The notes below the pieces were generated by a model, which saw only the letters and a list, made by a program, of their open reading frames with translations, searched no databases and was not told where the DNA came from. A DNA stretch of 64,000 nucleotides, from the NCBI GenBank assembly GCA_030446775.1, contig JAUJMQ010000001.1:1-64000 (forward strand). The letters run 5' to 3'. Every line of letters starts with the position of its first letter. The stretch's first letter is position 1. The DNA comes from Egibacteraceae bacterium (lineage in GTDB: Bacteria > Actinomycetota > Nitriliruptoria > Euzebyales > Egibacteraceae). The position numbers were made by a program, and so were the translations under genes. Below are positions 1 through 64,000 of the stretch, piece by piece.

Positions 1-1273
1 TTGCCTGCGGGGCCGGTGGGATGGCGGTCGCGGTCGAGCAGCGCCGCGACACGGCCCGAGAGGTCCGCCGCCGTGGGGCACGGCGCAGGTGGTTCCAGAT
101 CCGGGGCGGTGTCGGGCACGTCGTCGGGCGTGGGACAGGCGGCCAGCGCCCCGCGCAGCGCCATGTCAAGAGGGCGCCCGGGATGGGTGGCGGCGACCGA
201 CTGGCCCAACGCACCAGCGCGGCGCAGACGGCCGGCGCGCTGCGGCGACCCACCCCGGGAAGCGGGCGGGTCAGCCGGCCGACCGCGTCAGCCAGGTCGC
301 GGTCGTCCAGGGCGGCGGAGACGGCGGACGCCCAGGCGACCGAGGACACCTCACGCTCCCGCTGCTGCAGGTGCTGCTCCAAGGCGGTGGCGGCGTCGCA
401 CTCACGCGCTCGCGCCTTGGAGCGCACCCCCCGCGCCTCGGCGACCTCGTCGGATAGATCCCAACGGCCAGAGATGGCACGGACGAGCCAGCCGGCCGGG
501 TTGTGCAGCCGCTTGGCGGCGACCGCCTCCAGGGCGTCACGGACCAACCCGGCCGGGTGCTCCCCGACCAGCCCGGCGGCCACCGACGGCGCCACGCCGA
601 CGGCCGTCAGCCCGGTGACCAGCTGCGGCCCGTCGGCCTCGTCGCGCCCGCCGGCGCGCAGCTGTTGTGTCTGTGGAGCAACAGCTTCTTGTTCTTCTGT
701 TTGCTGTACCAGATCACCGTGTCCGGTGAACTGGTACACGGACCGTGTACCAGAAACTGGTACACGGCCATCCACCGGCGGGTGCCCGTCGTCTGGCGTG
801 ACTCCTCCACCGCCTGTCGGCCGGAGTCGTGGGCCCGGCGCGGTGGTGAACCGCTCGATGCACGCGGACGGGTCGATGACGTAGCGGACCTGCTCGTAAC
901 GACCAGAGTCTGCCTCGCGCGACTCCTCGTGGAACACGAAGCCGTAGTCCCGCAGCGCTGCGAGATGCTTCTGGACCGTGGTCTTGCTCAAGCCGAGGTG
1001 CGCCGCCACTTGGCGGACGTTGGTCTCGGCCACCAGCCGGCCGCGGTCATCCAGCCGCGCATCCAGCGCGATGTCCTCCAAGACCCCCCAGGCGAGCAGC
1101 CCGACGGCTCGCTTCACCGCGCGGCTGCTCGGGAAGACCTTCGCGAACGGCTCCGCACGGCCGACGATCCGCCCGTCGGACAGGACGCGGCCGACCTCCT
1201 GGCCGAACGCCATAACGTCCCGGGCCTGCGTGGGCTCATCCCCGCGCGAGGGCCGCGTCGCATCGGCCGACAT
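1..1273 (-). CDS. Winged-helix DNA-binding protein of a putative integrated element (C-terminus off-window)
   Basis: An uninterrupted minus-strand frame runs from the ATG at 1273 to the window edge, at least 424 residues. Around residues 85-125 there is a clear helix-turn-helix (VRQVAAHLGLSKTTVQKHL) followed by a wing-like segment ending RYEQVRYVID. A lower-GC linker follows, then a long Ala/Arg-rich helical region. The layout resembles DNA-binding or replication-type proteins of actinobacterial plasmids and integrative elements; this is inference, and no catalytic motif is visible. The linker DNA (705-767) holds an inverted-repeat cluster that could be a binding site for the protein itself. 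It lies next to the 3' end of a tRNA-Thr gene, a common integration site. The gene reads as coding because the frame stays open and the HTH is convincing; exact function unknown. Confidence 0.6.
   Translation of the reverse strand, partial: MSADATRPSRGDEPTQARDVMAFGQEVGRVLSDGRIVGRAEPFAKVFPSSRAVKRAVGLLAWGVLEDIALDARLDDRGRLVAETNVRQVAAHLGLSKTTVQKHLAALRDYGFVFHEESREADSGRYEQVRYVIDPSACIERFTTAPGPRLRPTGGGGVTPDDGHPPVDGRVPVSGTRSVYQFTGHGDLVQQTEEQEAVAPQTQQLRAGGRDEADGPQLVTGLTAVGVAPSVAAGLVGEHPAGLVRDALEAVAAKRLHNPAGWLVRAISGRWDLSDEVAEARGVRSKARARECDAATALEQHLQQREREVSSVAWASAVSAALDDRDLADAVGRLTRPLPGVGRRSAPAVCAALVRWASRSPPPIPGALLTWRCAGRWPPVPRPTTCPTPPRIWNHLRRAPRRRTSRAVSRRCSTATAIPPAPQA
705..767. repeat. Inverted-repeat cluster (three copies of an 11-mer in alternating orientation)
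   Basis: CTGGTACACGG occurs at 731-741 and 757-767, and its exact reverse complement CCGTGTACCAG at 743-753, giving two overlapping perfect palindromes with 1-nt and 3-nt centres. A partial copy TGTACCAG is at 705-712, and TCACCG/CGGTGA form another palindrome at 714-729. The cluster lies inside the reading frame of the HTH protein, between its DNA-binding domain and C-terminal region. Candidate iteron, partition site or operator. Confidence 0.75.
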
Positions 1274-1391
1274 CAGGACGCACCGCTCGCGATCGCGGCC
1301 TTACCCCCTAGTCGAGCCGAGGCTCGGGTCCGGCGGCCGAGGAGGCCTGCCAACCGGAGGGGCCTCGTAAGGGCCACCTTTGCCGCGAGTC

Positions 1392-1413
1392 GTGCGAACA
1401 GCGTGCGAACAGC
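1392..1413. repeat. Tandem direct repeat GTGCGAACAGC x2
   Basis: Two perfect adjacent 11-bp copies, 1392-1402 and 1403-1413, lie between the HTH gene and the tRNA-Thr 3' end. They could be recombinase arm sites of an integrated element; that role is only suggested by position. The rest of 1274-1480 shows no gene, only a short AGGGC-TTTT-GCCCT hairpin close to the tRNA. Confidence 0.5.
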
Positions 1414-1480
1414 CGCGCGGTTGTCGGAGGGGGCAGCTGAGAAGGGCCGCCCAATAGGGCAAAAGCCCTGGTCAGATGGG

Positions 1481-1556
1481 TGGAGCCGGGGAGGGGAATC
1501 GAACCCCTGACCTGCTCATTACGAGTGAGCCGCTCTGCCGACTGAGCTACCCCGGC
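1481..1556 (-). tRNA. tRNA-Thr (anticodon CGT)
   Basis: The minus strand folds as a full cloverleaf. The acceptor stem pairs GCCGGGG with CCCCGGC, the D-arm begins TAGCTCAGTCGG, the anticodon stem GCTCA/TGAGC encloses loop CTCGTAA with anticodon CGT (reads ACG, Thr), and the T-arm carries GGTTCGATTCC. The 3' CCA is encoded (1481-1483). The 3' end faces the apparently foreign segment at 1-1480, as expected for integrases that target tRNA 3' ends. Confidence 0.95.
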
Positions 1557-1791
1557 GAGGGCCGACCCGCGCAGGGACCGCCTCTCGTGCGGACAGGCTA
1601 GACGACGGGCACGGGGCCGTCATCCCGGGTCGCCGACCCGTCCCCCGGTGACCGCACACGCCGCCGCGACGCACAGGTCACTCAGGGTGATCTCGACCTC
1701 ATCACTCAAGGATCGGCTGCCCCCCGTCGACTGTCGAGGCAACCCTGGTCCGCGCGCCACGTGGCAGCGGACCGCGACACGGGAGCCCCCC

Positions 1792-3330
1792 ATGCGAGTC
1801 CGCATCGCCGCGCTGTTCGTCCTGCTGGCGCTCGTCGTCCCCGCCGGCTGGAGCGCTCCGCCGGCCCGCGGGCGGTCGCCGGTGGCCACCGCCGCAGCCG
1901 CCGCCGCCCCGATCCTGCCCGACCCGCCCGCGGGCATCTACCAGGTCTGGGCGCGCCTCCACGCGGACGCGGCGCAGCCCTACATCAAGGCCGGCCAGAT
2001 CGTGGTGCACTGGCGCGACGTCGAGCCGGCGCGCGGGCGCTACGACTGGACCAAGCTCGACGCGCTCCTCGCGCAGTACCGGTCGATGGGCAAGCGCGCC
2101 ACCGTGCAGGTCGACGCCAACACCAAGCCCGCGTGGCTGTGGGACCACGTCGCGCGCTGCGGCACGGCCAACGGCTATGAGGTGCCCCAGTACTGGGACC
2201 CCCTGTACTTCGACATCCAGCAGCAGCTGGTGAACGCCTTCACCGCCCACCTGAAGGGCTCGCCGGACGTCGCCACGGTCGCGCTGGTGCGGGCCAGCCC
2301 CAACGCCCTCGGCACCGAGCTGACCGAGGTGCCCAAGGGCTACACCTGCACCCCCGCGACCAGCGGCCGAATCTCCGGCGTCGCCTGGACGGCCCAGATC
2401 GGCCGCGAGTACTACCTGAAGATCATGGGGGCCTACCGCACCGCCTCCTCCCCCGAGCTGCCCTTCGCGTTGCGGGTGCAGCTGTTCAACAACACCCTGC
2501 CGCCTCCGCCGCTGGACTGGCTCGGCGTCGACGACGCGTGGGTGTTCGGCACGGCGTCCGACATCGACGCCAACCCCACACGCGACGCCTACGACGTGTT
2601 CGCCAAGACCTGGGCCGGTGCCGGCAAGACCCAGGCGTACTGGGAGCCGCACCACACGAAGAACAAGAACCACCTCGTGTCGTGGAACTACTGGCGCCTG
2701 CTGCTGGAGCTGCACAAGGGCGTGTCCTACGTCGCGGTCTACGGCCAGGAGCTGCGCAACGGCACCCTGCCCGAGTACCGGGCGGCGTTCGACTTCGTCA
2801 ACCGCTACGCGGGCAGCCACACCACGCCCGACCGCAGTCCCGGGGCGTGGGTGGCGCTCAAGCTCGGCCCCGGCCGCATGGCAGGCAACTTCAGCCGCTT
2901 CATGACCCAGCTCAACCCCGAGACGACGAGCACGCCGCTGGACAGCAACAACGGCGGCATGATCGTCGGCCCGACGACGCAGCGCTTCGGGCGCCACGCC
3001 CGCCGGATCGACGGCGGCACGTCCAAGAACCGGATGTACTTCCAGCTCGACCCCGCGTTCCGCGCGAGCATCGCCACGTCGGCCACCAAGGTGCGGGTCG
3101 TCTACCTCGACCGCGGCACCGGGCAGCTCCGCCTCAGCTGGGGCACGACCGCCGGCACCTCCCGGACGGTGACGAAGACGAACACCGGCGCCTGGAAGGA
3201 GCTCCTCGTCGACGTCCCGGGCTCGGCCCTGCGTGGTCTGCTCTCGCTGGGAAGCGACCTGACGGTGACGGCCCTGGGCACCGACAGCTCCATCGTCCAC
3301 ATGGTGGAGGTGCAGGTGCCCGGCCGCTGA
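1792..3330 (+). CDS. Secreted glycoside-hydrolase-like protein with C-terminal beta-sandwich
   Basis: 512 residues from ATG 1792, chosen because it opens directly into a signal peptide (MRVRIAALFVLLALVVPAG). Residues about 45-390 look like a beta-galactosidase (GH42-like) TIM barrel: the family hallmark that a path is traced as VVHWRDVEPARGRYDW, then aligned Trp/Asn/Glu-rich strands (TKPAWLWDHV, AYWEPHH). The last ~130 residues resemble a carbohydrate-binding or jelly-roll domain (SNNGGMIVGP near its start). It probably acts outside the cell on a glycan, substrate unknown. It stands alone, with a 24-nt gap to the convergent acetyltransferase. Family assignment is by fold-like motifs only, and the catalytic acids are not pinned down. 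Confidence 0.7.
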   Translation: MRVRIAALFVLLALVVPAGWSAPPARGRSPVATAAAAAAPILPDPPAGIYQVWARLHADAAQPYIKAGQIVVHWRDVEPARGRYDWTKLDALLAQYRSMGKRATVQVDANTKPAWLWDHVARCGTANGYEVPQYWDPLYFDIQQQLVNAFTAHLKGSPDVATVALVRASPNALGTELTEVPKGYTCTPATSGRISGVAWTAQIGREYYLKIMGAYRTASSPELPFALRVQLFNNTLPPPPLDWLGVDDAWVFGTASDIDANPTRDAYDVFAKTWAGAGKTQAYWEPHHTKNKNHLVSWNYWRLLLELHKGVSYVAVYGQELRNGTLPEYRAAFDFVNRYAGSHTTPDRSPGAWVALKLGPGRMAGNFSRFMTQLNPETTSTPLDSNNGGMIVGPTTQRFGRHARRIDGGTSKNRMYFQLDPAFRASIATSATKVRVVYLDRGTGQLRLSWGTTAGTSRTVTKTNTGAWKELLVDVPGSALRGLLSLGSDLTVTALGTDSSIVHMVEVQVPGR

Positions 3331-3354
3331 CACGGACGGGGGTCGCGTCGACGG

Positions 3355-4194
3355 TCAGGGACGCGAGCGCCGCCAGGCGGTGAACCGCAGCAGCGGCACG
3401 TACCCCATGCGCTCGTAGACCGGCCGGCCGTCGTCGCTGGCGAGCAGCACGGCCGGCAACGCCGGGTCGGCCAGCGTGGCCCGCCAGGTCATCGCCGTGC
3501 CGACACCGCGCCCGCGGGCCTCGGGCAGCGTCGCGACGAGGGTGACGTCGACCACGCCGGCGTCGACGAACGCCATCGCGGCGCCGACCGCCCGCCCGTC
3601 GAGCCGGCCGAGCCACAGCCGCAGGCGCGGGTCGGACAGCGCCGAAGGGTGCAGGAGCGAGAAAGCCGGCGCGCCGGCGAGCTCGGGCAGCGGGTAGCCG
3701 TCGACGCAGACGCGCTCGAACTCGCGCAGGGCCCCGGCTTCGGTGACGCCCTCCACGGCGAGCCGTGCGGGCTCGGGCGGCGGCGCCGGCGGGCCCGGCG
3801 GCCGCATCATCAGCGGCGGGTGGCCCTCGAGCACCCACCCGAAGGCCGACAGGTCCGGCGTCGGCCAGGCGCTGAACAGCCACACCTCGCCGGTGCCGGC
3901 GGCGTAGACCTCGTCGAGGGCGGTGGCGACCTCGACCGTGTCCTCGACCGCCAGGGGCCGCTGCAGCAGCACGGCGTTGAAGAACCCCGCCGGCCCCCCG
4001 CGATCGGTGGCCACGAGGTCGTCGCGGCGCAGCACCCGCCCGGCCGCCGCCTCGACGGGGGCGGCCGCGGACTCGGTCCAGTTGTGCAGGAACCGGCGCA
4101 GCAGGGTGTCACCGACGGGCGCGGAGGGCTCCCAGCCGGCCAGCAGCGCCGGGTCGCTGGCCACCGACCGGATCGAGCCGGGCCGGGGCGTCAT
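3355..4194 (-). CDS. GNAT-family N-acetyltransferase
   Basis: 279 residues; start is ATG 4194 (MTPRPGSIRSV), since the frame further upstream is only a shadow of the dehydrogenase gene. The C-terminal half is a GNAT fold with the acetyl-CoA loop VATLPEARGRGVGTAM (the R/Q-x-x-G-x-G/A signature) and the following helix, ending in the strand VYERMGYVPLLRFTAW. The N-terminal half is divergent and may supply substrate specificity, which is not predictable. The end faces the glycosidase-like gene tail to tail. Confidence 0.8.
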   Translation of the reverse strand: MTPRPGSIRSVASDPALLAGWEPSAPVGDTLLRRFLHNWTESAAAPVEAAAGRVLRRDDLVATDRGGPAGFFNAVLLQRPLAVEDTVEVATALDEVYAAGTGEVWLFSAWPTPDLSAFGWVLEGHPPLMMRPPGPPAPPPEPARLAVEGVTEAGALREFERVCVDGYPLPELAGAPAFSLLHPSALSDPRLRLWLGRLDGRAVGAAMAFVDAGVVDVTLVATLPEARGRGVGTAMTWRATLADPALPAVLLASDDGRPVYERMGYVPLLRFTAWRRSRP

Positions 4195-4277
4195 CGTGGC
4201 GGCCGCACCACGGCCGGCGACGCCAGTACGTCGGGGTCGCCTGAGCGGTCCATCTCGGGCACCGGCAACGGCACCGG

Positions 4278-5153
4278 CTACGGCACCGGCGAGCCGCCGG
4301 TGACCGGCAGGACGGCGCTGGCGACGTAGCGCGACTCGTCCGACGCCAGGAACACGTAGGCGGGGGCGAGCTCGGCGGGCTGCGCCGGACGCTGCGCCGG
4401 GCTGTCCTGGCCGAACTCCGACACCGTGTCGGCGGGCATCGAGATCGGGATCAGGGGGGTCCACACCGGGCCGGGCGCCACCGAGTTGACGCGGATGCCC
4501 TTGGGCATGAGCTCCTGGCCGAGCCCCTTGGTGAAGTTCACGATCGCCGCCTTCGTCGCGGCGTAGTGCAGCAGCGTGGGAGACGGCTCGAACGCCTGCA
4601 CCGACGACGTGTTGATGATCGCCGAGCCCGGCTTCAGATGCGGCACCGCGGCCTTGCACAGGTGGAACATCGCGATGATGTTCGTGCGGAAGACCCGCTC
4701 GACCTCGTCGCCGGGGATCTCGGTGATGCTGTCATGGGTCTGCTGGTAGGCGGCGTTGTTGACCACGACGTCGAGGCGCCCGAACTCGTCGAGGCAGCGC
4801 TGGACGAGCTGGCGGCAGTGGCTCTCGTCGCCGATGTCACCGGCGACGGTGACGCACCTGCGGCCGGACTCGGAGACCGCCCGGGCGGTCTCGGCGGCGT
4901 CAGAGTCCTCGTCGAGGTAGGAGACGAGCACGTCGGCGCCCTCGCGGGCGAACGCGATCGCCACCGCGCGGCCGATGCCGCTGTCCCCGCCGGTGATGAT
5001 CGCGGCCTTGCCGTCGAGCTTGCCGGTGCCGACGTAGGACTGCTCGCCGTAGTCGGGCTGGGGGTCCATCTCGGACTCCCGCCCGACCGGCTCTTGCGTC
5101 TGTTCGGCGAACGGCGGTTGTGGGCCCTGCTCCAGCGGGTTCTGGTCGGACAT
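4278..5153 (-). CDS. NAD(P)-dependent short-chain dehydrogenase (YghA/general-stress type)
   Basis: 291 residues from ATG 5153, preceded by a purine-rich GGAAGGA. A hydrophilic N-terminal extension of about 45 residues (SDQNPLEQGPQPP...) is typical of the YghA/YhdF stress-dehydrogenase subgroup. The Rossmann fold is complete: TGGDSGIGRA cofactor loop, NNAA, catalytic Ser in NTSSVQ, and the YAATK Tyr-Lys pair. Oxidoreductase for small alcohols or carbonyls; substrate unknown. Such genes are often under general stress control, but no promoter was identified in the 207 nt upstream shared with the divergent small membrane protein. Confidence 0.9.
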   Translation of the reverse strand: MSDQNPLEQGPQPPFAEQTQEPVGRESEMDPQPDYGEQSYVGTGKLDGKAAIITGGDSGIGRAVAIAFAREGADVLVSYLDEDSDAAETARAVSESGRRCVTVAGDIGDESHCRQLVQRCLDEFGRLDVVVNNAAYQQTHDSITEIPGDEVERVFRTNIIAMFHLCKAAVPHLKPGSAIINTSSVQAFEPSPTLLHYAATKAAIVNFTKGLGQELMPKGIRVNSVAPGPVWTPLIPISMPADTVSEFGQDSPAQRPAQPAELAPAYVFLASDESRYVASAVLPVTGGSPVP

Positions 5154-5360
5154 GATCTGCGGATCCTTCCTCAAGGTGGGCGTGCGGTGAGAGCGTGTCG
5201 CACGGTGCGCTGCCGTGGGCTGCGCGTGCACGGTCGGGACTACCCGGTGCGGGGCATCGCTACGTCTGGACGTCGGCCGCGCGGTCGGAGGAGGGCTGCC
5301 CGGGTGCTACGTCGGGCGTCGCGTGGGTATTGACCGGTTGCCGACGGACAGGAGCGCCGC

Positions 5361-5540
5361 ATGGAAGACAAGCAGCCCGAGAAGCGCGTCGATCACGCTG
5401 AGGTGCACCGGCGCGAGCAGACCTCGACGGACCCGGTCGGCCCGGGCAGCAGCACCGGCAAGCCGATCCTCATCGCGGGGTACGTCGTGGCCGGGCTGGC
5501 GATCCTGTGGGCGATCTTCTTCAGCGGCTTCGTCCTGTAG
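5361..5540 (+). CDS. Small single-span membrane protein
   Basis: 59 residues with a textbook ribosome-binding site (AGGAG, 6-nt spacer) before ATG 5361. The first ~35 residues are charged (MEDKQPEKRVDHAEVHRR), then one transmembrane helix (PILIAGYVVAGLAILWAIFF) reaches almost to the C-terminus. No family recognised. The strong Shine-Dalgarno and clean hydrophilic/hydrophobic layout make it a real gene. It lies divergent from the dehydrogenase and 99 nt before prfC. Confidence 0.75.
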   Translation: MEDKQPEKRVDHAEVHRREQTSTDPVGPGSSTGKPILIAGYVVAGLAILWAIFFSGFVL

Positions 5541-5627
5541 CACCCGTGGGGCCGGGCGGGCGAGAACCCGCCCGCCCCGCTCGGCCGGTGCACCACGCTT
5601 CGCCGCGGCGCCCGGCCGGCGCCGCAC

Positions 5628-5633
5628 TACCGT
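5628..5633 (+). promoter_or_regulatory. -10 box of leaderless prfC promoter
   Basis: TACCGT ends 6 nt before the prfC ATG, so transcription should start at or next to the start codon; there is no Shine-Dalgarno. Confidence 0.55.
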
Positions 5634-5639
5634 GGGCGC

Positions 5640-7259
5640 ATGCCTGCCGCAGACCGCGCGTTGCTCGACGACGTCGCCACGCGTCGCACGTTCGCCATCA
5701 TCAGCCACCCCGACGCCGGCAAGACGACGCTGACGGAGAAGTTCCTGCTGTACTCGGGCGCGGTGCAGGAGGCGGGGGCGGTGAAGTCCCGCCGGCAGAG
5801 CCGGGCGGCGACGTCGGACTGGATGGAGCTGGAGCGCCAGCGCGGGATCTCCATCAGCTCCACGGTGCTGCACTTCACCTGGCGAGGGTGGAACTTCAAC
5901 CTGCTCGACACGCCCGGCCACGCCGACTTCTCCGAGGACACCTACCGGACGCTGTGCGCGGCCGACGCGGCCATCATGGTGCTGGACATGGCCAAGGGCC
6001 TGGAGCCCCAGACCCTCAAGCTGTTCCGCGTCTGCGCCGACCGCGGCCTGCCGATCGTGACCTTCGTCAACAAGTGCGACCGTCCGGGCCTGGAGCCACT
6101 CGGGCTCCTTGACGAGATCAGCGACCGGATCGGCCTGCAGCCGGTTGCGCTGTCGTGGCCTGTCGCCGACGGCCCGTCGTTCGCGGGGATCGTGGACCGT
6201 CGCGCCGGTGAGCTCGTGCGCTTCGACCGGACGTCCCACGGCGCCCGGATGGGCGACGAGGAGCGGGTCGGGCTGGACAAGGCGCGCGCCGCCGGCGGCG
6301 ACGAGTACGGCTGCCCGCCCGACCGCTGGGACGCCGCGATGGAGGAGCTCGAGCTCCTCGACGCCGAGGACGCCGCGCTTGACCGTGACGCCTTCCTCGC
6401 CGGCAAGCAGACGCCCGTGTACTTCGGCTCGGCGCTCGCGAACTTCGGCGTGCGGCTGCTGCTGGAGGGCTTCGCCGAGCTCGCGCCGGCCCCCGGCCCG
6501 CAGGTCACCGCCGAGCCGGGCGAGCCGCGCCCCGTCGACGCGCCGTTCAGCGCCCGGGTGTTCAAGATCCAGGCGAACATGGACCCGCGCCACCGTGACC
6601 GGGTGGCGTTCCTGCGGGTGTGCAGCGGCCGGTTCGAGCGCGGCATGACCGCCGTCCACGCGCGCACCGGCCGCCCGTTCGCGCTGAAGTACGCCCACCA
6701 GCTGTTCGCCCGCGACCGTGAGACCGTCGACGCGGCGGTCCCCGGCGACATCGTCGGGGTCGTCAACGCGACGGGCCTGCTCGTGGGCGACACGCTCCAC
6801 GTCGGCCCCCGCCTGGTGTTCCCGCCGATCCCGACGTTCGCCCCCGAGCAGTTCGCCACGGTCCGCAACCGCGACACCTCGCGCTACAAGCAGTTCCGCA
6901 GCGGCCTTGAGCGCCTGGACGAGGAGGGCGTGGTCCACGTCCTGCGGCGCCCCGACCACGGCGACACCGAGCCGATCTTCGCCGGTGTCGGCCGGCTGCA
7001 GTTCGAGGTCGCCGCGTATCGGATGTCCACCGAGTTCGGCGCGGAGATCACGCTGGGCCCGGCGCCATGGCGCTTCGCGCGCTCGGTCGACGCCGCGGAC
7101 GCAGCCGCCCTGCGCGGCCAGCGCGGGACGTTGCTGTGCCAGGACGCGGCGGGGGGCTGGCTGGTGCTGTTCGCCTCCGACTACGCCCTGCAGTGGGCCC
7201 GGGAGGACCACCCGGGCGTGACCTTCACCCCGCTCGGCCACACCGCCGAGGCAGCCTGA
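5640..7259 (+). CDS. prfC: Peptide chain release factor 3
   Basis: 539 residues, the usual RF3 length. RF3 is a translational GTPase that recycles RF1/RF2 from the ribosome after termination. The GTPase motifs are intact: G1 ISHPDAGKTTLTEK, G2 region QRGISISST, G3 DTPGHADF, G4 NKCD. The RF3-specific domain II/III follows, including VFKIQANMDPRHRDRVAF and GVGRLQFEV. ATG 5640 is 6 nt behind a -10 box, indicating a leaderless message. The gene is followed at 28 nt by the end of the convergent ECF transporter operon. Confidence 0.95.
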   Translation: MPAADRALLDDVATRRTFAIISHPDAGKTTLTEKFLLYSGAVQEAGAVKSRRQSRAATSDWMELERQRGISISSTVLHFTWRGWNFNLLDTPGHADFSEDTYRTLCAADAAIMVLDMAKGLEPQTLKLFRVCADRGLPIVTFVNKCDRPGLEPLGLLDEISDRIGLQPVALSWPVADGPSFAGIVDRRAGELVRFDRTSHGARMGDEERVGLDKARAAGGDEYGCPPDRWDAAMEELELLDAEDAALDRDAFLAGKQTPVYFGSALANFGVRLLLEGFAELAPAPGPQVTAEPGEPRPVDAPFSARVFKIQANMDPRHRDRVAFLRVCSGRFERGMTAVHARTGRPFALKYAHQLFARDRETVDAAVPGDIVGVVNATGLLVGDTLHVGPRLVFPPIPTFAPEQFATVRNRDTSRYKQFRSGLERLDEEGVVHVLRRPDHGDTEPIFAGVGRLQFEVAAYRMSTEFGAEITLGPAPWRFARSVDAADAAALRGQRGTLLCQDAAGGWLVLFASDYALQWAREDHPGVTFTPLGHTAEAA

Positions 7260-7287
7260 CCACGACGCCCGCTCGCCGGCGCGGCGG

Positions 7288-8037
7288 TCAGCGCCTGGCG
7301 GCGAGCGCCTCCAGTGAGAACCCGGCCGGCAGCTCCAGGGCGTGGGCGGCGAGCAGCGCCTCGTCGGCGAGGACGTCGAGGATCGGCCCGTCGGCGACGA
7401 CGCGGCCGCCGTCGATGACCACCGCCCGGTCGCACAGGCCGCAGGCGTAGGGCAGGTCGTGGGTCACCATGAGCAGGGTCTGGTCGAGCTTGGCGAGGAT
7501 CTCGCCGAACTCCCGGCGCGAGCGGGGGTCGAGGTTGCTCGACGGCTCATCCAAGACGAGGACGTCGGGGTCCATCGACAGCACCGCGGCCGCCGCGACG
7601 CGCTTGCGCTGGCCGAACGACAGGTGGTGGGGCGGCCGGTCGGCGTACGCCCGCATCCCCACCATCTCCAGCGCGGCCGTCACGCGCCGCTCGATCTCGG
7701 CGCGGTCCAGCCCGAGGTTCGCCGGCCCGAAACCGACGTCCTGGGCGACCGACGGCATGAACAGCATGTCGTCGGGGTCCTGGAACACCACCCCGACGCG
7801 GCGGCGGACCTCCGCGAGCGTCCGCCCGTCCACCGCCACCCCGCCGACCTCGACCGCCCCCGACTGTGGCCGCAGGATGCCGTTGAGGTGCAGGCACAGC
7901 GTCGACTTGCCGGCACCGTTGGGACCCAGCACGGCGACCCGCTCGCCCGCCGCCACCTCCAGCGACAGCCCGTCGAGGGCGACGTGGCCGTCGGGGTAGG
8001 CGAAACGGACGTCGCGCAGCGACACCGCCGAGGTCAC
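7288..8037 (-). CDS. cbiO: ECF transporter ATPase, cobalt/nickel type (CbiO/NikO)
   Basis: 249 residues from GTG 8037, which overlaps the stop of the upstream permease (GTGA), so translation is coupled. ABC ATPase with Walker A GPNGAGKST, Q-loop VVFQDPDDMLF, signature LSFGQRKR, Walker B VLVLDEPSSNLD and switch His in MVTHDL. Energises uptake of a transition metal with the CbiQ permease and CbiM substrate-capture protein. Last gene of a three-gene operon controlled by the Nur-like box at 9819. Confidence 0.93.
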   Translation of the reverse strand: MTSAVSLRDVRFAYPDGHVALDGLSLEVAAGERVAVLGPNGAGKSTLCLHLNGILRPQSGAVEVGGVAVDGRTLAEVRRRVGVVFQDPDDMLFMPSVAQDVGFGPANLGLDRAEIERRVTAALEMVGMRAYADRPPHHLSFGQRKRVAAAAVLSMDPDVLVLDEPSSNLDPRSRREFGEILAKLDQTLLMVTHDLPYACGLCDRAVVIDGGRVVADGPILDVLADEALLAAHALELPAGFSLEALAARR

Positions 8038-8771
8038 AGCAGCACCCGTGCGCCCATGACCGCCGCCGCCAGCGACGCGGCGAACGCGACGTCCACGCGG
8101 CGCAGGACGAGCTCGTCGCCGAGCGTCGCGGGCATCGCGCCGGTGAAGCCGCGGCTGGTCATCGCCAGGTAGACGCGCTCGCCGCGCTCGAGCGCACGCA
8201 CGAACAGCGTCGCCATCATCGCCCCGACCGACGCCGCCTGCCACAGCCACCGCGAGTCGTCGCCGCGAGCTGTGCGGGCGGTGCGCATCCGGGCCGCCTC
8301 GTCGCCCAGGACGTGCAGGTAGCGCCACATGAACGACACGATGAGTACGAGGACGCGGGGGGCGCGCAGCGCCTCGAAGCCGCGCAGCAAGCGGGGGAAG
8401 GGCGTCGTCGAGCTCAGCACGACCATCGCGAGCACGCTGGTGGTGAGCTTGAGGGCGAGCGTCGCCCCGCGCGCGGCGCCGTCGTCGGCCAGGAACGGCA
8501 GCGCGAGCGCGGCGAGCAGGAACGGCACCTCCACGACCATGCGTCGCAGCGTGTAGCGCAGCGGCAGCCGCGCCGCGGCGGCGAGCACGACCGCCACCGC
8601 GAGGTAGGCGACCAGCGCCCCCCACGCGCCGACCGCGGTCGTCGCCGCGACCACCACGAGCCCGATCAGGCCCACGATCTTCACCCGCGGGTCGAGCCGG
8701 TGGACCGGCGAGGCTCCCGCGGCGACCGCCTCGACGCCGCCCGCCGCGCCCGCGCCGTGCCCGCCGCTCAC
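8034..8771 (-). CDS. cbiQ: ECF transporter transmembrane T component (CbiQ/NikQ)
   Basis: 245 residues from GTG 8771, again overlapping the upstream stop by GTGA. Several hydrophobic helices (VGLIGLVVVAATTAVGAW and others) and the family's conserved start SPVHRLDPRVK. The cytoplasmic coupling region near RTARTARGDD and AMTSRGF fits the CbiQ Ala-Arg coupling motifs that contact the ATPase. Couples ATP hydrolysis by CbiO to metal movement through CbiM. Confidence 0.9.
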   Translation of the reverse strand: MSGGHGAGAAGGVEAVAAGASPVHRLDPRVKIVGLIGLVVVAATTAVGAWGALVAYLAVAVVLAAAARLPLRYTLRRMVVEVPFLLAALALPFLADDGAARGATLALKLTTSVLAMVVLSSTTPFPRLLRGFEALRAPRVLVLIVSFMWRYLHVLGDEAARMRTARTARGDDSRWLWQAASVGAMMATLFVRALERGERVYLAMTSRGFTGAMPATLGDELVLRRVDVAFAASLAAAVMGARVLL

Positions 8772-9772
8772 GTCGGGCTGGACTCCGGCCGGCCGGTGGG
8801 CACGCCGCCTCCGGAGCGGACCGCAAGGACCGCCCCGGCGCCGACGGCGAAGCAGGCGGCGACCCCGACGAGCCCCGACAGCCATCCGACGGCGTAGTCG
8901 GGCAGCGGTGCGGCGCCGAAGACGGCGTCGCCGGACGCCTCGGCCAGGCACGCGTCCTGGTCGGAGGCGTCGGCGCAGGCGGTGGCCAGGACCGACGCCT
9001 CGAGCCCGTCGGGCTGGGAGGAGGCGAGGTAGGACAGCCCCATGCCGGCGACGAGCGCCGCCAGCAGCCCGGCGACGACGATGCCGCGCACGGGCGTCCG
9101 GCGCCGCCGGCGCTCGCGGGCGCCGAGCCGGTCGGCGTTGGCGACGAGGTCGGGTCGGGTCGACAGCACGGCCGCGACGACGGCCGTGGTGATGAACGCC
9201 TCCCCGATGCCGATGACCGCGTGCACGCCGAGCATCGCCGGGAAGAACGCGCCGGCGAGCGCGGCGCCGGCGAAGCCGCCGTAGGTGATGTAGGCGGTGC
9301 ACACGGCGCTGGCGACGAACACCGTGGCCCACGACGTCAGCGCCGTCGCCACCAGAAAGCCGCTGCGCCCCCGCGGGAGCAGGCCGCTGAGGACCCGGAA
9401 CAGGTAGTAGCCGCCGACGGCGGCGACCAGGCCCATGAGCGAGACGTTGGCGCCGAGGGCGGTGATCCCACCGTCGGCGAAGCCGATGGCCTGCACCCCC
9501 AGGACGGTGGCCAGCACGAGCAGCCCCATCCCGGGGCCGAGCAGGATCGCGGCGAGCGCGCCGCCGACGAGGTGCCCGCTGGCGCCGGGAACGACCGGGA
9601 AGTTGATCATCTGCACCGCGAACACGAACGCCGCGGTGACGCCGACGAGGGGGATCTGCCGGTCGTCCAGGCGTGACTTGGCCGCCCGCAGCGCGTAGGC
9701 GACACCGCCGGCCGACACGGCGCCGGTGGCCACCGCCGTCGGTGCGCTGAGGAAGCCGTCGGGGATGTGCAT
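8768..9772 (-). CDS. cbiM: ECF metal-capture protein, CbiM fused to a CbiN/PDGLE domain
   Basis: 334 residues from ATG 9772. The start is fixed by the invariant N-terminus MHIPDGFLS, whose Met-His amino end co-ordinates the metal in this family. Residues 1-210 form the CbiM/NikM membrane domain. After an Arg-rich linker comes a second unit with a helix, the PDGLE motif (SQPDGLEASVL) and a last helix, i.e. a CbiN/NikN-like part fused in one chain. Fused MN forms occur in both cobalt and nickel systems; the Nur-like operator upstream favours nickel. Confidence 0.92.
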   Translation of the reverse strand: MHIPDGFLSAPTAVATGAVSAGGVAYALRAAKSRLDDRQIPLVGVTAAFVFAVQMINFPVVPGASGHLVGGALAAILLGPGMGLLVLATVLGVQAIGFADGGITALGANVSLMGLVAAVGGYYLFRVLSGLLPRGRSGFLVATALTSWATVFVASAVCTAYITYGGFAGAALAGAFFPAMLGVHAVIGIGEAFITTAVVAAVLSTRPDLVANADRLGARERRRRRTPVRGIVVAGLLAALVAGMGLSYLASSQPDGLEASVLATACADASDQDACLAEASGDAVFGAAPLPDYAVGWLSGLVGVAACFAVGAGAVLAVRSGGGVPTGRPESSPT

Positions 9773-9818
9773 GCCGCCTCCGCGCGTCCGGGGGAGGGAG
9801 AAGCCGGCTCCCCCCGCT

Positions 9819-9839
9819 TGTTGCAACTGTATCGCAACA
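9819..9839. promoter_or_regulatory. Nur-like operator upstream of the metal transporter operon
   Basis: A 21-bp dyad: TGTTGC (9819-9824), 9-nt centre, GCAACA (9834-9839). The core read on the minus strand, TTGCGATACAGTTGCAA, matches the Streptomyces Nur box consensus (tTGCaa-N5-ttGCAA, remembered from the literature) with few mismatches. It lies 47 nt before the cbiM start, where a repressor would block the promoter. Nur is the Fur-family nickel uptake regulator. Confidence 0.65.
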
Positions 9840-9872
9840 GCGAAGGCGTGGCAGAACCGCCCCGGCGCCGCG

Positions 9873-11021
9873 TCAGGTCATCGCGACGGTCGACAGCTCC
9901 AGCAGCAGCGCCTCCAGGGCCAGGCCCTGCTGGACGTTGAGCTCGAGGCTGTCGCGGGCGGCGAGCACGTGGTCGACGGAGCGCAGGAGCCGCGCACAGC
10001 CGAGGGCGTCGGCGTCGGCCCGCAGCGCGTCGCCGGCGTCGGCGTGCAGCACCGCCTCCACGGCGCCGCCACCGGCGACGAGGAGGCAGTCGCGGTACCA
10101 CCCGAGCAGGTCGTCCAGCGCCGCCTGCAGCGTGGCGACGCGCGCCTCCCGCTCCCGGCGGGTGTTGCGGTCCTCGACCTGCCTGACCAGCCCCCGGGGC
10201 AGCGAGTCCCCCGCCCGCTCCGCCAGCTGCTCGAGCTCGGCGCGCCCCTCGGCCTTGACCGCGGCCAGGCGGCGCTTGACCTCGTCGTCCAGCGCGCGGG
10301 TCACGAGCAGCGCCGCACCGGGGCCCTCACGGCGCAGCCGCGCGGGGATCGAACGGTGAGCGCGCAGGTCGTCAAGCCCCCCCGGCCAGGCCAACCGCCG
10401 CAGCGTCAGCGGCGACCCCAGTGCCGCCCGGACGGCCAGCGCGCGGTCGGTGGGGTCGTCCAGCCCGAGGCGGAGCGCCTCGGCGTCGAGGTCGTCCGGC
10501 GACCAGGCGGCGAACCGCACCGAACGGCAACGCGACCCGATCGTGTCGGGCAGCTCGTCGGGGTCGGCGACGTCGAGGATCCACACCGTCTGGGGGGGTG
10601 GCTCCTCCAGACCCTTGAGGAAGGCGTTGGCGGCGGCCTCGTTCATACGGTCGGCGTCGACCACGCGCAGCACCCGCCAGCTGCCCTCCACCAGGGACCG
10701 GGACGCCGTCCGCAGCCAGCGCTCGCGGACCTCGTCGACCCGGTGGAACGACCCGGTCGGCACGAACTCGTCGAGCGCCGGGTGGGCGCCACGCAGGCAG
10801 CGGTCGCACACGTCGCACGCACCGCACGGCGGCTGGAACGAGCCGCAGTTCAGCGCCGCCGCCAGCCAGCGGGCCGCGCGCCTGCCCGACCCCGGTGGAC
10901 CCACGAACGCCCACGCGTGGCTGACCTCGCCCCGCTGCACCGCGCTGCGCAGCACATCGACGGCGAGCTGCTGCCCCGGCACGTCCCACGGCTGTGCCGC
11001 GACGGGCGCCGCAGCGCTCAT
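9873..11021 (-). CDS. holB: DNA polymerase III subunit delta'
   Basis: 382 residues from ATG 11021, whose ATGA overlaps the stop of MFS-tmk, so the two are co-translated. AAA+ clamp-loader fold: degenerate P-loop GPPGSGRRAAR without the Walker Lys, as expected for delta'; zinc module CGACDVCDRCLRGAHP; sensor region DADRMNEAAANAFLKGLEEP; and the SRC-like IGSRCRSVRF. Part of the clamp-loading complex at the replication fork. The tmk-holB pairing is conserved in bacteria. Confidence 0.93.
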   Translation of the reverse strand: MSAAAPVAAQPWDVPGQQLAVDVLRSAVQRGEVSHAWAFVGPPGSGRRAARWLAAALNCGSFQPPCGACDVCDRCLRGAHPALDEFVPTGSFHRVDEVRERWLRTASRSLVEGSWRVLRVVDADRMNEAAANAFLKGLEEPPPQTVWILDVADPDELPDTIGSRCRSVRFAAWSPDDLDAEALRLGLDDPTDRALAVRAALGSPLTLRRLAWPGGLDDLRAHRSIPARLRREGPGAALLVTRALDDEVKRRLAAVKAEGRAELEQLAERAGDSLPRGLVRQVEDRNTRREREARVATLQAALDDLLGWYRDCLLVAGGGAVEAVLHADAGDALRADADALGCARLLRSVDHVLAARDSLELNVQQGLALEALLLELSTVAMT

Positions 11022-13189
11022 CGTGGCCCCTCCGCCGTGCCGCTGGGCCCCGCGCCGCCGGCTCCGGCCCGCCGCTGCCCCTCCGACGGCTGGTCCGGCC
11101 GCTGGGGCTGGGGCAACGGCAGCCACGGGTGGAGTGCCGCGCGCACCTGGCGGGCCACGGTTGCCGGGTCGGCGCCGGCGTCGACGACGACGAAGCGGCC
11201 GCGGTCACGCCGAGCCAGCTCCCGGTACCCGCCGGCGACGCGGCGGTGGAACTCGACGTCCTCGGCCTCCAGCCGGTCGGCCGCGGCCTGCTCGCGCCAG
11301 TCCTCGTCCTCGGTGAGCCGCAGGGGACGGGGTCCCGTCCGCCCGACCTCGGCGCCGAGGCGCGAGCTGCGCGCGCGCACCCGGCGCAGGCCCTCGTCGG
11401 CGTCGAGGTCGAGCAGCACGACGACGTCGGGCATCACCCCGGCCACCGCCCAGCGGTTGATCTCCATCACGTCGCTGTCGCCCAGCGCGCGGGCGAACCC
11501 CTGGTAGGCCAGCGAGCTGTCGACGAAGCGGTCGCACACGACGACCCGGTCGGCCTCCAGCGCCGGCGCCACGACCCGGCGGACGTGCTCGGCCCGGGCG
11601 GCGGCGTACAACAGGGTCTCGGTCCGCGCGTCCATCCCGTCGCTGTTGGGGTCCAGCAGGACCTCGCGGACGCGCTCGGCGACGGGTGACCCGCCCGGCT
11701 CGCGCGTCACGACGACATCGCGGCCCTCGGCGCGCAGCGCCTCGACGAGCGCCCTGACCTGCGTGGACTTGCCGGCCCCCTCCACGCCCTCGAAGGCGAC
11801 GAACACCCCGCCGGCGCGGGACGCCTCGGGGAGGCCCGCGAAGTGCAGCCCGCGCTGGGACTCCGCGCGCAGCGCGGCGTACATGCCCCGCATCGACGAC
11901 AGGGCCGCGAACAGCGCGACCATCGCACCGAGGAACAGCGTGATGCGGATGCCCGACAGCAGCAGGTAGCGCCGGTTGATGAACAGCGACCCGCTGATCG
12001 CGCTCGCCAGGAACGGGGCCACCCCGAGCGCCGTGAACAGCGCGATGCGGGTGGCGGTGTAGAAGGCCGCCATGGTGCGACCGCGGACCTGGTCGGTCGT
12101 GTAAGAGTGCAGCAGCGTGTAGCCCATGACGAAGCTGATCCCGGCGGCGGCGCCGAGCACGGCACCGAGCACGAGCGCGAGCCCGAAGTTCGGCAGGGCC
12201 GACATGACCGCGGTGATCGCGCCGGTCGCGGCGAGCGCGATCGGGAACAGCCGCTCCATCGAGAAGCGTCGCGCCAGCGCCGGCACCGACAGGATGCCCG
12301 CGGCCAGGCCGGCACCGACGGCGGTCATCAGGCGGGGCCAGTCGGTCTCGGGGCGCCCCAGGCTCGTGCTGACGAACTGCGGGCCGAGGGTCACGACGAC
12401 TCCCGCGCCGAACGACACCCCGACGACGCCGAGGATGAGGCTGCGCACGATCGGCAGGTCGCGGATGAACCGCGCGCCCTCGCGCAGCTCCTCGAGGACT
12501 CCCGGCGCGTGCTCGACGTCCTCACTGACGCGCGGCCGCTCGGGCAGGTGCAGCCGCGCGAGCAGCGCGGCGGCGAGCAGGAACGTGGCGGCGTTGATCA
12601 GCAGCAGCGCGACGGTCGCGTCCTGGCTCTCCAGCCCGAACCCGACCAGGACGGTGGTCGCGGCGGTGGCGATCACCGCACCGAGCGGCAGCGTGCCGTA
12701 GGCCAGCAGCAGGTTGAGCTGGTTCGCCTCCGTCAGGTGCTCCCGGCGGACGATGACCGGCAGGGTGGCGTCCTTGGCGGCCAGGAACAGCAGCGACATG
12801 CACTCCACGGCGAAGGTCAGCGTGACCAGCGCAGCCAGGCTGTCGGCGAAGGCCAGGAAGACGAACAGGACGCCGCGGGCCACGTCGACGGCGACCATGA
12901 GCCGCTTGCGGTCGTAGCGGTCGGCCAGCACCCCCGCGACGGGGCCGATGGCCAGGCTGGGCAGCAGCCGCGCCATCATGATCCCGCCGAGCCCGAACAG
13001 CGCGAAACGCGGGTTCTCGGCGTACAGCGACGACACGAGGACCTGGAGGGCGACCAGCCCAGTCCAGTCGCCGAGGCTCGAGATCAGCGACGACGAGAAA
13101 AAGTAGCGGAAGTTGCCGTTGCGCAGCAGCTCCCGGTACGCCGAGCGGTCCTCGACGAGCGGGCTCGGCGTGTCTGCCGGCTCGCTGAT
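11018..13189 (-). CDS. tmk: Bifunctional MFS transporter / dTMP kinase
   Basis: One frame carries an N-terminal 12-helix MFS domain (VLADRYDRKRLM loop) of about 440 residues and a complete C-terminal thymidylate kinase: P-loop FEGVEGAGKSTQ, TREPGGS, DRFVDSSLAYQG, and lid-like RARSSRLG. The kinase phosphorylates dTMP to dTDP; such MFS-Tmk fusions are known in actinobacteria, transported substrate unknown. The first helix (NFRYFFSSSLISSLGDW) is clearly coded upstream of the first standard start, GTG 13036, but no ATG/GTG/TTG exists in frame. I extend to an ATC at 13189, correctly spaced behind GAGAGG; the true start is uncertain. Overlaps holB by ATGA. Confidence 0.85.
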   Translation of the reverse strand: MSEPADTPSPLVEDRSAYRELLRNGNFRYFFSSSLISSLGDWTGLVALQVLVSSLYAENPRFALFGLGGIMMARLLPSLAIGPVAGVLADRYDRKRLMVAVDVARGVLFVFLAFADSLAALVTLTFAVECMSLLFLAAKDATLPVIVRREHLTEANQLNLLLAYGTLPLGAVIATAATTVLVGFGLESQDATVALLLINAATFLLAAALLARLHLPERPRVSEDVEHAPGVLEELREGARFIRDLPIVRSLILGVVGVSFGAGVVVTLGPQFVSTSLGRPETDWPRLMTAVGAGLAAGILSVPALARRFSMERLFPIALAATGAITAVMSALPNFGLALVLGAVLGAAAGISFVMGYTLLHSYTTDQVRGRTMAAFYTATRIALFTALGVAPFLASAISGSLFINRRYLLLSGIRITLFLGAMVALFAALSSMRGMYAALRAESQRGLHFAGLPEASRAGGVFVAFEGVEGAGKSTQVRALVEALRAEGRDVVVTREPGGSPVAERVREVLLDPNSDGMDARTETLLYAAARAEHVRRVVAPALEADRVVVCDRFVDSSLAYQGFARALGDSDVMEINRWAVAGVMPDVVVLLDLDADEGLRRVRARSSRLGAEVGRTGPRPLRLTEDEDWREQAAADRLEAEDVEFHRRVAGGYRELARRDRGRFVVVDAGADPATVARQVRAALHPWLPLPQPQRPDQPSEGQRRAGAGGAGPSGTAEGPR

Positions 13190-13241
13190 GTCGGTCGCCT
13201 CTCGCCTCGTCGCCTGCCGGAGGATCCCGTCCCCCGGCCGG

Positions 13242-13264
13242 TAGCCTGCGGCTCGTCAAGACTA
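13242..13264. promoter_or_regulatory. Overlapping divergent -10 boxes
   Basis: TAGCCT at 13242-13247 points towards the methyltransferase and TAGTCT (minus strand, 13264-13259) towards MFS-tmk. Both fit the TAnnnT pattern seen throughout the window. Confidence 0.4.
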
Positions 13265-13321
13265 ACCGGTCGGTCCGGCCGGGACGCCGCATGCCATTAC
13301 CACCTCGGAGCGACGCGCACC

Positions 13322-14194
13322 GTGCCGACCGACGAGCTGCACCCGCCGCTGCACGACCTCGCCAAGGCGCTGCGCGAGGTCGAGCCGTGGCTGTCCGCGG
13401 CGGCCGGCGCGCGGGGGGCCACCTACGTCAACCACGAGGGCGGCGACGTCGGCGGCCACTCGACCGAGCGGTCGCTGTTCCGCCACGTCGCGAACTACCT
13501 CGCGGTGGCCGAGCTCGGCGAGCGGTGCGGCGTCTCCGACAGCCTGCTCGACGTCGGCAGCGGCACCGGTGCGTTGGCGGCGTGGGTGGCCGCGCGGCTC
13601 GGCGCCGAGCTGCACCTGGTCGACCCCGACCCGGCCGTCCGTTCGGTGGCACTGGCGGCGTTTCCCCACGTCAGCGTCCACGCCGAGCTCGATGAGGTCC
13701 CACGCCGCACCGTCGGTCTCGTCGCGGCGATGGAGGTCGTCGAGCACATCCCTCCGAGCGACCAGGGGGCGTTCGTCGAGGCGCTGTTCGCGCGCGTCGA
13801 GCCCGGCGGGCTGCTCGTGCTGTCGACCCCCGACGAGTCGGGCTACGTCGGCGGCTGGTCGGGCTACGCGCCCCACGTGGGGCCTGTCGACGCCCGGCGC
13901 CTGCGCGACCTGCTCAGCCGCGCGACGGGATCGCCGGTGCGGGTGTGGCGGATGGAGGGCGACGCGTTCGCGTCGGGGCCCGTCCGCCGCGTGCTCCAGC
14001 CGCTGGCGAACCGGACCTGGACGCGCCTGTCCCCGGCGCTCGGGCCGGTCGCGAGCCGCCTGGCCCGCCCGGCGGCCGCGGTGGCCGACCTCGCCCGCCG
14101 CCACGCGGGGCCGGATCTCGTCCCGGCGGTGCGGGCCGTCGCACCCGACCGGGGGCGCGGGACGGGGCTGCTCGCCGTCGTCCGGGCCACCTGA
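13322..14194 (+). CDS. Class I SAM-dependent methyltransferase
   Basis: 290 residues from GTG 13322, with GGAG about 12 nt upstream. Motif I is clear (LLDVGSGTGALAAWVA), followed by the acidic ribose-binding residue in LHLVDPDPAV and motif II-like VGLVAAMEVVEHI. The C-terminal third is Arg/Ala-rich and not family-diagnostic. Substrate unknown; the EVVEHI signature occurs in ubiquinone/UbiE-like and natural-product methyltransferases. Divergent from MFS-tmk and ends just before a strong bidirectional terminator. Confidence 0.8.
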   Translation: MPTDELHPPLHDLAKALREVEPWLSAAAGARGATYVNHEGGDVGGHSTERSLFRHVANYLAVAELGERCGVSDSLLDVGSGTGALAAWVAARLGAELHLVDPDPAVRSVALAAFPHVSVHAELDEVPRRTVGLVAAMEVVEHIPPSDQGAFVEALFARVEPGGLLVLSTPDESGYVGGWSGYAPHVGPVDARRLRDLLSRATGSPVRVWRMEGDAFASGPVRRVLQPLANRTWTRLSPALGPVASRLARPAAAVADLARRHAGPDLVPAVRAVAPDRGRGTGLLAVVRAT

Positions 14195-14217
14195 CCCCCG
14201 CGCCGCCCCCTGCATCC

Positions 14218-14258
14218 GAGAAGGCTTGGTCACGATAGCGTGACCAACCCTTCTCTTT
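14218..14258. terminator. Long bidirectional hairpin terminator
   Basis: GAGAAGG-C-TTGGTCACG (14218-14234), loop ATAG, then CGTGACCAA-C-CCTTCTC (14239-14255) and TTT: about 16 paired bases with one symmetric internal mismatch. It separates the convergent methyltransferase and topA. A 16-nt tandem repeat (GGCTGGCCGGGCTGAG x2) follows it. Confidence 0.85.
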
Positions 14259-14308
14259 GGGGGCTGGCCGGGCTGAGGGCTGGCCGGGCTGAGGGCCGGC
14301 CAGCGGGG

Positions 14309-16661
14309 TCAGGCGCCGGCGGGCTCGCGCCGGGGCACGTACTCGGTGGCCACCGCCTTGGGCGCCTCGGCATCCACCGGGGTCTTGTGGCCGCACGCCG
14401 CGCACTCGCCCATCGGGTTCCTGGCGTTGCGGCGCGGCGCCTTGAGCGGCCCCCCGCAGTTCGGGCACGGCTGCGCGAGCGGCTGGCTCCACATCGCGAA
14501 GTCGCAGTCGGGGTAGCGGTTGCAGCCGTAGAACGGCTTGCCGTAGCGGCTGGTGCGCTCGGTGAGCTCGCCCTGGCGGCACTTGGGGCAGGTGAAGCCG
14601 ATGCGCTTCTCGACGTTCGTGATGCCCTTGCAGTTGGGGTAGTCCTGGCAGCCGTAGAACGGGCCGAAGCGCCCGTCGCGGCGGATCATCGCCTTGCCGC
14701 ACTCGGGGCAGATGACGTCGGGGTCGGGCTGCAGCTCCTCGACGGTGGTGACGTTGCCGTAGACGTCGAGCGGCAGCGTGCCCTTGCAGTCCGGCCAGCG
14801 GTGGCACGAGGCGAACCACTGGCGTGACTTGCCCGAGAACACCTTCTCCATCGCCTCGCCGCACTCCGGGCAGTGCCCCCTCGATGGGGATGCGGGGCCG
14901 CTCGGGCTTGCGCTCGGCGATCCAGTCGTCGACCTCGGTCAGGAAGCCCGAGACCATCGGGCCCCACGCCTCGGTACCGCTGGCGATCTCGTCGAGCTCG
15001 GACTCCATCCGGGCGGTGAACGAGACGTCGACGACCTCGGAGAAGTGCTGCTTGAGGTAGGCGGTGACGACCTCCCCGAGCGGCGTCGGCAGGAAGGCGC
15101 GCCCCTCCAGGCGCACGTACTCGCGGTTGAGCAGCACCCCGATGATCGACGCGTACGTCGACGGCCGGCCGATGCCTTCGCTCTCCAGCAGCGCGATGAG
15201 CGACCCCTGGTTGTAGCGGGGCGGCGGCTCGGTGAAGTGCTGCTCGGCGCGCAGGTCGGCGAGCGCGAGCGTCTGGCCGTCGGCGAGGTCGGGCAGCTCA
15301 CCGCCCGCCTGCTCGCCCTCGCCGTAGGCCCGGCGGTAGCCGTCGAACTTCACGACCTGCCCCGAGGCCCGGAACACCAGCGGCGGGTCGCCGGCCGCGT
15401 CGGCGGGGACGAGGTCGGCGCGCAGGCTGTCGAGGACGGCCGCCGCCATCTGCGTGGCGACGGTGCGGCGCCAGATCAGCTCGTACAGCGCCCGCTGGTC
15501 GGAGTCGAGACGGGCGGCGACGCGCGCCGGCAGGCGGGCGGCGCTCGTCGGGCGGATCGCCTCGTGCGCCTCCTGGGCACCCTTGGCCTTGGACTTGAAC
15601 ACCCGCGGCCTGTCCAGCGCGTAGCGCTGCCCGAACTGCTCGGCGACGACGCCGCCCAGCTCGGCGAGCGCAGTGTCGGCGAGGTTGACGCTGTCGGTCC
15701 GCATGTAGGTGATGAGCCCGACCTGGCCTTCGGCCCCGAGGTTGATGCCCTCGTACAGCTGCTGGGCGACCTTCATCGTCCGCGCCGCCGAGAACCCCAG
15801 GCGGTTGCCGGCCTCGATCTGCAGCGTCGAGGTCGTGAACGGCGGCTTGGGACCCTGCTTGGTCTCCCGCCGGGTCGTGGCGGTGACGGTCCAGGCACCG
15901 ATCTCGCGGGCGCGCCGCTGCACCCCGTCCGCGGCGGCGGCGTCGGCGATCACGAGATAGCGGTCGGCGGTGGCCTTGCCGGCGTGCTCGGCGAGCCGCT
16001 TGGGCGACACGAGGCGACGGCCGTCGACGCTGTGCAGCCCGGCTTCCAAGCGCGCCGCCTGGCGGGTGAACGCCCCGTCGACGGTCCAGTACTCCTCGGC
16101 GACGAAGCGGCGGATCTCGTCCTCACGGTCGCAGATCAGCCGCAGCGCGACCGACTGCACCCGGCCGGCGGAGATGCCGCTGGCGACGTTGCGCCACAGC
16201 GTCGGCGACAGCCGGTAGCCGACGATCCGGTCGACCGCGCGGCGGGCCTGCTGGGCGTCGACGAGGTGCGCGTCGATCGGGCGGGGACGGGCGAGCGCGG
16301 CCAGGATCGCGTCGCGGGTGATCTCGGAGAACACGATCCGGTTGTCCGCGGACGTGTCGATGCCGGCGACCTCGGCGACGTGCCAGGCGATCGCCTCACC
16401 CTCACGGTCCAGGTCGGTGGCGAGAAACACCCGCTCGGCGTCCTTGGCTGCCTTCTTGATCGTGCTGACGACCTTGGCCGATGCCTTGGGGACCTCGTAG
16501 CGCAGATGCACCTCGTCGCCGCCGACCTCGACGGCGAAGTCGCTGCGCGGCAGGTCGCGGACGTGCCCGACCGAGGCCAGGACCCGGTAGTCCGGGCCCA
16601 GGTACTTCTCGATGGTCTTCGCCTTGGTCGGCGACTCGACGATGACGAGGTGTTGTCCCAT
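14309..16661 (-). CDS. topA: DNA topoisomerase I (one frameshift)
   Basis: Type IA topoisomerase, relaxes negative supercoils. From ATG 16661 (MGQHLVIVESPTKAKTIEKY) the Toprim domain holds VESPTKAK and ATDLDREGEAIAWH; the active-site Tyr is in ITYMRTDSVNLA; C-terminal zinc ribbons carry CPECGKAMIRRDGRFGPFYGC, CPKC and CPNC pairs. The frame breaks in a run of five C's at 14876-14880: dropping one base restores IPIEGHCPECGEAMEK exactly, giving about 783 residues. An essential gene with every motif on both sides of the break argues for a sequence error rather than a pseudogene. Ends at the hairpin terminator shared with the methyltransferase. Confidence 0.92.
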
Positions 16662-16710
16662 GGGTGAGTCTCACAGTACTCGCAGGGTTGTGCGTGGCAA
16701 CATCGGGCCC

Positions 16711-17301
16711 ATGGCCTCGGTGGACTGGGCGGCGGTGGAGGCGCGGGGCGGCGAGGTGGTGCGCCCGCTGCGCTGGCAGCTCGCGACGACGGCGGCCTGC
16801 CTGCTCGTCGGCGCGCTGCTGGCGGCGGGCGTGGTCGCCCTGCTCGCCAGCGACGGGGTCCGGGGCGCCGACCCGCCGTGGGTGGTGGTGTGGACGGCCC
16901 TGTCAACGCTCGCGCTCGGCCTGGCATTCCGCAACCTGCGCCGGCTGCTGCGCCGCGAGCCGCTCGTCGGATACGACGCCGACGGCCTGCACCTGCCGGG
17001 CGTGGGACTGGTGGCATGGGACGAGATCTCCGAGGTCCGCGTCGACGAGGTCGGCCGCGGCCGCTTCCCGCACGCGCTGGTCGGCATCTACCTGCACGAT
17101 CCGGCGGCGGTCCTGTCGCGCGCGGGTCTGCGGTGCCGCGTCGAGGGGCGCATCGAGGCGGCCTCCCAGCGTGCGCCGCTGGCGATCCACCCGTTCAAGC
17201 TGCCGCTGGAGCTGTACGTGCTCGCCTCCCGGATCCAGCGGCGGCGGGAGGTGGCGCTGCGCGCACCGCGGCCTCGGCGAGATTCGGCCACCGCCGGCTG
17301 A
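16711..17301 (+). CDS. Two-helix membrane protein with PH-like soluble domain
   Basis: 196 residues from ATG 16711. Two transmembrane helices (LATTAACLLVGALLAAGVV; VVVWTALSTLALGLAF) are followed by a soluble beta-rich region (GYDADGLHLPGVGLVAWDEI) like the STM3941/bacterial-PH type of unknown function. Not recognised beyond that. Divergent from topA and 22 nt before the end of dgt. Confidence 0.7.
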   Translation: MASVDWAAVEARGGEVVRPLRWQLATTAACLLVGALLAAGVVALLASDGVRGADPPWVVVWTALSTLALGLAFRNLRRLLRREPLVGYDADGLHLPGVGLVAWDEISEVRVDEVGRGRFPHALVGIYLHDPAAVLSRAGLRCRVEGRIEAASQRAPLAIHPFKLPLELYVLASRIQRRREVALRAPRPRRDSATAG

Positions 17302-17323
17302 CTCCCGTCTCGGGAGACAGGGC

Positions 17324-18347
17324 CTAGAGCGCTGCCGGGCGGTCGCCGAACAGGCGCTCGTAGCGGCTCAGGGCGAACCGGTCGGTCATGCCGGAGACGT
17401 AGTCGGCGACCTGGGTGACCAGGTCGGCGCCCGAGTCGCGGTAGGTGGCGGGGATCTCGCCGGGATGGTCCAGGTGATGGTCGACGAGCCGACGGATCAC
17501 CCCCGCCGCGGCGCGCTGCTGGGGCTTGTTGCGCGCGGTCGCGTAGACCCGCTCGAACAGGAAGGCGCGCAGCTCGTGCATCACGGCCAGGACGTCGGGC
17601 GCCATCGTGACCCGGTCGGCGCTGGCGCTCGCGTCGAGCACGGCGGTGACCATCCGCCCCACCCAGCGGCTGCCCGGCGGCCCCAGCACCCGCAGCACCG
17701 AGTCGGGAAGGTCGCCGGGTGCGAGCAGGCCGGCGCGGACCGCGTCCAGGGCGTCGTGGGACAGGTAGGCGATCCGGTCGGCGAAGCGCACGCACTCCCC
17801 TCGGCGGTCGCGGGACCCGGCTCGATGCGCCAGGTGTGCGCCCGGATCCCGTCGCGCACCTCCCAGGTGAGGTTGGCGTCCTCGAGGACGTCGAAGACCC
17901 GCAGGCTCTGGGCGGCGTGATGCCAGCCGCCCTCGAAGTACGGTGCGAGGGCCTCTTCCCCCGTGTGGCCGAAGGCGGGGTGCCCGACGTCGTGGCCGAG
18001 CGCGATCGCCTCGGCGAGCGGCTCGTTGAGGCCCAGGCCCACCGCGAGGGCGCGCGCGACCTGGGTCACCGCCAGCGCGTGGGTCAGCCGGGTGACGTAA
18101 TGGTCCCCGCCCGGGTTGAGGAACACCTGCGTCTTGTGCTTCAGCCGCCGGAACGCCTTGCTGTGGGTGATGCGGTCGCGGTCGCGCTCGAAGGCGGTGC
18201 GGTCGGGGTCGGGCGGCTCGGGTCGCACGCGACCGCGGCTGGCCGCCGAGCGGGTCGCCGCCGCGCGAGCGCGGCCTCGGCGGCCTCCCGGTCGGTCCGC
18301 GTGCGGCGCAGGAAGGCAGGAGGAGCGGGGGCGACGTCATGTCGCAC
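17324..18347 (-). CDS. dgt: dNTP triphosphohydrolase (dGTPase-like), two frameshifts
   Basis: HD-superfamily enzyme that hydrolyses dNTPs to nucleosides and triphosphate. Motifs: [17 protein letters not shown], metal ligands in RLTHALAV and [14 protein letters not shown], and [16 protein letters not shown]. One base is missing near the CCCC at 17797-17800 (restoring [13 protein letters not shown]) and one near 18250-18256 (joining [10 protein letters not shown] to [10 protein letters not shown]). With both repaired the gene runs from GTG 18347 as about 341 residues, at the short end of the family. The motif set is intact, so function is likely retained. Confidence 0.85.
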
Positions 18348-18535
18348 GCAGGGTAGCCGCGACCGCGGGCGGGCCGGCCGCGCGGTCGCGGGGTCCGGTG
18401 GACCGGCCGACCGGTTCCGCTGGGGTCCTGGCGCCGGGCGGGGTTGGTACCGTCCCCTCGAGCCCGCTTCGCACCGGTTGCGCCCGCGTGCCCGCGCACC
18501 GAAGGAACCGGTTCCCTGCCGGACGGAGATCTCGC

Positions 18536-20605
<2,070 letters not shown>

Positions 20606-20803
20606 CTGTGGGTCGCAGCCCCCGCCTTCCTGTGCAGCGCGGTGGACCGGTGTCGCGCTGTTCCTGGTCGCGCCCCAGGTGCTGTACGCCGTGAACCGAG
20701 ACGTCGACTTCGTGCCCTACGCACCAGCTTCCAGCTCGCCGACACCTCTGCGCCGGCGCCACTGGTCGCTGCGCTGAGCGGTCCCCGTCAGGGTGGACAG
20801 GCC

Positions 20804-21274
20804 CTACGACCCGCTCGACGATCCCAGGACGCGGTCGTACAGCGCACCGGTCGCCGCCGCCTGGACGAGCTTGTCGATGACGTCCACGGTCCAGTCCTGC
20901 CGCGACCAGCTGCTCGGCCGGTACAGCCCGAGCGCGGTGTTGAGCAGCACGTCGGCGGTGTAGACGGTCGCGAACACCGCAGCGACGGCCTTCGGGCCGC
21001 GCAACCCGGCGCGGGCCGCCAAGCCGTAGGCCGAGCCCCACATCGTCCCGAGGGCGAAGTGGGTCGTCCAGTTCAGCCTCTCACGCCCCTGCCTGCTGCT
21101 CGGGTGCACGGGGAGGACCTTCTCGGCGAAGCTCGCCGGCGCGTAGCTCGTCTCGCGCCCGCTGATGGGCATCTCGACGAGCTTCTGGAACGCGGTCATC
21201 ACGGCCGTCCCGGCGACGCCCGCCACGACGCCTCGACCAACGGTTGCCGCCATGGACGGTCGCTGAGCGGACAT
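20804..21274 (-). CDS. Conserved membrane protein of unknown function
   Basis: 156 residues from ATG 21274 (MSAQRPSMAATVGRG). A glycine-rich first helix (GRGVVAGVAGTAVMTAFQKL) precedes a conserved-looking loop (EMPISGRETSYAPASFAEKV) and three further hydrophobic segments. The pattern resembles DUF1440/DUF6789-like proteins, none with known function. The 198 nt between hppA and this gene show nothing recognisable. Confidence 0.65.
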   Translation of the reverse strand: MSAQRPSMAATVGRGVVAGVAGTAVMTAFQKLVEMPISGRETSYAPASFAEKVLPVHPSSRQGRERLNWTTHFALGTMWGSAYGLAARAGLRGPKAVAAVFATVYTADVLLNTALGLYRPSSWSRQDWTVDVIDKLVQAAATGALYDRVLGSSSGS

Positions 21275-21428
21275 GCCGGATCTTGTTGCCCGCGAATGTC
21301 GTGTCCAACCCTTGAGCCAAGAGCTCGCCGTCAACGGTGGCGTGCGAGCGGAGGCGCCGCACTCGCTTGCCGCATCCCGGGCGAGCGCACACCTGGCCGC
21401 GCCCATGGGGCACAATCCGTGCGTGGGG

Positions 21429-21983
21429 ATGTCGGTGGGCACGCGGGAGCGCGGAGAGGCGGTGCTGTGGCTGCTCGGCTACGTGCTGTTCCTGGCCCTC
21501 ATGTTGTGGATGAGCGCCCGCAACCCCTCCTCACCGCTCGGCCAGCCCGCCGACCCCACGGGCCGCATCGGCATCTTCTCGGTGCTCGTGCTTCCGCTGG
21601 CGCTGTGGCTGGGAACGGTGCAGGCGGGTCTGGACCACGACGCCGTCGCCCAAAGGGTCACCGTCGTCGTCATCCTCGCCGTGGTGGCCGCCGTCGCCGC
21701 CTCGATGATCGGGCTGCTGCCCGACGACCTGCGCAGCTGCCTGGCGCTGCGCCGGCTCCCCGAGATCCCTGAGCGGTGCCTGACGACCGCGGACCTGCGG
21801 CGCACCGTCGTGGTGGAGGCGACGCTCGTGTGGCTGGCCTTCGGCGCGAGCTGGGTGGCCGCCGCCAAGCGCCGCACCCGGCGCGACCGGGGGCGCCTGC
21901 GCAGGGCGAGCAGCGACGCCTCACACCGTCCAGGGCCACGAGACGCGCCGGGTCACGGGGCGGGCAGCCGTCCCCAGCCGTAG
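21429..21983 (+). CDS. Four-helix membrane protein, unknown function
   Basis: 184 residues from ATG 21429; an in-frame GTG at 21423 lies 6 nt behind a CACAAT -10-like box and may be the leaderless start. Hydrophobic helices at AVLWLLGYVLFLALMLWM, IFSVLVLPLALWLGTV, VTVVVILAVVAAVAASMI and VVEATLVWLAFGASWV, then a very basic tail (KRRTRRDRGRLRR). No family recognised. Overlaps the 3' end of the convergent methyltransferase by about 30 nt. Confidence 0.65.
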   Translation: MSVGTRERGEAVLWLLGYVLFLALMLWMSARNPSSPLGQPADPTGRIGIFSVLVLPLALWLGTVQAGLDHDAVAQRVTVVVILAVVAAVAASMIGLLPDDLRSCLALRRLPEIPERCLTTADLRRTVVVEATLVWLAFGASWVAAAKRRTRRDRGRLRRASSDASHRPGPRDAPGHGAGSRPQP

Positions 21984-22579
21984 ACCCAGGTGACATCGCC
22001 GCGTTCGAGCGGGTCGGGTCGCGGCTCGACCTCGACCTCGTCGTAGCCGGCGTCGATCAGCAGCGCCTTGAGCTGCCCCGCGCTGATCGTCGTCGCGTAG
22101 ACCGTGCCTGCGGGGGGGTCGTCGACGGGCTCCAGCTCCGCCGAGCCCTCCCGGAACGTCACGAAGATCGGTCCCCGCCGCTGCACCCGTCGCCACTCGG
22201 CCAGAGCCCCGCGGATCTCGCGTCGCGGCAGGTGGTGCAGCGCCGCCGGCGCCCAGATGCCGTCGAACACCGCGTCGCCGAACGGCAGCCGACGGAAGTC
22301 CCAACGTGCGAGCGCGCCCTTCGGAAACAGCGTGTGGCCCAGGCGCATGGGCTCCGCCGCGAGGTCGCCGGCGTAGACCCGCAGGCCCGCGTCGCGCAGC
22401 AGCCTCACGTCCAGCGCCGGCCCGCACGCGACGTCGAGGACCCTGCCGCCACGACCCACCAGCGCGCCGAACTTGCGCACGGCGTCAAGCGGTCGGCGCC
22501 GGCGCCAGGCGTCCTGGTAGGCCTGCGCGGCGGCGTCGTAGGCGGCGACGGTCTGCGCGATGCGGCCCTCGGCGCCCGT
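21953..22579 (-). CDS. SAM-dependent methyltransferase (start uncertain)
   Basis: Motif I VLDVACGPALDVRLL, motif II region YAGDLAAEPM, and FDGIWAPAALHHLPR identify a small class I methyltransferase; substrate unknown. The first standard start is GTG 22480, immediately before motif I, but the same frame upstream reads as a plausible N-terminal helix (RIAQTVAAYDAAAQAY) typical of this family, with an AGGAGG ribosome-binding site and no ATG/GTG/TTG after it. The coordinates use the ACG at 22579, 6 nt from AGGAGG, as a hypothesis. Confidence 0.7.
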   Translation of the reverse strand, partial: TGAEGRIAQTVAAYDAAAQAYQDAWRRRRPLDAVRKFGALVGRGGRVLDVACGPALDVRLLRDAGLRVYAGDLAAEPMRLGHTLFPKGALARWDFRRLPFGDAVFDGIWAPAALHHLPRREIRGALAEWRRVQRRGPIFVTFREGSAELEPVDDPPAGTVYATTISAGQLKALLIDAGYDEVEVEPRPDPLERGDVTWVYGWGRLPAP

Positions 22580-22729
22580 GACGGTCCTCCTGGGAAGCGG
22601 CGGGCGGACATGTTACCGACCCTGCGGGGCTGCGCCGATCCCGTGCGGCGGTCCCTGCGCGCCTTCCGCGCGGGCCGACCGCTTCGGGGCCATCTAGATG
22701 AGGCCGGGCTCCCCGGCGGCGCCCGTCCT

Positions 22730-23161
22730 CTAGTCGCCCACGGCTCCGTCGCCGGTGAGGTCGACCGAGAAGCGCATCTTCACGACCATGCCGGCCTCGC
22801 GGCGGAACTCGACGTCGTCGGCCAGGCCGCGGATGAGCGTGACACCGAGACCGTTCTCCAGCGACCAGTCCCGCGACGAGTGGGCCTCGAGCGGCGGCGG
22901 CTCGAACCCCGGGCCGGTGTCGGCGATGGTCACGGCGAACTGGCCAGACCCGGTCGGTCCGAAGGCGAGCACGACCGGGGCCGGCTTGGCGGTGCGCCGA
23001 TGCGCGTTGATGGCGTTCGTCGTCGCCTCGCTCACCGCGATCTTCAGGTCCTCCAAGCGCTCGTCGGCCATCCCGGCCTGGCGGGCGGCGACCATGACGA
23101 CGAGCCGCGCGAGCCCGACGTAGCGCACGTCAGGGGGCAGGTGCAGCTCGACGTCGGTCAC
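22730..23161 (-). CDS. RsbW-type anti-sigma factor / serine kinase
   Basis: 143 residues, GHKL ATPase fold: N-box SEATTNAINAH, G1 DTGPGF, G2 NGLGVTLI. These small kinases bind a sigma factor or phosphorylate an anti-anti-sigma partner. It lies 37 nt downstream of the STAS-domain gene and is likely in one operon, matching the Streptomyces bldG-SCO3548 pair. GTG 23161 is the start. The sigma factor it controls is not in the window. Confidence 0.88.
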   Translation of the reverse strand: MTDVELHLPPDVRYVGLARLVVMVAARQAGMADERLEDLKIAVSEATTNAINAHRRTAKPAPVVLAFGPTGSGQFAVTIADTGPGFEPPPLEAHSSRDWSLENGLGVTLIRGLADDVEFRREAGMVVKMRFSVDLTGDGAVGD

Positions 23162-23198
23162 CGGCCCGGCCCTCGAGCCCGCGCATGCCGGCCGCGGA

Positions 23199-23540
23199 TC
23201 ACTCGCTGTCCTGCAGCGCCTCGTCGAGGGAGTCGTGAATGGGGAACACCTTGGTCAGGCCCGTGATGCGGAAGATCTTGAGGATCCGCTCCTGGTTGCA
23301 CACCAGCGACAAGCTCCCGTCGTGGCTGCGCACCCGCTTCAGCCCGCCCACGAGGACGCCGAGACCGGTGGAGTCGAGGAACTCGACCTTCGTCATGTCC
23401 ACGACGATCTGGTAGTGGCCCTCGCCGACGAGCTCGACGAGCTTCTCGCGCAGCTTGGGCGCGGTGTAGACGTCGACCTCTCCCCCTACCTCCAGGACGG
23501 TCCGGTCGCCTTCCTTGCGGTGGTTCAGGGTCAACTCCAC
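23199..23540 (-). CDS. bldG: STAS-domain anti-anti-sigma factor (BldG-like)
   Basis: 113 residues from GTG 23540, 8 nt after GAGGAG. STAS fold with the phosphorylatable Ser in [14 protein letters not shown]. In its unphosphorylated form this type of protein sequesters the RsbW-type kinase and frees the sigma factor. Position between hppA/anti-sigma and the helicase is the same as for bldG in Streptomyces coelicolor, where it governs development and antibiotic production; the name is transferred on synteny and domain, not on sequence search. Confidence 0.85.
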
Positions 23541-23721
23541 AACAAGCACTCCTCGAAGGTTCAGCGGCACGAGCCGTACCGCAGGTACGGCGTGACGGCC
23601 TCGGTGACGTTCCCTGGGCTTTCCGGGGGCAAACGCCGCACGGCCCGCCGTCCACCGCCCCAGGACGCACCTCGAACGCCGGGCGGCCTACGCGCAACGA
23701 CTCCTTGCGGGAGACGGGCCC

Positions 23722-23727
23722 TAGCCT
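23722..23727 (+). promoter_or_regulatory. -10 box of leaderless helicase promoter
   Basis: TAGCCT ends 9 nt before ATG 23737, with no Shine-Dalgarno between. Confidence 0.45.
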
Positions 23728-23736
23728 GGCGTGCCG

Positions 23737-26175
23737 ATGGACGCCGACGCTCTCCTGGCCCTGCTCGACGCCGCCCTGTCGGCCGCGGCGCCGGCCGCCG
23801 ACGGGCGCTCCCGCATCGCCGCCCTGCAGCACCTTCCCGCGCGAGGCGCGAACACGGTGTCGCTTCCCGACGACCTGCCCGAGCCGCTCGGCGACCGACT
23901 GCGGCTGCTCGGCGTGTCGGCGCTGTACAGCCACCAGGCCGAGGCGCTGGCGACCGTCCGTGCCGGGCGGTCCGTCGTCGTGTCCACCGGGACCGCGAGC
24001 GGCAAGTCGCTGTGCTACCAGCTGCCGCTGGCCGAGCGGCTGCTGCGCGACGACAAGGCGACGGCGCTGTACCTGGCGCCGACCAAGGCGCTGGCGCACG
24101 ACCAGCTGCGGGCGCTGCGCGCCTTCCGTCTTCCCCACATCCGGGCCGCGGCCTACGACGGCGACACGCCCGCCGGCGACCGCGAGGCGATCCGGCGGAC
24201 CGCCAACGTCGTGTTGACCAACCCGGACATGCTCCACGTCGGCCTGTTGCCGTCGCACCGGCGCTGGGGGGACTTCTTCCACCGTCTCGCGCTCGTCGTC
24301 GTCGATGAGTGCCACGTCGCCCGGGGAGTGTTCGGCTCCCACGTCGCCGCGATCCTCCGGCGGTTGCGGCGCGTCTGCGACCGCTACTCGTCGGCGCCCG
24401 TGTTCGTGCTGGCGTCGGCGACGATCGGCAACCCCGGGGAGCACGCCCGCAACCTCACGGGCCTGGACGTCGCGGAGGTCGTACGCGACGGCTCGCCCCG
24501 CCCGCCGGTCGCCTTCGCGCTGTGGGAGCCACCGCTGACCGACGCCGACAGCGGCGCCCGCCGCTCGACCCTCGCCGAGGCCGCCGACCTGCTCGCCGGG
24601 CTCGTCGAGCGGGGACCCACGACGCTGGCGTTCGTCAAGTCGCGCAAGGGCGCCGAGCTCGTGGCGGGTGCGGCCAGCCGGCGGCTCGCGGCCACGGGCG
24701 CCGCCGGAGGCACTCCGGGCGGCGGGGCCGACCCCGCTCGGCACGCCGTGGCAGGAGCCGCGGACGGCGACGAGGGGGTCGCCGCGCGCCCCTCCGGGGA
24801 CCGGGGCGCCGACCGCCACATCCTGGCCTACCGCGGCGGGCACCTGGCCGAGGAGCGGCGGGCGGTCGAGCGCGGGCTCATCGACGGCACCCTGCGCGGC
24901 GTCGCGGCGACCGACGCGCTGGAGCTCGGCGTCGACGTCGGGTCGCTGGACGCGGTCGTCATCGCGGGCTGGCCGGGGACCGTCGCCTCCCTGTGGCAGC
25001 AGGCCGGACGCGCCGGCCGCCGCGGTCGGGAGGCGGTAGCGATCTTCGTGGCCGCCGACAACCCGCTGGACCACTTCCTGCTCGCCAACCCCGCGGAGCT
25101 GTGGGGGCGGCCACTGGAGTCGGCCGTCGTGGACGTGACCAACCCGTACGTCCTCGTGCCGCACCTGCGCTGCGCCGCCTGGGAGCTGCCCCTGGCGCCC
25201 GACGACCCGGTGTTGACCGGTCCCGGCGGGGTCGGCGACGCGCTGCCGCAGCTGCTGGCGGACGAGGGCGCCGCCGGCCGGCTCCGGGAGCGGGCCGGAC
25301 GCTGGCACTGGTCGGGCCGCGGCTCGCCCGCCGCCGCCGTGTCGATCCGCAGCGCCGGCGGGGAGCCGTTCGCGATCGTGGACGCCGGCACCGGCGTGCT
25401 GATCGGCGACGTCGACGAGGCGCGCGCCCACCGCAGCGTGCACGCCGGGGCGGTGTACCTGCACCAGGGGCGGACCTACCGCGTGACCGAGCTCGACCTC
25501 GCCGAGCGCGTGGCCCTGGCCCTGCCCTACGACGGCGACGAGTACACGACCCCTCGCAGCGACACCGAGATCGGCGTGCTCACGGTGCGCGAACGGGTGG
25601 AGTGGGGGCGCTGCGCCATGCACCTGGGGCGTGTGGAGGTGTCCAACCAGGTGCTCGCCTACGAGCGGCGGCGAATGATGACCGACGAGTCGCTGGGCGT
25701 CGTGGAGCTCGACCTGCCGCGGCTGCACCTGGTGACCCAGGCGCTGTGGCTGACGGTCCCCGACGCCGTGCTCGACACGGCGGGACTGGGGCCCGAGCGG
25801 GTGCCGGGTGCCGTCCACGCCGCCGAGCACGCGGCCATCGGGCTGCTGCCGCTGTTCGCGATGTGCGACCGCTGGGACATCGGGGGGCTGTCCACGCCGT
25901 GGCATCCCGACACCGGCGCGGCCACCGTCTTCGTCTACGACGGCTATCCCGGCGGAGCGGGCATCGCCGAGCGCGGGTACCGCAGCGACGACGCGCACCT
26001 TCGGGCGACGCTGACCGCGGTGGCGTCGTGCCGCTGCTCGGACGGCTGCCCGTCGTGCGTCCAGTCGCCCAAGTGCGGCAACGGCAACGAGCCGCTGGAC
26101 AAGGCCGGCGCCGTCGCCCTGCTCACGGCGGTCCTGTCCGAGCGCGCCGACGGCAGGGCGCCGGCGGCGCTGTGA
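23737..26175 (+). CDS. DEAD/DEAH-box helicase with zinc-binding DUF1998 region (MrfA/YprA-like)
   Basis: 812 residues. Superfamily 2 motifs: I STGTASGKSLCYQLP, Ia APTKALAHDQ, II VVVDECHV, III LASATIGNP, IV-VI FVKSRKGAEL, ATDALELGVDVG, QQAGRAGRRG. The C-terminus has the four-Cys cluster CRCSDGCPSCVQSPKCGNGN of the MrfA family. In Bacillus MrfA repairs mitomycin-induced DNA adducts independently of UvrA; that role is inferred here. A Gly/Ala/Pro-rich insert around residues 325-365 looks like a linker. ATG 23737 is preferred over GTG 23731 because of the -10 box distance. Same neighbour order in Mycobacterium and Streptomyces. Confidence 0.9.
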   Translation: MDADALLALLDAALSAAAPAADGRSRIAALQHLPARGANTVSLPDDLPEPLGDRLRLLGVSALYSHQAEALATVRAGRSVVVSTGTASGKSLCYQLPLAERLLRDDKATALYLAPTKALAHDQLRALRAFRLPHIRAAAYDGDTPAGDREAIRRTANVVLTNPDMLHVGLLPSHRRWGDFFHRLALVVVDECHVARGVFGSHVAAILRRLRRVCDRYSSAPVFVLASATIGNPGEHARNLTGLDVAEVVRDGSPRPPVAFALWEPPLTDADSGARRSTLAEAADLLAGLVERGPTTLAFVKSRKGAELVAGAASRRLAATGAAGGTPGGGADPARHAVAGAADGDEGVAARPSGDRGADRHILAYRGGHLAEERRAVERGLIDGTLRGVAATDALELGVDVGSLDAVVIAGWPGTVASLWQQAGRAGRRGREAVAIFVAADNPLDHFLLANPAELWGRPLESAVVDVTNPYVLVPHLRCAAWELPLAPDDPVLTGPGGVGDALPQLLADEGAAGRLRERAGRWHWSGRGSPAAAVSIRSAGGEPFAIVDAGTGVLIGDVDEARAHRSVHAGAVYLHQGRTYRVTELDLAERVALALPYDGDEYTTPRSDTEIGVLTVRERVEWGRCAMHLGRVEVSNQVLAYERRRMMTDESLGVVELDLPRLHLVTQALWLTVPDAVLDTAGLGPERVPGAVHAAEHAAIGLLPLFAMCDRWDIGGLSTPWHPDTGAATVFVYDGYPGGAGIAERGYRSDDAHLRATLTAVASCRCSDGCPSCVQSPKCGNGNEPLDKAGAVALLTAVLSERADGRAPAAL

Positions 26176-26286
26176 GGGGTGGACGCCGGCGGGTCAGCGG
26201 GCGGGGACGGCGGCCCGCGGCACGGCCGCTGCGCGCAGGCGACGCCTCACCACGGCGGCCCGGCGGCCGCTGCGCGCAGGGGACGG

Positions 26287-26884
26287 TTACTCCTCGGGCG
26301 GCCCCCGCGACGCCTGCCGCCGGTGCCGGCGGGCGGACCGCCGGCGGGCGGACGGCCGCTGGGTGGCGACCGGCGCGCGCACCGCTGCCGGCGGGCGGAC
26401 CGCCGCGACGGCCGTCGCGGGCAGCCCGGCGGTGATGCCGCGCACCAGCGCGCTGCGCGGATCGACCTCCACCGTCACGGAGTAGCGCAGGGGCCAGTCC
26501 CGCAGGTCCTCGCCGACCACGCGCGCGCCGTTCGCCGCCGCGACCGCGCGCGCCCGCTCCCCGGACTGTTCCGGCCACCGGCCAGCGTGGAGGCGGCCAT
26601 CCCGGCCAGCGCCGCGGCGTCGGCCGCCGTGCGGGCCCGCGCGGCGGCAACAGCGGCGTCGGTGACCGCCGCGACGGTGACCAGCGCGAGGGCCAGCGCG
26701 ACGGTGGTGCCCAGCAGCGCCGTCAGCCCCGCGCCGCCGGCCTCCCCGCTGCCTGTGAGCGCGCCGCCAGGACAGCCGATCCGCCGTCCTGCGTGGTCGG
26801 ATGGGACCTCTGCCTGTCGTCGGGCACGCGACGACGCAAGGGGGACGCGGAGCGCTGGGGCGCGCGCCGCCGTCGCCGTCTCAT
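26287..26884 (-). CDS. TadE-like pilus-locus protein (Rv3654c type), frameshifted
   Basis: A TadE-like N-terminal helix in GLTALLGTTVALALALVTV is followed by AAARARTAADAAALAG, typical of the Rv3654c-type protein that closes actinobacterial tad loci. One base is missing near the CCCC at 26559-26562; repairing it joins LAGG to the tail GARVVGEDLRDWPLRYSV. The likely start ATG 26884 overlaps the tadE stop (ATGA) but is in another frame from the helix, so a second shift near 26790-26880 is probable. Annotated as one gene with probable sequence errors. Confidence 0.6.
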
Positions 26885-27294
26885 CGGTCCTCCACGAGCA
26901 GTGTCGCGCGGCCGGGCAGCTCGACGGTGACACCGAAGGCCGCGAAGGCACGGGTGCCCAGCCGCACCACCGCGGTGACGGGCTCGCCCGGGACCCGGAC
27001 ACCGGTCGGCGGATGGAGCACCACGGCCACCGGCCGGCGGCCGGCGGCCGCCCGCGCCGCGCTCCTGACGGCCTCGTCGTCGTCGACCGCGGCCACCCGC
27101 GCCGCCTGCAGCGCCACCGCCTGGGCGGCGACGAGGTCGGCTCCGAGCAGCGCGGCGTGCAGCAGCAGCGTCAGCAGCGTGACGACGACCGGGATGGCCA
27201 GCGCGAGCTCGAGCGTCTGCGAGCCGCGCTGGCCGCGGAGGCGGGAGAGGGCGGCGCGGCGCGCGCCGCCCTCTCCCTGTCGGCTCAGAACCAA
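26881..27294 (-). CDS. tadE: TadE-family minor pilin
   Basis: About 137 residues. Class III-type leader and helix: RGSQTLELALAIPVVVTLLT with the invariant Glu after the cleavage site, then AAQAVALQAARVAAV and a beta-rich C-terminus. TadE proteins are minor pilins of the tad/Flp apparatus. No ATG or GTG is available; TTG 27294, inside the end of the pilin gene, is the best start and implies translational coupling. Confidence 0.75.
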   Translation of the reverse strand: MVLSRQGEGGARRAALSRLRGQRGSQTLELALAIPVVVTLLTLLLHAALLGADLVAAQAVALQAARVAAVDDDEAVRSAARAAAGRRPVAVVLHPPTGVRVPGEPVTAVVRLGTRAFAAFGVTVELPGRATLLVEDR

Positions 27295-27563
27295 CTGGTC
27301 ACGAGCTCGACGAGCGCCGACAGGAGCGTCTCGACCACGCGGTCGAGCAGCCCCGTGCGGCTGATGATGCTCCACAGCAGGCCGATGAGCCCGGCGCCCA
27401 GGCCGCCGATCATGGCGTACTCGACGGCCTGGGCGCCCGCTTCGCCGTCGTCGCGCAGCCGTTCGACGCGGCGGGACAAGGTCTCGGCGACCCCGTCGGC
27501 GGTGTGGCCCGCGGCGTTGCGGCCGGGGACGGAGACGGGCGTGGTCGGTGCCGGCTGATGCAT
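27285..27563 (-). CDS. Flp-like pilin (DUF4244 family)
   Basis: 92 residues from ATG 27563. After a charged leader comes the prepilin-peptidase site and helix EAGAQAVEYAMIGGLGAGLI: Gly/Ala at the cleavage point followed by Glu-Tyr, the Flp hallmark. This is the likely major pilin subunit of the locus. It sits between tadC and tadE as in Mycobacterium (Rv3656c). Confidence 0.88.
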   Translation of the reverse strand: MHQPAPTTPVSVPGRNAAGHTADGVAETLSRRVERLRDDGEAGAQAVEYAMIGGLGAGLIGLLWSIISRTGLLDRVVETLLSALVELVTSWF

Positions 27564-27596
27564 GGCGATGCTCCTTGTCTCGGTGCCGTCCTGCCG

Positions 27597-28843
27597 TCAT
27601 CGGGCGAGCGTCGTCCACAGCAGCGGTGGCACGACGCCGAGCACGAACGCCGGCAGGGTCAGCAGGGTCGTGGGGAAGACGAGGGCGAGCTGCAGCCGCT
27701 CGGCCGCCTCCTCGGCGGCGGCACGGCGGTCGGCGCGCAGCTCAGCGGCGAGGCGGCGCAACGCCACGGCGGCTGGGGCGCCCCACCGCTCGGTCACGGC
27801 CAACAGGGCGCCGAGGTCGGCCAGCCCTGTGCCGGCCAGCGCGGTGTCGACGCTGTCGCCGGCCGCCATCCGCCTCGCCGCATCGGCGAGCAGGGGGCGC
27901 GCCGGCGGCGGCGCGAGTGGCGCGACCGTGGCGAGCGCGCCGCGGACCGGCATGCCGGCGGTGAGCGCGACGGCGACGAGCTCGATCGTCTCCGCCGCTC
28001 CCCCTCGCGCCCGGCCGCGGTGCCGGGAGATGCCGCCGCGCCGCCGGCACCCCGCCGCCGGGCCGCGGTGCCGGGAGGTGCCGCCGCGTCGCCGGCACCC
28101 CGCCCGGGGCCGGCCGCGGCGGCCGCGCCGGGCGCCGGCACGCCCGGGCGTGCAGCCAGGACCGCGCCGAGAGCGCCGGCAAGGGCGCCGGCGGCAGGCG
28201 CGACGAGCCAGCCGGCCACGACCGCCGCTCCGGCGCCCACGGCGGCCCCACGGCGCCAGTCGCGGGCGGCCGGCCGCGCCGACAGCGGGTCTGCCACCGT
28301 CGCGGCGAGCTCCGCCGCCCGGACCATCCGGCGCATCCACCGCCATGCCGTGACCCCGAGGACCGCTGCGCCGACCGCGGTGGCCGCTCCGACCGGCGTC
28401 GCGTAGAAGGAGAGGGCAGCGGCGTCCAGCGCCACGAGCAGGGACCAGGCCGCCATCGGCACGGCCGCGAGGATGACGGCCGTGCCGCGTGCCTGGGCGG
28501 TGCGAACGGCCAGAAGCCGGCGAAGGTCAGCCTCGTCGCGCAACGCGACGAGCGCCTGCTCGACGGCCGCTCCGGCTCCCGCGCCGCTGCGCTCGGCCAC
28601 CGCCAGGGCGCGGACGAGCAGGTCGGCAGCCGGATCGCCGCAGGCCACCTCGGCGGCGGTCTCGGCCAGGGAGCGCCCCAACCCCAGGTCCCGCGCGACG
28701 CCGGCCAGCGGCCCCGAACCGGCGGCGGCGACGAGCGCCTGCCCCGGCGCCGCGCCGGCGCTGAGCGCGGCCTGCAGCTCGCAGACCGCCGCGGACTCCA
28801 ACTCGGCGGGGCGCTCACCAGCCGCTCCGCCGCCATAGCTCAC
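27597..28843 (-). CDS. tadC: TadB and TadC platform proteins in one reading frame, one frameshift
   Basis: Two type II secretion F domains follow each other. The TadB half has [20 protein letters not shown] and [20 protein letters not shown] with membrane helices [18 protein letters not shown]. The TadC half has [36 protein letters not shown] and the closing helix [19 protein letters not shown]. No stop codon separates the halves; the frame only shifts inside an Ala/Pro/Arg linker at about 28000-28130 that also carries a 48-bp tandem duplication. Normally these are two genes, so this is either a fusion or a lost stop. The inner-membrane platform of the pilus machine. GTG 28843 overlaps tadA by 29 nt. 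Confidence 0.7.
28013..28107. repeat. 48-bp tandem duplication in the tadB-tadC linker
   Basis: The unit starting GGCCGCGGTGCCGGGAG at 28013 recurs at 28061 with only a few differences, 48 bp (16 codons) apart. It lies in the linker where the reading frame changes. Confidence 0.7.
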
Positions 28844-29962
28844 GGGTGCGCAGGGGGCCCTCGCCGGACCGCCGCTGGACCTCGGACACCTGCACGACGC
28901 CGCGCCTGCCGTCGGGCGCGCGCGACAGCACGGCGAGGAGGTCAAGGCCGACCTCCAGCTGCGCCCGCGCCGCCGCCAGCGGCAGGCCGGCGAGCAGCGC
29001 CATGCCCTCCAGGCGCACGAGCGCCTCGTCGGCGGCGCGGGCGTGGACGGTCGTCATGCAGCCCTCGTGGCCGGTGGCCAGCGCCTGGAGCACCTCGACG
29101 ACCTCGACGCCGCGCACCTCACCGACGACGATGCGGTCGGGCCGCATCCGCAGCGCCTGCCGGACGAGGTCGCGCAAGGTCACCTCGCCCGCCCCCTCGG
29201 CGTTGGGCGGGCGGCTCTCCAGCCGGACGACGTGCGCGCGCAGCGAGGACGCAGCTCGGGGGCGTCCTCGATGACGACGACGCGCTCGTCGTCGCCGACC
29301 TCGGCCAGGAGCAGGTCGAGCAGCGTCGTCTTGCCCGTCCCGGTACGGCCGCAGCACACGACCGCCCGGCGATCGGCGACCGCGCCGCGCAGCAGCGCCG
29401 CGGCGGGTGGCGGCACCGCCCCCGGCGGCGACGAGCTCGTCCCACCGGTGGGACACCGCGGCGAACTTGCGAACCGTGACCACCGGGCCGGCGGGCGCCA
29501 GCGGCGGCAGCAGCGCGTGCAGCCGGCTGCCGTCGGGCAGGCGCGCGTCGACGGCGGGGCGTGCGCGCGGTCCAGCCGCAGGCCCAGCGGCGTCACGACC
29601 CGCAGCACGGCGGCGTGCAGCGCGCCGGCGTCGGGGTAGCGCACCGCGGTCGGCTCCAGCCGGCCGTCACGCTCGACCCAGACCTCCTCGGGGCCGTTGA
29701 CCATCACGTCGGTGACGCCCGGGTCGCGCAGCAACGCGGCGACGGGACCGAGGCCGGCCAGGGTGTCGGCGACCTCCCGGACGAGGGCCGCGAGCTGGTC
29801 TGGCGGCAACAGGACGCCTTCGTCGCGGACGGCACGAGCGACCGCGGAGCGGACCGTCGCCAGGGCCGGCGGCCCGACCGCGGCAACCACGAGCGGGTCG
29901 GCGGCGACCCGGCGCCGCAGCCGCTCCAGACCCGCGGCTCCCGACACGGCGGCCGCGGTCAT
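28815..29962 (-). CDS. tadA: Pilus assembly ATPase TadA/CpaF (three frameshifts)
   Basis: Secretion ATPase that powers pilus assembly. From ATG 29962 (ATGA overlap with ssd) the N-domain reads [20 protein letters not shown], Walker A is [12 protein letters not shown], then [11 protein letters not shown] (Asp box), [12 protein letters not shown] (Walker B) and [13 protein letters not shown] (His box). Frame breaks: one base missing near GGGG 29556-29559 (joins RLDRAH to [13 protein letters not shown]), one extra in CCCCC 29419-29423, one missing near 29249-29252. Repaired length is about 382 residues, normal for the family. All ATPase motifs are present, so function is likely. Confidence 0.85.
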
Positions 29963-30874
29963 CGCCGCACCGCCTTCAGGGCGCGACGCAGCGCGCTCAT
30001 CCAGCTGCCCGGCAGCGAGGCGGGAACGCGCCCGGCAAGGCCGGCGCGTGCCACCCGCGCCGACTCGGGCAGCACGGCGACCGGCGCACGCCCGAGGAGC
30101 CGGCCGACCTCGGCCGCGGACAGCGGGCCGCCGCGCGCCACGATCACCGGCGCCGGTGCCGGTGCAGCCGCCGCCGCCGAGCCGTCCGCCCGGGTGACCA
30201 CGAGGTCGGCGCCGCCGAGCGCGGCGGGAGCCCGCAGGTCGGCCACGACCAGGTCGAACGGCCAGCCACCGAGCGGCGGTAGCGCAGCGCCACCGCCGAG
30301 GACGGTCAGCCCCGGTACCCCGCGCACCGGCCGCACGAGCCTGCCGACCTCCGCGGCGGCGTCGGCGTCGGCCAGCGCCGCCAGCTCCGCGACGCCGGGT
30401 CCCGTCCACGGTTCCGCGCCGGCCAGCGCCAGCAGGTCGTCGCCGCCGACGACGAGCGCACGCGCTCCCGACCAGGCCGCCAGCGCGCCGGCGCCGAGCG
30501 CGACTGTGGAGGTGCCGGCGCCACCGCCGCTGCCCGCGATCCCCAGCGTGCGGCGGCGCCGCCGCCGACCGTGGGGCCGCGGGGACGCGCAGCGGCGCGG
30601 AGAGCAGGCGGGCGCGATCCTGCGGCCACGCGACGACGTCCAGCGCCCCGGCGAGCAGGGCGGCACGAACCGTGTCGGCAGCCGGCGTCCCGTCGGTCAC
30701 CACGACGCAGGGAGGGCCGCCCCGTGGCCGGTCGGTGACCGCGAGGACCGGTCGCAGCGGGCCCTCGGCGCCGACGACCTGCCACCCGGCCTCGTCCTCG
30801 ACGAACGCCGACACCTCGTCGCCGAGCGGGCCGGCAAGCTCGACGAGCACCGGCAGGTCCTGCAGTCGCGCCAC
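29959..30874 (-). CDS. ssd: Ssd/CpaE-like protein heading the tad locus (one frameshift)
   Basis: About 304 residues from GTG 30874 with GGGGAGA upstream. The N-terminal receiver-like half (VVVTDGTPAADTVRAALLAG) is followed by a MinD/ParA-like domain with the degenerate P-loop GIAGSGGGAGTSTVALGAG, lacking the signature Lys as in mycobacterial Ssd (Rv3660c), a septum-site regulator. One extra base lies within the GC-rich 30545-30590 stretch. Overlaps tadA by ATGA. Probably localises the pilus apparatus; the septum role is inferred from the Mycobacterium homologue. Confidence 0.75.
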
Positions 30875-31047
30875 GCCGCGTCTCCCCGGACGGTCCCGCC
30901 ACGGTCGGCGGGACGACGGGGCGACGCTACGGCGCCGGCGGGCGCGGGGGCCGGGAAAGGCGATCCCGGCTGTGGAAGGCGCGGCCGGGGGCGGCGGACC
31001 GCGGTCAGCGGCCCCGGCGACGGACGGTCAGCGCCCGCCGCGGCAGC

Positions 31048-31905
31048 TCACTCGAAGCGGCCGCGCAGGTAGAGCACGTTGGCGATGTACTGCCTGGTCG
31101 ACGGGAACATGCCGAAGCGGTCGACCGACGCCAGGCCCTGGTAGTAGCCGGCGAGGGTCTTGCTCGGACTGCCGCCCGTCAGCTTCCACAGGTAGGCCAG
31201 GAACGCGACGCCGGCCGTGATGTTGTCCTGCGGGTCGTTGAGGTCCAGCCGACGCCCGACGACGTACTGCGACACGAACCGTCCCGTGTCCGGCAGCACC
31301 TGCATGATCCCCACCGCCCCGGCGCTGGAGACCGCGGTGTTGTTCCACCCCGACTCCAGGTACGCAAGCGCCTTGACGAAGCGGGGTTTGAAGCCGTACT
31401 GCGCAGCCGTGCGTTCCAACATCCGCCCGACCTCGTCTCGCGACGCGGTCACCGTGACCGCGGGCGCCGCCGGCGCCGCCCCCGCCGACGAGCTCCCGGG
31501 GATGCGCAGGCGCTGGCCGGCATAGATCCAATGCGCGTCGCTGACCCCGTTCGCGGCGGCGATGCGCGAGACGGTGACGCCGTAGCGGATCGAGATGCCG
31601 ATCAGCGTCTGCCCGGGCGCCACGAGGTGGGTGCTGCCACCGGTCGTCGCACGTGCGACGCCGCCACCGGCGGCGCCTGGCATGCGCAGCTGCTGCCCGG
31701 CGAGGATGTAGTCGACGTCGCTGATTCGGTTCGCCGCCGCCAGCGCGGAGATCGAGACCCCGTTGCGGGACGCGATCCCGCTGAGCGTCTCGCCGGGCCG
31801 GACGACGTAGCCCGCGCTGCCCGACAAGGTCATCGCCAGCACGGTGGTGAGGGTCAACGCACTCCGCACGGGCATGCGGCAGCTGACCGGTAGGCGTGGG
31901 GCCAT
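31048..31905 (-). CDS. Secreted LysM-LysM-lytic transglycosylase
   Basis: 285 residues. Signal peptide (ALTLTTVLAMTLSGSAG), two LysM peptidoglycan-binding modules (YVVRPGETLSGIASRNGVS; HLVAPGQTLIGISIRYGVT) and a C-terminal SLT domain with catalytic Glu in AYLESGWNNTAVSSAGAVG and the GIMQVLPDTG and NITAGVAFLAYLW motifs. Cleaves cell-wall glycan, e.g. in growth or resuscitation. Start ATG 31905 follows GGGAGG. A sigma-70 type promoter lies just upstream. Confidence 0.92.
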   Translation of the reverse strand: MAPRLPVSCRMPVRSALTLTTVLAMTLSGSAGYVVRPGETLSGIASRNGVSISALAAANRISDVDYILAGQQLRMPGAAGGGVARATTGGSTHLVAPGQTLIGISIRYGVTVSRIAAANGVSDAHWIYAGQRLRIPGSSSAGAAPAAPAVTVTASRDEVGRMLERTAAQYGFKPRFVKALAYLESGWNNTAVSSAGAVGIMQVLPDTGRFVSQYVVGRRLDLNDPQDNITAGVAFLAYLWKLTGGSPSKTLAGYYQGLASVDRFGMFPSTRQYIANVLYLRGRFE

Positions 31906-31939
31906 GGGGAAGGACCTCCCGGTAGGGTTGGAAAAGTGG

Positions 31940-31969
31940 ACGCTAGTGAACTGTTGTGATTGCAGTCAA
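31940..31969 (-). promoter_or_regulatory. Sigma-70-like promoter of the transglycosylase gene
   Basis: On the minus strand TTGACT (31969-31964), 18-nt spacer, TAGCGT (31945-31940). Start of transcription would be near 31933, giving a ~28-nt leader with a Shine-Dalgarno. Confidence 0.7.
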
Positions 31970-32007
31970 CTGTCGATATGCGCTGGAGGGTTCTGGCACC
32001 ACCAGAA

Positions 32008-32043
32008 ACAGCAACGCCACCCGCTCAGGGGTGGCGTTGCTGT
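32008..32043 (-). terminator. Rho-independent-like terminator
   Basis: 15-bp perfect stem, ACAGCAACGCCACCC (32008-32022) with GGGTGGCGTTGCTGT (32029-32043), loop GCTCAG. It lies after the SnoaL-like gene stop; only two or three U's follow on that strand. Confidence 0.8.
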
Positions 32044-32083
32044 GTGAGGCAATCGGCGCGCAAGCGCCGGGCGCTGCAGATCG

Positions 32084-32437
32084 TCAGTAGTAGTCGCGCT
32101 GGTAGCTGATCGCGTCGGCCACGTCGTCGACCTCGATCCAGCTCGTGCGCGGCAGGTCCTTCCAGCGCCGCCCCGCGGCGGTGTAGGAGACCGTCCACTC
32201 CACCGCCACGGTGCGCCCGTCGTCGGACTCCAGCATCCGTTTGACGTTGACGTCGAGGTTCTCGCGGGCCATGAGCCAGTCTTTGAGGTACGCCTGGATC
32301 AGGGCGTTGGTCTCGTGAGGCGGGTTCTGCGGCTCCAGCCACACGGCGTCGACCGCGTAGAGCTCGACGATCGCGTCGTCGTCGCGCCGCTCAACGGCGG
32401 TGCTCAACCGCTCCCAAAGGTCACGAGCCCGACCCAT
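32084..32437 (-). CDS. SnoaL/NTF2-like small protein
   Basis: 117 residues from ATG 32437, 5 nt after GGAGG. Cone-shaped NTF2 fold: LWERLSTAVERRDDDAIVEL, YAVDAVWLEP, TVAVEWTVSYTAAGRRW, ending DDVADAISYQRDYY. Members include isomerases, hydratases and non-catalytic binders; no role can be assigned. Followed by a terminator, so transcribed alone. Confidence 0.8.
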   Translation of the reverse strand: MGRARDLWERLSTAVERRDDDAIVELYAVDAVWLEPQNPPHETNALIQAYLKDWLMARENLDVNVKRMLESDDGRTVAVEWTVSYTAAGRRWKDLPRTSWIEVDDVADAISYQRDYY

Positions 32438-32542
32438 CACCCCTCCTGCGCGACGTCCCGTCCCGGCTCACGATAGCCGGGCCGCTGGCGTGCGAGCCAC
32501 ACCGCGGGCGCCGAGCTGCGGGGTCGGGCAGAGCAGGCCGGG

Positions 32543-33016
32543 CTACAGGTACTGGCCGGTGCCGGTGGCGGGGCCGTCGCCGGACGCGCGCGCGGAGTGG
32601 TCGGACACGCCAGCCGGCAGCCCCCGCTGGCGCATCTGCTCGAACTGCGCCCGCGCCTGAGCCTGCTGGTTGAACAGGGTCACCTGGATGCCCTGGAACA
32701 GCCCCTCCAGCCAGCCGATGAGCTGCGCCTGCGCGATGAGGATCTCCGACTCGGTCGGGGTTCCCTCCTCGAACGGCAGGGTGAGCTCGCCGAGCTCCTC
32801 ACGCAGGTCCTCCGACAGCACCCCGCACAGGCCCGACAGGGCACGCTCGTGCACCACCCGCAGGCGCTCGCGGCCGGCCACGTCCGGTGCCGCCCGGCGG
32901 ACCTCCCCCTGCAGCTCGCGCAGCATGATCGCGATGCGCATGAGCTTTGCGGGCTCGGTGATCGCCGAGGTGGGTTCGGCGTCTCGGTCCTCCACGATCT
33001 CCACGTCGTCAGCCAT
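32543..33016 (-). CDS. bpa: Bacterial proteasome activator Bpa
   Basis: 157 residues, the Bpa/DUF2587 length. Four-helix protein (AKLMRIAIMLRELQGEVR; ILIAQAQLIGWLEGLFQGIQ) with a flexible tail ending exactly in GQYL, the motif that docks into the 20S proteasome ring and opens the gate without ATP. Implies a 20S proteasome elsewhere in the genome. Followed upstream by the thioredoxin-TPR gene on the same strand. Confidence 0.95.
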   Translation of the reverse strand: MADDVEIVEDRDAEPTSAITEPAKLMRIAIMLRELQGEVRRAAPDVAGRERLRVVHERALSGLCGVLSEDLREELGELTLPFEEGTPTESEILIAQAQLIGWLEGLFQGIQVTLFNQQAQARAQFEQMRQRGLPAGVSDHSARASGDGPATGTGQYL

Positions 33017-33045
33017 AGCGACACCCTACCCAGGGGGTTCGCGGC

Positions 33046-33870
33046 CTAGAACAGCGCCGACGCCAGCCGCGGACGCCAGGTGCGCACGGTCTCGCTGTCC
33101 TCGCCGAGCACGGCGAACAGCTCCAGCACGACGGCGCGTGCCTCGGCTCGGGTCGCGGGGTCGCGGACGGCGTCGAGCAGGACGGGCAGGGCCCGCTCCG
33201 CGTCCTGAGCGGCGGCGAGAGCGCGCCCGTAGGCCAGCCGGGCCTGTGCGTCGCCCGCGGCCGCCGCGGCGCGCAGCGCGGCGAGATCCCCCCCGCCGGA
33301 GCGCAGCCGCAGCTCGGCGGCCAGCCGGCGCGCCTCGGCGGAGCCGGGCAGCCGCTGCAGCAGCATGAGGGCCTGGGCCTCGTCGCCTGCGTCGACGAGC
33401 AGGCGCGCGAGCTCGAGGGCGGCGACAGGGTGGTCGGGGCGGGCCTCCAGCGCGTCGCGCAGCAGCGCCTCCCGCTGGCCAGCGGGCGCGTCGGCGGCAG
33501 CTCGAGCGAGACGGTCCGCCGGTGACGGCGCGAGCGCGGCGAAGAAGCGCTCGACCACCGGCTCTGGCTGGAGCCCGGTGAACTCGGCCACGACCGCGCC
33601 GTCCCGGAAGGCCTTGACGGCCGGGATCCCCTGGATGCGGTAGCGCTGGGACAGCCCGGGCGCCGCGTCGACGTCGACCTGCTCGACGTCGACGTCGTCG
33701 GCGTGCCGGGCGGCGACGCGCTCCAGCAGCGGCGACAGCTGGCGGCACGGGCCGCACCAGGCGGCCCAGAAGTCCACCACGACGGGGCGCACGGCGCTGG
33801 CCTGCAGCACGGCGCTCGAAAAGTCGGCCTCGGAGACGTCGGCGACGCGGACGGCGGGCATGTCGGTCAT
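33046..33870 (-). CDS. Thioredoxin-TPR protein (YbbN/CnoX-like)
   Basis: 274 residues from ATG 33870. Residues about 10-110 are a thioredoxin domain with active site WAAWCGPCRQ, cis-Pro region GIPAVKAF. The rest is helical TPR-like repeats (REALLRDALEARPDHPVAAL; LALARLLVDAGDEAQAL-type). YbbN/CnoX proteins hold oxidised clients for the chaperones; here the CGPC is intact, so it may also be redox-active. 29 nt upstream of bpa, likely co-transcribed. Confidence 0.88.
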   Translation of the reverse strand: MTDMPAVRVADVSEADFSSAVLQASAVRPVVVDFWAAWCGPCRQLSPLLERVAARHADDVDVEQVDVDAAPGLSQRYRIQGIPAVKAFRDGAVVAEFTGLQPEPVVERFFAALAPSPADRLARAAADAPAGQREALLRDALEARPDHPVAALELARLLVDAGDEAQALMLLQRLPGSAEARRLAAELRLRSGGGDLAALRAAAAAGDAQARLAYGRALAAAQDAERALPVLLDAVRDPATRAEARAVVLELFAVLGEDSETVRTWRPRLASALF

Positions 33871-33926
33871 CGGCCCCGATGATGCCGCGCCGCGGCCTCG
33901 GCGGCAGCGTTGCGGCGCCGTCCTTC

Positions 33927-33932
33927 TACGCT
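33927..33932 (+). promoter_or_regulatory. -10 box of leaderless thioesterase promoter
   Basis: TACGCT ends 8 nt before ATG 33941. Confidence 0.5.
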
Positions 33933-33940
33933 GCGCGCCC

Positions 33941-34330
33941 ATGGACCTCCCCCCGACCTACCGCAGCCCGTTCGACGACCACGTGGGCTGCCGCCTGGTC
34001 GAGACGGGCCCGGACCGGGTGGTCGTGGAGCTGGCGGTCTCCGAGCGCCACCACCAGCCCGACGGGGTCGTCCACGGAGGCGTCTACACCGCGATGGTCG
34101 AGACCGCGGCGAGCGTGGGAGCCAACCTGTGGCTGGCGGAGTCGGCGACCGCCGTCGGTGTCGTCAACAGCACCGACTTCCTCAAGGGCGTGCGAGGCGG
34201 GACCTTGCGTGCGGAGGCGCTGCCTGTGCAGCGCGGCCGCAGCCTGCAGCTGTGGCGCGTCCTGGTCACCTCCGAGGATGGGGCGCCGGTCGCGTCGGGC
34301 ACCGTGCGGCTCATGAACCTGCGGCGCTGA
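33941..34330 (+). CDS. PaaI-type hotdog acyl-CoA thioesterase
   Basis: 129 residues. Hotdog fold with the family signature HQPDGVVHGGVYTAMVETAA (Asn/Asp-Gly-x-x-HGG) and NSTDFLKGVRGGTLRAEA. Hydrolyses acyl-CoA, perhaps aromatic; substrate unknown. Apparently leaderless. Ends 10 nt before the convergent PAC2 gene. Confidence 0.85.
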   Translation: MDLPPTYRSPFDDHVGCRLVETGPDRVVVELAVSERHHQPDGVVHGGVYTAMVETAASVGANLWLAESATAVGVVNSTDFLKGVRGGTLRAEALPVQRGRSLQLWRVLVTSEDGAPVASGTVRLMNLRR

Positions 34331-34340
34331 CGCCCGCCGC

Positions 34341-35195
34341 CTACTGGTGGCGCAGGAACTTCTCGATCTCGTTGGCGATGTCCTCGCCGCTGGGCAGGGA
34401 CTCGTCGTGGCGGCCCTGGTCGTACAGCAGCTCGAGCGCCGCGACCATCTCCCCCGCGTCGGGATGCTCGGCGACCGCCTCGGCGACCTGCTCGGTGTGC
34501 AGGGTGGCGGCCGCCTGCAGCTCGGTGGTGTCGACCTCGGTCCGCAGGGTCGCCGCGACGAGCTGGACGAGGGCCAGCGCGCCGGGCGGGTTCGGCGAGC
34601 CTGCGATGTAGTGCGGCACTTCGGCCCACAGCCCGATGGCGGGGATGCCGGCGGCGCCCAGCGCGTCCTGCAGTGCCGTGCCGGCGCCCACCGGACCGGT
34701 GTAGCCGGTGATCTCCCCCACGTCGGGGGCGAGGTCGGTGGCCACGCTGTTGCCCGCCTTGAGGATGCGGATCGGGCGGGTGTGGGGTGTGGCCGCCGGA
34801 TAGGCGCCCAGGCCGAGCGATGTTTCGATCTCGAGCGAGCGGCACAGCTCGATGGTCGCCGACGAGAACGCCTCCCAGCGCATGTCGGGTTCCGGCCCGA
34901 GCAGCAGGACGACGTCATGGGGGGCCTCGACTTCGGCCGCGAACACCTCCAGGTCCGGCCAGTCGAGCCGCCGCAGCCGGCCGGAGTCGACGACGGCGGT
35001 CGGCCGGCGGGCGCGGTAGTCCAGCAGCGCGTCACGGTCGAAGCGGGCGATCGGCTCGGACTGCCAGCGGTGGCGCAGGAACGCCCCCGCCGTCGCCGCG
35101 ACGATCCCTGCGTCGACGAACCCCTCGAGGGCCACGAGCAGGACAGGTCGGCGCAGCTGCGGCGGCTCGGCCACCCAGTGCAGCAGTCCGGACAT
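34341..35195 (-). CDS. PAC2-family protein (proteasome assembly chaperone-like)
   Basis: 284 residues. PAC2 fold: [20 protein letters not shown] at the start, [28 protein letters not shown]-like glycine loop [20 protein letters not shown], and the C-terminal EKFLRHQ. In actinobacteria this family is associated with the proteasome era of proteins, though the molecular role is unproven. Leaderless start ATG 35195 behind TAGCCT. Confidence 0.85.
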
Positions 35196-35202
35196 GCCCG
35201 CC

Positions 35203-35208
35203 AGGCTA
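35203..35208 (-). promoter_or_regulatory. -10 box of leaderless PAC2-gene promoter
   Basis: TAGCCT on the minus strand ends 7 nt before ATG 35195. Confidence 0.5.
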
Positions 35209-35347
35209 GCGGCCGCCGTCCCGGCACCAAAGGCCGCGCCGCGGTTGGGCCGACGTGCCGGTAGACGCCGCTCCCGGGAGGCGACCGCTCCGCGGTTACG
35301 CTGCCACGCACCTGCGGACCGGCGAGAAGTCGCCGGCCGGCAGCCCT

Positions 35348-35440
35348 GGAGGTGTCTGGGTTCCTGGTGGGCCCCACGGTCTTCAAAACCGATGAGACGG
35401 CCCTCGGTCGTCTGGCGGGTTCGATTCCCGTCCGCCTCCG
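35348..35440 (+). tRNA. selC: tRNA-Sec (anticodon TCA)
   Basis: 93-nt cloverleaf with the selenocysteine features: acceptor GGAGGTG/CCGCCTCC, anticodon arm GGT-CTTCAAA-ACC with anticodon TCA, a long variable arm (GACGGCCCTCGGTCGTC hairpin) and T-arm GGGTTCGATTCCC. CCA is not encoded. Reads UGA as selenocysteine in mRNAs with a SECIS. No selA, selB, selD or selenoprotein gene is visible in the window. Confidence 0.93.
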
Positions 35441-35604
35441 CTATCCCCGGTTCGTGCTGGCCAGCGCGCTGTCGTCGTGCTGACAAGGCGAACCGGCAGT
35501 CCAGACCGACCCGCCACACTCGGCGTCGATGCGAGAGCCGGTTGAGCGCCACACGGGCGGCCGCCGCTGTTCGGGCCCCACGCGTCACGGGAAGGATCCG
35601 CACG

Positions 35605-37131
35605 ATGAGCACAGACGCGGCGAGACGCGGGATCTGGCACGCCACGGCAACCACTCGCCGGCATCCCCAGCTGGAGGGGGGACACCGCGCGGATGTCGTC
35701 GTCGTCGGCGCGGGCATCACCGGCTTGACGACGGCGCTGCTGCTCGCCCGCAGGGGCGTAGACGTCGCTGTGGTGGAGGCGCTACGGGTGGCGTCAGGCG
35801 TGACGGGCCGCACGACGGCGAAGGTCACGTCGCAGCACACCTTGCTGTACTCCCAGATCGCGTCCAAGCACGGCGAGGAGACGGCGCGGACCTACGCAGC
35901 GGCCAACCAGGCGGCGGTGGAGCAGATCGCGGACCTCGTCGACGCTGGCGACATCGAGTGCGCGTTCGAGCGTCGCCCGGCGTACACCTACACGCGCGAC
36001 GAGGCGACCATCGGCAAGGTGCGAGATGAGGCGGAGCTGTGTCGCCGTCTCGGCTTGCCGGCCTCGTTCACCGACGAAAGCGACGGGGACCTGCCGTTCG
36101 ACTTCCTCGGTGCGGTGCGCTTCGATCACCAGGCGCAGCTGCAGCCCGTCGCGTACTGCGACGGGTTGGCGCGGATGATCGTCACCGCCGGCGGTCGGGT
36201 CTTCGAGGGGACGCGGGTCACCGACGTGACCGACGGTTCGCCGCTGACGGTGACGACGGAACGTGGGTCCATCACGACGGGCGCTGTCGTCATCGCGACG
36301 CACATCCCGTTCCTCGACCGGGGCTTGTTCTTCGCCAAGGTCGAGCCCACCGCCTCGCATGGCGTCGCGCTCGAGGCCGCCGGGCACCTCCCGCACGGCA
36401 TGTACATCACCGCGGGAAGCCCGTCCCGGTCGGTCCGCTCGTTCCACCATGACGGGCGCTCCTACCTCATCGTCGTCGGCGAGGGCCACCGCACCGGCGA
36501 AGGCCGGCCGGTTGAGCATGAGCGTGCGTTGATCGACTGGGCGTCGCAGCACTGGCCGGCCGCGCAGGTGACGCACACCTGGATGGCGGAGGACTACACC
36601 CCCCAGGACTCCGTTCCCTACATCGGAAAGCTCGCGCGCACCGCCGGCTCCATCTACGTCGCGACGGGCTTTCAGAAGTGGGGCCTGAGCAACGGCACGG
36701 CCGCGGCGCTGATGCTGTCAGACCTCGCGGTCGGGCGAGACCACCCGTGGTCGTCGGTCTTCGACCCCAACCGGCTGACCCCCGCCGCGTCCGCCAAGAC
36801 GTTTCTCGAGCACAACCTCAAGAGCGGTGTGCATCTGATCGGCGACCGCCTGCGGGGCACGTCGATGGCCGCGATCGACCGGCTGCAACCCGGCGACGGC
36901 ATCGTCGCGGGCGTCGGCGCCAAGCACTACGCCGTTCGCAAGGACGACCGCGGTCGGATCACCGCCTTGTCCGCGACGTGCACGCACATGGGGTGCCTGG
37001 TCTCGTTCAACGCCGCCGAAACCACGTGGGACTGCCCCTGCCACGGGTCCCGGTTCGCCGCTGACGGCACCGTTATCCACGGCCCGGCGACCAAGCCCCT
37101 GCAGCGAGAGGAACTCCCCGAGCAGACCTGA
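35605..37131 (+). CDS. FAD-dependent oxidoreductase with C-terminal Rieske [2Fe-2S] domain
   Basis: 508 residues from ATG 35605 behind GAAGGA. DAO-type FAD domain: [36 protein letters not shown], and FAD-binding [17 protein letters not shown]. The C-terminal ~90 residues are a Rieske domain, ligands CTHMGC and CPCHGS. The layout matches Bacillus YhfW. Probably oxidises a small amine or related substrate and passes electrons to the cluster; substrate unknown. Moderate codon usage shift relative to neighbours suggests it may be acquired. Confidence 0.9.
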
Positions 37132-37285
37132 CGATGTCCACGGGTGCAACGACGAGGTGGTGACGCTCCCCGGCGAGCTCGGCGTGGTGCTCGACGACGG
37201 CCGACTCGTCGTTGCGCACGGCGGCCTCAAGGAGCGGTACCGGAACCGCTCGTCGCGCGGCGTCCGGGACTTCGCCGCGAGCGCT
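37130..37285 (+). pseudogene. Remnant of polynucleotide kinase-phosphatase phosphatase domain
   Basis: One open frame reads [18 protein letters not shown] then DGRLVVAHGGLKERYRNRSS and RGVRDFA. These are two separated blocks of the metallophosphatase domain of bacterial Pnkp (GD-V/I-HGC-DE and the VVAHAGLKE block), fused directly with the ~100 residues between them missing, and no kinase or ligase parts. Overlaps the stop of the oxidoreductase. A degraded gene fragment; the remaining 37286-37385 shows nothing further. Confidence 0.6.
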
Positions 37286-37385
37286 CGACCGGCTGCGTCA
37301 GCGAAGCCTGGGTGCCAAACGCCGGCCTGGCCTTCCGTGAGTTCGCACTGGGGGTGAAGGCGTTGCAGCTCACCAGCTCGGTGAC

Positions 37386-37796
37386 CTACACGACGATCAC
37401 GTCAACGAGCTCCGCGACAGATTGGAAGTCCTCGCCGTTGCGGGTATACAGCGGGAGCCCACCTGCGAGAGCTGTCGCCGCGATGAGGAGATCGACGGCC
37501 CGCGCTCCTCGTGCCTTCCGTCCGGCGGCGAGGACCGATGCGAAGAGCCGTCCGTAGGCGCGCGCCGCCTCGCCGTCGAAGGGTAGTGGGTCCAACGCCG
37601 CCTCGGCTCGCTGCAGGCGGTCCTGTCTGCGGCCACGTTCTTCGGGATCTGTCGTGGCGTGGGGCCCGGCGGCGAGCTCGGCCATGGTGATGGCGCTGAC
37701 CGCGACCTCGCGTGGAAGCTGCGACGCCACAAGCTTGTCGAGATCAATGATCACCGAGGTGTCGACGACCCCTCGTTTCGGACGTTGATCACGCAC
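37386..37796 (-). CDS. vapC: PIN-domain toxin (VapC-like)
   Basis: 136 residues from GTG 37796, overlapping the antitoxin end by 8 nt. PIN ribonuclease acidic residues: Asp in VVDTSVIIDLD, Glu in ITMAELAAG, Asp in RAVDLLIAATA and the late LYTRNGEDF. VapC toxins cleave tRNA or rRNA. Expressed with the Phd-type antitoxin just upstream. Confidence 0.88.
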   Translation of the reverse strand: MRDQRPKRGVVDTSVIIDLDKLVASQLPREVAVSAITMAELAAGPHATTDPEERGRRQDRLQRAEAALDPLPFDGEAARAYGRLFASVLAAGRKARGARAVDLLIAATALAGGLPLYTRNGEDFQSVAELVDVIVV

Positions 37797-38043
37797 GCGG
37801 TGTCGCGTCCTGGGGGGCGGCGGCATCAACGTCGGCACGGAAACGCTCGTAGTCGATAGCAGGCGCGGTTCGGAACAGCTCAACGGCAGCGTCGGCGGCG
37901 ACGAAGCGACGGCGGCGCATGGGGGCGAGCTCGCCTACCGGCACGCCGTTGCGAGTGACGATGAACGTCTCACCTTCGTCGAGCTGGCGCATGATCTCCC
38001 CGCTGTCGTTGCGCAGCTGCCGCTGGCTGATTCTTCGGGTCAT
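37789..38043 (-). CDS. vapB: Phd/YefM-type antitoxin
   Basis: 84 residues from ATG 38043. Phd/YefM DNA-binding N-terminus MTRRISQRQLRNDSGEIMRQ and FIVTRNGVPVGEL; acidic C-terminal part (FRADVDAAAPQD) to bind the toxin. First gene of the pair, presumed to repress its own promoter. Confidence 0.85.
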   Translation of the reverse strand: MTRRISQRQLRNDSGEIMRQLDEGETFIVTRNGVPVGELAPMRRRRFVAADAAVELFRTAPAIDYERFRADVDAAAPQDATPRA

Positions 38044-38336
38044 AGATCTGCCGTAGGGCGCGTGCTACAGCTCTGGTCCCCGGGCACTCGTGGCACCTCG
38101 CTTCCGAGAGTCCCCAGCCGCCACAGAATGCCGGGCCATCCGAGGTCATCGAGGTGCTCGGTGCGCAGGTGCTCGATCACCGTGACCTGAGCCGCTGACC
38201 GGCGTGCCCGTGCTCGCCCGCCACGGGGCGACGTCCCGGCGATCGCGGCGGTGCTGCTCGTGCGAGTCGGGTTGCGCGACTCGGGCGCCGACGCTCGCCG
38301 CGGAGAGCGCCGCGACGGCGGGTAGGCTCGCCCGCC
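38044..38336. other. Intergenic, no gene seen
   Basis: 293 nt between the toxin-antitoxin pair and the M20 gene. Several short frames but no motif, Shine-Dalgarno or repeat stands out; the last ~15 nt hold the M20 promoter. Confidence 0.5.
38323..38328 (+). promoter_or_regulatory. -10 box of leaderless M20-gene promoter
   Basis: TAGGCT ends 8 nt before ATG 38337. Confidence 0.5.
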
Positions 38337-39659
38337 ATGGAGGCCATCGACAAACCCCCGCCACCGTACCCCGGCTACCTGGACCGGATGTTCTCCGCGG
38401 TCGCCCGCGACGTCGCCCGGGCCGAGCCGCTGCGATCCGAGCACGACGGTGCGCCGGCCGACCTTCGCCACGCGGTGACGGCGGCGGTGGAACGCCTCGC
38501 GGGCGACCTCGTCGCGCTGTCACACGACATCCACGAGCACCCCGAGCTCGGGTTCGCCGAGCACCGCTCCGTGCGGACCGTCGCCGACCTCCTCGCCCGC
38601 CACGGGCGCGACGCCGAGGTCGGCGCGTACGGCCTGGACACCGCGCTGCGCGCGACCGCCGGCGCCGGGCGCCCACGGGTGGCGGTGCTCGCCGAGTACG
38701 ACGCGCTGCCCGGGATCGGCCACGCCTGCGGACACAACGTCATCTGCGCGACCGCAGTGGGCGCGTTCCTGGCGCTCGCCGAGGCCGCCGGCGACCTCGG
38801 CGGCTCCGTCGAGCTCATCGGCACCCCGGCCGAGGAGGGCGGCGGCGGCAAGGAGCTCATCGCGCAGGCGGGAGGCTTTGACGAGGTCGACGCCGTCGTC
38901 ATGCTGCACCCGGCCGGGTTCGAGGTCGCCGCGCACCCGTGGATCGGGGTCCGGACCGTCGACGTCACCTACACCGGGTTGTCGGCGCACGCGTCGGCGA
39001 TGCCGTTCCTGGGCCGCAACGCGCTGGACGCCGCGGTCGACGCCTACACCGGCATGGCGCAGCTGCGCCAGCACATGCTGCCCACCGACCGGGTCCACGG
39101 GATCATCACCGACGGGGGGCAGAAGCCGAACATCGTCCCCGAGCGGGCGGCCCTGACGTTCTACCTGCGCTCGGCCGAGCCCGAGACGCTCTCGGTTCTC
39201 GCCGACCGCGCGCGGGAGATCTTCGAGGCCGCCGCGGCGATGACGGGGACGTCGGTCGAGATCGGCTGGGACCCCACGCCGGTGTACCTGCCGGTGCGCA
39301 ACAACGCGCCGCTGACCGCCCGGTGGGCCGAGAACGTCGCCGCCCGCGGCCGTCGCGCGCTGGCCGAGGGCGTCGTCCCGGGTGCACTGACCGGCTCGAC
39401 GGACCTCGGCAACGTCAGCGTCCGCGTCCCCTCGATCCACCCGACCCTCGCGGTCGCTCCGCCCGGAGTGACCATCCACAACCCCGACTTCGCCGAGCAC
39501 GCGGCGTCCGCGGAAGCCGACAAGGGCGTCGTCGACGGCGCGATCGGCCTGGCGCTGACCGCCGCGGACTACCTCGCCGACGCCGCGCTGCGCGACGCCG
39601 TCGCCGCCGACTTCCAGGCCGCGGGCGGGCGCCTCGACGTCGCCGCGCTGCTGTCCTGA
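38337..39659 (+). CDS. M20-family amidohydrolase (aminobenzoyl-glutamate type)
   Basis: 440 residues. Zinc-site motifs: HDIHEHPELGFAEHRS, VLAEYDALPGIGHACGHN, GTPAEEGGGGKELI with catalytic Glu, and LHPAGFEV; dimerisation domain SAHASAMPFLGRNALDAAV; final His in PGVTIHNPDFAEHA. Typical of AbgB/IAA-amino-acid hydrolase-like amidases, which hydrolyse N-acyl amino acids; substrate unknown. Confidence 0.9.
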   Translation: MEAIDKPPPPYPGYLDRMFSAVARDVARAEPLRSEHDGAPADLRHAVTAAVERLAGDLVALSHDIHEHPELGFAEHRSVRTVADLLARHGRDAEVGAYGLDTALRATAGAGRPRVAVLAEYDALPGIGHACGHNVICATAVGAFLALAEAAGDLGGSVELIGTPAEEGGGGKELIAQAGGFDEVDAVVMLHPAGFEVAAHPWIGVRTVDVTYTGLSAHASAMPFLGRNALDAAVDAYTGMAQLRQHMLPTDRVHGIITDGGQKPNIVPERAALTFYLRSAEPETLSVLADRAREIFEAAAAMTGTSVEIGWDPTPVYLPVRNNAPLTARWAENVAARGRRALAEGVVPGALTGSTDLGNVSVRVPSIHPTLAVAPPGVTIHNPDFAEHAASAEADKGVVDGAIGLALTAADYLADAALRDAVAADFQAAGGRLDVAALLS

Positions 39660-39742
39660 CGCCGGCGCACCGGCGGGGCCGCCGCGCGACCGGTGCCGAC
39701 GCCAGCGCTCTCGGCCTGGCCGCGCTGCTGGCAGCTGCGGGA

Positions 39743-40102
39743 GTGGCCCATTTCGTCGTCACGGACGCCTACGCCCGCATCAGTCCCCGCGTGCTGCCGG
39801 CACCGCGCGCGCTGGTGTACGCCAGCGGAGTCGCCGAGCTCGCGTGCGCGGCGCTCGTCGCCGCCCGTCGAACCCGGCGGGTCGGCGGCTGGGTGACCGC
39901 CGCGCTGCTCGTCGCGGTGCTTCCCGCCAACGTCCAGATGGCGCTCGACGGCGGGCTGCCAGGCGCCGGTGGTCCGCTCGGCTCGCCGGTCGCCGCGTGG
40001 CTGCGCCTGCCACTGCAGATCCCGCTCATCGCCTGGGCCGTGTGGGTGGCACGCTCGCCGCGCCGGGGCCGCCGGCAGAGCCCCGGACCTGCGGCGCCTT
40101 GA
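39743..40102 (+). CDS. DoxX-like small membrane protein (start uncertain)
   Basis: At least 119 residues. DoxX-family layout: AHFVVTDAYARISPRVLPAP, ALVYASGVAELACAALVAA, GWVTAALLVAVLPANVQMA and a last helix RLPLQIPLIAWAVWVA. The frame continues upstream with a plausible first helix (ASALGLAALLAAAGVAHF) but no standard start between the M20 stop and GTG 39743, so the N-terminus is either a CTG-type start near 39656 or affected by an indel. Function unknown. Confidence 0.65.
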   Translation: MAHFVVTDAYARISPRVLPAPRALVYASGVAELACAALVAARRTRRVGGWVTAALLVAVLPANVQMALDGGLPGAGGPLGSPVAAWLRLPLQIPLIAWAVWVARSPRRGRRQSPGPAAP

Positions 40103-40497
40103 CCCCGCGGCGCCGAAGCCGCGCCGCCGAACCCGGGTGCCGAACCCGGGGAGCGTGGATCGGTATGCGTGTCGGTTGGAGATCCACGGCACTCCGGGGG
40201 CGACCCGGGGCTGCTTGCTACGGGGCCGGCAGCGCGTGCGGGTCGGGCAGCGCCCACGCCTGCATCAGGAACGCCAGCGTGCTGCGGCCAGGGGGCGAGG
40301 CCTGCCTCGAGGACGGCGCGGTCGGCGGCGGGCACGCCGAACCCCCGCATCCACGCGCGACGAAATCCTCGCTGCGGTCCAGGCTCGACCTCGCGCACCG
40401 TCAGGCGCGGTTGGGCGGCTTTCGTCCAACGACTCCCTCCAGGAGACAGGCTCCTGGCCGCCTGGTGGCGCGCTAGCGTCGCGGCCGTGATCTGTCC
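40103..40497. other. Intergenic with a possible frameshifted small ORF (minus strand)
   Basis: 395 nt without a clear gene. On the minus strand, 40220-40440 reads LTVREVEPGPQRGFRRAW and, after one shift, PGRSTLAFLMQAWALPDPHA to a stop, which looks protein-like but matches no family I know. The right end holds the promoter of the SpoU gene. Confidence 0.3.
40474..40479 (+). promoter_or_regulatory. -10 box of SpoU-gene promoter
   Basis: TAGCGT, 18 nt before GTG 40498, so a very short leader is expected. Confidence 0.45.
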
Positions 40498-41121
40498 GTG
40501 ACCGACGAACCACCGGTCGGCGTGGGTCCCTGGCGGGGACCCTGGCCCGACGACGAGCGCTACGACCGGGCCCTGCTGCGCGACGGCGACACGCGCAACG
40601 TCGTGGACCGCTACCGCTACTGGACGGTCGCGGCGATCGTCGCCGACCTCGACGACCGGCGGCACCCGTTCCACGTCGCCGTCGAGAACTGGCAGCACGA
40701 CTTCAACATCGGAGCGGTCGTGCGCAACGCCAATGCGTTCGGCGCGCGAGCCGTCCACATCGTCGGACGACGCAGGTGGAACCGGCGCGGCGCGATGGTC
40801 ACCGACCGCTACGTCGACGTGCGTCACCATGCCGACGTCGACGCCTTGGCGGCCTGGGCCGAGGGGGACGGCATTCGCCTGCTCGGCGTCGACAACCTCC
40901 CGGGCGCGGTGACGATCGACGCGGCGGAGATCCCACGGGAGTGTGTCCTGCTGCTGGGGCAGGAGGGTCCGGGCCTGTCGGACCCAGCGCGTGCGACGGT
41001 CGAGGTCGTGCTGTCGATCCCGCAGTTCGGGTCCACGCGCAGCATCAACGCGGGGGCGGCGTCGGGGATCGCGATGTACGAGTGGGTCCGCCGGCACGCC
41101 GGGAACAGCGGCGGTCGCTGA
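40498..41121 (+). CDS. SpoU (TrmH) family RNA 2'-O-methyltransferase
   Basis: 207 residues. SPOUT knot motifs: 1 NIGAVVRNANAFGA, 2 LLLGQEGPGLS, 3 IPQFGSTRSINAGAASGIAMYEW, with the conserved Arg and Asn. Methylates a ribose in tRNA or rRNA; TrmH-type substrate plausible but not provable. Start GTG 40498. Confidence 0.9.
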   Translation: MTDEPPVGVGPWRGPWPDDERYDRALLRDGDTRNVVDRYRYWTVAAIVADLDDRRHPFHVAVENWQHDFNIGAVVRNANAFGARAVHIVGRRRWNRRGAMVTDRYVDVRHHADVDALAAWAEGDGIRLLGVDNLPGAVTIDAAEIPRECVLLLGQEGPGLSDPARATVEVVLSIPQFGSTRSINAGAASGIAMYEWVRRHAGNSGGR

Positions 41122-41143
41122 CATGCGGCGGCAGGCGGCGCGT

Positions 41144-41149
41144 TAGCAT
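41144..41149 (+). promoter_or_regulatory. -10 box upstream of kgd
   Basis: TAGCAT; predicted start of transcription ~41156, a leader of about 80 nt to ATG 41236. Confidence 0.4.
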
Positions 41150-41235
41150 CGCGGTGCGTGCCAGGTGGCGCCGCCTGCGAGACGGTCGCCTGGACCCGAA
41201 CCCCCGACCGATCACGAAGCGCGGTGAGGCGTCCC

Positions 41236-44200
41236 ATGGTGGACCAGCCCAGCAATCCCCAGTTCGGCACGAACTCCTGGATCGTCGACGAGATGTACCG
41301 CGACTACATCGCCGACCCGGAGTCGGTGGCGGAGTCGTGGCGGGACTTCTTCTCCGACTACCGGCCCGCGAGCGGGTTCGGTGCGATGGCGGCAGGGGGC
41401 AACGGCGCCGGAGCGGCAGCGCCACCCCGCCCGGCGCCCCCGCGCCCCGCGGCGCCCCCCGAACCACCCTCGGGCCAGCCCGCTGCCGCAGCGCCGGCAC
41501 AGCAGCGCCGGCCGGCTCCGGAGCGTCCCTCCAGCGCGGGCTCGGCACAGCCCGACGCCGCCACGAGCGACGGCGCGCCGGAGGGCGCCGAGCCCCTGCG
41601 CGGCGTCGCGGCGGTCATCGCCAAGAACATGAACGACAGCCGGTCGATGCCGACCGCGACCTCGATCCGGGTGATCCCCGCCAAGCTGCTGGAGGTCAAC
41701 CGCAAGATCGTCAACAACCAGCTCCAGCGCACCCGCGGCGGCAAGGTCAGCTTCACCCACCTCATCGGCTGGGCGATCGTCAAGGCGCTCGGCGAGCTGC
41801 CGGTGATGACGTCGTCGTACCACGAGGCCGACGGCAAGGCACTCGTCCGCCGCCCCGAGCACGTCAACCTCGGGCTGGCCGTCGACGTCGAGCGCAAGGA
41901 CGGCTCACGGACCCTGCTCGTGCCGAACATCAAGGCCGCCGACACCCTGGACTTCGCGGCGTTCTTCGGCGCCTACGAGGAGATCGTCCGGCGGATCAAG
42001 GCCTCCAAGCTCGACCCGGAGCTGTTCGCCGACACGACGGTGACGCTGACGAACCCGGGCACCGTCGGCACGGTCGGCAGCGTCCCTCGACTCATGCCGG
42101 GGCAGTCGGCGATCATCGGGGTCGGCGCGATCGACTATCCGGCGGAGTACCAGGGCGCCGACCCCCGGACGCTCGCCCAGCTCGCGGTCGGCAAGGTCGT
42201 CACCGTCACGTCGACCTACGACCACCGCGTCATCCAGGGCGCCGAGTCGGGCCTGTTCCTGCAGACGATGCACCGGCTGCTGCTCGGCGAGCTCGACTTC
42301 TACGACGAGATCTTCGACAGCCTGCAGCTGCCCTACGAGCCGGTGCGCTGGCACCGCGACGAGCACATCGCCGGCGCCCCTCCCGGCAGCGCCGCGCACG
42401 CCGACAAGCAGGTCGCCGTCGGCCGTCTCGTCAACGCCTACCGCGTGCGGGGCCACCTCATCGCCGCCATCAACCCGCTGTCGCACACCTTCCAGCGCGT
42501 CCACCCCGAGCTCGACCCGGCCACCTACGGCCTGACGATCTGGGACCTCGACCGCGAGTACGCGACCGGAGGGCTGGCGGGGCGCACCCGCATGGCGCTC
42601 GGCGACATCCTCGGCCTGCTCCGCGACGCCTACTGCCGCACGGTTGGCGTGGAGTACATGCACATCTCCGAGCGCGAGGAGAAGGCCTGGATCCAGGACA
42701 AGGTCGAGGGCGTCAAGACCACCTTGTCCGTGGAGGACCAAAAGCACCTGCTCGGCCAGCTCAACAACGCCGAGGTGTTCGAGAAGTTCCTGCACACCAA
42801 GTACATCGGGCACAAGCGCTTCTCGTTGGAGGGTGCGGAGTCGCTGATCCCGATGCTCGACGCCTTGCTCAACAGCGCCGCTGACGACGGCCTGCGCGGC
42901 GCGGTGATCGGGATGGCCCACCGCGGACGGCTCAACGTGCTCGCCAACATTTTGGGCAAGAGCTACGACAAGATCTTCCGGGAGTTCGAGGGCGACGTGG
43001 ACCCCGACTCGGTGCAGGGCTCGGGCGACGTGAAGTACCACCTGGGGGCGCGCGGGTCGCACACCAGCCCCGCCGGCACCACCATCCCGTTGACGCTGTC
43101 GTCCAACCCCAGCCACCTCGAGGCGGTCGACCCGGTCGTGGAGGGCATGGTCCGGGCCGAGATCGACAAGCTGCGGCAGGCCGGCGAGATCCCGGCGGAC
43201 GACTTCTTGGCGGTCCTGCCGATCCTCGTGCACGGTGATGCGGCGTTCGCCGGCCAGGGCGTCGTCGCGGAGACCCTGTCGATGAGCCAGCTGCGCGGCT
43301 ACCGCACCGGCGGCACCGTGCACGTCGTCGTCAACAACCAGGTCGGCTTCACGACCGGACCGCAGCAGGCGCGCTCGTCGACCTACGCCACCGATGTCGC
43401 GAAGATGGTCCAGGCGCCGATCTGGCACGTGAACGGCGACGACCCCGAGGCGTGCGTCCGGGTGATGCGCCTGGCGTTGGCGTTCCGCCAGCGCTTCGGC
43501 AAGGACGTCGTCGTCGACATGCTGTGCTACCGCCGCTGGGGCCACAACGAAGGCGACGACCCCAGCTACACGCAGCCGATCATGTACGCCGCGATCGAGA
43601 ACCGCCGCAGCGTGCGCAAGCTGTACACCGAGGAGCTCGTCAACCGCGGCGACCTGACCGTCGAGGAGGCCGAGCAGGCGCTCGACGGTTTCCGCCTCCG
43701 GCCTGGAGGCCGCGCTCAAGGAAACCCGCGAGATGATGCCCCCGTCCAAGGCGCGGGCGGCCCGTCCACCCAAGCCCAAAGGGGTGCTGCCGTCGGTGGA
43801 CACCGGCGTCGAGCGCGAGGTCCTGGACACGATCTCCGCGGCGGTCGCCTCGGCCCCGGACGGCTTCACCATCCACCCCAAGCTCGCCAGGCAGTTGGAG
43901 AAGCGCCGCACCCAGCTGGCGACCGACACCGTGGACTGGGCGATGGGCGAGGGCGCTGGCGTTCGGCAGCCTGCTGCGCGAGGGCGTTCCCATCCGCCTG
44001 GCGGGTCAGGACTCCCGGCGGGGCACGTTCAGCCAGCGCCACAGTGTGCTCATCGACTACCACACGGGCGCTGAGTGGACGCCCTGGACAACCTCGCGCA
44101 GGCCTTCGGTGCGACGGCGGACGGCGCCTCGGGCGGGGCGGCCGGCCGGGGGGGCTTCGGCAAGTTCATGGCCTACGACTCGCCGCTGAACGAGTTCGCC

Positions 44201-45060
44201 GCGATGGGCTTCGAGTACGGCTACTCGGTGGCCCGCAAGGACGCGCTCGTGCTGTGGAGGGGCAGTTCGGTGACTTCGTCAACGGCGCCCAGGTGGTCAT
44301 CGACCAGTTCCTCGTCGCCGCCGAGGACAAGTGGGGCCAGACGTCCGGTCTCGTGCTGTTGCTCCCCCATGGCTACGAGGGACAGGGCCCGGAGCACTCC
44401 TCGGCGCGCAAGGAGCGGTTCCTCGTGCTCGCCGCCGAGGACAACATCCAGGTCGCCGAGCCCACGACCGCCGCGCAGTACTTCCACCTGCTGCGCCGCC
44501 AGATGCTGCGCGACGTGCGCAAGCCGCTCATCGTGTTCACCCCAAGCGGGGCTGCTGCGCGCCAAGCCGGCGGCGTCCGCGGCCGATGAGTTCGCCTGGG
44601 GTGCTTCCGCGAGGTCTACCCCGAGCGGGGCGGGCCCGAGCCCGACGCGGTGCGCCGGGTGCTGCTGTGCTCGGGCCGGGTCGCGTTCGACCTGATCAAC
44701 GCGCGCGACGACGCCGGCGCCGAGGCCGCGGTCGTCCGCGTCGAGCAGCTCTACCCCTGGCCCGAGGACCAGATCCGCGAGGCGCTCGGGCGCTACCCGA
44801 ACGCCACGGAGGTCTCCTGGGTCCAGGACGAGCCCGAGAACATGGGCGCGTGGATGTTCGTGCACGGTCGGCTGCACCGCCTGCTGCGCGACTCCTACCG
44901 GCTCGCCCACGTGGCGCGGGTCGAGAGCGCCAGTCCCGCGACCGGCAGCGCCACCGTCCACGAGCAGGAGCAGCGCCAGCTGCTGTCCGAGGCCCTGGAC
45001 GGGCTCGGCGGTGAGCCCGACGGCGACCAGGTGGCGGCAAGCTCGCAGAGGCGGGGCTGA
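41236..45060 (+). CDS. kgd: Multifunctional 2-oxoglutarate metabolism enzyme Kgd (six frameshifts)
   Basis: Actinobacterial fusion of the E2o acyltransferase core to E1o 2-oxoglutarate decarboxylase/dehydrogenase, about 1274 residues. N-terminal helix [20 protein letters not shown], Pro/Ala linker, E2-like domain with [13 protein letters not shown], then the thiamin-diphosphate E1 ([54 protein letters not shown]). Breaks near 43694 (+1), 43945 (+1), 44057 (-1), 44256 (-1), 44545 (+1), 44603 (-1): net zero, several in or next to G/C runs. A central TCA enzyme with this many compensating shifts points to sequence error. Start ATG 41236 ([11 protein letters not shown]). Confidence 0.9.
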
Positions 45061-45297
45061 CCCCGAGGATCCCGGGTCGTGCGTGTACGCCCCCTGGACC
45101 CGCCGCCCGCGCGGGCGCGGGCGTGCCGGTCGGACACGCGTCCGGCGGGAACCGAGCGCGCGGTCTGTAGGTGACGAGGTGACTGGGGCCGACGTCCCCG
45201 GGCGTGCGTCGACGAGCCCGGCGGTGCCGGCCGGCGCCCCGTCACCGTGCCGGTGACGCGGCAGCGGAGCCGCGTCCCATAGGTGGGAGGGATCGGA

Positions 45298-45817
45298 ATG
45301 CGCAAGTTCGTAGTCGTGCTGGTCGCGATGGCGTTGGCGATGCTGTACGTCGCCCCCGCCAACGCCGACGGGATGCACGTCGTGTCGACCATCGGGCGCG
45401 ACACGCTGTCGCCCAACATGTTCCTCAAGAGCACCCTGCGCTTCGCGCCGGGGACGATCACGGTTCGCAGCGGCGACACCGTCAAGTGGGTCGACCGCGA
45501 CGCCAACCGCCAGGAGTACGCACACGGTCACGATCGTGAAGGAATCCGAGCTGCCCCAGACCGTCGAGGAGGCCTTCTCCGGCCAGTGCCGGTCCTGCAA
45601 CACCGCCGGTGAGCGACACTTCGCCGGCGGAGAGCTCAAGCAGGTCGTCAACGTCGGCAGGGCCGGGCTCAACCGTCCGGGCGACTCGCGACTGTTCAGC
45701 CTGAACGGCGTCGGCGGCAGCTACGCCGCGAAGGTGTCGGCCAAGCCGGGCACGTCGCTGGCCTACCTGTGCATCATCCACCCCTGGATGCAGGGCCACA
45801 TCAAGGTGACCGGCTAG
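45298..45817 (+). CDS. Secreted cupredoxin (plastocyanin-like), one frameshift
   Basis: About 172 residues with signal peptide (MRKFVVVLVAMALAMLYV...ANA) and Shine-Dalgarno GGGAGG. Copper ligands as in plastocyanin: His in HTVTIV, and Cys-x-x-His-x-x-Met in AYLCIIHPWMQGHI. The frame breaks by one base near 45518-45525, just at the His-containing strand, and repairs cleanly. Likely a periplasmic or extracytoplasmic electron carrier. The 237 nt before it (45061-45297) hold a small CGTCACCG/CGGTGACG hairpin but no gene. Confidence 0.85.
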
Positions 45818-45841
45818 ACGCACGCACACCGGTCCACTGCG

Positions 45842-45870
45842 CTGAGGGCGGCCTGGAGGGCCGCCCTCAG
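45842..45870 (+). terminator. Hairpin terminator after the cupredoxin gene
   Basis: 12-bp stem CTGAGGGCGGCC/GGCCGCCCTCAG with loop TGGAG; no U-tract follows. Confidence 0.6.
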
Positions 45871-45881
45871 CCGTTCCCCGC

Positions 45882-45887
45882 TACCTT
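45882..45887 (+). promoter_or_regulatory. -10 box of leaderless M18-peptidase promoter
   Basis: TACCTT ends 6 nt before GTG 45894. Confidence 0.55.
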
Positions 45888-45893
45888 GCAGCG

Positions 45894-47198
45894 GTGACCA
45901 CCGAAACCGCTGCGACGCGACCCGACCTCGCCGACGACCTGCTGCGCTTTGTGGACGCGGCGCCCAGCCCGTTCCACGCCGTCGCCGAGATGGGCCGGCG
46001 GCTCGCCGAGACGGGGTTCACCACGCTCGACGAACGCCAGCACTGGTCGCTGGAGCCCGGCGACCGGCGCTTCGTCGTCCGCGACGGCGGCAGCATCGTC
46101 GCCTTCGTCGTCGGAGCCACCCCCGTCCCGGACGCCGGCTTCAGGCTGGTGGGCGCCCACACCGACTCCCCCACACTCAAGGTCCGCCCCGTGCCGGACG
46201 TGCGGCGGGCCGGCTACCGGCTGGTCGGCGTCGAGCCGTACGGCGGGGCGCTGCTGCACACCTGGCTCGACCGGGATCTCACGCTCGCCGGCCGCGTCGC
46301 GGTCGGGGGGACGGCGGTGCCGTCCAGGTTCGCCCCGTCCACCTGCCGGGGGCGTGCCTGCGGGTGCCGTCGCTGGCGATCCACCTGTTCCGCGAGCTGC
46401 GCGAGGAGGGGCTGAAGCTCGACCCCCAGCGCCATGTCGTCCCGGTGTGGGGGCCCGACGACGGCGGACACTGCTCGAGGCGGTCGTCGCGCATGTGGGG
46501 GTGGCCGCCGACGCGCTGCTCGGCACCGACCTCGTGGCGGCCGACACGCAGCCCGCGGCCCGCGGCGGAGCGGGGGGCGCGTACCTGTTCGCCCCGCGAC
46601 TGGACAACCTCGCATCGTGTCACGCCGGGCTGCACGCCCTGCTGGCAGCGACCGAGCCGACCCCGCACACGCGCGTGCTCGTGGCCAACGACCACGAGGA
46701 GGTCGGGTCCGCCAGTGCCGAGGGGGCGCGCGGCTCGTTCCTGGCCGATGTCCTGGCCCGGGTCGCCGCCGCGACCGTCGACGACCGCTGACGCCCAGGC
46801 CCTGCCCATGGCGCTCGCGGTCCCGGCTGGTCAGCGCCGACATGGCCCACGCGGTGCACCCCAACTACGCCGACCGCCACGACGCCGAGCACCGGCCGCG
46901 GCTGGGCGGTGGACCGGTGATCAAGTCCAACGCCAACCAGTCCTACGCGACCGATGCCGGCAGCGGGGCCGCACGCTGCGCCGACGTGGGCGTCCGCCCG
47001 CAGGCGTTCGTGACCCGCGCCGACCTGCCGTGCGGCTCGACGATCGGTCCGCTGACCGCCACGCGGCTGGGGATCGCCACCGTCGACGTCGGCAACCCGA
47101 TGCTGTCCATGCACTCGGTCCGCGAGCAGTGTGCCGCCGCGGACGTCGCGCCGATGGTCGCCGCGCTCACCGCGCACTACCGCGCAGCCGACGGCTGA
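45894..47198 (+). CDS. M18-family aspartyl aminopeptidase (about four frameshifts)
   Basis: About 434 residues when repaired, normal for M18. Zinc and active-site motifs are all present: GAHTDSPTLKVRP, LDNLASCHAGLHAL, NDHEEVGSAS, SADMAHAVHPNY and GNPMLSMHSVRE. Frame breaks: missing G near GGGGGG 46305-46310, another near 46466, and two near 46788 and 46822. Removes N-terminal Asp/Glu from peptides. The TGA at 46789 arises from a shift, not selenocysteine. Confidence 0.88.
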
Positions 47199-47242
47199 CC
47201 GGTCGGCCGTCGCGGCGCGGCGGCCCGCGGCGTTCGCGCGGT

Positions 47243-47248
47243 TAGGCT
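47243..47248 (+). promoter_or_regulatory. -10 box of leaderless AI-2E-family gene
   Basis: TAGGCT ends 6 nt before ATG 47255. Confidence 0.55.
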
Positions 47249-47254
47249 GCCGTC

Positions 47255-48445
47255 ATGGCCTTCCGCCTCAACCCGCGTGAGCTCCTCGGGCGCAACGCTG
47301 CACCCCCGCAAGCCATGGACGACGCGGCGGCGGCGCGCGCCGCGCAGGCGGCCGAACAGGCGGTGATCGCCGAGCGCGAGGAGGACGAGCTCGTCCGCCG
47401 CCAGCCGCTGTCGCAGCGGCCGCTCGTGCGGGCCGGCGCGTTCTCCTGGTCGCTGGTGGGCGTCCTGCTGCTCGCGGCCGTCGCGCTGTTCGTGGTCGGG
47501 CGGCTGTCGGTCGTCGTCGTGCCGCTGGTCATCGCGCTGTTCCCGGCCGCGGTGCTCGTGCCTCCCGCGCAGCGGCTCAAGCGCCGCGGCCTGCCCGACT
47601 CCGCGGCGGCGCTGCTCGTGCTCGTCGGCGCCATCGCGCTGTTCGTGCTGCTGTTCCGCCTGCTCACGCCGTCGGTGGCCGGCGAGCTGGAGGGGCTCGG
47701 CGAGAGCCTCGACGCGGGCTACCGGCAGGTTCGCCGCATCCTGCTGTCGGGACCGCTGGGGCTTGACCCCGTACCGCTCGACGACGTCGTCGCGGGGCTG
47801 CAGGAGCGGTTCGCCGAGAGCAGCGGCGAGCTCGGCCCCCGGATCCTGGAGGCGGGCATCGTCCTCGTCGAGGGCATCGCCGGCCTCGTGTTGGGGTTGT
47901 TCGCGCTGTTCTTCTACCTCAAGGACGGGCCCAAGATCGCCGCGTGGATGCGTGACCTGTTCCCCCGCCGCGCCCGCGCCGACGTGCAGGCGTGCGGCGA
48001 CCGGGTGTGGTTCACGATCGGCGCCTACATCCGGGGTCTGCTGGCGATCGGGCTCGTCGACGCGGTCCTGATCGGGGTGGGCCTGGCCCTGCTGCGGGTG
48101 CCGCTGGCGCTGCCGCTGGCCGTGCTCGTGTTCTTCGGGGCGCTGTTCCCCATCGTCGGGGCGTTCCTCGCGGGCACCGTGGCGGTGCTCGTCGCGCTCG
48201 CCACGAACGGTCCCGGCGCCGCCGTGGCGGTGCTGCTGCTCATCGTCGCGGTCCAGCAGCTCGAGGGCCACATCCTCGCGCCGATCCTCCTCGGCCGGGC
48301 GACCGAGCTGCATCCCCTGGCCGTCATCGCCGCGCTCACCGCCGGCGCCGTCCTCGGTGGTGTGCTCGGCGCCTTCCTGTCGGTGCCGATCGCCTCCAGC
48401 GGCGCGCGGGTCGTGGGCTACATTCGCGAGCGCGTGCCCGGCTGA
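47255..48445 (+). CDS. AI-2E family transporter
   Basis: 396 residues, 7-8 helices of the YdgG/PerM-like family: VVVPLVIALFPAAVLVPPAQ, GIAGLVLGLFALFFYLKDGP, and the C-terminal FGALFPIVGAFLAGTVAVL and VQQLEGHILAPILLGR. Members export or exchange small molecules or ions; function in actinobacteria is unclear. N-terminal ~45 residues are cytoplasmic and charged. Confidence 0.88.
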   Translation: MAFRLNPRELLGRNAAPPQAMDDAAAARAAQAAEQAVIAEREEDELVRRQPLSQRPLVRAGAFSWSLVGVLLLAAVALFVVGRLSVVVVPLVIALFPAAVLVPPAQRLKRRGLPDSAAALLVLVGAIALFVLLFRLLTPSVAGELEGLGESLDAGYRQVRRILLSGPLGLDPVPLDDVVAGLQERFAESSGELGPRILEAGIVLVEGIAGLVLGLFALFFYLKDGPKIAAWMRDLFPRRARADVQACGDRVWFTIGAYIRGLLAIGLVDAVLIGVGLALLRVPLALPLAVLVFFGALFPIVGAFLAGTVAVLVALATNGPGAAVAVLLLIVAVQQLEGHILAPILLGRATELHPLAVIAALTAGAVLGGVLGAFLSVPIASSGARVVGYIRERVPG

Positions 48446-48518
48446 GGCGCATACCGGTCCGGCCCGGTGGGCAACCTGTCGTCGTTGCAGTCCTAACGAT
48501 CCGGCAGGAGCCCCCGCC

Positions 48519-49157
48519 ATGGCTGAGCGCATCCGCTTCCACTTCGACCCGCTGTGCCCGTGGTGCTACCAGACCTCGCGCTGGGTGCACCGGCTCGTGG
48601 AGCTGGGCACCGTCGAGGTCGACTGGGCGGTGTTCTCACTGGAGCTCGTCAACGCCGGCAACGCCGACGTCATGGACAAGGGCCACGCGCGCTCCGCGGC
48701 GGCGCTGCGGACGGCGATCGTCGTGCGTGACGACAGCGGCAGCGGCGCGGTCGGGCGCTTCTACGCCGAGTTCGGCGCCGCGGTGCACGAGCGTGGCGAG
48801 GCGGTGGACGACCCCGCGGTGATCACCGCCGCGCTGGAGGCCGCCGATCTGCCCTCGGCCCTGCTGGACAAGGCCCTCGCCGACGACAGCACCTGGGCGG
48901 CGGTCACCGCCGAGCACACGGCACTCGTCGAGAGAACCCGCAGCTTCGGCGTCCCCACGATCGTGTTGGACGGGGGAGAGGGGCCGGCGATCTTCGGCCC
49001 CGTCGTCAGCGACGTCCCCGGCGACGACGACGCCGTCGAGCTGTGGCGCCACGTGGCGTGGCTGACCCGCTACGCGAACTTCTCCGAGCTCAAGCGTGAC
49101 CGGGTGGCCGATCCGGACCTGGAGTCGGTGCGGCGCTCGAAGGCCGCCAAGAGCTAG
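48519..49157 (+). CDS. DsbA-fold CPWC oxidoreductase (mycothiol nitroreductase Rv2466c-like)
   Basis: 212 residues from ATG 48519, AGGAG 8 nt upstream. N-terminal strand and active site FHFDPLCPWCYQTSRW, cis-Pro region FGVPTIVLDGGE. Resembles mycobacterial Rv2466c, a mycothiol-dependent reductase of the DsbA fold. Its TAG stop (49155-49157) overlaps the stop of the convergent aminotransferase. Confidence 0.85.
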   Translation: MAERIRFHFDPLCPWCYQTSRWVHRLVELGTVEVDWAVFSLELVNAGNADVMDKGHARSAAALRTAIVVRDDSGSGAVGRFYAEFGAAVHERGEAVDDPAVITAALEAADLPSALLDKALADDSTWAAVTAEHTALVERTRSFGVPTIVLDGGEGPAIFGPVVSDVPGDDDAVELWRHVAWLTRYANFSELKRDRVADPDLESVRRSKAAKS

Positions 49158-49957
49158 CGCCGGCCGCGTCGGGCGTCGCGCAGCGCGACCGACAGCTGGT
49201 CGCGCAGCGGCGTCGAACCGTCGAACGGGGTGTCGTCGACCCGGCGCACCGCGAGCAGGTCGCGGATCGACGAGCAGACCATCACCTCGTCGGCCGCGAG
49301 GAGGTGATCCAGGGGGCGCGGCTCGACGACGACCCCGACGCCGGCCTCGTCGGCGAGCGCGATCACCGTGCGGCGGCTGATCGAGTCGATGATCCCGAGA
49401 TCCGGCGGCGGGCTGAACAGGCGGCCGTCGGCGGCCCACAGGACCGCGAACGTCGGGCCCTCCAGGACCCAGCCCTCCAGCGACACGAGCAGCGCGTCGT
49501 CGCCGCCCGCGGCCCTGGCCGCACGGGTCGCGGCCATGTTCGGCAGGTAGGACATCGTCTTGGCGCCGGCCGGGCCGTACGTCCCCAGCGGCCGGATCCA
49601 CGGCGCCGATCGGACGACGAGACGAGCCGGCGGGTCCCGCCGCGGCTGCTCGGTGACGGTGAGCACCCGCGTTCCCGACGCCGTGACGTACAGCCGCAGC
49701 GCCGCGTCGCCGTCGACCCCGTGGAGCAGGCGGGCGGCCTCCGCGGCGAGCATGTCGATGTCGGGAGCCGGCAGGTCGACGGCGGTGAGGGACACCGCCA
49801 GCCGGTCGAGGTGGTCGCCCAGCCGGAACGGGCGACCGTCCCACACGCCGACGGTCTCGAAGGCGCCGTCGCCTCGCGCGAAGCCCTCGTCGGTGACGGC
49901 CACGCGGGCTCGCTCGACCGCCGAGAGCTCCCCGTCGACCAGTGCCCTCGCGTCCAT
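49154..49957 (-). CDS. Class IV aminotransferase (branched-chain or aminodeoxychorismate lyase type)
   Basis: 267 residues from ATG 49957. PLP fold IV: GFARGDGAFETVGVWDGRPF, PLP lysine in AGAKTMSYLPNMAATRAA, and DALLVSLEGWVLEGPT. The length and the FETVG start suit aminodeoxychorismate lyase (PabC) as well as BCAT; sequence alone does not decide. Leaderless promoter upstream. Confidence 0.85.
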   Translation of the reverse strand: MDARALVDGELSAVERARVAVTDEGFARGDGAFETVGVWDGRPFRLGDHLDRLAVSLTAVDLPAPDIDMLAAEAARLLHGVDGDAALRLYVTASGTRVLTVTEQPRRDPPARLVVRSAPWIRPLGTYGPAGAKTMSYLPNMAATRAARAAGGDDALLVSLEGWVLEGPTFAVLWAADGRLFSPPPDLGIIDSISRRTVIALADEAGVGVVVEPRPLDHLLAADEVMVCSSIRDLLAVRRVDDTPFDGSTPLRDQLSVALRDARRGRR

Positions 49958-49965
49958 GGCGTCGC

Positions 49966-49971
49966 AGGCTA
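49966..49971 (-). promoter_or_regulatory. -10 box of leaderless aminotransferase promoter
   Basis: TAGCCT on the minus strand ends 8 nt before ATG 49957; it overlaps the 3' end of the upstream gene. Confidence 0.5.
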
Positions 49972-50511
49972 TCCCCCGCCCTGCGGCACCTCGGCGCTCG
50001 TGCCCGCTGCCGGCCGCCCGAGCTGCTCCAGCAGCGCCGCTCCCACCGAGAAGTCGCCGCGGCGGCCCTTCCACACGTCGCCGAGACGGTCGTGGTCGAC
50101 GCGTCCGGCGGCGTCGGGCGGCCTGCCTGCGAGCACCTCGGTCACCGCAGCCGTCAGGGCGGCCGGCTCCACCGGCCCGTCGTCTGCGGGGAAGACCTCC
50201 AGCACCTCCCAGACGTCGGCCAGGCGTCGCTGCTCGCGCCCCGCCGGGAACGCGTCACCGGCTGGGTCGGCGGCGGCGGCGAGGCCCTGCAGGACGACTT
50301 CGAACAGGTCGTGGGGGTTCACGCCCGGGGGCATGCGAAAGCGCGCGGGCGGGTGCAGCCGCCACTCCAGGCGCGCACCGCCGGGGCCGTTGTCCTCCAG
50401 CCACACCTGCCACCCTCGGGCATAGGAGTCCAGCGGCGGGCCCAGCCGCTCGTCGAGCAGCTCGAGGAGCGCCGGGTCCACGCGGTAGACGCAGGTCGCG
50501 GTGAGCGCCAT
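49969..50511 (-). CDS. Uncharacterised protein
   Basis: 180 residues from ATG 50511, directly adjoining the stop of the upstream gene. Soluble; N-terminus MALTATCVYRVDPALLELLD, a Trp-rich strand pair RGWQVWLEDNG and RLEWRLHPPARF, then helical. No family recognised. Likely co-transcribed with the split-barrel gene upstream. Confidence 0.65.
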   Translation of the reverse strand: MALTATCVYRVDPALLELLDERLGPPLDSYARGWQVWLEDNGPGGARLEWRLHPPARFRMPPGVNPHDLFEVVLQGLAAAADPAGDAFPAGREQRRLADVWEVLEVFPADDGPVEPAALTAAVTEVLAGRPPDAAGRVDHDRLGDVWKGRRGDFSVGAALLEQLGRPAAGTSAEVPQGGG

Positions 50512-51342
50512 CTACTCGGGCAACGTCAGCGTCGCGGGTTCCGCGGGGACGTCGACGCCGTGCACGGACGCTCCGCGCCACGACGTCGCGCGCCGGACTT
50601 GCAGGGCTCCGCCGCGGACCGCTCCGGCGAGCGCGACACCGACGGGCAGGCCGGCGTCGGTCGCCTCCAGCGCCACGACCGCGGGCGCCCCCTCCGCCGC
50701 CGCGCGGCCGGGGGGCAGCGTCAACGCGAAGCCCGCCCCCCACACGGCGGGGCCGATCTCCAGCCCCCCTGGTCCCGCCGTCGCCACGACGACGTCGCGC
50801 CGCCCCGCGAGCACGCGGCGGACGTCGGGGGCGACGACGACCGGCAGCGCCGGGGCGATCCCCGGGCCGGGCGACGGCCAGCGCACCGACCCGAGACGGT
50901 CCAGGCGCAGCCGCACCGCGACCCGGTTGCGTGGCAGGACGCGGGTCGGTGAGATCGGACGGCGGGAGATCGCAGCCACGAGGCGCGGGGCGCTGCGGGC
51001 GGCGAGCGCGGTCAGGGCGGCCGCGACGCCCGGGGCGTGCAAGGCGAGGCTGCGTGGGTCGTGCAGTCCGTACACCCGCGCCGTCGCCGCCACGACGACG
51101 GCCGGCTCGGCGGCGCCGGCGAGCACGACACAGGCGCCGCACGCGGGGTCGGAACGCAACGCGGCCACCTCGGCGCTGTCGGCGGGCAGCGACAGCCACA
51201 GCTGCGCGCCGTCGGACCAGAACGTCGTCGCCACGAGCAGCGGCCCCCGGGGGCCGCGGCAGGCGAGCATGCAGCGCGTGGCGCGGTCGAGCAGGGACGC
51301 AGCAGCCGGCTCGACGCTCGGCCCATCGGTCCGGTTCGACAC
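50512..51342 (-). CDS. Flavin split-barrel (PNPOx-like) protein
   Basis: 276 residues from GTG 51342, GGAGG just upstream. N-terminal part resembles the pyridoxamine-phosphate-oxidase split barrel: GPRGPLLVATTFWSDGAQLW, SLPADSAEVAALRSDP and CVVLAGAAEPAVVV. The second half may be a repeat of the fold (VATAGPGGLEIGPAVWGAG). Cofactor could be FMN, F420 or heme; not decided. Confidence 0.65.
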   Translation of the reverse strand: MSNRTDGPSVEPAAASLLDRATRCMLACRGPRGPLLVATTFWSDGAQLWLSLPADSAEVAALRSDPACGACVVLAGAAEPAVVVAATARVYGLHDPRSLALHAPGVAAALTALAARSAPRLVAAISRRPISPTRVLPRNRVAVRLRLDRLGSVRWPSPGPGIAPALPVVVAPDVRRVLAGRRDVVVATAGPGGLEIGPAVWGAGFALTLPPGRAAAEGAPAVVALEATDAGLPVGVALAGAVRGGALQVRRATSWRGASVHGVDVPAEPATLTLPE

Positions 51343-51396
51343 GCATCCTCCACGGCTGAGGCTCGCGGGGCTGAGGCTCCCGGGCGGCAGCGGCTC

Positions 51397-51402
51397 TAGC
51401 AT
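51397..51402 (+). promoter_or_regulatory. -10 box upstream of the heme oxygenase gene
   Basis: TAGCAT, about 40 nt before ATG 51443; that gene also has a GAGGA Shine-Dalgarno. Confidence 0.4.
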
Positions 51403-51442
51403 CCCCGGGGACCCGCCCGGCACTCACCCGAGGAACCCGTCA

Positions 51443-51754
51443 ATGTCGTTCGTCGCGATCAACGTGCTCACCGTGCCGCCGCCCATGCGGGAGGTGCTCG
51501 AGCAGCGGTTTGCCAACCGCGCGGGCGCGATCGACGAGATGCCCGGGTTCGAGGCCTTCGAGCTGCTGCGGCCGGCGGAGGGGCAGGACGCCTACTTCGT
51601 CTACACCCGCTGGGAGAGCCGCGAGGCGTTCGAGGGCTGGATGTCGTCGCAGGCCTTCGGCCAGGGGCACGCGCAGGCGTCGGCCGACGGGCCCGCGGCC
51701 ACGGGGTCGCAGGTGTGGACCTTCGAGGTGGCCCAGGCCAAGGCCCGCGCCTGA
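51443..51754 (+). CDS. MhuD/IsdG-like heme-degrading monooxygenase
   Basis: 103 residues, ferredoxin-like ABM fold. Close in layout to mycobacterial MhuD: Asn at position 8 (AINVLTVPP), the block RFANRAGAIDEMPGF, YFVYTRWESREAFEGW with its Trp, and His in GQGHAQASADG at the heme-ligand place. Degrades heme for iron, product depending on the subtype. 35 nt before prmA. Confidence 0.82.
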   Translation: MSFVAINVLTVPPPMREVLEQRFANRAGAIDEMPGFEAFELLRPAEGQDAYFVYTRWESREAFEGWMSSQAFGQGHAQASADGPAATGSQVWTFEVAQAKARA

Positions 51755-51789
51755 CGCGGCCCGGCTCGACGGCGCGCGGGCGTGGGGCC

Positions 51790-52590
51790 GTGAGCAGCGA
51801 CCGGCCAGCGAGGCCGACGTGGGCGCTGCACACACCGCTCACGACCGAACAGGTCAACCTGCGGCTCGTGGCGCTGGAGGCCGCCGGGCTGCTGGGGGTC
51901 GTCGAGGTCGACGGCCGCGCCACCGTCCATCTGCCGGTGCGCGCCGACGTCGGTCTGCCGGGCCGCTGGGAGGAGGTCCGCCCACGCGACTGGAACGCCC
52001 AGTGGAAGGCAGGCATCGCGCCGGTGACCGTCGGGGCGGTCACGATCGTGCCGCCGTGGCTGGCCGCGCCGGATACAGGTCCGGGCTCGGTGGTGCTGCG
52101 CATCGAGCCCGCCCAGGCGTTCGGCACCGGTCACCACGAGACCACGACCGGCTGCATGGCGGCGCTGCAGGAGATCGCCCTGCGGGGGCGCACGGTCCTG
52201 GACGTGGGCACCGGCACGGGGGTGTTGGCCCTGACGGCCGCGAAGCTGGGCGCCGGCCGGGTCGTCGCGGTCGACGTCGACCCCCTCGCGGTCGTCGCCG
52301 CGCGCGCCAACGCCCAGGCCAACGGCGTCCGCGTCGATGTGCGACCGGGCTCGGCCGACGCGGTCGAGGGACGCTTCGACGTCGTCGTGGCCAACCTCGA
52401 CACGGCGACGCTGTCGCGGCTCGCCCCGGTGCTCGAGGCCATGTCGGCCCCCGCGGGCTCGCTCAGCGCGTCGGGCGTCGCCACCGCGCGGCGGGGCGAC
52501 GCCGAGGTGGCGCTACGCGACGCCGGCATGGCCGTGCGCGCCCGGGCCGGCCGCGAGTGGACCGTCCTGCTGGCGCGCGTCGCCGGCTGA
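51790..52590 (+). CDS. prmA: Ribosomal protein L11 methyltransferase-like PrmA
   Basis: 266 residues from GTG 51790. PrmA signatures: DWNAQWKAGIAPVTVG, the PrmA-type EPAQAFGTGHHETTTGCM, motif I VLDVGTGTGVLALTAAK, and VVANLDTATLSRLAP (the N-x-x-x catalytic region). Trimethylates L11 in homologues; alternatively another protein or small-molecule methylase of this type. Confidence 0.85.
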   Translation: MSSDRPARPTWALHTPLTTEQVNLRLVALEAAGLLGVVEVDGRATVHLPVRADVGLPGRWEEVRPRDWNAQWKAGIAPVTVGAVTIVPPWLAAPDTGPGSVVLRIEPAQAFGTGHHETTTGCMAALQEIALRGRTVLDVGTGTGVLALTAAKLGAGRVVAVDVDPLAVVAARANAQANGVRVDVRPGSADAVEGRFDVVVANLDTATLSRLAPVLEAMSAPAGSLSASGVATARRGDAEVALRDAGMAVRARAGREWTVLLARVAG

Positions 52591-52887
52591 CGGCGCCGGC
52601 GGTCGGCTGACGGCCCGCCATCGGTGCTGCGGCGCGGCCACCGGCTGGCGGCCGGTGGGGTCGTAAACGCCCGATACCCCGGCACATGTCCGGGGTCTCG
52701 AGTCCGCGTCGAGCCGCCGCGCCCGACACGGTGGGCACCTTGCCGGTCAGGCCGCCGCGCCAGACCGCCGGTGCTCGTGGTACCTCGTTGTTCTCCGCGT
52801 CGGGCACGGATTCCTGCTCGATCGGCGGAAAAAGACAAAAGGGGTCCCGATAGGGGTCCCGATGAGGCGCGCGGCTACCATCCCGGC
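52591..52887. other. Intergenic region with short repeats
   Basis: 297 nt, no gene seen. Contains a CCCCGG-CACATGT-CCGGGG hairpin near 52678-52697 and two copies of GGGGTCCCGAT at about 52841-52862; the last 12 nt carry the next gene's -10 box. Confidence 0.45.
52876..52881 (+). promoter_or_regulatory. -10 box of leaderless RumA-type gene
   Basis: TACCAT ends 6 nt before ATG 52888. Confidence 0.55.
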
Positions 52888-54117
52888 ATGCCGTCGACGG
52901 AGGTCGTGTCCCTGTCCGGGCTGGCCTTCGGCGGCGAGGCCGTCGGCCGGCTGGCCGACGGCTGCGCCGTGTTCGTCGCCTTCGCGATACCCGGCGAGAC
53001 GGTGCGGGTCGAGGTCACCCAGCGCCGTCGGTCGTGGGCACGGGCCCGGCTCGTCGAGATCATCGAGCCGTCCCCCGACCGTGTCGAGCCGCCCTGCCCG
53101 TACTTCGGCCCCGGCCGCTGCGGCGGCTGCCGGCTGCAGCATGTCTCCGGCGAGCGGCAGGCGGCGATGGCACGCCAGATCGTCACCGAGACGCTGCAGC
53201 GGCTCGGGCGCATCGGCGATCCGCCGGTCGCCGACACGGTGCGCCCCGCCGGCTACGGCTACCGCAGCCGCGCTCGCTTCGCGGTCGACGACCAGGGCCG
53301 GCTCGCGTACCGCCGCGCCGGCAGCCACGACCTGCTGGCCGTCGACCGCTGCCTGCTGCTGACCGACGCCGCGCAGGCGCTGCGCGACGCCGCCGGCGAC
53401 CAGTGGCGGGGAGCCGACGAGGTCGAGGTCCGCAGCGCCGGCCCCGCCGGCGCCCTCGTGATCCGGGCCGACGGCGACCCGCCACCGCTGCCGCCCGGCG
53501 ACGTTCCGGTCGCGCTGCGGCGCGCGGGCGGCCGCCCCCGGGCGCTGCGCGGCGACCCCCTCCGGCACCAGCGCGGCGGTGGCGTCGACGTTCTCGTCTC
53601 GCCGGCGAGCTTCTTCCAGGCCAACCGTGCCGGTGGCGAGATCCTGCTCGCCCTCGTGCGCGCCGCCGCCGCGGTCGCGCCCGGCGACACGGCGATCGAC
53701 CTGTTCTGTGGGGTGGGGCTGTTCGCGCGCGGGCTCGCCGCCGACGGTGCCGACGTGACCGCGGTGGAGGGCTCCGCCGCGGCCGTGGCCGACGCCGAGC
53801 GCAATCTCGCCGGGCTCGCGCAGGTCGTCCGCGCGCCGGCCGGCGAGGCGGTCGCGGCCCTGCGGGAGGCCGGCCGCACCGTGGACGTCGTCGTGCTCAA
53901 TCCGCCCCGCAAGGGCGCCGGAGCCACCCTGACGACCGACCTCGCCGCCGTGGCGACCCGGACCATCGTCTACGTCGCCTGCGACCCGGCGGCGCTGGCC
54001 CGCGACGCCCGCACCCTCGGCGACGCCGGCTGGGCCCTGACCGAGGCCGTGCCCGTCGATCAGTTCGCCCAGACCGGTCAGATCGAGGTCGTGGCGACCT
54101 TCCGCCCGGCGGGCTGA
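52888..54117 (+). CDS. RNA (uracil-5-)methyltransferase, RumA/TrmA type
   Basis: 409 residues. N-terminal TRAM domain (GLAFGGEAVGRLADG), [4Fe-4S] cysteines CPYFGPGRCGGC with a late Cys, SAM motif DLFCGVGLFARGLA, NPPRKGAG, and catalytic Cys in YVACDPAALARD. Forms 5-methyluridine in rRNA or tRNA; RlmCD-type function likely. Confidence 0.88.
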   Translation: MPSTEVVSLSGLAFGGEAVGRLADGCAVFVAFAIPGETVRVEVTQRRRSWARARLVEIIEPSPDRVEPPCPYFGPGRCGGCRLQHVSGERQAAMARQIVTETLQRLGRIGDPPVADTVRPAGYGYRSRARFAVDDQGRLAYRRAGSHDLLAVDRCLLLTDAAQALRDAAGDQWRGADEVEVRSAGPAGALVIRADGDPPPLPPGDVPVALRRAGGRPRALRGDPLRHQRGGGVDVLVSPASFFQANRAGGEILLALVRAAAAVAPGDTAIDLFCGVGLFARGLAADGADVTAVEGSAAAVADAERNLAGLAQVVRAPAGEAVAALREAGRTVDVVVLNPPRKGAGATLTTDLAAVATRTIVYVACDPAALARDARTLGDAGWALTEAVPVDQFAQTGQIEVVATFRPAG

Positions 54118-54272
54118 ACGCGAGCCGGCGACCGGGACTCTGCGGCGAGCTCACCGAGCCGGCACCGGCGACGGTGGGAGGACGTCGGCGGCTCCGGCCC
54201 GCCGTGCCGCCCCGCCCCCGGACCGGTGGGGCGGGCAGTTCCCCGCGTCGCACCGGCCGGCACCCGGGCCAC

Positions 54273-54278
54273 TAGCCT
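54273..54278 (+). promoter_or_regulatory. -10 box of leaderless PBP4-type gene
   Basis: TAGCCT ends 6 nt before GTG 54285. Confidence 0.55.
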
Positions 54279-54284
54279 GGCGTC

Positions 54285-55997
54285 GTGTGGCTCCGACTCC
54301 TCGCGCTCCTGCTCGCCGGCCTTCTCACCGGCACCGGCGCCGCGCTGGTGCTCGACCGGCCGGCCGGCAGCTCGTCCGCGGCCGAGCCGTCGTCGTCGGT
54401 GGCCTCGCCGTCGGGCGTCGAGCCCGGACCTTCTCCCTCCGCGACCAGCCGTTCCACGGCGCCGTCAGCGAGCGCCCTCGCGGTCGCACCCACCGGCCAG
54501 GCGCCGGCCGCGACGGCGTCTGCGGTGACCGGCTCCCCGGTGGCGCCGTCGCCGTCGGTCTCGTCTACCGCCACGCCTGCTCCCGCGGCCACGTCTCCCG
54601 CGGCGCCTTCTCCGACACCGGGCACGTCGCCGTCGGCGGTCGCCGCCCTCGACCAGCAGGCCCTCGCCGGCGAGGCGACGGCCAGGGCGCGGCTGCGGAT
54701 CCGGCTCGCGCGCGTCGTCAGGCGCCACGGCCGGCGCGACGACGCCGCCGTCGCGGTCCTCGACGACCGCGGTCAGCCGCTGTACCAGCGCGAGAGCGCC
54801 CGCCAGGTCGTGCCCGCGTCGACCCAGAAGCTGCTCGTCGCCGGCGCCGCACTGGCCGTCCTCGGCGAGGACCACCGCTACGTCACCACCGTCCGCGCCA
54901 CCGCTCGACCCCGTGACGGCGTGCTGCGCGGCGACCTCGTCCTGGTGGGCGGCGGCGACCCCGTGCTCGCGAGCCCCGAGTTCGCCAGGGCGGAGCCCGA
55001 CCGGCCCCGCACCCCCGTCGCCCGGCTGGCGGCGCGGGTCCGCGCGGCGGGCATCCGCCGGGTGACCGGCCGCGTCATCGGCGACCCGCGGGTGCTGGGC
55101 GCCCAGCCGCTGGCCCAAGGCTGGCTGCCGCGGTACGTGGACAACCTCGACGCCACCAGGGTGTCGGGTCTCACCGTGGACGGGGGACGACGGCTGTTCC
55201 GGCGCGCAGGCGTGCTCCGCGGCGAGGCGGCCCGGAGCCCGGCTCGCCGCGCCGCCGCCGTCCTGACCGTGCAGCTGCGCGACCACGGGGTGCGTGTCGC
55301 GGGCGGCCCGCGTGCCTCCCGGCGACCCCCCGCCACGCCCGCCGAGGTGGCGCGGGTGCGCAGTCCCCGCCTCGCCGTGCTGCTGGCGACGATGGTGCGC
55401 GACAGCGACAACGGCATCGCCGACACCGTGCACCGCTCGCTCGGCGCGGCCGCGGGCGACCCCACGTGGTCGGGATCGGCCGTCGCCGTCGAGCGGGCCC
55501 TGGCTCCGCTCGCGCTGGACTGGACCGGCGTCGTCATGGCCGACGGCTCGGGGCTGTCGCGCAGCAACCGCGTCACCGCCGGCTTCCTCGTGCGGCTGCA
55601 GGAGCGGATGTGGTCGTCCAACCTCGGCCCCCGCTGGCGCTCGCTGCTGGCCGTGTCGGGACGCCGCGGCACGCTGCGAGGGCGGCTCGTGGGCACCGTC
55701 GCGGAGGGGCGCCTGTACGGCAAGACCGGATCCCTGCGTGACGTGCGCAGCTTCGTCGGCACCGTCACGGGCCCGCGCGGGGACGTCACCCTGGCCGTCG
55801 TCGGCAACGGGCTCACGTCGGCGGGTATGGAGCGCGTGCGCGAGCTGACCGACCGCTTGGCCGTCGTGGCCGCCGAGGAGGTCCTGGGCTGCCGGCGGGT
55901 CCGCCGCTCCGCCGTCGCCCCCGAGCGGCGTCGCCACGGCGAGGACTCTCCGGTGCGCCGCCGTGTCCGCGTCCGTCTGGTGTGCGACGCCGCGTGA
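54285..55997 (+). CDS. D-alanyl-D-alanine carboxypeptidase (PBP4/DacB family)
   Basis: 570 residues. N-terminal helix LRLLALLLAGLLTGTGAALV, then a long Ser/Pro/Ala linker (to ~120) and the S13 domain: SxxK PASTQKLL, SxN MVRDSDNGIADT, KTG LYGKTGSLRDV. Trims peptidoglycan stem peptides. Its stop overlaps the HD gene by GTGA, so they form one operon. Confidence 0.9.
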   Translation: MWLRLLALLLAGLLTGTGAALVLDRPAGSSSAAEPSSSVASPSGVEPGPSPSATSRSTAPSASALAVAPTGQAPAATASAVTGSPVAPSPSVSSTATPAPAATSPAAPSPTPGTSPSAVAALDQQALAGEATARARLRIRLARVVRRHGRRDDAAVAVLDDRGQPLYQRESARQVVPASTQKLLVAGAALAVLGEDHRYVTTVRATARPRDGVLRGDLVLVGGGDPVLASPEFARAEPDRPRTPVARLAARVRAAGIRRVTGRVIGDPRVLGAQPLAQGWLPRYVDNLDATRVSGLTVDGGRRLFRRAGVLRGEAARSPARRAAAVLTVQLRDHGVRVAGGPRASRRPPATPAEVARVRSPRLAVLLATMVRDSDNGIADTVHRSLGAAAGDPTWSGSAVAVERALAPLALDWTGVVMADGSGLSRSNRVTAGFLVRLQERMWSSNLGPRWRSLLAVSGRRGTLRGRLVGTVAEGRLYGKTGSLRDVRSFVGTVTGPRGDVTLAVVGNGLTSAGMERVRELTDRLAVVAAEEVLGCRRVRRSAVAPERRRHGEDSPVRRRVRVRLVCDAA

Positions 55998-56878
55998 CCG
56001 TCGACGCGCCGGCGCTGGTCGCCGACCTGCTCGACGACCCACCCGCCGCGCTGACCCGCCACGGCGACGGCATCCCGGAGCTCGCCGCGATGCGGGGCTG
56101 CCCCCAGCCGCCCAACCACCATGCCGAAGGCGACGTGTGGACCCACACCCGCCTGGCGCTGGAAGCGGCGGCGGACCTGCCCGCCGCGGTCGACCGCCAC
56201 GCCGGTGCCGCCCTTGTCGCCGCTGGGCTCGCGCCGCTGGCTTTGCCGCGGCGCACGTTGACCGCCACGGTCGCCGTCCTGCTGCACGACGCGGCCAAAC
56301 CCGTCACCATCGCGGGCGGGGCGCAGGGCTGGACCTACTACGGCCACGACGCGGTGGGCGCCGAGCTCGCACGCGGCCTGCTGGGGCGCCTGCAGCTGTC
56401 CCGAGCCGCCGCGGCGGCGGGCGCGAAGCTCGACGTCGACGCCGTGTGCTGGCTGGTCCGCGAGCACCTGTTCTGGCTGAACACCGACGTCGGCCGCGTC
56501 ACCGACCGGGCCGTGGCGCGCCGCTTCGTGCGTGACGACGGCCGCGACGAGGACCTCCGGCTGCTGTCGTGGTGCGACACCTTGGGCTCCCTGGGGCCTG
56601 ACGGCCGCCCGGCGGTCGGACTGCTCGTCGACGCGGAGGCCCGTCTGGCCGCCAGCCGTGCCCGCGCCGCCGAGGCCGCCGCGCGCCCGGCCCCGCTGCT
56701 GGACGGCGAGGCGGTCATGGCGGCACTCGGCCTGGAGCCCGGGCCGCGGGTCGGAGCCGTGCTCGCCCACCTGAGACAGGTATGCACCGGGGAGGACAGC
56801 GCCCGTCGGCGGCTGCGCGACGACGCGGCGTGGCTGCGGGCCGCACCGCTGTCGGAGCTGCGTGCGCGCAACGCCTAG
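55994..56878 (+). CDS. HD-domain protein related to CCA-adding enzyme C-terminus
   Basis: 294 residues. The fragment QPPNHHAEGDVWTHTRLALE and VAVLLHDAAKP with GHDAVGAELA is the HD phosphohydrolase part found in bacterial tRNA nucleotidyltransferases; no nucleotidyltransferase domain is present. Could be a nucleotide or phosphate hydrolase; exact substrate unknown. Translationally coupled to the carboxypeptidase. Confidence 0.75.
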   Translation: MTVDAPALVADLLDDPPAALTRHGDGIPELAAMRGCPQPPNHHAEGDVWTHTRLALEAAADLPAAVDRHAGAALVAAGLAPLALPRRTLTATVAVLLHDAAKPVTIAGGAQGWTYYGHDAVGAELARGLLGRLQLSRAAAAAGAKLDVDAVCWLVREHLFWLNTDVGRVTDRAVARRFVRDDGRDEDLRLLSWCDTLGSLGPDGRPAVGLLVDAEARLAASRARAAEAAARPAPLLDGEAVMAALGLEPGPRVGAVLAHLRQVCTGEDSARRRLRDDAAWLRAAPLSELRARNA

Positions 56879-56930
56879 CTCGGCTGAAGCTGTGCCGCAC
56901 GCTGGTACGCGTCGGTGACACCTCGTGCTA

Positions 56931-56942
56931 CACCACGTGGTG
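56931..56942. promoter_or_regulatory. Perfect palindrome upstream of the B12-binding regulator
   Basis: CACCACGTGGTG, 26 nt before GTG 56968. A 12-bp perfect dyad in the short leader is a candidate operator for autoregulation. Confidence 0.4.
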
Positions 56943-56967
56943 CCGACCGAGTCAGGAGTGCCACCCG

Positions 56968-57825
56968 GTGCCCGACACCCCGCCGCCCGATGGGTTGCTG
57001 CTCACGCTCCAGGAGGCCGCCGACCGCCTCAAGGTCCACTACATGACGGCCTACCGGTGGGTGCGCAAGGGCCAGGAGCTGCCGGCGTTCAAGGCGGGCG
57101 GACGCCTGCGGGTGCGCGCGTCCGAGCTCGAGCGCTTCCTGCTCGACCGCCAGGCGGACGTCGCGCTGCCGGCGGGGTCTCCGCGCCGCACCCGCTGGGC
57201 GGCCCACGTCGACCGGCTCCACCGGCTGCTGCTGGACGGGCGGGCTGTCGACGCCGCCGGGCTGCTGCGGAAGGTCGTCTCGGACGGCGCGCCGGCGGGT
57301 GACGTGTACCTGTCGCTGCTGGCGCCGGCGCTGCACCGCGTCGGGGAGGATTGGGCAGCGGGACGGATCGGCGTCGCCGCGGAGCACCGCGCCACCGAGA
57401 TCACGGCCGTCGCCATGGCCCGACTCGGGGACCACTTCCGGCGCCGCGGCCCCTCCCGCGGCGTTGCCGTGACGCTGACCCCGCCCGGCGAGCAGCACGG
57501 CCTCGGGTCGGCCATGGCGGCCGACTTCATGCGGGCGGCGGGCTACGACGTCCATCACCTGGGCGTGAACGTGCCGACCGGGGAGCTGCGGCAGTTCCTG
57601 TCGGTGGTCGCGTGCGACGTCATCTGCTCGTCGGTGACCACGCCGGGACTGGACCCCGGCTACTACCGGGAGCTCGTCTCGGTCTCGCGCGACGGCGGCC
57701 CGCCCGCGGTCGTCGTGATCGGTGGCCAGGGCGCCGACCCGGAGGCGGCCCGGGACGCGGGTGCGCTGCACGTCGCCGACCTGCGTGACCTGTCCCTGCG
57801 TCTGGATGCGATGGCGCGCTCCTAG
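56968..57825 (+). CDS. Cobalamin-binding (CarH-like) regulator with excisionase-type HTH
   Basis: 285 residues from GTG 56968, GGAG 8 nt upstream. N-terminal winged HTH of the excisionase/HTH_17 kind (LTLQEAADRLKVHYMTAYRW...RASELERFLL). Residues ~75-160 form the helical cap with the CarH-type Wx9EH motif in DWAAGRIGVAAEHRATE. The C-terminal Rossmann domain holds the cobalamin motif DxHxxG (YDVHHLGVNVP) and GGQGADPE. In CarH this arrangement makes an adenosylcobalamin-dependent light sensor and repressor. Here the DNA-binding part differs from the usual MerR, so photoreception is inferred from the cap and B12 motifs, not shown. Confidence 0.85.
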   Translation: MPDTPPPDGLLLTLQEAADRLKVHYMTAYRWVRKGQELPAFKAGGRLRVRASELERFLLDRQADVALPAGSPRRTRWAAHVDRLHRLLLDGRAVDAAGLLRKVVSDGAPAGDVYLSLLAPALHRVGEDWAAGRIGVAAEHRATEITAVAMARLGDHFRRRGPSRGVAVTLTPPGEQHGLGSAMAADFMRAAGYDVHHLGVNVPTGELRQFLSVVACDVICSSVTTPGLDPGYYRELVSVSRDGGPPAVVVIGGQGADPEAARDAGALHVADLRDLSLRLDAMARS

Positions 57826-57839
57826 CGGGCGGTGCCCCC

Positions 57840-58559
57840 ATGGACAACCGCACCGAGCAGCTCGCCGACGGCGTCTGGCGTGTCGAGGTGGGCACGATGG
57901 TCAACGCCTACGTCCTCGCCGTCGACGGTCGCGGCGACGGCGACGGCCTCGCGATCGTGGACACCGGCACCGCCGGCGGTGGACCGCGGCTCGTGCGCAG
58001 CATCCGGCTGCTGGGCTTTGAACCGCGCGCGGTCCGCGAGGTGCTGCTCACCCACTGGCATCGCGACCACAGCGGCAGCGCGGCGCGCTTCGCACGTTCG
58101 AGCGCCGCACCGCGGGTGCGGGCGGGCGTCCGTGACCTGCCCGTCGTCCAGGGCCGGCAGCGCCGCCCGCAGCGCGAGGCGGCAGCGGGCGACGCGACGG
58201 TCCTGGGCCGGCTCGTGGGGCGGATCTCGGTTCCCGGGGCGCCGGTACCCGAGGCGAGCGCGCTCCACGGCGGGGCGCGGCTCGACATCGCGGGGGGAGT
58301 CCTCGTCGTTCCCGCGCCGGGCCACACCCCCGGATCGCTGGCGTTCCACCTGCGGGATCGTGGCGTGCTGCTGGCGGGCGACGCGGTGCTGACCGTGCCG
58401 CGCCTGTGGCGTGGGCCGCGCGCCTTGTGCTCCGCGCTGTCAGAGCAAACAACCAGCCTGCGCCGGCTCGCCGGGCTGGAGTTCGACGTGCTGGCTCCGG
58501 GCCACGGCCCGCCGCTCGCGCGTCGCGCCCGCGACCGTCTCGCCGCCCTCGCCGGTTGA
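57840..58559 (+). CDS. Metallo-beta-lactamase-fold hydrolase
   Basis: 239 residues, ATG 57840 only 14 nt after the regulator. Zinc ligands: LLTHWHRDHSG (HxHxDH, second His Trp-flanked), APGHTPGSLAF, GVLLAGDAVL, and final LAPGHGPPLA. Hydrolase of thioester or lactone type; substrate unknown. Position suggests it may be a target or partner of the B12-binding regulator. Confidence 0.85.
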   Translation: MDNRTEQLADGVWRVEVGTMVNAYVLAVDGRGDGDGLAIVDTGTAGGGPRLVRSIRLLGFEPRAVREVLLTHWHRDHSGSAARFARSSAAPRVRAGVRDLPVVQGRQRRPQREAAAGDATVLGRLVGRISVPGAPVPEASALHGGARLDIAGGVLVVPAPGHTPGSLAFHLRDRGVLLAGDAVLTVPRLWRGPRALCSALSEQTTSLRRLAGLEFDVLAPGHGPPLARRARDRLAALAG

Positions 58560-58691
58560 GCCGTCCGCTCGGTCAGCAGCGAGCCGTCGGCAAGCGCGAC
58601 GCTCGTGATGAGATCCGCCGGGTACCCGGCGTCTCCGGGCCGGGCGGTTGCTCCGGCGGCGGCACGGCGTTTCGGGCCTTCCTGTGCGGTC

Positions 58692-58697
58692 TAGGTT
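58692..58697 (+). promoter_or_regulatory. -10 box of leaderless pfkA promoter
   Basis: TAGGTT ends 6 nt before ATG 58704. Confidence 0.55.
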
Positions 58698-58703
58698 CCG
58701 CTC

Positions 58704-59672
58704 ATGGAACGGATCGCGGTACTGACCAGCGGCGGTGACGCCCCCGGCATGAACGCCGCGGTGCGCGCGGTCGTCCGCGCCGCCGACGCCGCGGGGATCG
58801 TGTCATACGGCGTGCGCAACGGCTACGCCGGCCTCATCGAGGGCCGCCTGGAGCCGATGGACGCGCGCGCGGTCTCCGGGATCCTGCACCTGGGCGGCAC
58901 GACGCTGGGCACCGCCCGGTCGCCGCGGTTCCGCACCACCGAGGGCCGGGCCGAGGCCCTCAAGCACCTCGACCTCGCCGGCGTCGACGGGCTGGTGGTG
59001 CTCGGCGGCGACGGCTCGTTCCGCGGCGCGGACGCGCTGTCGCGGGAGGGGTCGGTGACGGTCGTCGGCATCCCCGGCACGATCGACAACGACCTGTCGG
59101 GCACGGACTTCACGCTTGGGTTCGACACCGCCGTCAACACCGCCCTGGAACTGATCGACCGGATCCGCGACACCGCCGCGAGCCACGGGCGGCTGTTCTT
59201 CGTCGAGGTGATGGGCCGGCGCAGCGGCTGGTTGGCGCTGTACTCCGCGCTCGCCGGCGGCGGCACCGAGGCGCTCGTGCCCGAGCGGCCCACCGACATC
59301 GACGTCCTGCGGGTACGGGTGCAGCGGTCCTTCGCGCTCGGCAAGCGCTTCTGCCTGGTGATCGTCGCCGAGGGCGACGACGCCGGCGGCGCGTACGAGG
59401 TCGCCGCCCGCGTCTGCGAGGGCACCGCGGTGGACTACCGGGTCACCACGCTCGGCCACGTGCAGCGGGGCGGGTCGCCGACGATGCGCGACCGCGTCCT
59501 GGGCGCGGTGCTCGGGGATGCGGCGGTCACCGCCCTGCGCGACGGCGCCGACGGGGTCATGGTCGGCCAGCTGCGCGGCGACGTGGTGCGCACCCCGCTG
59601 GAGACAGCGTGGTCGCGGTTCGACCGGACGCCCGAGGACCTGCTCAGTCTCATGGACCGCCTGTCACGCTGA
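58704..59672 (+). CDS. pfkA: ATP-dependent 6-phosphofructokinase
   Basis: 322 residues. VLTSGGDAPGMNAAVRAVV, the nucleotide loop VVLGGDGSFRGADAL (Gly-Asp-Gly-Ser marks ATP rather than PPi specificity) and the catalytic PGTIDNDLSGTDFTLGFDTA; MGRRSGWLAL and HVQRGGSPT for fructose-6-phosphate. Committing step of glycolysis. Confidence 0.95.
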   Translation: MERIAVLTSGGDAPGMNAAVRAVVRAADAAGIVSYGVRNGYAGLIEGRLEPMDARAVSGILHLGGTTLGTARSPRFRTTEGRAEALKHLDLAGVDGLVVLGGDGSFRGADALSREGSVTVVGIPGTIDNDLSGTDFTLGFDTAVNTALELIDRIRDTAASHGRLFFVEVMGRRSGWLALYSALAGGGTEALVPERPTDIDVLRVRVQRSFALGKRFCLVIVAEGDDAGGAYEVAARVCEGTAVDYRVTTLGHVQRGGSPTMRDRVLGAVLGDAAVTALRDGADGVMVGQLRGDVVRTPLETAWSRFDRTPEDLLSLMDRLSR

Positions 59673-59782
59673 ACGACAGTCACCAAAGACCCCAGCACCA
59701 CACCGACGACGTCCCTGGCGGCGAGCTGGGCGACCCGGCCGCCGGTGGCGCCCGTCACGAGGAGTCCGGCGGCGCCCGCAGC

Positions 59783-61108
59783 TCACGCGGCCGGCTCCAC
59801 CGCCGCCGGTGAGGTGGCCCAGCGGCCGTCGCGCAGGCGCCACACCGTCGCGGCGAGCCGGACCGCCAGGAGCGCCGCCATCCCGGCCCACACCCCGGGC
59901 AGGCCCCAACCCAGCCGCAGCGCGAGCAGGCTGACGGGGACGAGCGCGCCGAGGGCGGCCGCCGCGGTGGACACGAACAGGAAGCGGAAGTCCTCCGCCC
60001 CCATCAGCACGCCGTCGAGCACGAACACGACCCCGCCGATCGGCTGCAGCGCCGCGACGATGACCCACACGCCGCCCACCGCCGCCAGCACCGCCGGGTC
60101 GCTGGTGAACAGCAGCGGCAGCACGCCGGCCAGCGCCAGGTAGCCGCCGGCTATGACCGTCCCGGTCGCCAACCCCCACCACACGAGGCGGACGGCGATC
60201 ACGCGGGCCTCGGCCGTCCGACCCGCACCCAACGACGTCGCGATGAGCGCCTGGCCGGCGATCGCGAAGCCGTCGAGGACCAGCGCCAGCATCGACCACA
60301 GCTCGCGGGCGATCTGGTGGGCCGCGACGACGACGGTGCCCATGCGCGCGGCGACGGCGGTGGTGATCAGCAGCCCACCGAGCAGCGCCGCGGTGCGCAG
60401 GAACAGGTCGCGCGACACCCGCACCAGCGCGCGCATCGCGACGGGGTCCACGCGCAGATCCGGGACCGGGAAGCGGCCGCGGGCCAGCACCAGGAAGGCG
60501 GCCGCCGCGCCGGTCTCGGCGACCAGCGTGCCCGCGGCCGCGCCGGCGACGCCCAACCCCGCGGGGTAGATCAGCAGCCACGACACCACGGCGTTGACGA
60601 CGTTGGCCGCCACCGTCACCACCAGCGGCGTGCGTGTGTCCTGCAACCCCCGGAAGGCGCCGTGACCGACCTGGCTGACGAGCAACGGCACGGCTGCGAA
60701 GGCCCGCACCCGCAGGTAGGCCAGTGCGGGGTCGACGACCGGTCCCGACGCCCCCATCGCGCCGACGAGCGCCGGGCCGGCGGCCAGCAGCACGGCGGTC
60801 ACGGCGAGCCCCAGGCCCAGCGCCAGCCACAGCGCCTGCAGCGCGTAGCGGGCGGCCCCTCGGGGGTCGTCGCCGGCCCGCAGCCGGGCGACGGCGGCGG
60901 TCGTGCCGTAGCTGAGGAAGTTGAAGGCGAAGAAGATCGTCGTGAACAGCGCGACGTCGATGCCCAGCGCCGCGAGCGGGACCGCTCCCAGTCGCCCGAC
61001 GAGGGCCGTGTCGACCAGCGACAGCAGCGGGTCGGCGGCCAGCGCGGCCATCGCGGGCACTGCGAGCCCCAAGACCTTGCGGTCGACGGCGTTCAGGCGC
61101 GCGGGCAC
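59783..61108 (-). CDS. MATE-family efflux transporter
   Basis: 441 residues from GTG 61108, a leaderless start behind TACGGT. Twelve helices in two pseudo-repeats, beginning LAVPAMAALAADPLLSLVDTALVGRLG and with the DinF/NorM-type GRLGAVPLAALGI. Exports cationic or other drugs with Na+ or H+. The frame also has an upstream GTG at 61135. Confidence 0.9.
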   Translation of the reverse strand: MPARLNAVDRKVLGLAVPAMAALAADPLLSLVDTALVGRLGAVPLAALGIDVALFTTIFFAFNFLSYGTTAAVARLRAGDDPRGAARYALQALWLALGLGLAVTAVLLAAGPALVGAMGASGPVVDPALAYLRVRAFAAVPLLVSQVGHGAFRGLQDTRTPLVVTVAANVVNAVVSWLLIYPAGLGVAGAAAGTLVAETGAAAAFLVLARGRFPVPDLRVDPVAMRALVRVSRDLFLRTAALLGGLLITTAVAARMGTVVVAAHQIARELWSMLALVLDGFAIAGQALIATSLGAGRTAEARVIAVRLVWWGLATGTVIAGGYLALAGVLPLLFTSDPAVLAAVGGVWVIVAALQPIGGVVFVLDGVLMGAEDFRFLFVSTAAAALGALVPVSLLALRLGWGLPGVWAGMAALLAVRLAATVWRLRDGRWATSPAAVEPAA

Positions 61109-61115
61109 GGCCCGT

Positions 61116-61121
61116 ACCGTA
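61116..61121 (-). promoter_or_regulatory. -10 box of leaderless MATE-gene promoter
   Basis: TACGGT on the minus strand ends 7 nt before GTG 61108. Confidence 0.5.
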
Positions 61122-61155
61122 GGGCCGCCGGGCACGGCCCCGGCAGGAGGGCGAC

Positions 61156-61581
61156 ATGGCGGACATCCCGGTGACCCGCGACGTGGTCGTCGACGACGCC
61201 GAGCTCGAGTGGTCGTTCTCCCGCTCAGGCGGGCCGGGCGGCCAGCACGCCAACACCTCGTCGACCAAGGCCGAGCTGCGCTGGGACCTGCCCGCCTCGC
61301 CGTCGCTGACCCAGGCGCAGCGCGACCTGGCCCGCCGGCGGCTGGCCGGGCGCCTCACCGCCGACGGGGTGCTCGTGCTGCAGTCGTCCGAGCACCGCTC
61401 TCAGACCCGCAACCGCGAGGCGGCCGTGGCCCGCTTCGCGGCGCTGCTCGCCGACGCACTGCACTCCTCCCCGCCGCGCCGCGCGACCGGCCCGACCAGG
61501 GCCGCCCGCCGGCGGCGGGTGGAGGCCAAGCGGCGACGGGCCGAGACCAAGGCGCTGCGCCGCCGTCCCCCCCGGGAGTGA
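61156..61581 (+). CDS. arfB: Peptidyl-tRNA hydrolase ArfB (YaeJ)
   Basis: 141 residues. GGQ hydrolytic loop in RSGGPGGQHANTSSTKAEL and a basic C-terminal tail (RRRRVEAKRRRAETKALRRR) that threads the empty mRNA channel. Rescues ribosomes stalled on truncated messages. Preceded by GGAGGG. Confidence 0.92.
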   Translation: MADIPVTRDVVVDDAELEWSFSRSGGPGGQHANTSSTKAELRWDLPASPSLTQAQRDLARRRLAGRLTADGVLVLQSSEHRSQTRNREAAVARFAALLADALHSSPPRRATGPTRAARRRRVEAKRRRAETKALRRRPPRE

Positions 61582-61703
61582 GCGACCAGCGCACAGTTCC
61601 GGGAGGCCGGGAGGAGACCGGGGCGGTGGCGGCGAAGACCGGACGCAACGCTCCTCCGCCGCGAGAGCCGCCGCCGACCCCCGCATCCCCACAGGAGAGC
61701 CGC

Positions 61704-63158
61704 ATGCGCCGCAGCACGCTTCGCCTGCTCCTCGTCGTCGCCTTGTCGATGGGCCTGTTTCCTGCCGTCGCGCAGGCCGAGGAGCCCGGCACGCACAGCG
61801 AGAACATGTCCTACGTCAAGAACCTGCCCTACGCACCGGACAACGGCGGCAACGGCAACTTCGGCACCGACATTGAGTTCGGCAAGGTCGGCGGCCGCCA
61901 GTACGCCTTCGCGGGCTCCTACCGCAACGGCCTGCAGATCGTGGACATCACCGACCCCCGCGAAGCGACGATCGCGGCGGTCTACGACTGCGGCGTGACG
62001 CAAGGCGACGTGCAGGTGTTCAAGCGGGCCGACCTGCCCGGGCGCACGTTCGTGACCTACACCTCCGACACCTACGGCGACGGCACGTCGACGTGCTACC
62101 AGGAAGCGGCGGCGCTGGGCTTCTCGGTGCAGAAGTCCGCGACCCGCGGCAAGAACGGGACCTTCATCGCCGACGTCACCGACCCGCTCAACCCGACCAC
62201 CGTCTCGTTCGTCGAGGTGCCAAAGGGCTCGCACAACCAGACGGTCCACCCGAGCGGCAGGTTCCTGTACACCTCCAACTCCGACCTGATCACGTCGGTC
62301 GGCACCCAGGCGATCGAGATCTACGACATCACCGACTTCGCCGCCCCCAGGCTCGCCAAGACGCTGGCGCTGCCGCCGCGCCCCGGGCTGGGCACCGAGT
62401 CCCACGACATCACCTTCAACGCCTCGGGCACCCGCGCGTACTCCGCGGCGCTGAGCCAGGGCGTCATCATCGACACGACGAGCCCCGCCGACCCCAGCAT
62501 CGTGGCCAGCTTCCTGGACCCGGCCATCAACGTGTGGCACCAGTCGGACCCGTTCACGATGACCGACCCGGCCACCGGCGCCAAGCGAGACTTCCTCATC
62601 GTCGAGGACGAGGTCGCGGGCGCGATCGGGACCGGCCAGTGCCCCAACGGCGGCGTCCACATCTACGACATCACCGGAGCGAACGAGCGCAACCCGGTCA
62701 AGATCGGCTACTGGAACATCGACGAGCTCCGGCCGACCGACAGCGTCACCGACAGCTGCACCGCCCACGTCTTCGACATCCACGAGGACGAGGCGATCAT
62801 GACGATCGCCTTCTACAACGGCGGCGTCCGCGTGGTCGACATCTCCGGGCTGATGGGCATCTCGCTGGGCAACACCGAGATCACCGGCGCGGGCATGGAG
62901 GAGATCGGCTTCTACCGCACCAACGGCGCCGACTCGTGGAGCGCCAAGACCCCGAAGATCTCGGGCAACGGTGACTTCTACCTGTTCGGCAACGACATCA
63001 ACCGGGGCCTGGACATCTACAAGTTCACCGCGGACCGGCCGAAGTCCAAGAGCAAGGGCCAGTGGAAGAGCCCCAAGAAGGCCGAGGCCGACGCGCTGGC
63101 CACCCCGCGCGTCGCGCTCAGCGCCGAGACCGCTCCGTTCTGCCTGCTGCCGCAGTAG
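61704..63158 (+). CDS. Secreted LVIVD-repeat beta-propeller-like protein
   Basis: 484 residues from ATG 61704, AGGAG 7 nt upstream. Signal peptide (RLLLVVALSMGLFPAVAQA) followed by repeats of the LVIVD type: GLQIVDITDPREATIAAVY, FIADVTDPLNPTTVSFVEV, AIEIYDITDFAAPRLAKTL, GVIIDTTSPADPSIVASF, GVHIYDITGANERNPVKIG, GVRVVDISG. Such proteins act extracellularly, role unknown. Confidence 0.88.
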   Translation: MRRSTLRLLLVVALSMGLFPAVAQAEEPGTHSENMSYVKNLPYAPDNGGNGNFGTDIEFGKVGGRQYAFAGSYRNGLQIVDITDPREATIAAVYDCGVTQGDVQVFKRADLPGRTFVTYTSDTYGDGTSTCYQEAAALGFSVQKSATRGKNGTFIADVTDPLNPTTVSFVEVPKGSHNQTVHPSGRFLYTSNSDLITSVGTQAIEIYDITDFAAPRLAKTLALPPRPGLGTESHDITFNASGTRAYSAALSQGVIIDTTSPADPSIVASFLDPAINVWHQSDPFTMTDPATGAKRDFLIVEDEVAGAIGTGQCPNGGVHIYDITGANERNPVKIGYWNIDELRPTDSVTDSCTAHVFDIHEDEAIMTIAFYNGGVRVVDISGLMGISLGNTEITGAGMEEIGFYRTNGADSWSAKTPKISGNGDFYLFGNDINRGLDIYKFTADRPKSKSKGQWKSPKKAEADALATPRVALSAETAPFCLLPQ

Positions 63159-63180
63159 CCGAGTCCTCCAAGCCAGTCAC

Positions 63181-63215
63181 GAACCGGCCTCGGGACGCTG
63201 TCCCGGGGCCGGTTC
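63181..63215. terminator. Bidirectional hairpin terminator
   Basis: GAACCGGCCTCGGGAC (63181-63196), loop GCT, GTCCCGGGGCCGGTTC (63200-63215), separating the convergent LVIVD and DUF202 genes. Confidence 0.85.
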
Positions 63216-63221
63216 GTCGCG

Positions 63222-63582
63222 TCAGGTGGTCAACAGCAGCAAGACCACCGCCACGGCCGCCACCGCCGCGACCGAGAACGCCAGCGCCCGCGGCGCCAGC
63301 CCCTGACCGGGCAGCTCCGTGCGGAGGCGCAGCGCGTTCGTACGCGGCGAACCTGCGATAGCCGCCCAGCGCCGTCAGACCGGCCAAGACGGCGAGCGTG
63401 ACCCCGACCACCGCCCCGGCGACGGCTCCGCGGGTCTGCAGCAGCTGCGGCGAGGCGATCCCGGCGGCAAGCAGGCCCAGCGCGGTACGGATCCAGGCGA
63501 GCAGCGTCCGCTCGTTGGCCAACAGGTCGCGGGCCAGTGACCCGGACCCCTCCCCCGACGCGCCGCCGCCGGCGTCGGTCAC
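63222..63582 (-). CDS. DUF202 (YidH-like) membrane protein, one frameshift
   Basis: About 119 residues from GTG 63582 (GTGA overlap with the upstream gene). N-terminal DUF202 signature ARDLLANERTLLAWIRTALG, helices LAAGIASPQLLQ and VAGAVVGVTLAVLAGLTALG, and after a shift near 63325-63340 the last helix ALAFSVAAVAAVAVVLLL. Function of the family is unknown. Confidence 0.8.
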
Positions 63583-64000
63583 GATGCGGTCCCGCCCGGG
63601 TCGCGCACGCCGGGCGCGGGTGGCCTGTGGCGGGCCTCGTTGCGTCGACGCGGCGCCACTCGCGCGGGGTCGCGCCGGCGCAGCGCCAGCCAACACCGCT
63701 CCGCCGCCTGCCAGGCGTCGCCCAGCGGCTCGAGCACGTCGGCGACGGCGCCCAGGAGCTCCTCGAGCTCGCCTGACGACACCGCCACCTCCGCCGCCCG
63801 GGGCACCGCGGCGACGGCCTCCGCACCGGCGTCACGGCAGACGTGCCAGTGCCGCTCGACCTCGGGCACCCGCCACCGGTCCAGCTGTGACGCGACCGCG
63901 GCGACCTCGTCGCGCAGGACCTCCAGGCCGGCCGGCACCGGCGCCCGCTCGACGCGCCCCACCGGCAGGCACGACAAGACGACCTCCCGGGCCGCCTGCA
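63579..64000 (-). CDS. Uncharacterised protein (5' end off-window)
   Basis: Minus-strand frame open from the window edge to TGA 63579; TTG 63977 is a possible internal start, but the frame continues past it as QAAREVVLSCLPVGRVE. Helical, with VEVERHWHVCRDAGAEA-like Trp/His segments. No family recognised. Overlaps the DUF202 start, so co-transcribed with it. Confidence 0.5.
   Translation of the reverse strand, partial: QAAREVVLSCLPVGRVERAPVPAGLEVLRDEVAAVASQLDRWRVPEVERHWHVCRDAGAEAVAAVPRAAEVAVSSGELEELLGAVADVLEPLGDAWQAAERCWLALRRRDPARVAPRRRNEARHRPPAPGVRDPGGTAS

Follow-up and report, generated by a model that had tools for sequence, protein, structure and literature searches.

Organization of the locus

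The window analysed is a stretch of 64,000 nucleotides from the genome of an Egibacteraceae bacterium (class Nitriliruptoria), and the gene considered here lies near its end. The genes and features relevant to the analysis, all coding features being on the forward strand, are the following:

54285-55997, + strand: DacB-like gene (D-Ala-D-Ala carboxypeptidase-like, named by eye), upstream neighbour
55997-56878, + strand: gene of an HD-domain protein (PF01966), between the DacB-like gene and the regulator
56931-56942, no strand: CACCACGTGGTG, a perfect 12-bp palindrome, present at chance level and without conservation
56968-57825, + strand: regulator gene, 285 aa, GTG start and TAG stop, with HTH_17, B12-binding_2 and B12-binding domains
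56998-57147, + strand: HTH_17/excisionase-type winged helix, residues 11-60 (PF12728, TIGR01764)
57211-57426, + strand: four-helix cap domain B12-binding_2, residues 82-153 (PF02607, 46.5 bits)
57466-57762, + strand: Rossmann cobalamin-binding domain B12-binding, residues 167-265 (PF02310, 41.9 bits)
57840-58559, + strand: gene of an MBL-fold metallo-hydrolase (PF00753, 91.8 bits), 14 nt downstream of the regulator
58704-59672, + strand: phosphofructokinase gene (PF00365, 343 bits), conserved downstream neighbour

The regulator gene is real, its start region and its synteny being conserved in relatives, and an RBS-like AGGAG is found at about 56954, ahead of the GTG at 56968. The original prediction had placed the start of the regulator at 56931, which is instead the position of the palindrome. 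It had also placed an MBL-fold hydrolase gene 14 nt after the regulator, and this is where that gene lies; the two genes are probably co-transcribed. Of the 13 loci of the window's family with sequence at this point, 11 have the MBL gene next to the regulator and in the same direction; in the two sister families it was absent from this place. From adjacency alone, it is plausible that the regulator controls its own operon, the MBL hydrolase included.

The conserved gene order is an RNA methyltransferase-like gene (by eye), the DacB-like gene, the regulator, the MBL gene where present, and the phosphofructokinase gene. A DacB-like homolog precedes the regulator in 18 of the 19 Nitriliruptoria loci with sequence there, and only the window locus and that of genome G010 have the HD-domain gene in between. 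In one genome of family f2 (locus L057, 8979-9422 in the oriented sequence) a truncated-hemoglobin-like gene, again named by eye, overlaps the stop codon of the regulator and occupies the place held by the MBL gene in the window.

Domains and predicted fold

Residues 11-60 of the regulator matched HTH_17 (PF12728) at 53.7 bits (Pfam cut-off 27) and the excisionase model TIGR01764 at 41.4 bits (NCBIfam cut-off 28.8), which bears out the claim that the DNA-binding part is an excisionase/HTH_17 winged helix instead of a MerR domain. Its recognition stretch is VHYMTAYRWVR, and V23, H24, Y25, T27, Y29, V32 and R33 are invariant in an alignment of 35 sequences. The closest solved chain is BldC of Streptomyces (6amk; PMC5859096), a weak match with E = 0.018, and we found no similarity between this domain and CarH chains. 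Between the recognition helix and the wing a single extra residue (Q) is inserted in the window protein, in KGQE (residues 34-37, 57067-57078; KGQELPA in context), and the other 34 of the 35 aligned sequences lack it.

The C-terminal part is the cobalamin-binding domain (CBD). The NCBIfam CarH equivalog matched at 90.9 bits, below its cut-off of 400, with only the CBD part covered. We obtained an AlphaFold2 model with a pLDDT of 89.6, for which the top PDB matches were TtCarH, full-length and CBD (Foldseek E down to 2e-15). The modelled CBD is close to that of TtCarH (TM about 0.83 by target length) and superposes on the photocobilin CBD 8j2w with an rmsd of 1.9 Å; this closeness was judged by Foldseek E and TM values, whereas the rule of the SignatureFinder paper is 2 Å RMSD against TtCarH. 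By profile, the nearest CBDs are those of the photocobilin SasPcob and of CtMerR. No biliverdin-binding domain was found beside the CBD within the 285 aa of the protein, in which Pfam detected HTH_17 and the CBD only.

Cobalamin site and light-response signature

The cap motif W-x9-EH had been correctly recognized. It corresponds to G126EDW129...E139H140 (GEDW-x9-EH at 57343-57387), and W129, E139 and H140 fall on W131, E141 and H142 of TtCarH. GxxW-x9-EH is kept in all the 21 Nitriliruptoria orthologs. For the ligand we considered the complete cobalamin motif, D/ExHx2G-x41-SxT/V-x22-27-GG (PMC9304148), which was found once in the regulator, as ExHx2G-x41-SxT-x27-GG. Since the GEQHGLG site (57487-57507, within PPGEQHGLG) is the only one that satisfies both this motif and the alignment with CarH, the lower ligand of cobalt is H177, which aligns with H177 of TtCarH and is invariant in the 35 aligned sequences. 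The original prediction had chosen YDVHHLG (57544-57564, + strand) as cobalamin motif. This stretch aligns with GVPALYLG of TtCarH and has no SxT and GG elements at the required spacing, so that it was ruled out as a chance resemblance. The expected correspondence with solved CarH thus holds for the Trp, Glu and His of the cap and fails for the His of YDVHHLG.

A regulator with a vestigial CBD, acting independently of B12, has a precedent in CarA of Myxococcus, which keeps the B12 motif and needs no B12 (PMC9304148), and in the wider family the proteins of L143 and L145 have lost the cap Trp and EH while keeping the ligand His, a condition reminiscent of CarA. For the window protein we regard this explanation as quite improbable, because none of the ligand and cap residues varies among the 21 Nitriliruptoria orthologs, a sign that cofactor binding is still under selection.

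The experimentally validated signature of light-responsive CBDs is made of GxxW, EH, GxxH and GxxxP (PMC11796333), and all four elements are found in the window protein (G126/W129, E139H140, G174/H177 and G199/P203). The position of His132 of CarH is occupied by Ala130, and a His is found there in 0 of 21 Nitriliruptoria orthologs and in 9 of 56 members from a second actinobacterial class (see below). His132, which gives the bis-His light state, is present in many CarH proteins but not in all (PMC9304148), hence it does not strictly define CarH. The H132A variant of TtCarH remains largely tetrameric in the light (PMC10442372), so that the response of the window protein might be weak; CtMerR and the photocobilins are light-responsive without this residue (PMC11796333, PMC10979010). 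With Ala at this position, the light state would be ligated by water/hydroxide or Glu, as in photocobilins and CtMerR, and not bis-His.

Distribution and phylogeny of the family

Orthologs were found in 21 genomes of the window's order, with 49-67% identity and with the cap W and EH and the ligand H invariant. In the second actinobacterial class, suspected to be Acidimicrobiia, 74 of 296 genomes encode a protein of the same full-length architecture. In the CBD tree, in which the placement of a long-branched MetH row is uncertain, the HTH_17 group stands apart from MerR-type CarH and from photocobilin-like proteins, with weak support (75/90). The Nitriliruptoria HTH_17-CBD proteins group in a single clade (100/99); its sister group (97/81) consists of five second-class proteins, mostly of the W type, i.e. 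with Trp in the recognition helix.

The genomes sampled from the window's family yielded no MerR-type CarH. A genome of a sister family within the Nitriliruptoria (G027) carries both a MerR-type CarH-like protein (L261, G027:C95:6896-7714) and an HTH_17-CBD regulator. In other genomes of the window's class there are CBD proteins (L039-L047) that carry an additional domain outside Pfam; they group apart and resemble photocobilins.

The leader palindrome

CACCACGTGGTG had been proposed as the operator. It is perfect and present, as stated, sits 25 nt ahead of the start codon and has a single copy in the window. However, perfect 12-bp palindromes are frequent in the window (76 observed vs 56 expected from composition), with 0.12 expected in the 143-nt leader, and CACCACGTGGTG occurs in 0 of 20 other Nitriliruptoria orthologous loci and is unrelated to the TTAG sites described below. 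Nor was it found in the carotenoid cluster of the window genome. Given that such palindromes are common here and that no ortholog carries a copy, it offers no evidence of an operator; we rejected it in this role, which we hold to be very improbable indeed.

TTAG sites as candidate operators

We counted TTAGYRNTAA or its mirror in the 400 nt before the regulator in 56 second-class loci, and compared the counts with those from dinucleotide shuffles. This inverted repeat precedes 23 of the 56 regulators (shuffles: mean 0.08, maximum 2). In Nitriliruptoria a direct repeat, TTAKC-N5-TTAG, with a 10-bp period, precedes 8 of 21 regulators (0 in shuffles), each time oriented like the regulator and without a second copy in the locus. 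The half-site TTAG is thus common to the two forms, being inverted in the second class and direct in Nitriliruptoria. Furthermore, the exact 12-mer TTTAGYRCTAAA follows the regulator: 13 sites were found, spread over 10 of the 15 second-class genomes that have the regulator, vs 0 for the reversed pattern, and in 25 genomes without a detected regulator there were 9, vs 10 for the reversed control. From this enrichment we consider the TTAG sites as putative operators of the HTH_17-CBD family. The operator geometry different from that of CarH, which the original prediction had expected, is therefore supported for the family, by way of TTAG half-sites, and not with CACCACGTGGTG as its sequence.

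The same repeats could belong to another regulator acting on the HTH_17-CBD gene, e.g. a light regulator encoded at an unlinked locus. Site and protein are linked by position and co-occurrence only, and many family members, such as those of the mutasome-linked clade described below, have no TTAG site. Yet the sites track the presence of the regulator gene across genomes, and their geometry tracks a residue of the recognition helix (among loci with a site, RYVR goes with inverted repeats 23:0 and RWVR with direct ones 0:9), a correspondence confounded by relatedness. We judge an origin of the sites in another regulator unlikely, and keep them as putative operators of the family itself.

The leader in the window has neither a direct nor an inverted TTAG site; the best weight-matrix score for a direct repeat was -1.3, equal to background, vs 25.6-33.6 for true sites. 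Together with the insertion before the wing, the missing operator suggests that the window copy may have altered specificity, an assembly error being the alternative. Elsewhere in the window genome one strict direct repeat was found (C32:6832), about 0.4 being expected at the shuffle rate of the window, and it was discarded. We also discarded TTAGCAAACGTTAG in genome G014 (L076), which sits at the end of an MFS-like gene and is likely due to chance.

In locus L144, some 85 nt ahead of the regulator, TTA[G/T]C is repeated three times in tandem (TTATCAATCATTAGCATTATTTAGC), and 14 bases are common to this stretch and the leader of the Nitriliruptoria locus L055; these repeats are the clearest candidate for a direct-repeat operator. 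In family f31, the inverted repeat is separated from the regulator by a short basic ORF of about 65-75 aa, which is conserved (L131, L133, L183, L185, L187, L196 and L199).

Genes associated with the sites

The evidence for a light regulon comes from the second class, and not from the window's own class. Inverted sites were found before crtE of crtE-crtI-crtB operons (L135, L189), before ECF-sigma/RskA operons (L173, L175, L177, L208), with a photolyase downstream in L175 and L177, and between the regulator and an ECF sigma gene transcribed divergently from it (L179, L181, L186, L188, L197, L205). They also occur before fasciclin (lipoprotein) genes (L220, L223, L225, L231) and beside WhiB genes (L221, L176, L210); our literature search found nothing relevant on a link between LitR and fasciclin.

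In the Nitriliruptoria crtEIB clusters, neither operator form was found. The assembly of the window genome is 2.4 Mb long and 60% complete, and the searches for targets in it cover that fraction, which includes a carotenoid cluster, crtE-crtI-crtB-fni-crtYcd-like (contig C41, L147, 9742-17355). This cluster was among the crtE operons without direct or inverted sites.

In about 12 loci of a separate HTH_17-CBD clade, which lacks the TTAG site, the regulator is followed in the same direction by imuA-imuB, often together with dnaE2 (L130, L132, L134, L138, L139, L172, L174, L178, L184, L203 and L207, and partly L192). A light-controlled mutasome, i.e. mutagenic translesion repair, is possible in this clade from its gene order.

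These gene contexts bear on a further explanation, namely that the regulator senses the level of B12, binding adenosyl- or methylcobalamin and reporting cofactor supply, with light being incidental. The Nitriliruptoria loci lie in housekeeping surroundings, without photolyase, crt or ECF-sigma neighbours; His132 is missing from all 21 orthologs; and the second B12-binding_2 match in the window genome is an apparent MetH, which implies that cobalamin is used. By contrast, the hallmarks of light-responsive CBDs in the cap, Trp and EH, do not vary, the second class links the same protein to light-stress genes via the common half-site, and the validated light-responsive CtMerR and photocobilins lack His132 as well. 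On balance we assign the B12-level explanation a rather low probability.

Proposed function

A CarH-like cobalamin sensor on a non-MerR domain, as originally predicted, is well supported by the domains, the alignment with CarH, the light signature and the predicted fold. We consider it likely that the window protein is a B12-dependent, light-responsive transcription regulator, most probably a repressor in the dark, whose family binds TTAG-type sites. Adenosylcobalamin binding, light response, DNA binding and repression are what we infer for this protein and its family. Precisely, the C-terminal CarH-type CBD would hold adenosylcobalamin base-off through His177, and Trp129, Glu139 and His140 would cap the adenosyl group, as suggested by the alignment with solved CarH. 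Light would break the Co-C bond, the oligomer would change and the BldC/Xis-like winged helices would leave the DNA. The family would bind TTAG half-sites, inverted (TTAGYRCTAA) in the second class and direct (TTAKC-N5-TTAG) in Nitriliruptoria. The second-class targets would be the regulator gene, LitS-like ECF-sigma/anti-sigma operons (some with photolyase), crtE-crtI-crtB operons and fasciclin genes; the direct repeats of Nitriliruptoria would act on the regulator gene itself, and in the window the likely output would be the operon of the regulator with the MBL hydrolase.

A wider scenario, which we put forward tentatively and think somewhat less probable than not to hold as a whole, is that of a BldC/Xis-type actinobacterial family, as yet undescribed, of B12 photoreceptor repressors, with TTAG sites ancestrally inverted over carotenoid, ECF-sigma, photolyase and fasciclin genes. 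The window lineage and its sister clade would have switched to direct repeats along with the replacement of Tyr by Trp in the recognition helix, the regulon shrinking to the regulator's own operon, and in another clade the sensor would have come to lie ahead of imuA-imuB-dnaE2.

Comparison with known systems

Like CarH and class I LitR (TtCarH, BmCarH, MxCarH), the window protein has the CBD fold, the W-x9-EH cap, the lower ligand His177 and the complete B12 motif; moreover, second-class relatives are tied to crt and photolyase genes and Nitriliruptoria relatives have a tandem direct-repeat operator candidate. Unlike CarH, it carries an HTH_17/BldC-type domain and has Ala at the His132 position. 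The tandem 11-bp TnnACA direct repeats of CarH differ from the TTAG half-sites of the relatives, and from the window leader with neither form, and the CBDs of the HTH_17 group lie on a branch separate from that of MerR-type CarH, though weakly supported.

In S. coelicolor the MerR-type light regulator LitR adjoins the ECF sigma gene litS. The same neighbourhood is seen in second-class loci L173, L175, L177, L179, L181, L186, L188, L197 and L205, whereas the window locus has no ECF sigma neighbour and its regulator is not of the MerR type.

With the light-responsive CBD proteins of SignatureFinder (CtMerR and photocobilins; PMC11796333, PMC10979010) the window protein shares a residue other than His at the His132 position, and it differs from them in lacking a bilin-binding or GGDEF domain. 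On direct repeats BldC binds head-to-tail, with a 9-bp site per protomer (PMC5859096), and the direct repeats of Nitriliruptoria suggest a similar mode of binding; BldC, however, is a protein of 68 aa without a sensor domain, while the window protein carries a CBD. In the literature examined, LitR/CarH classes I-V are all MerR-type, and our search found no excisionase/HTH_17 domain paired with a B12 photoreceptor; PMC11796333 describes CBDs fused to domains named broadly as 'HTH'. The best reading of the sequences is that of a family CarH-like in sensing and BldC/Xis-like in DNA binding.

The predicted TTAG operators make this reading directly testable by gel shift, and new green-light switches could be built from the regulator and operator parts. 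Should the family work as inferred, B12 light sensing would have become coupled to DNA binding on at least two occasions, the geometry of an operator can change while its half-site persists, and green light would control pigment genes, photolyase genes and perhaps genes of mutagenic repair in uncultured actinobacteria.
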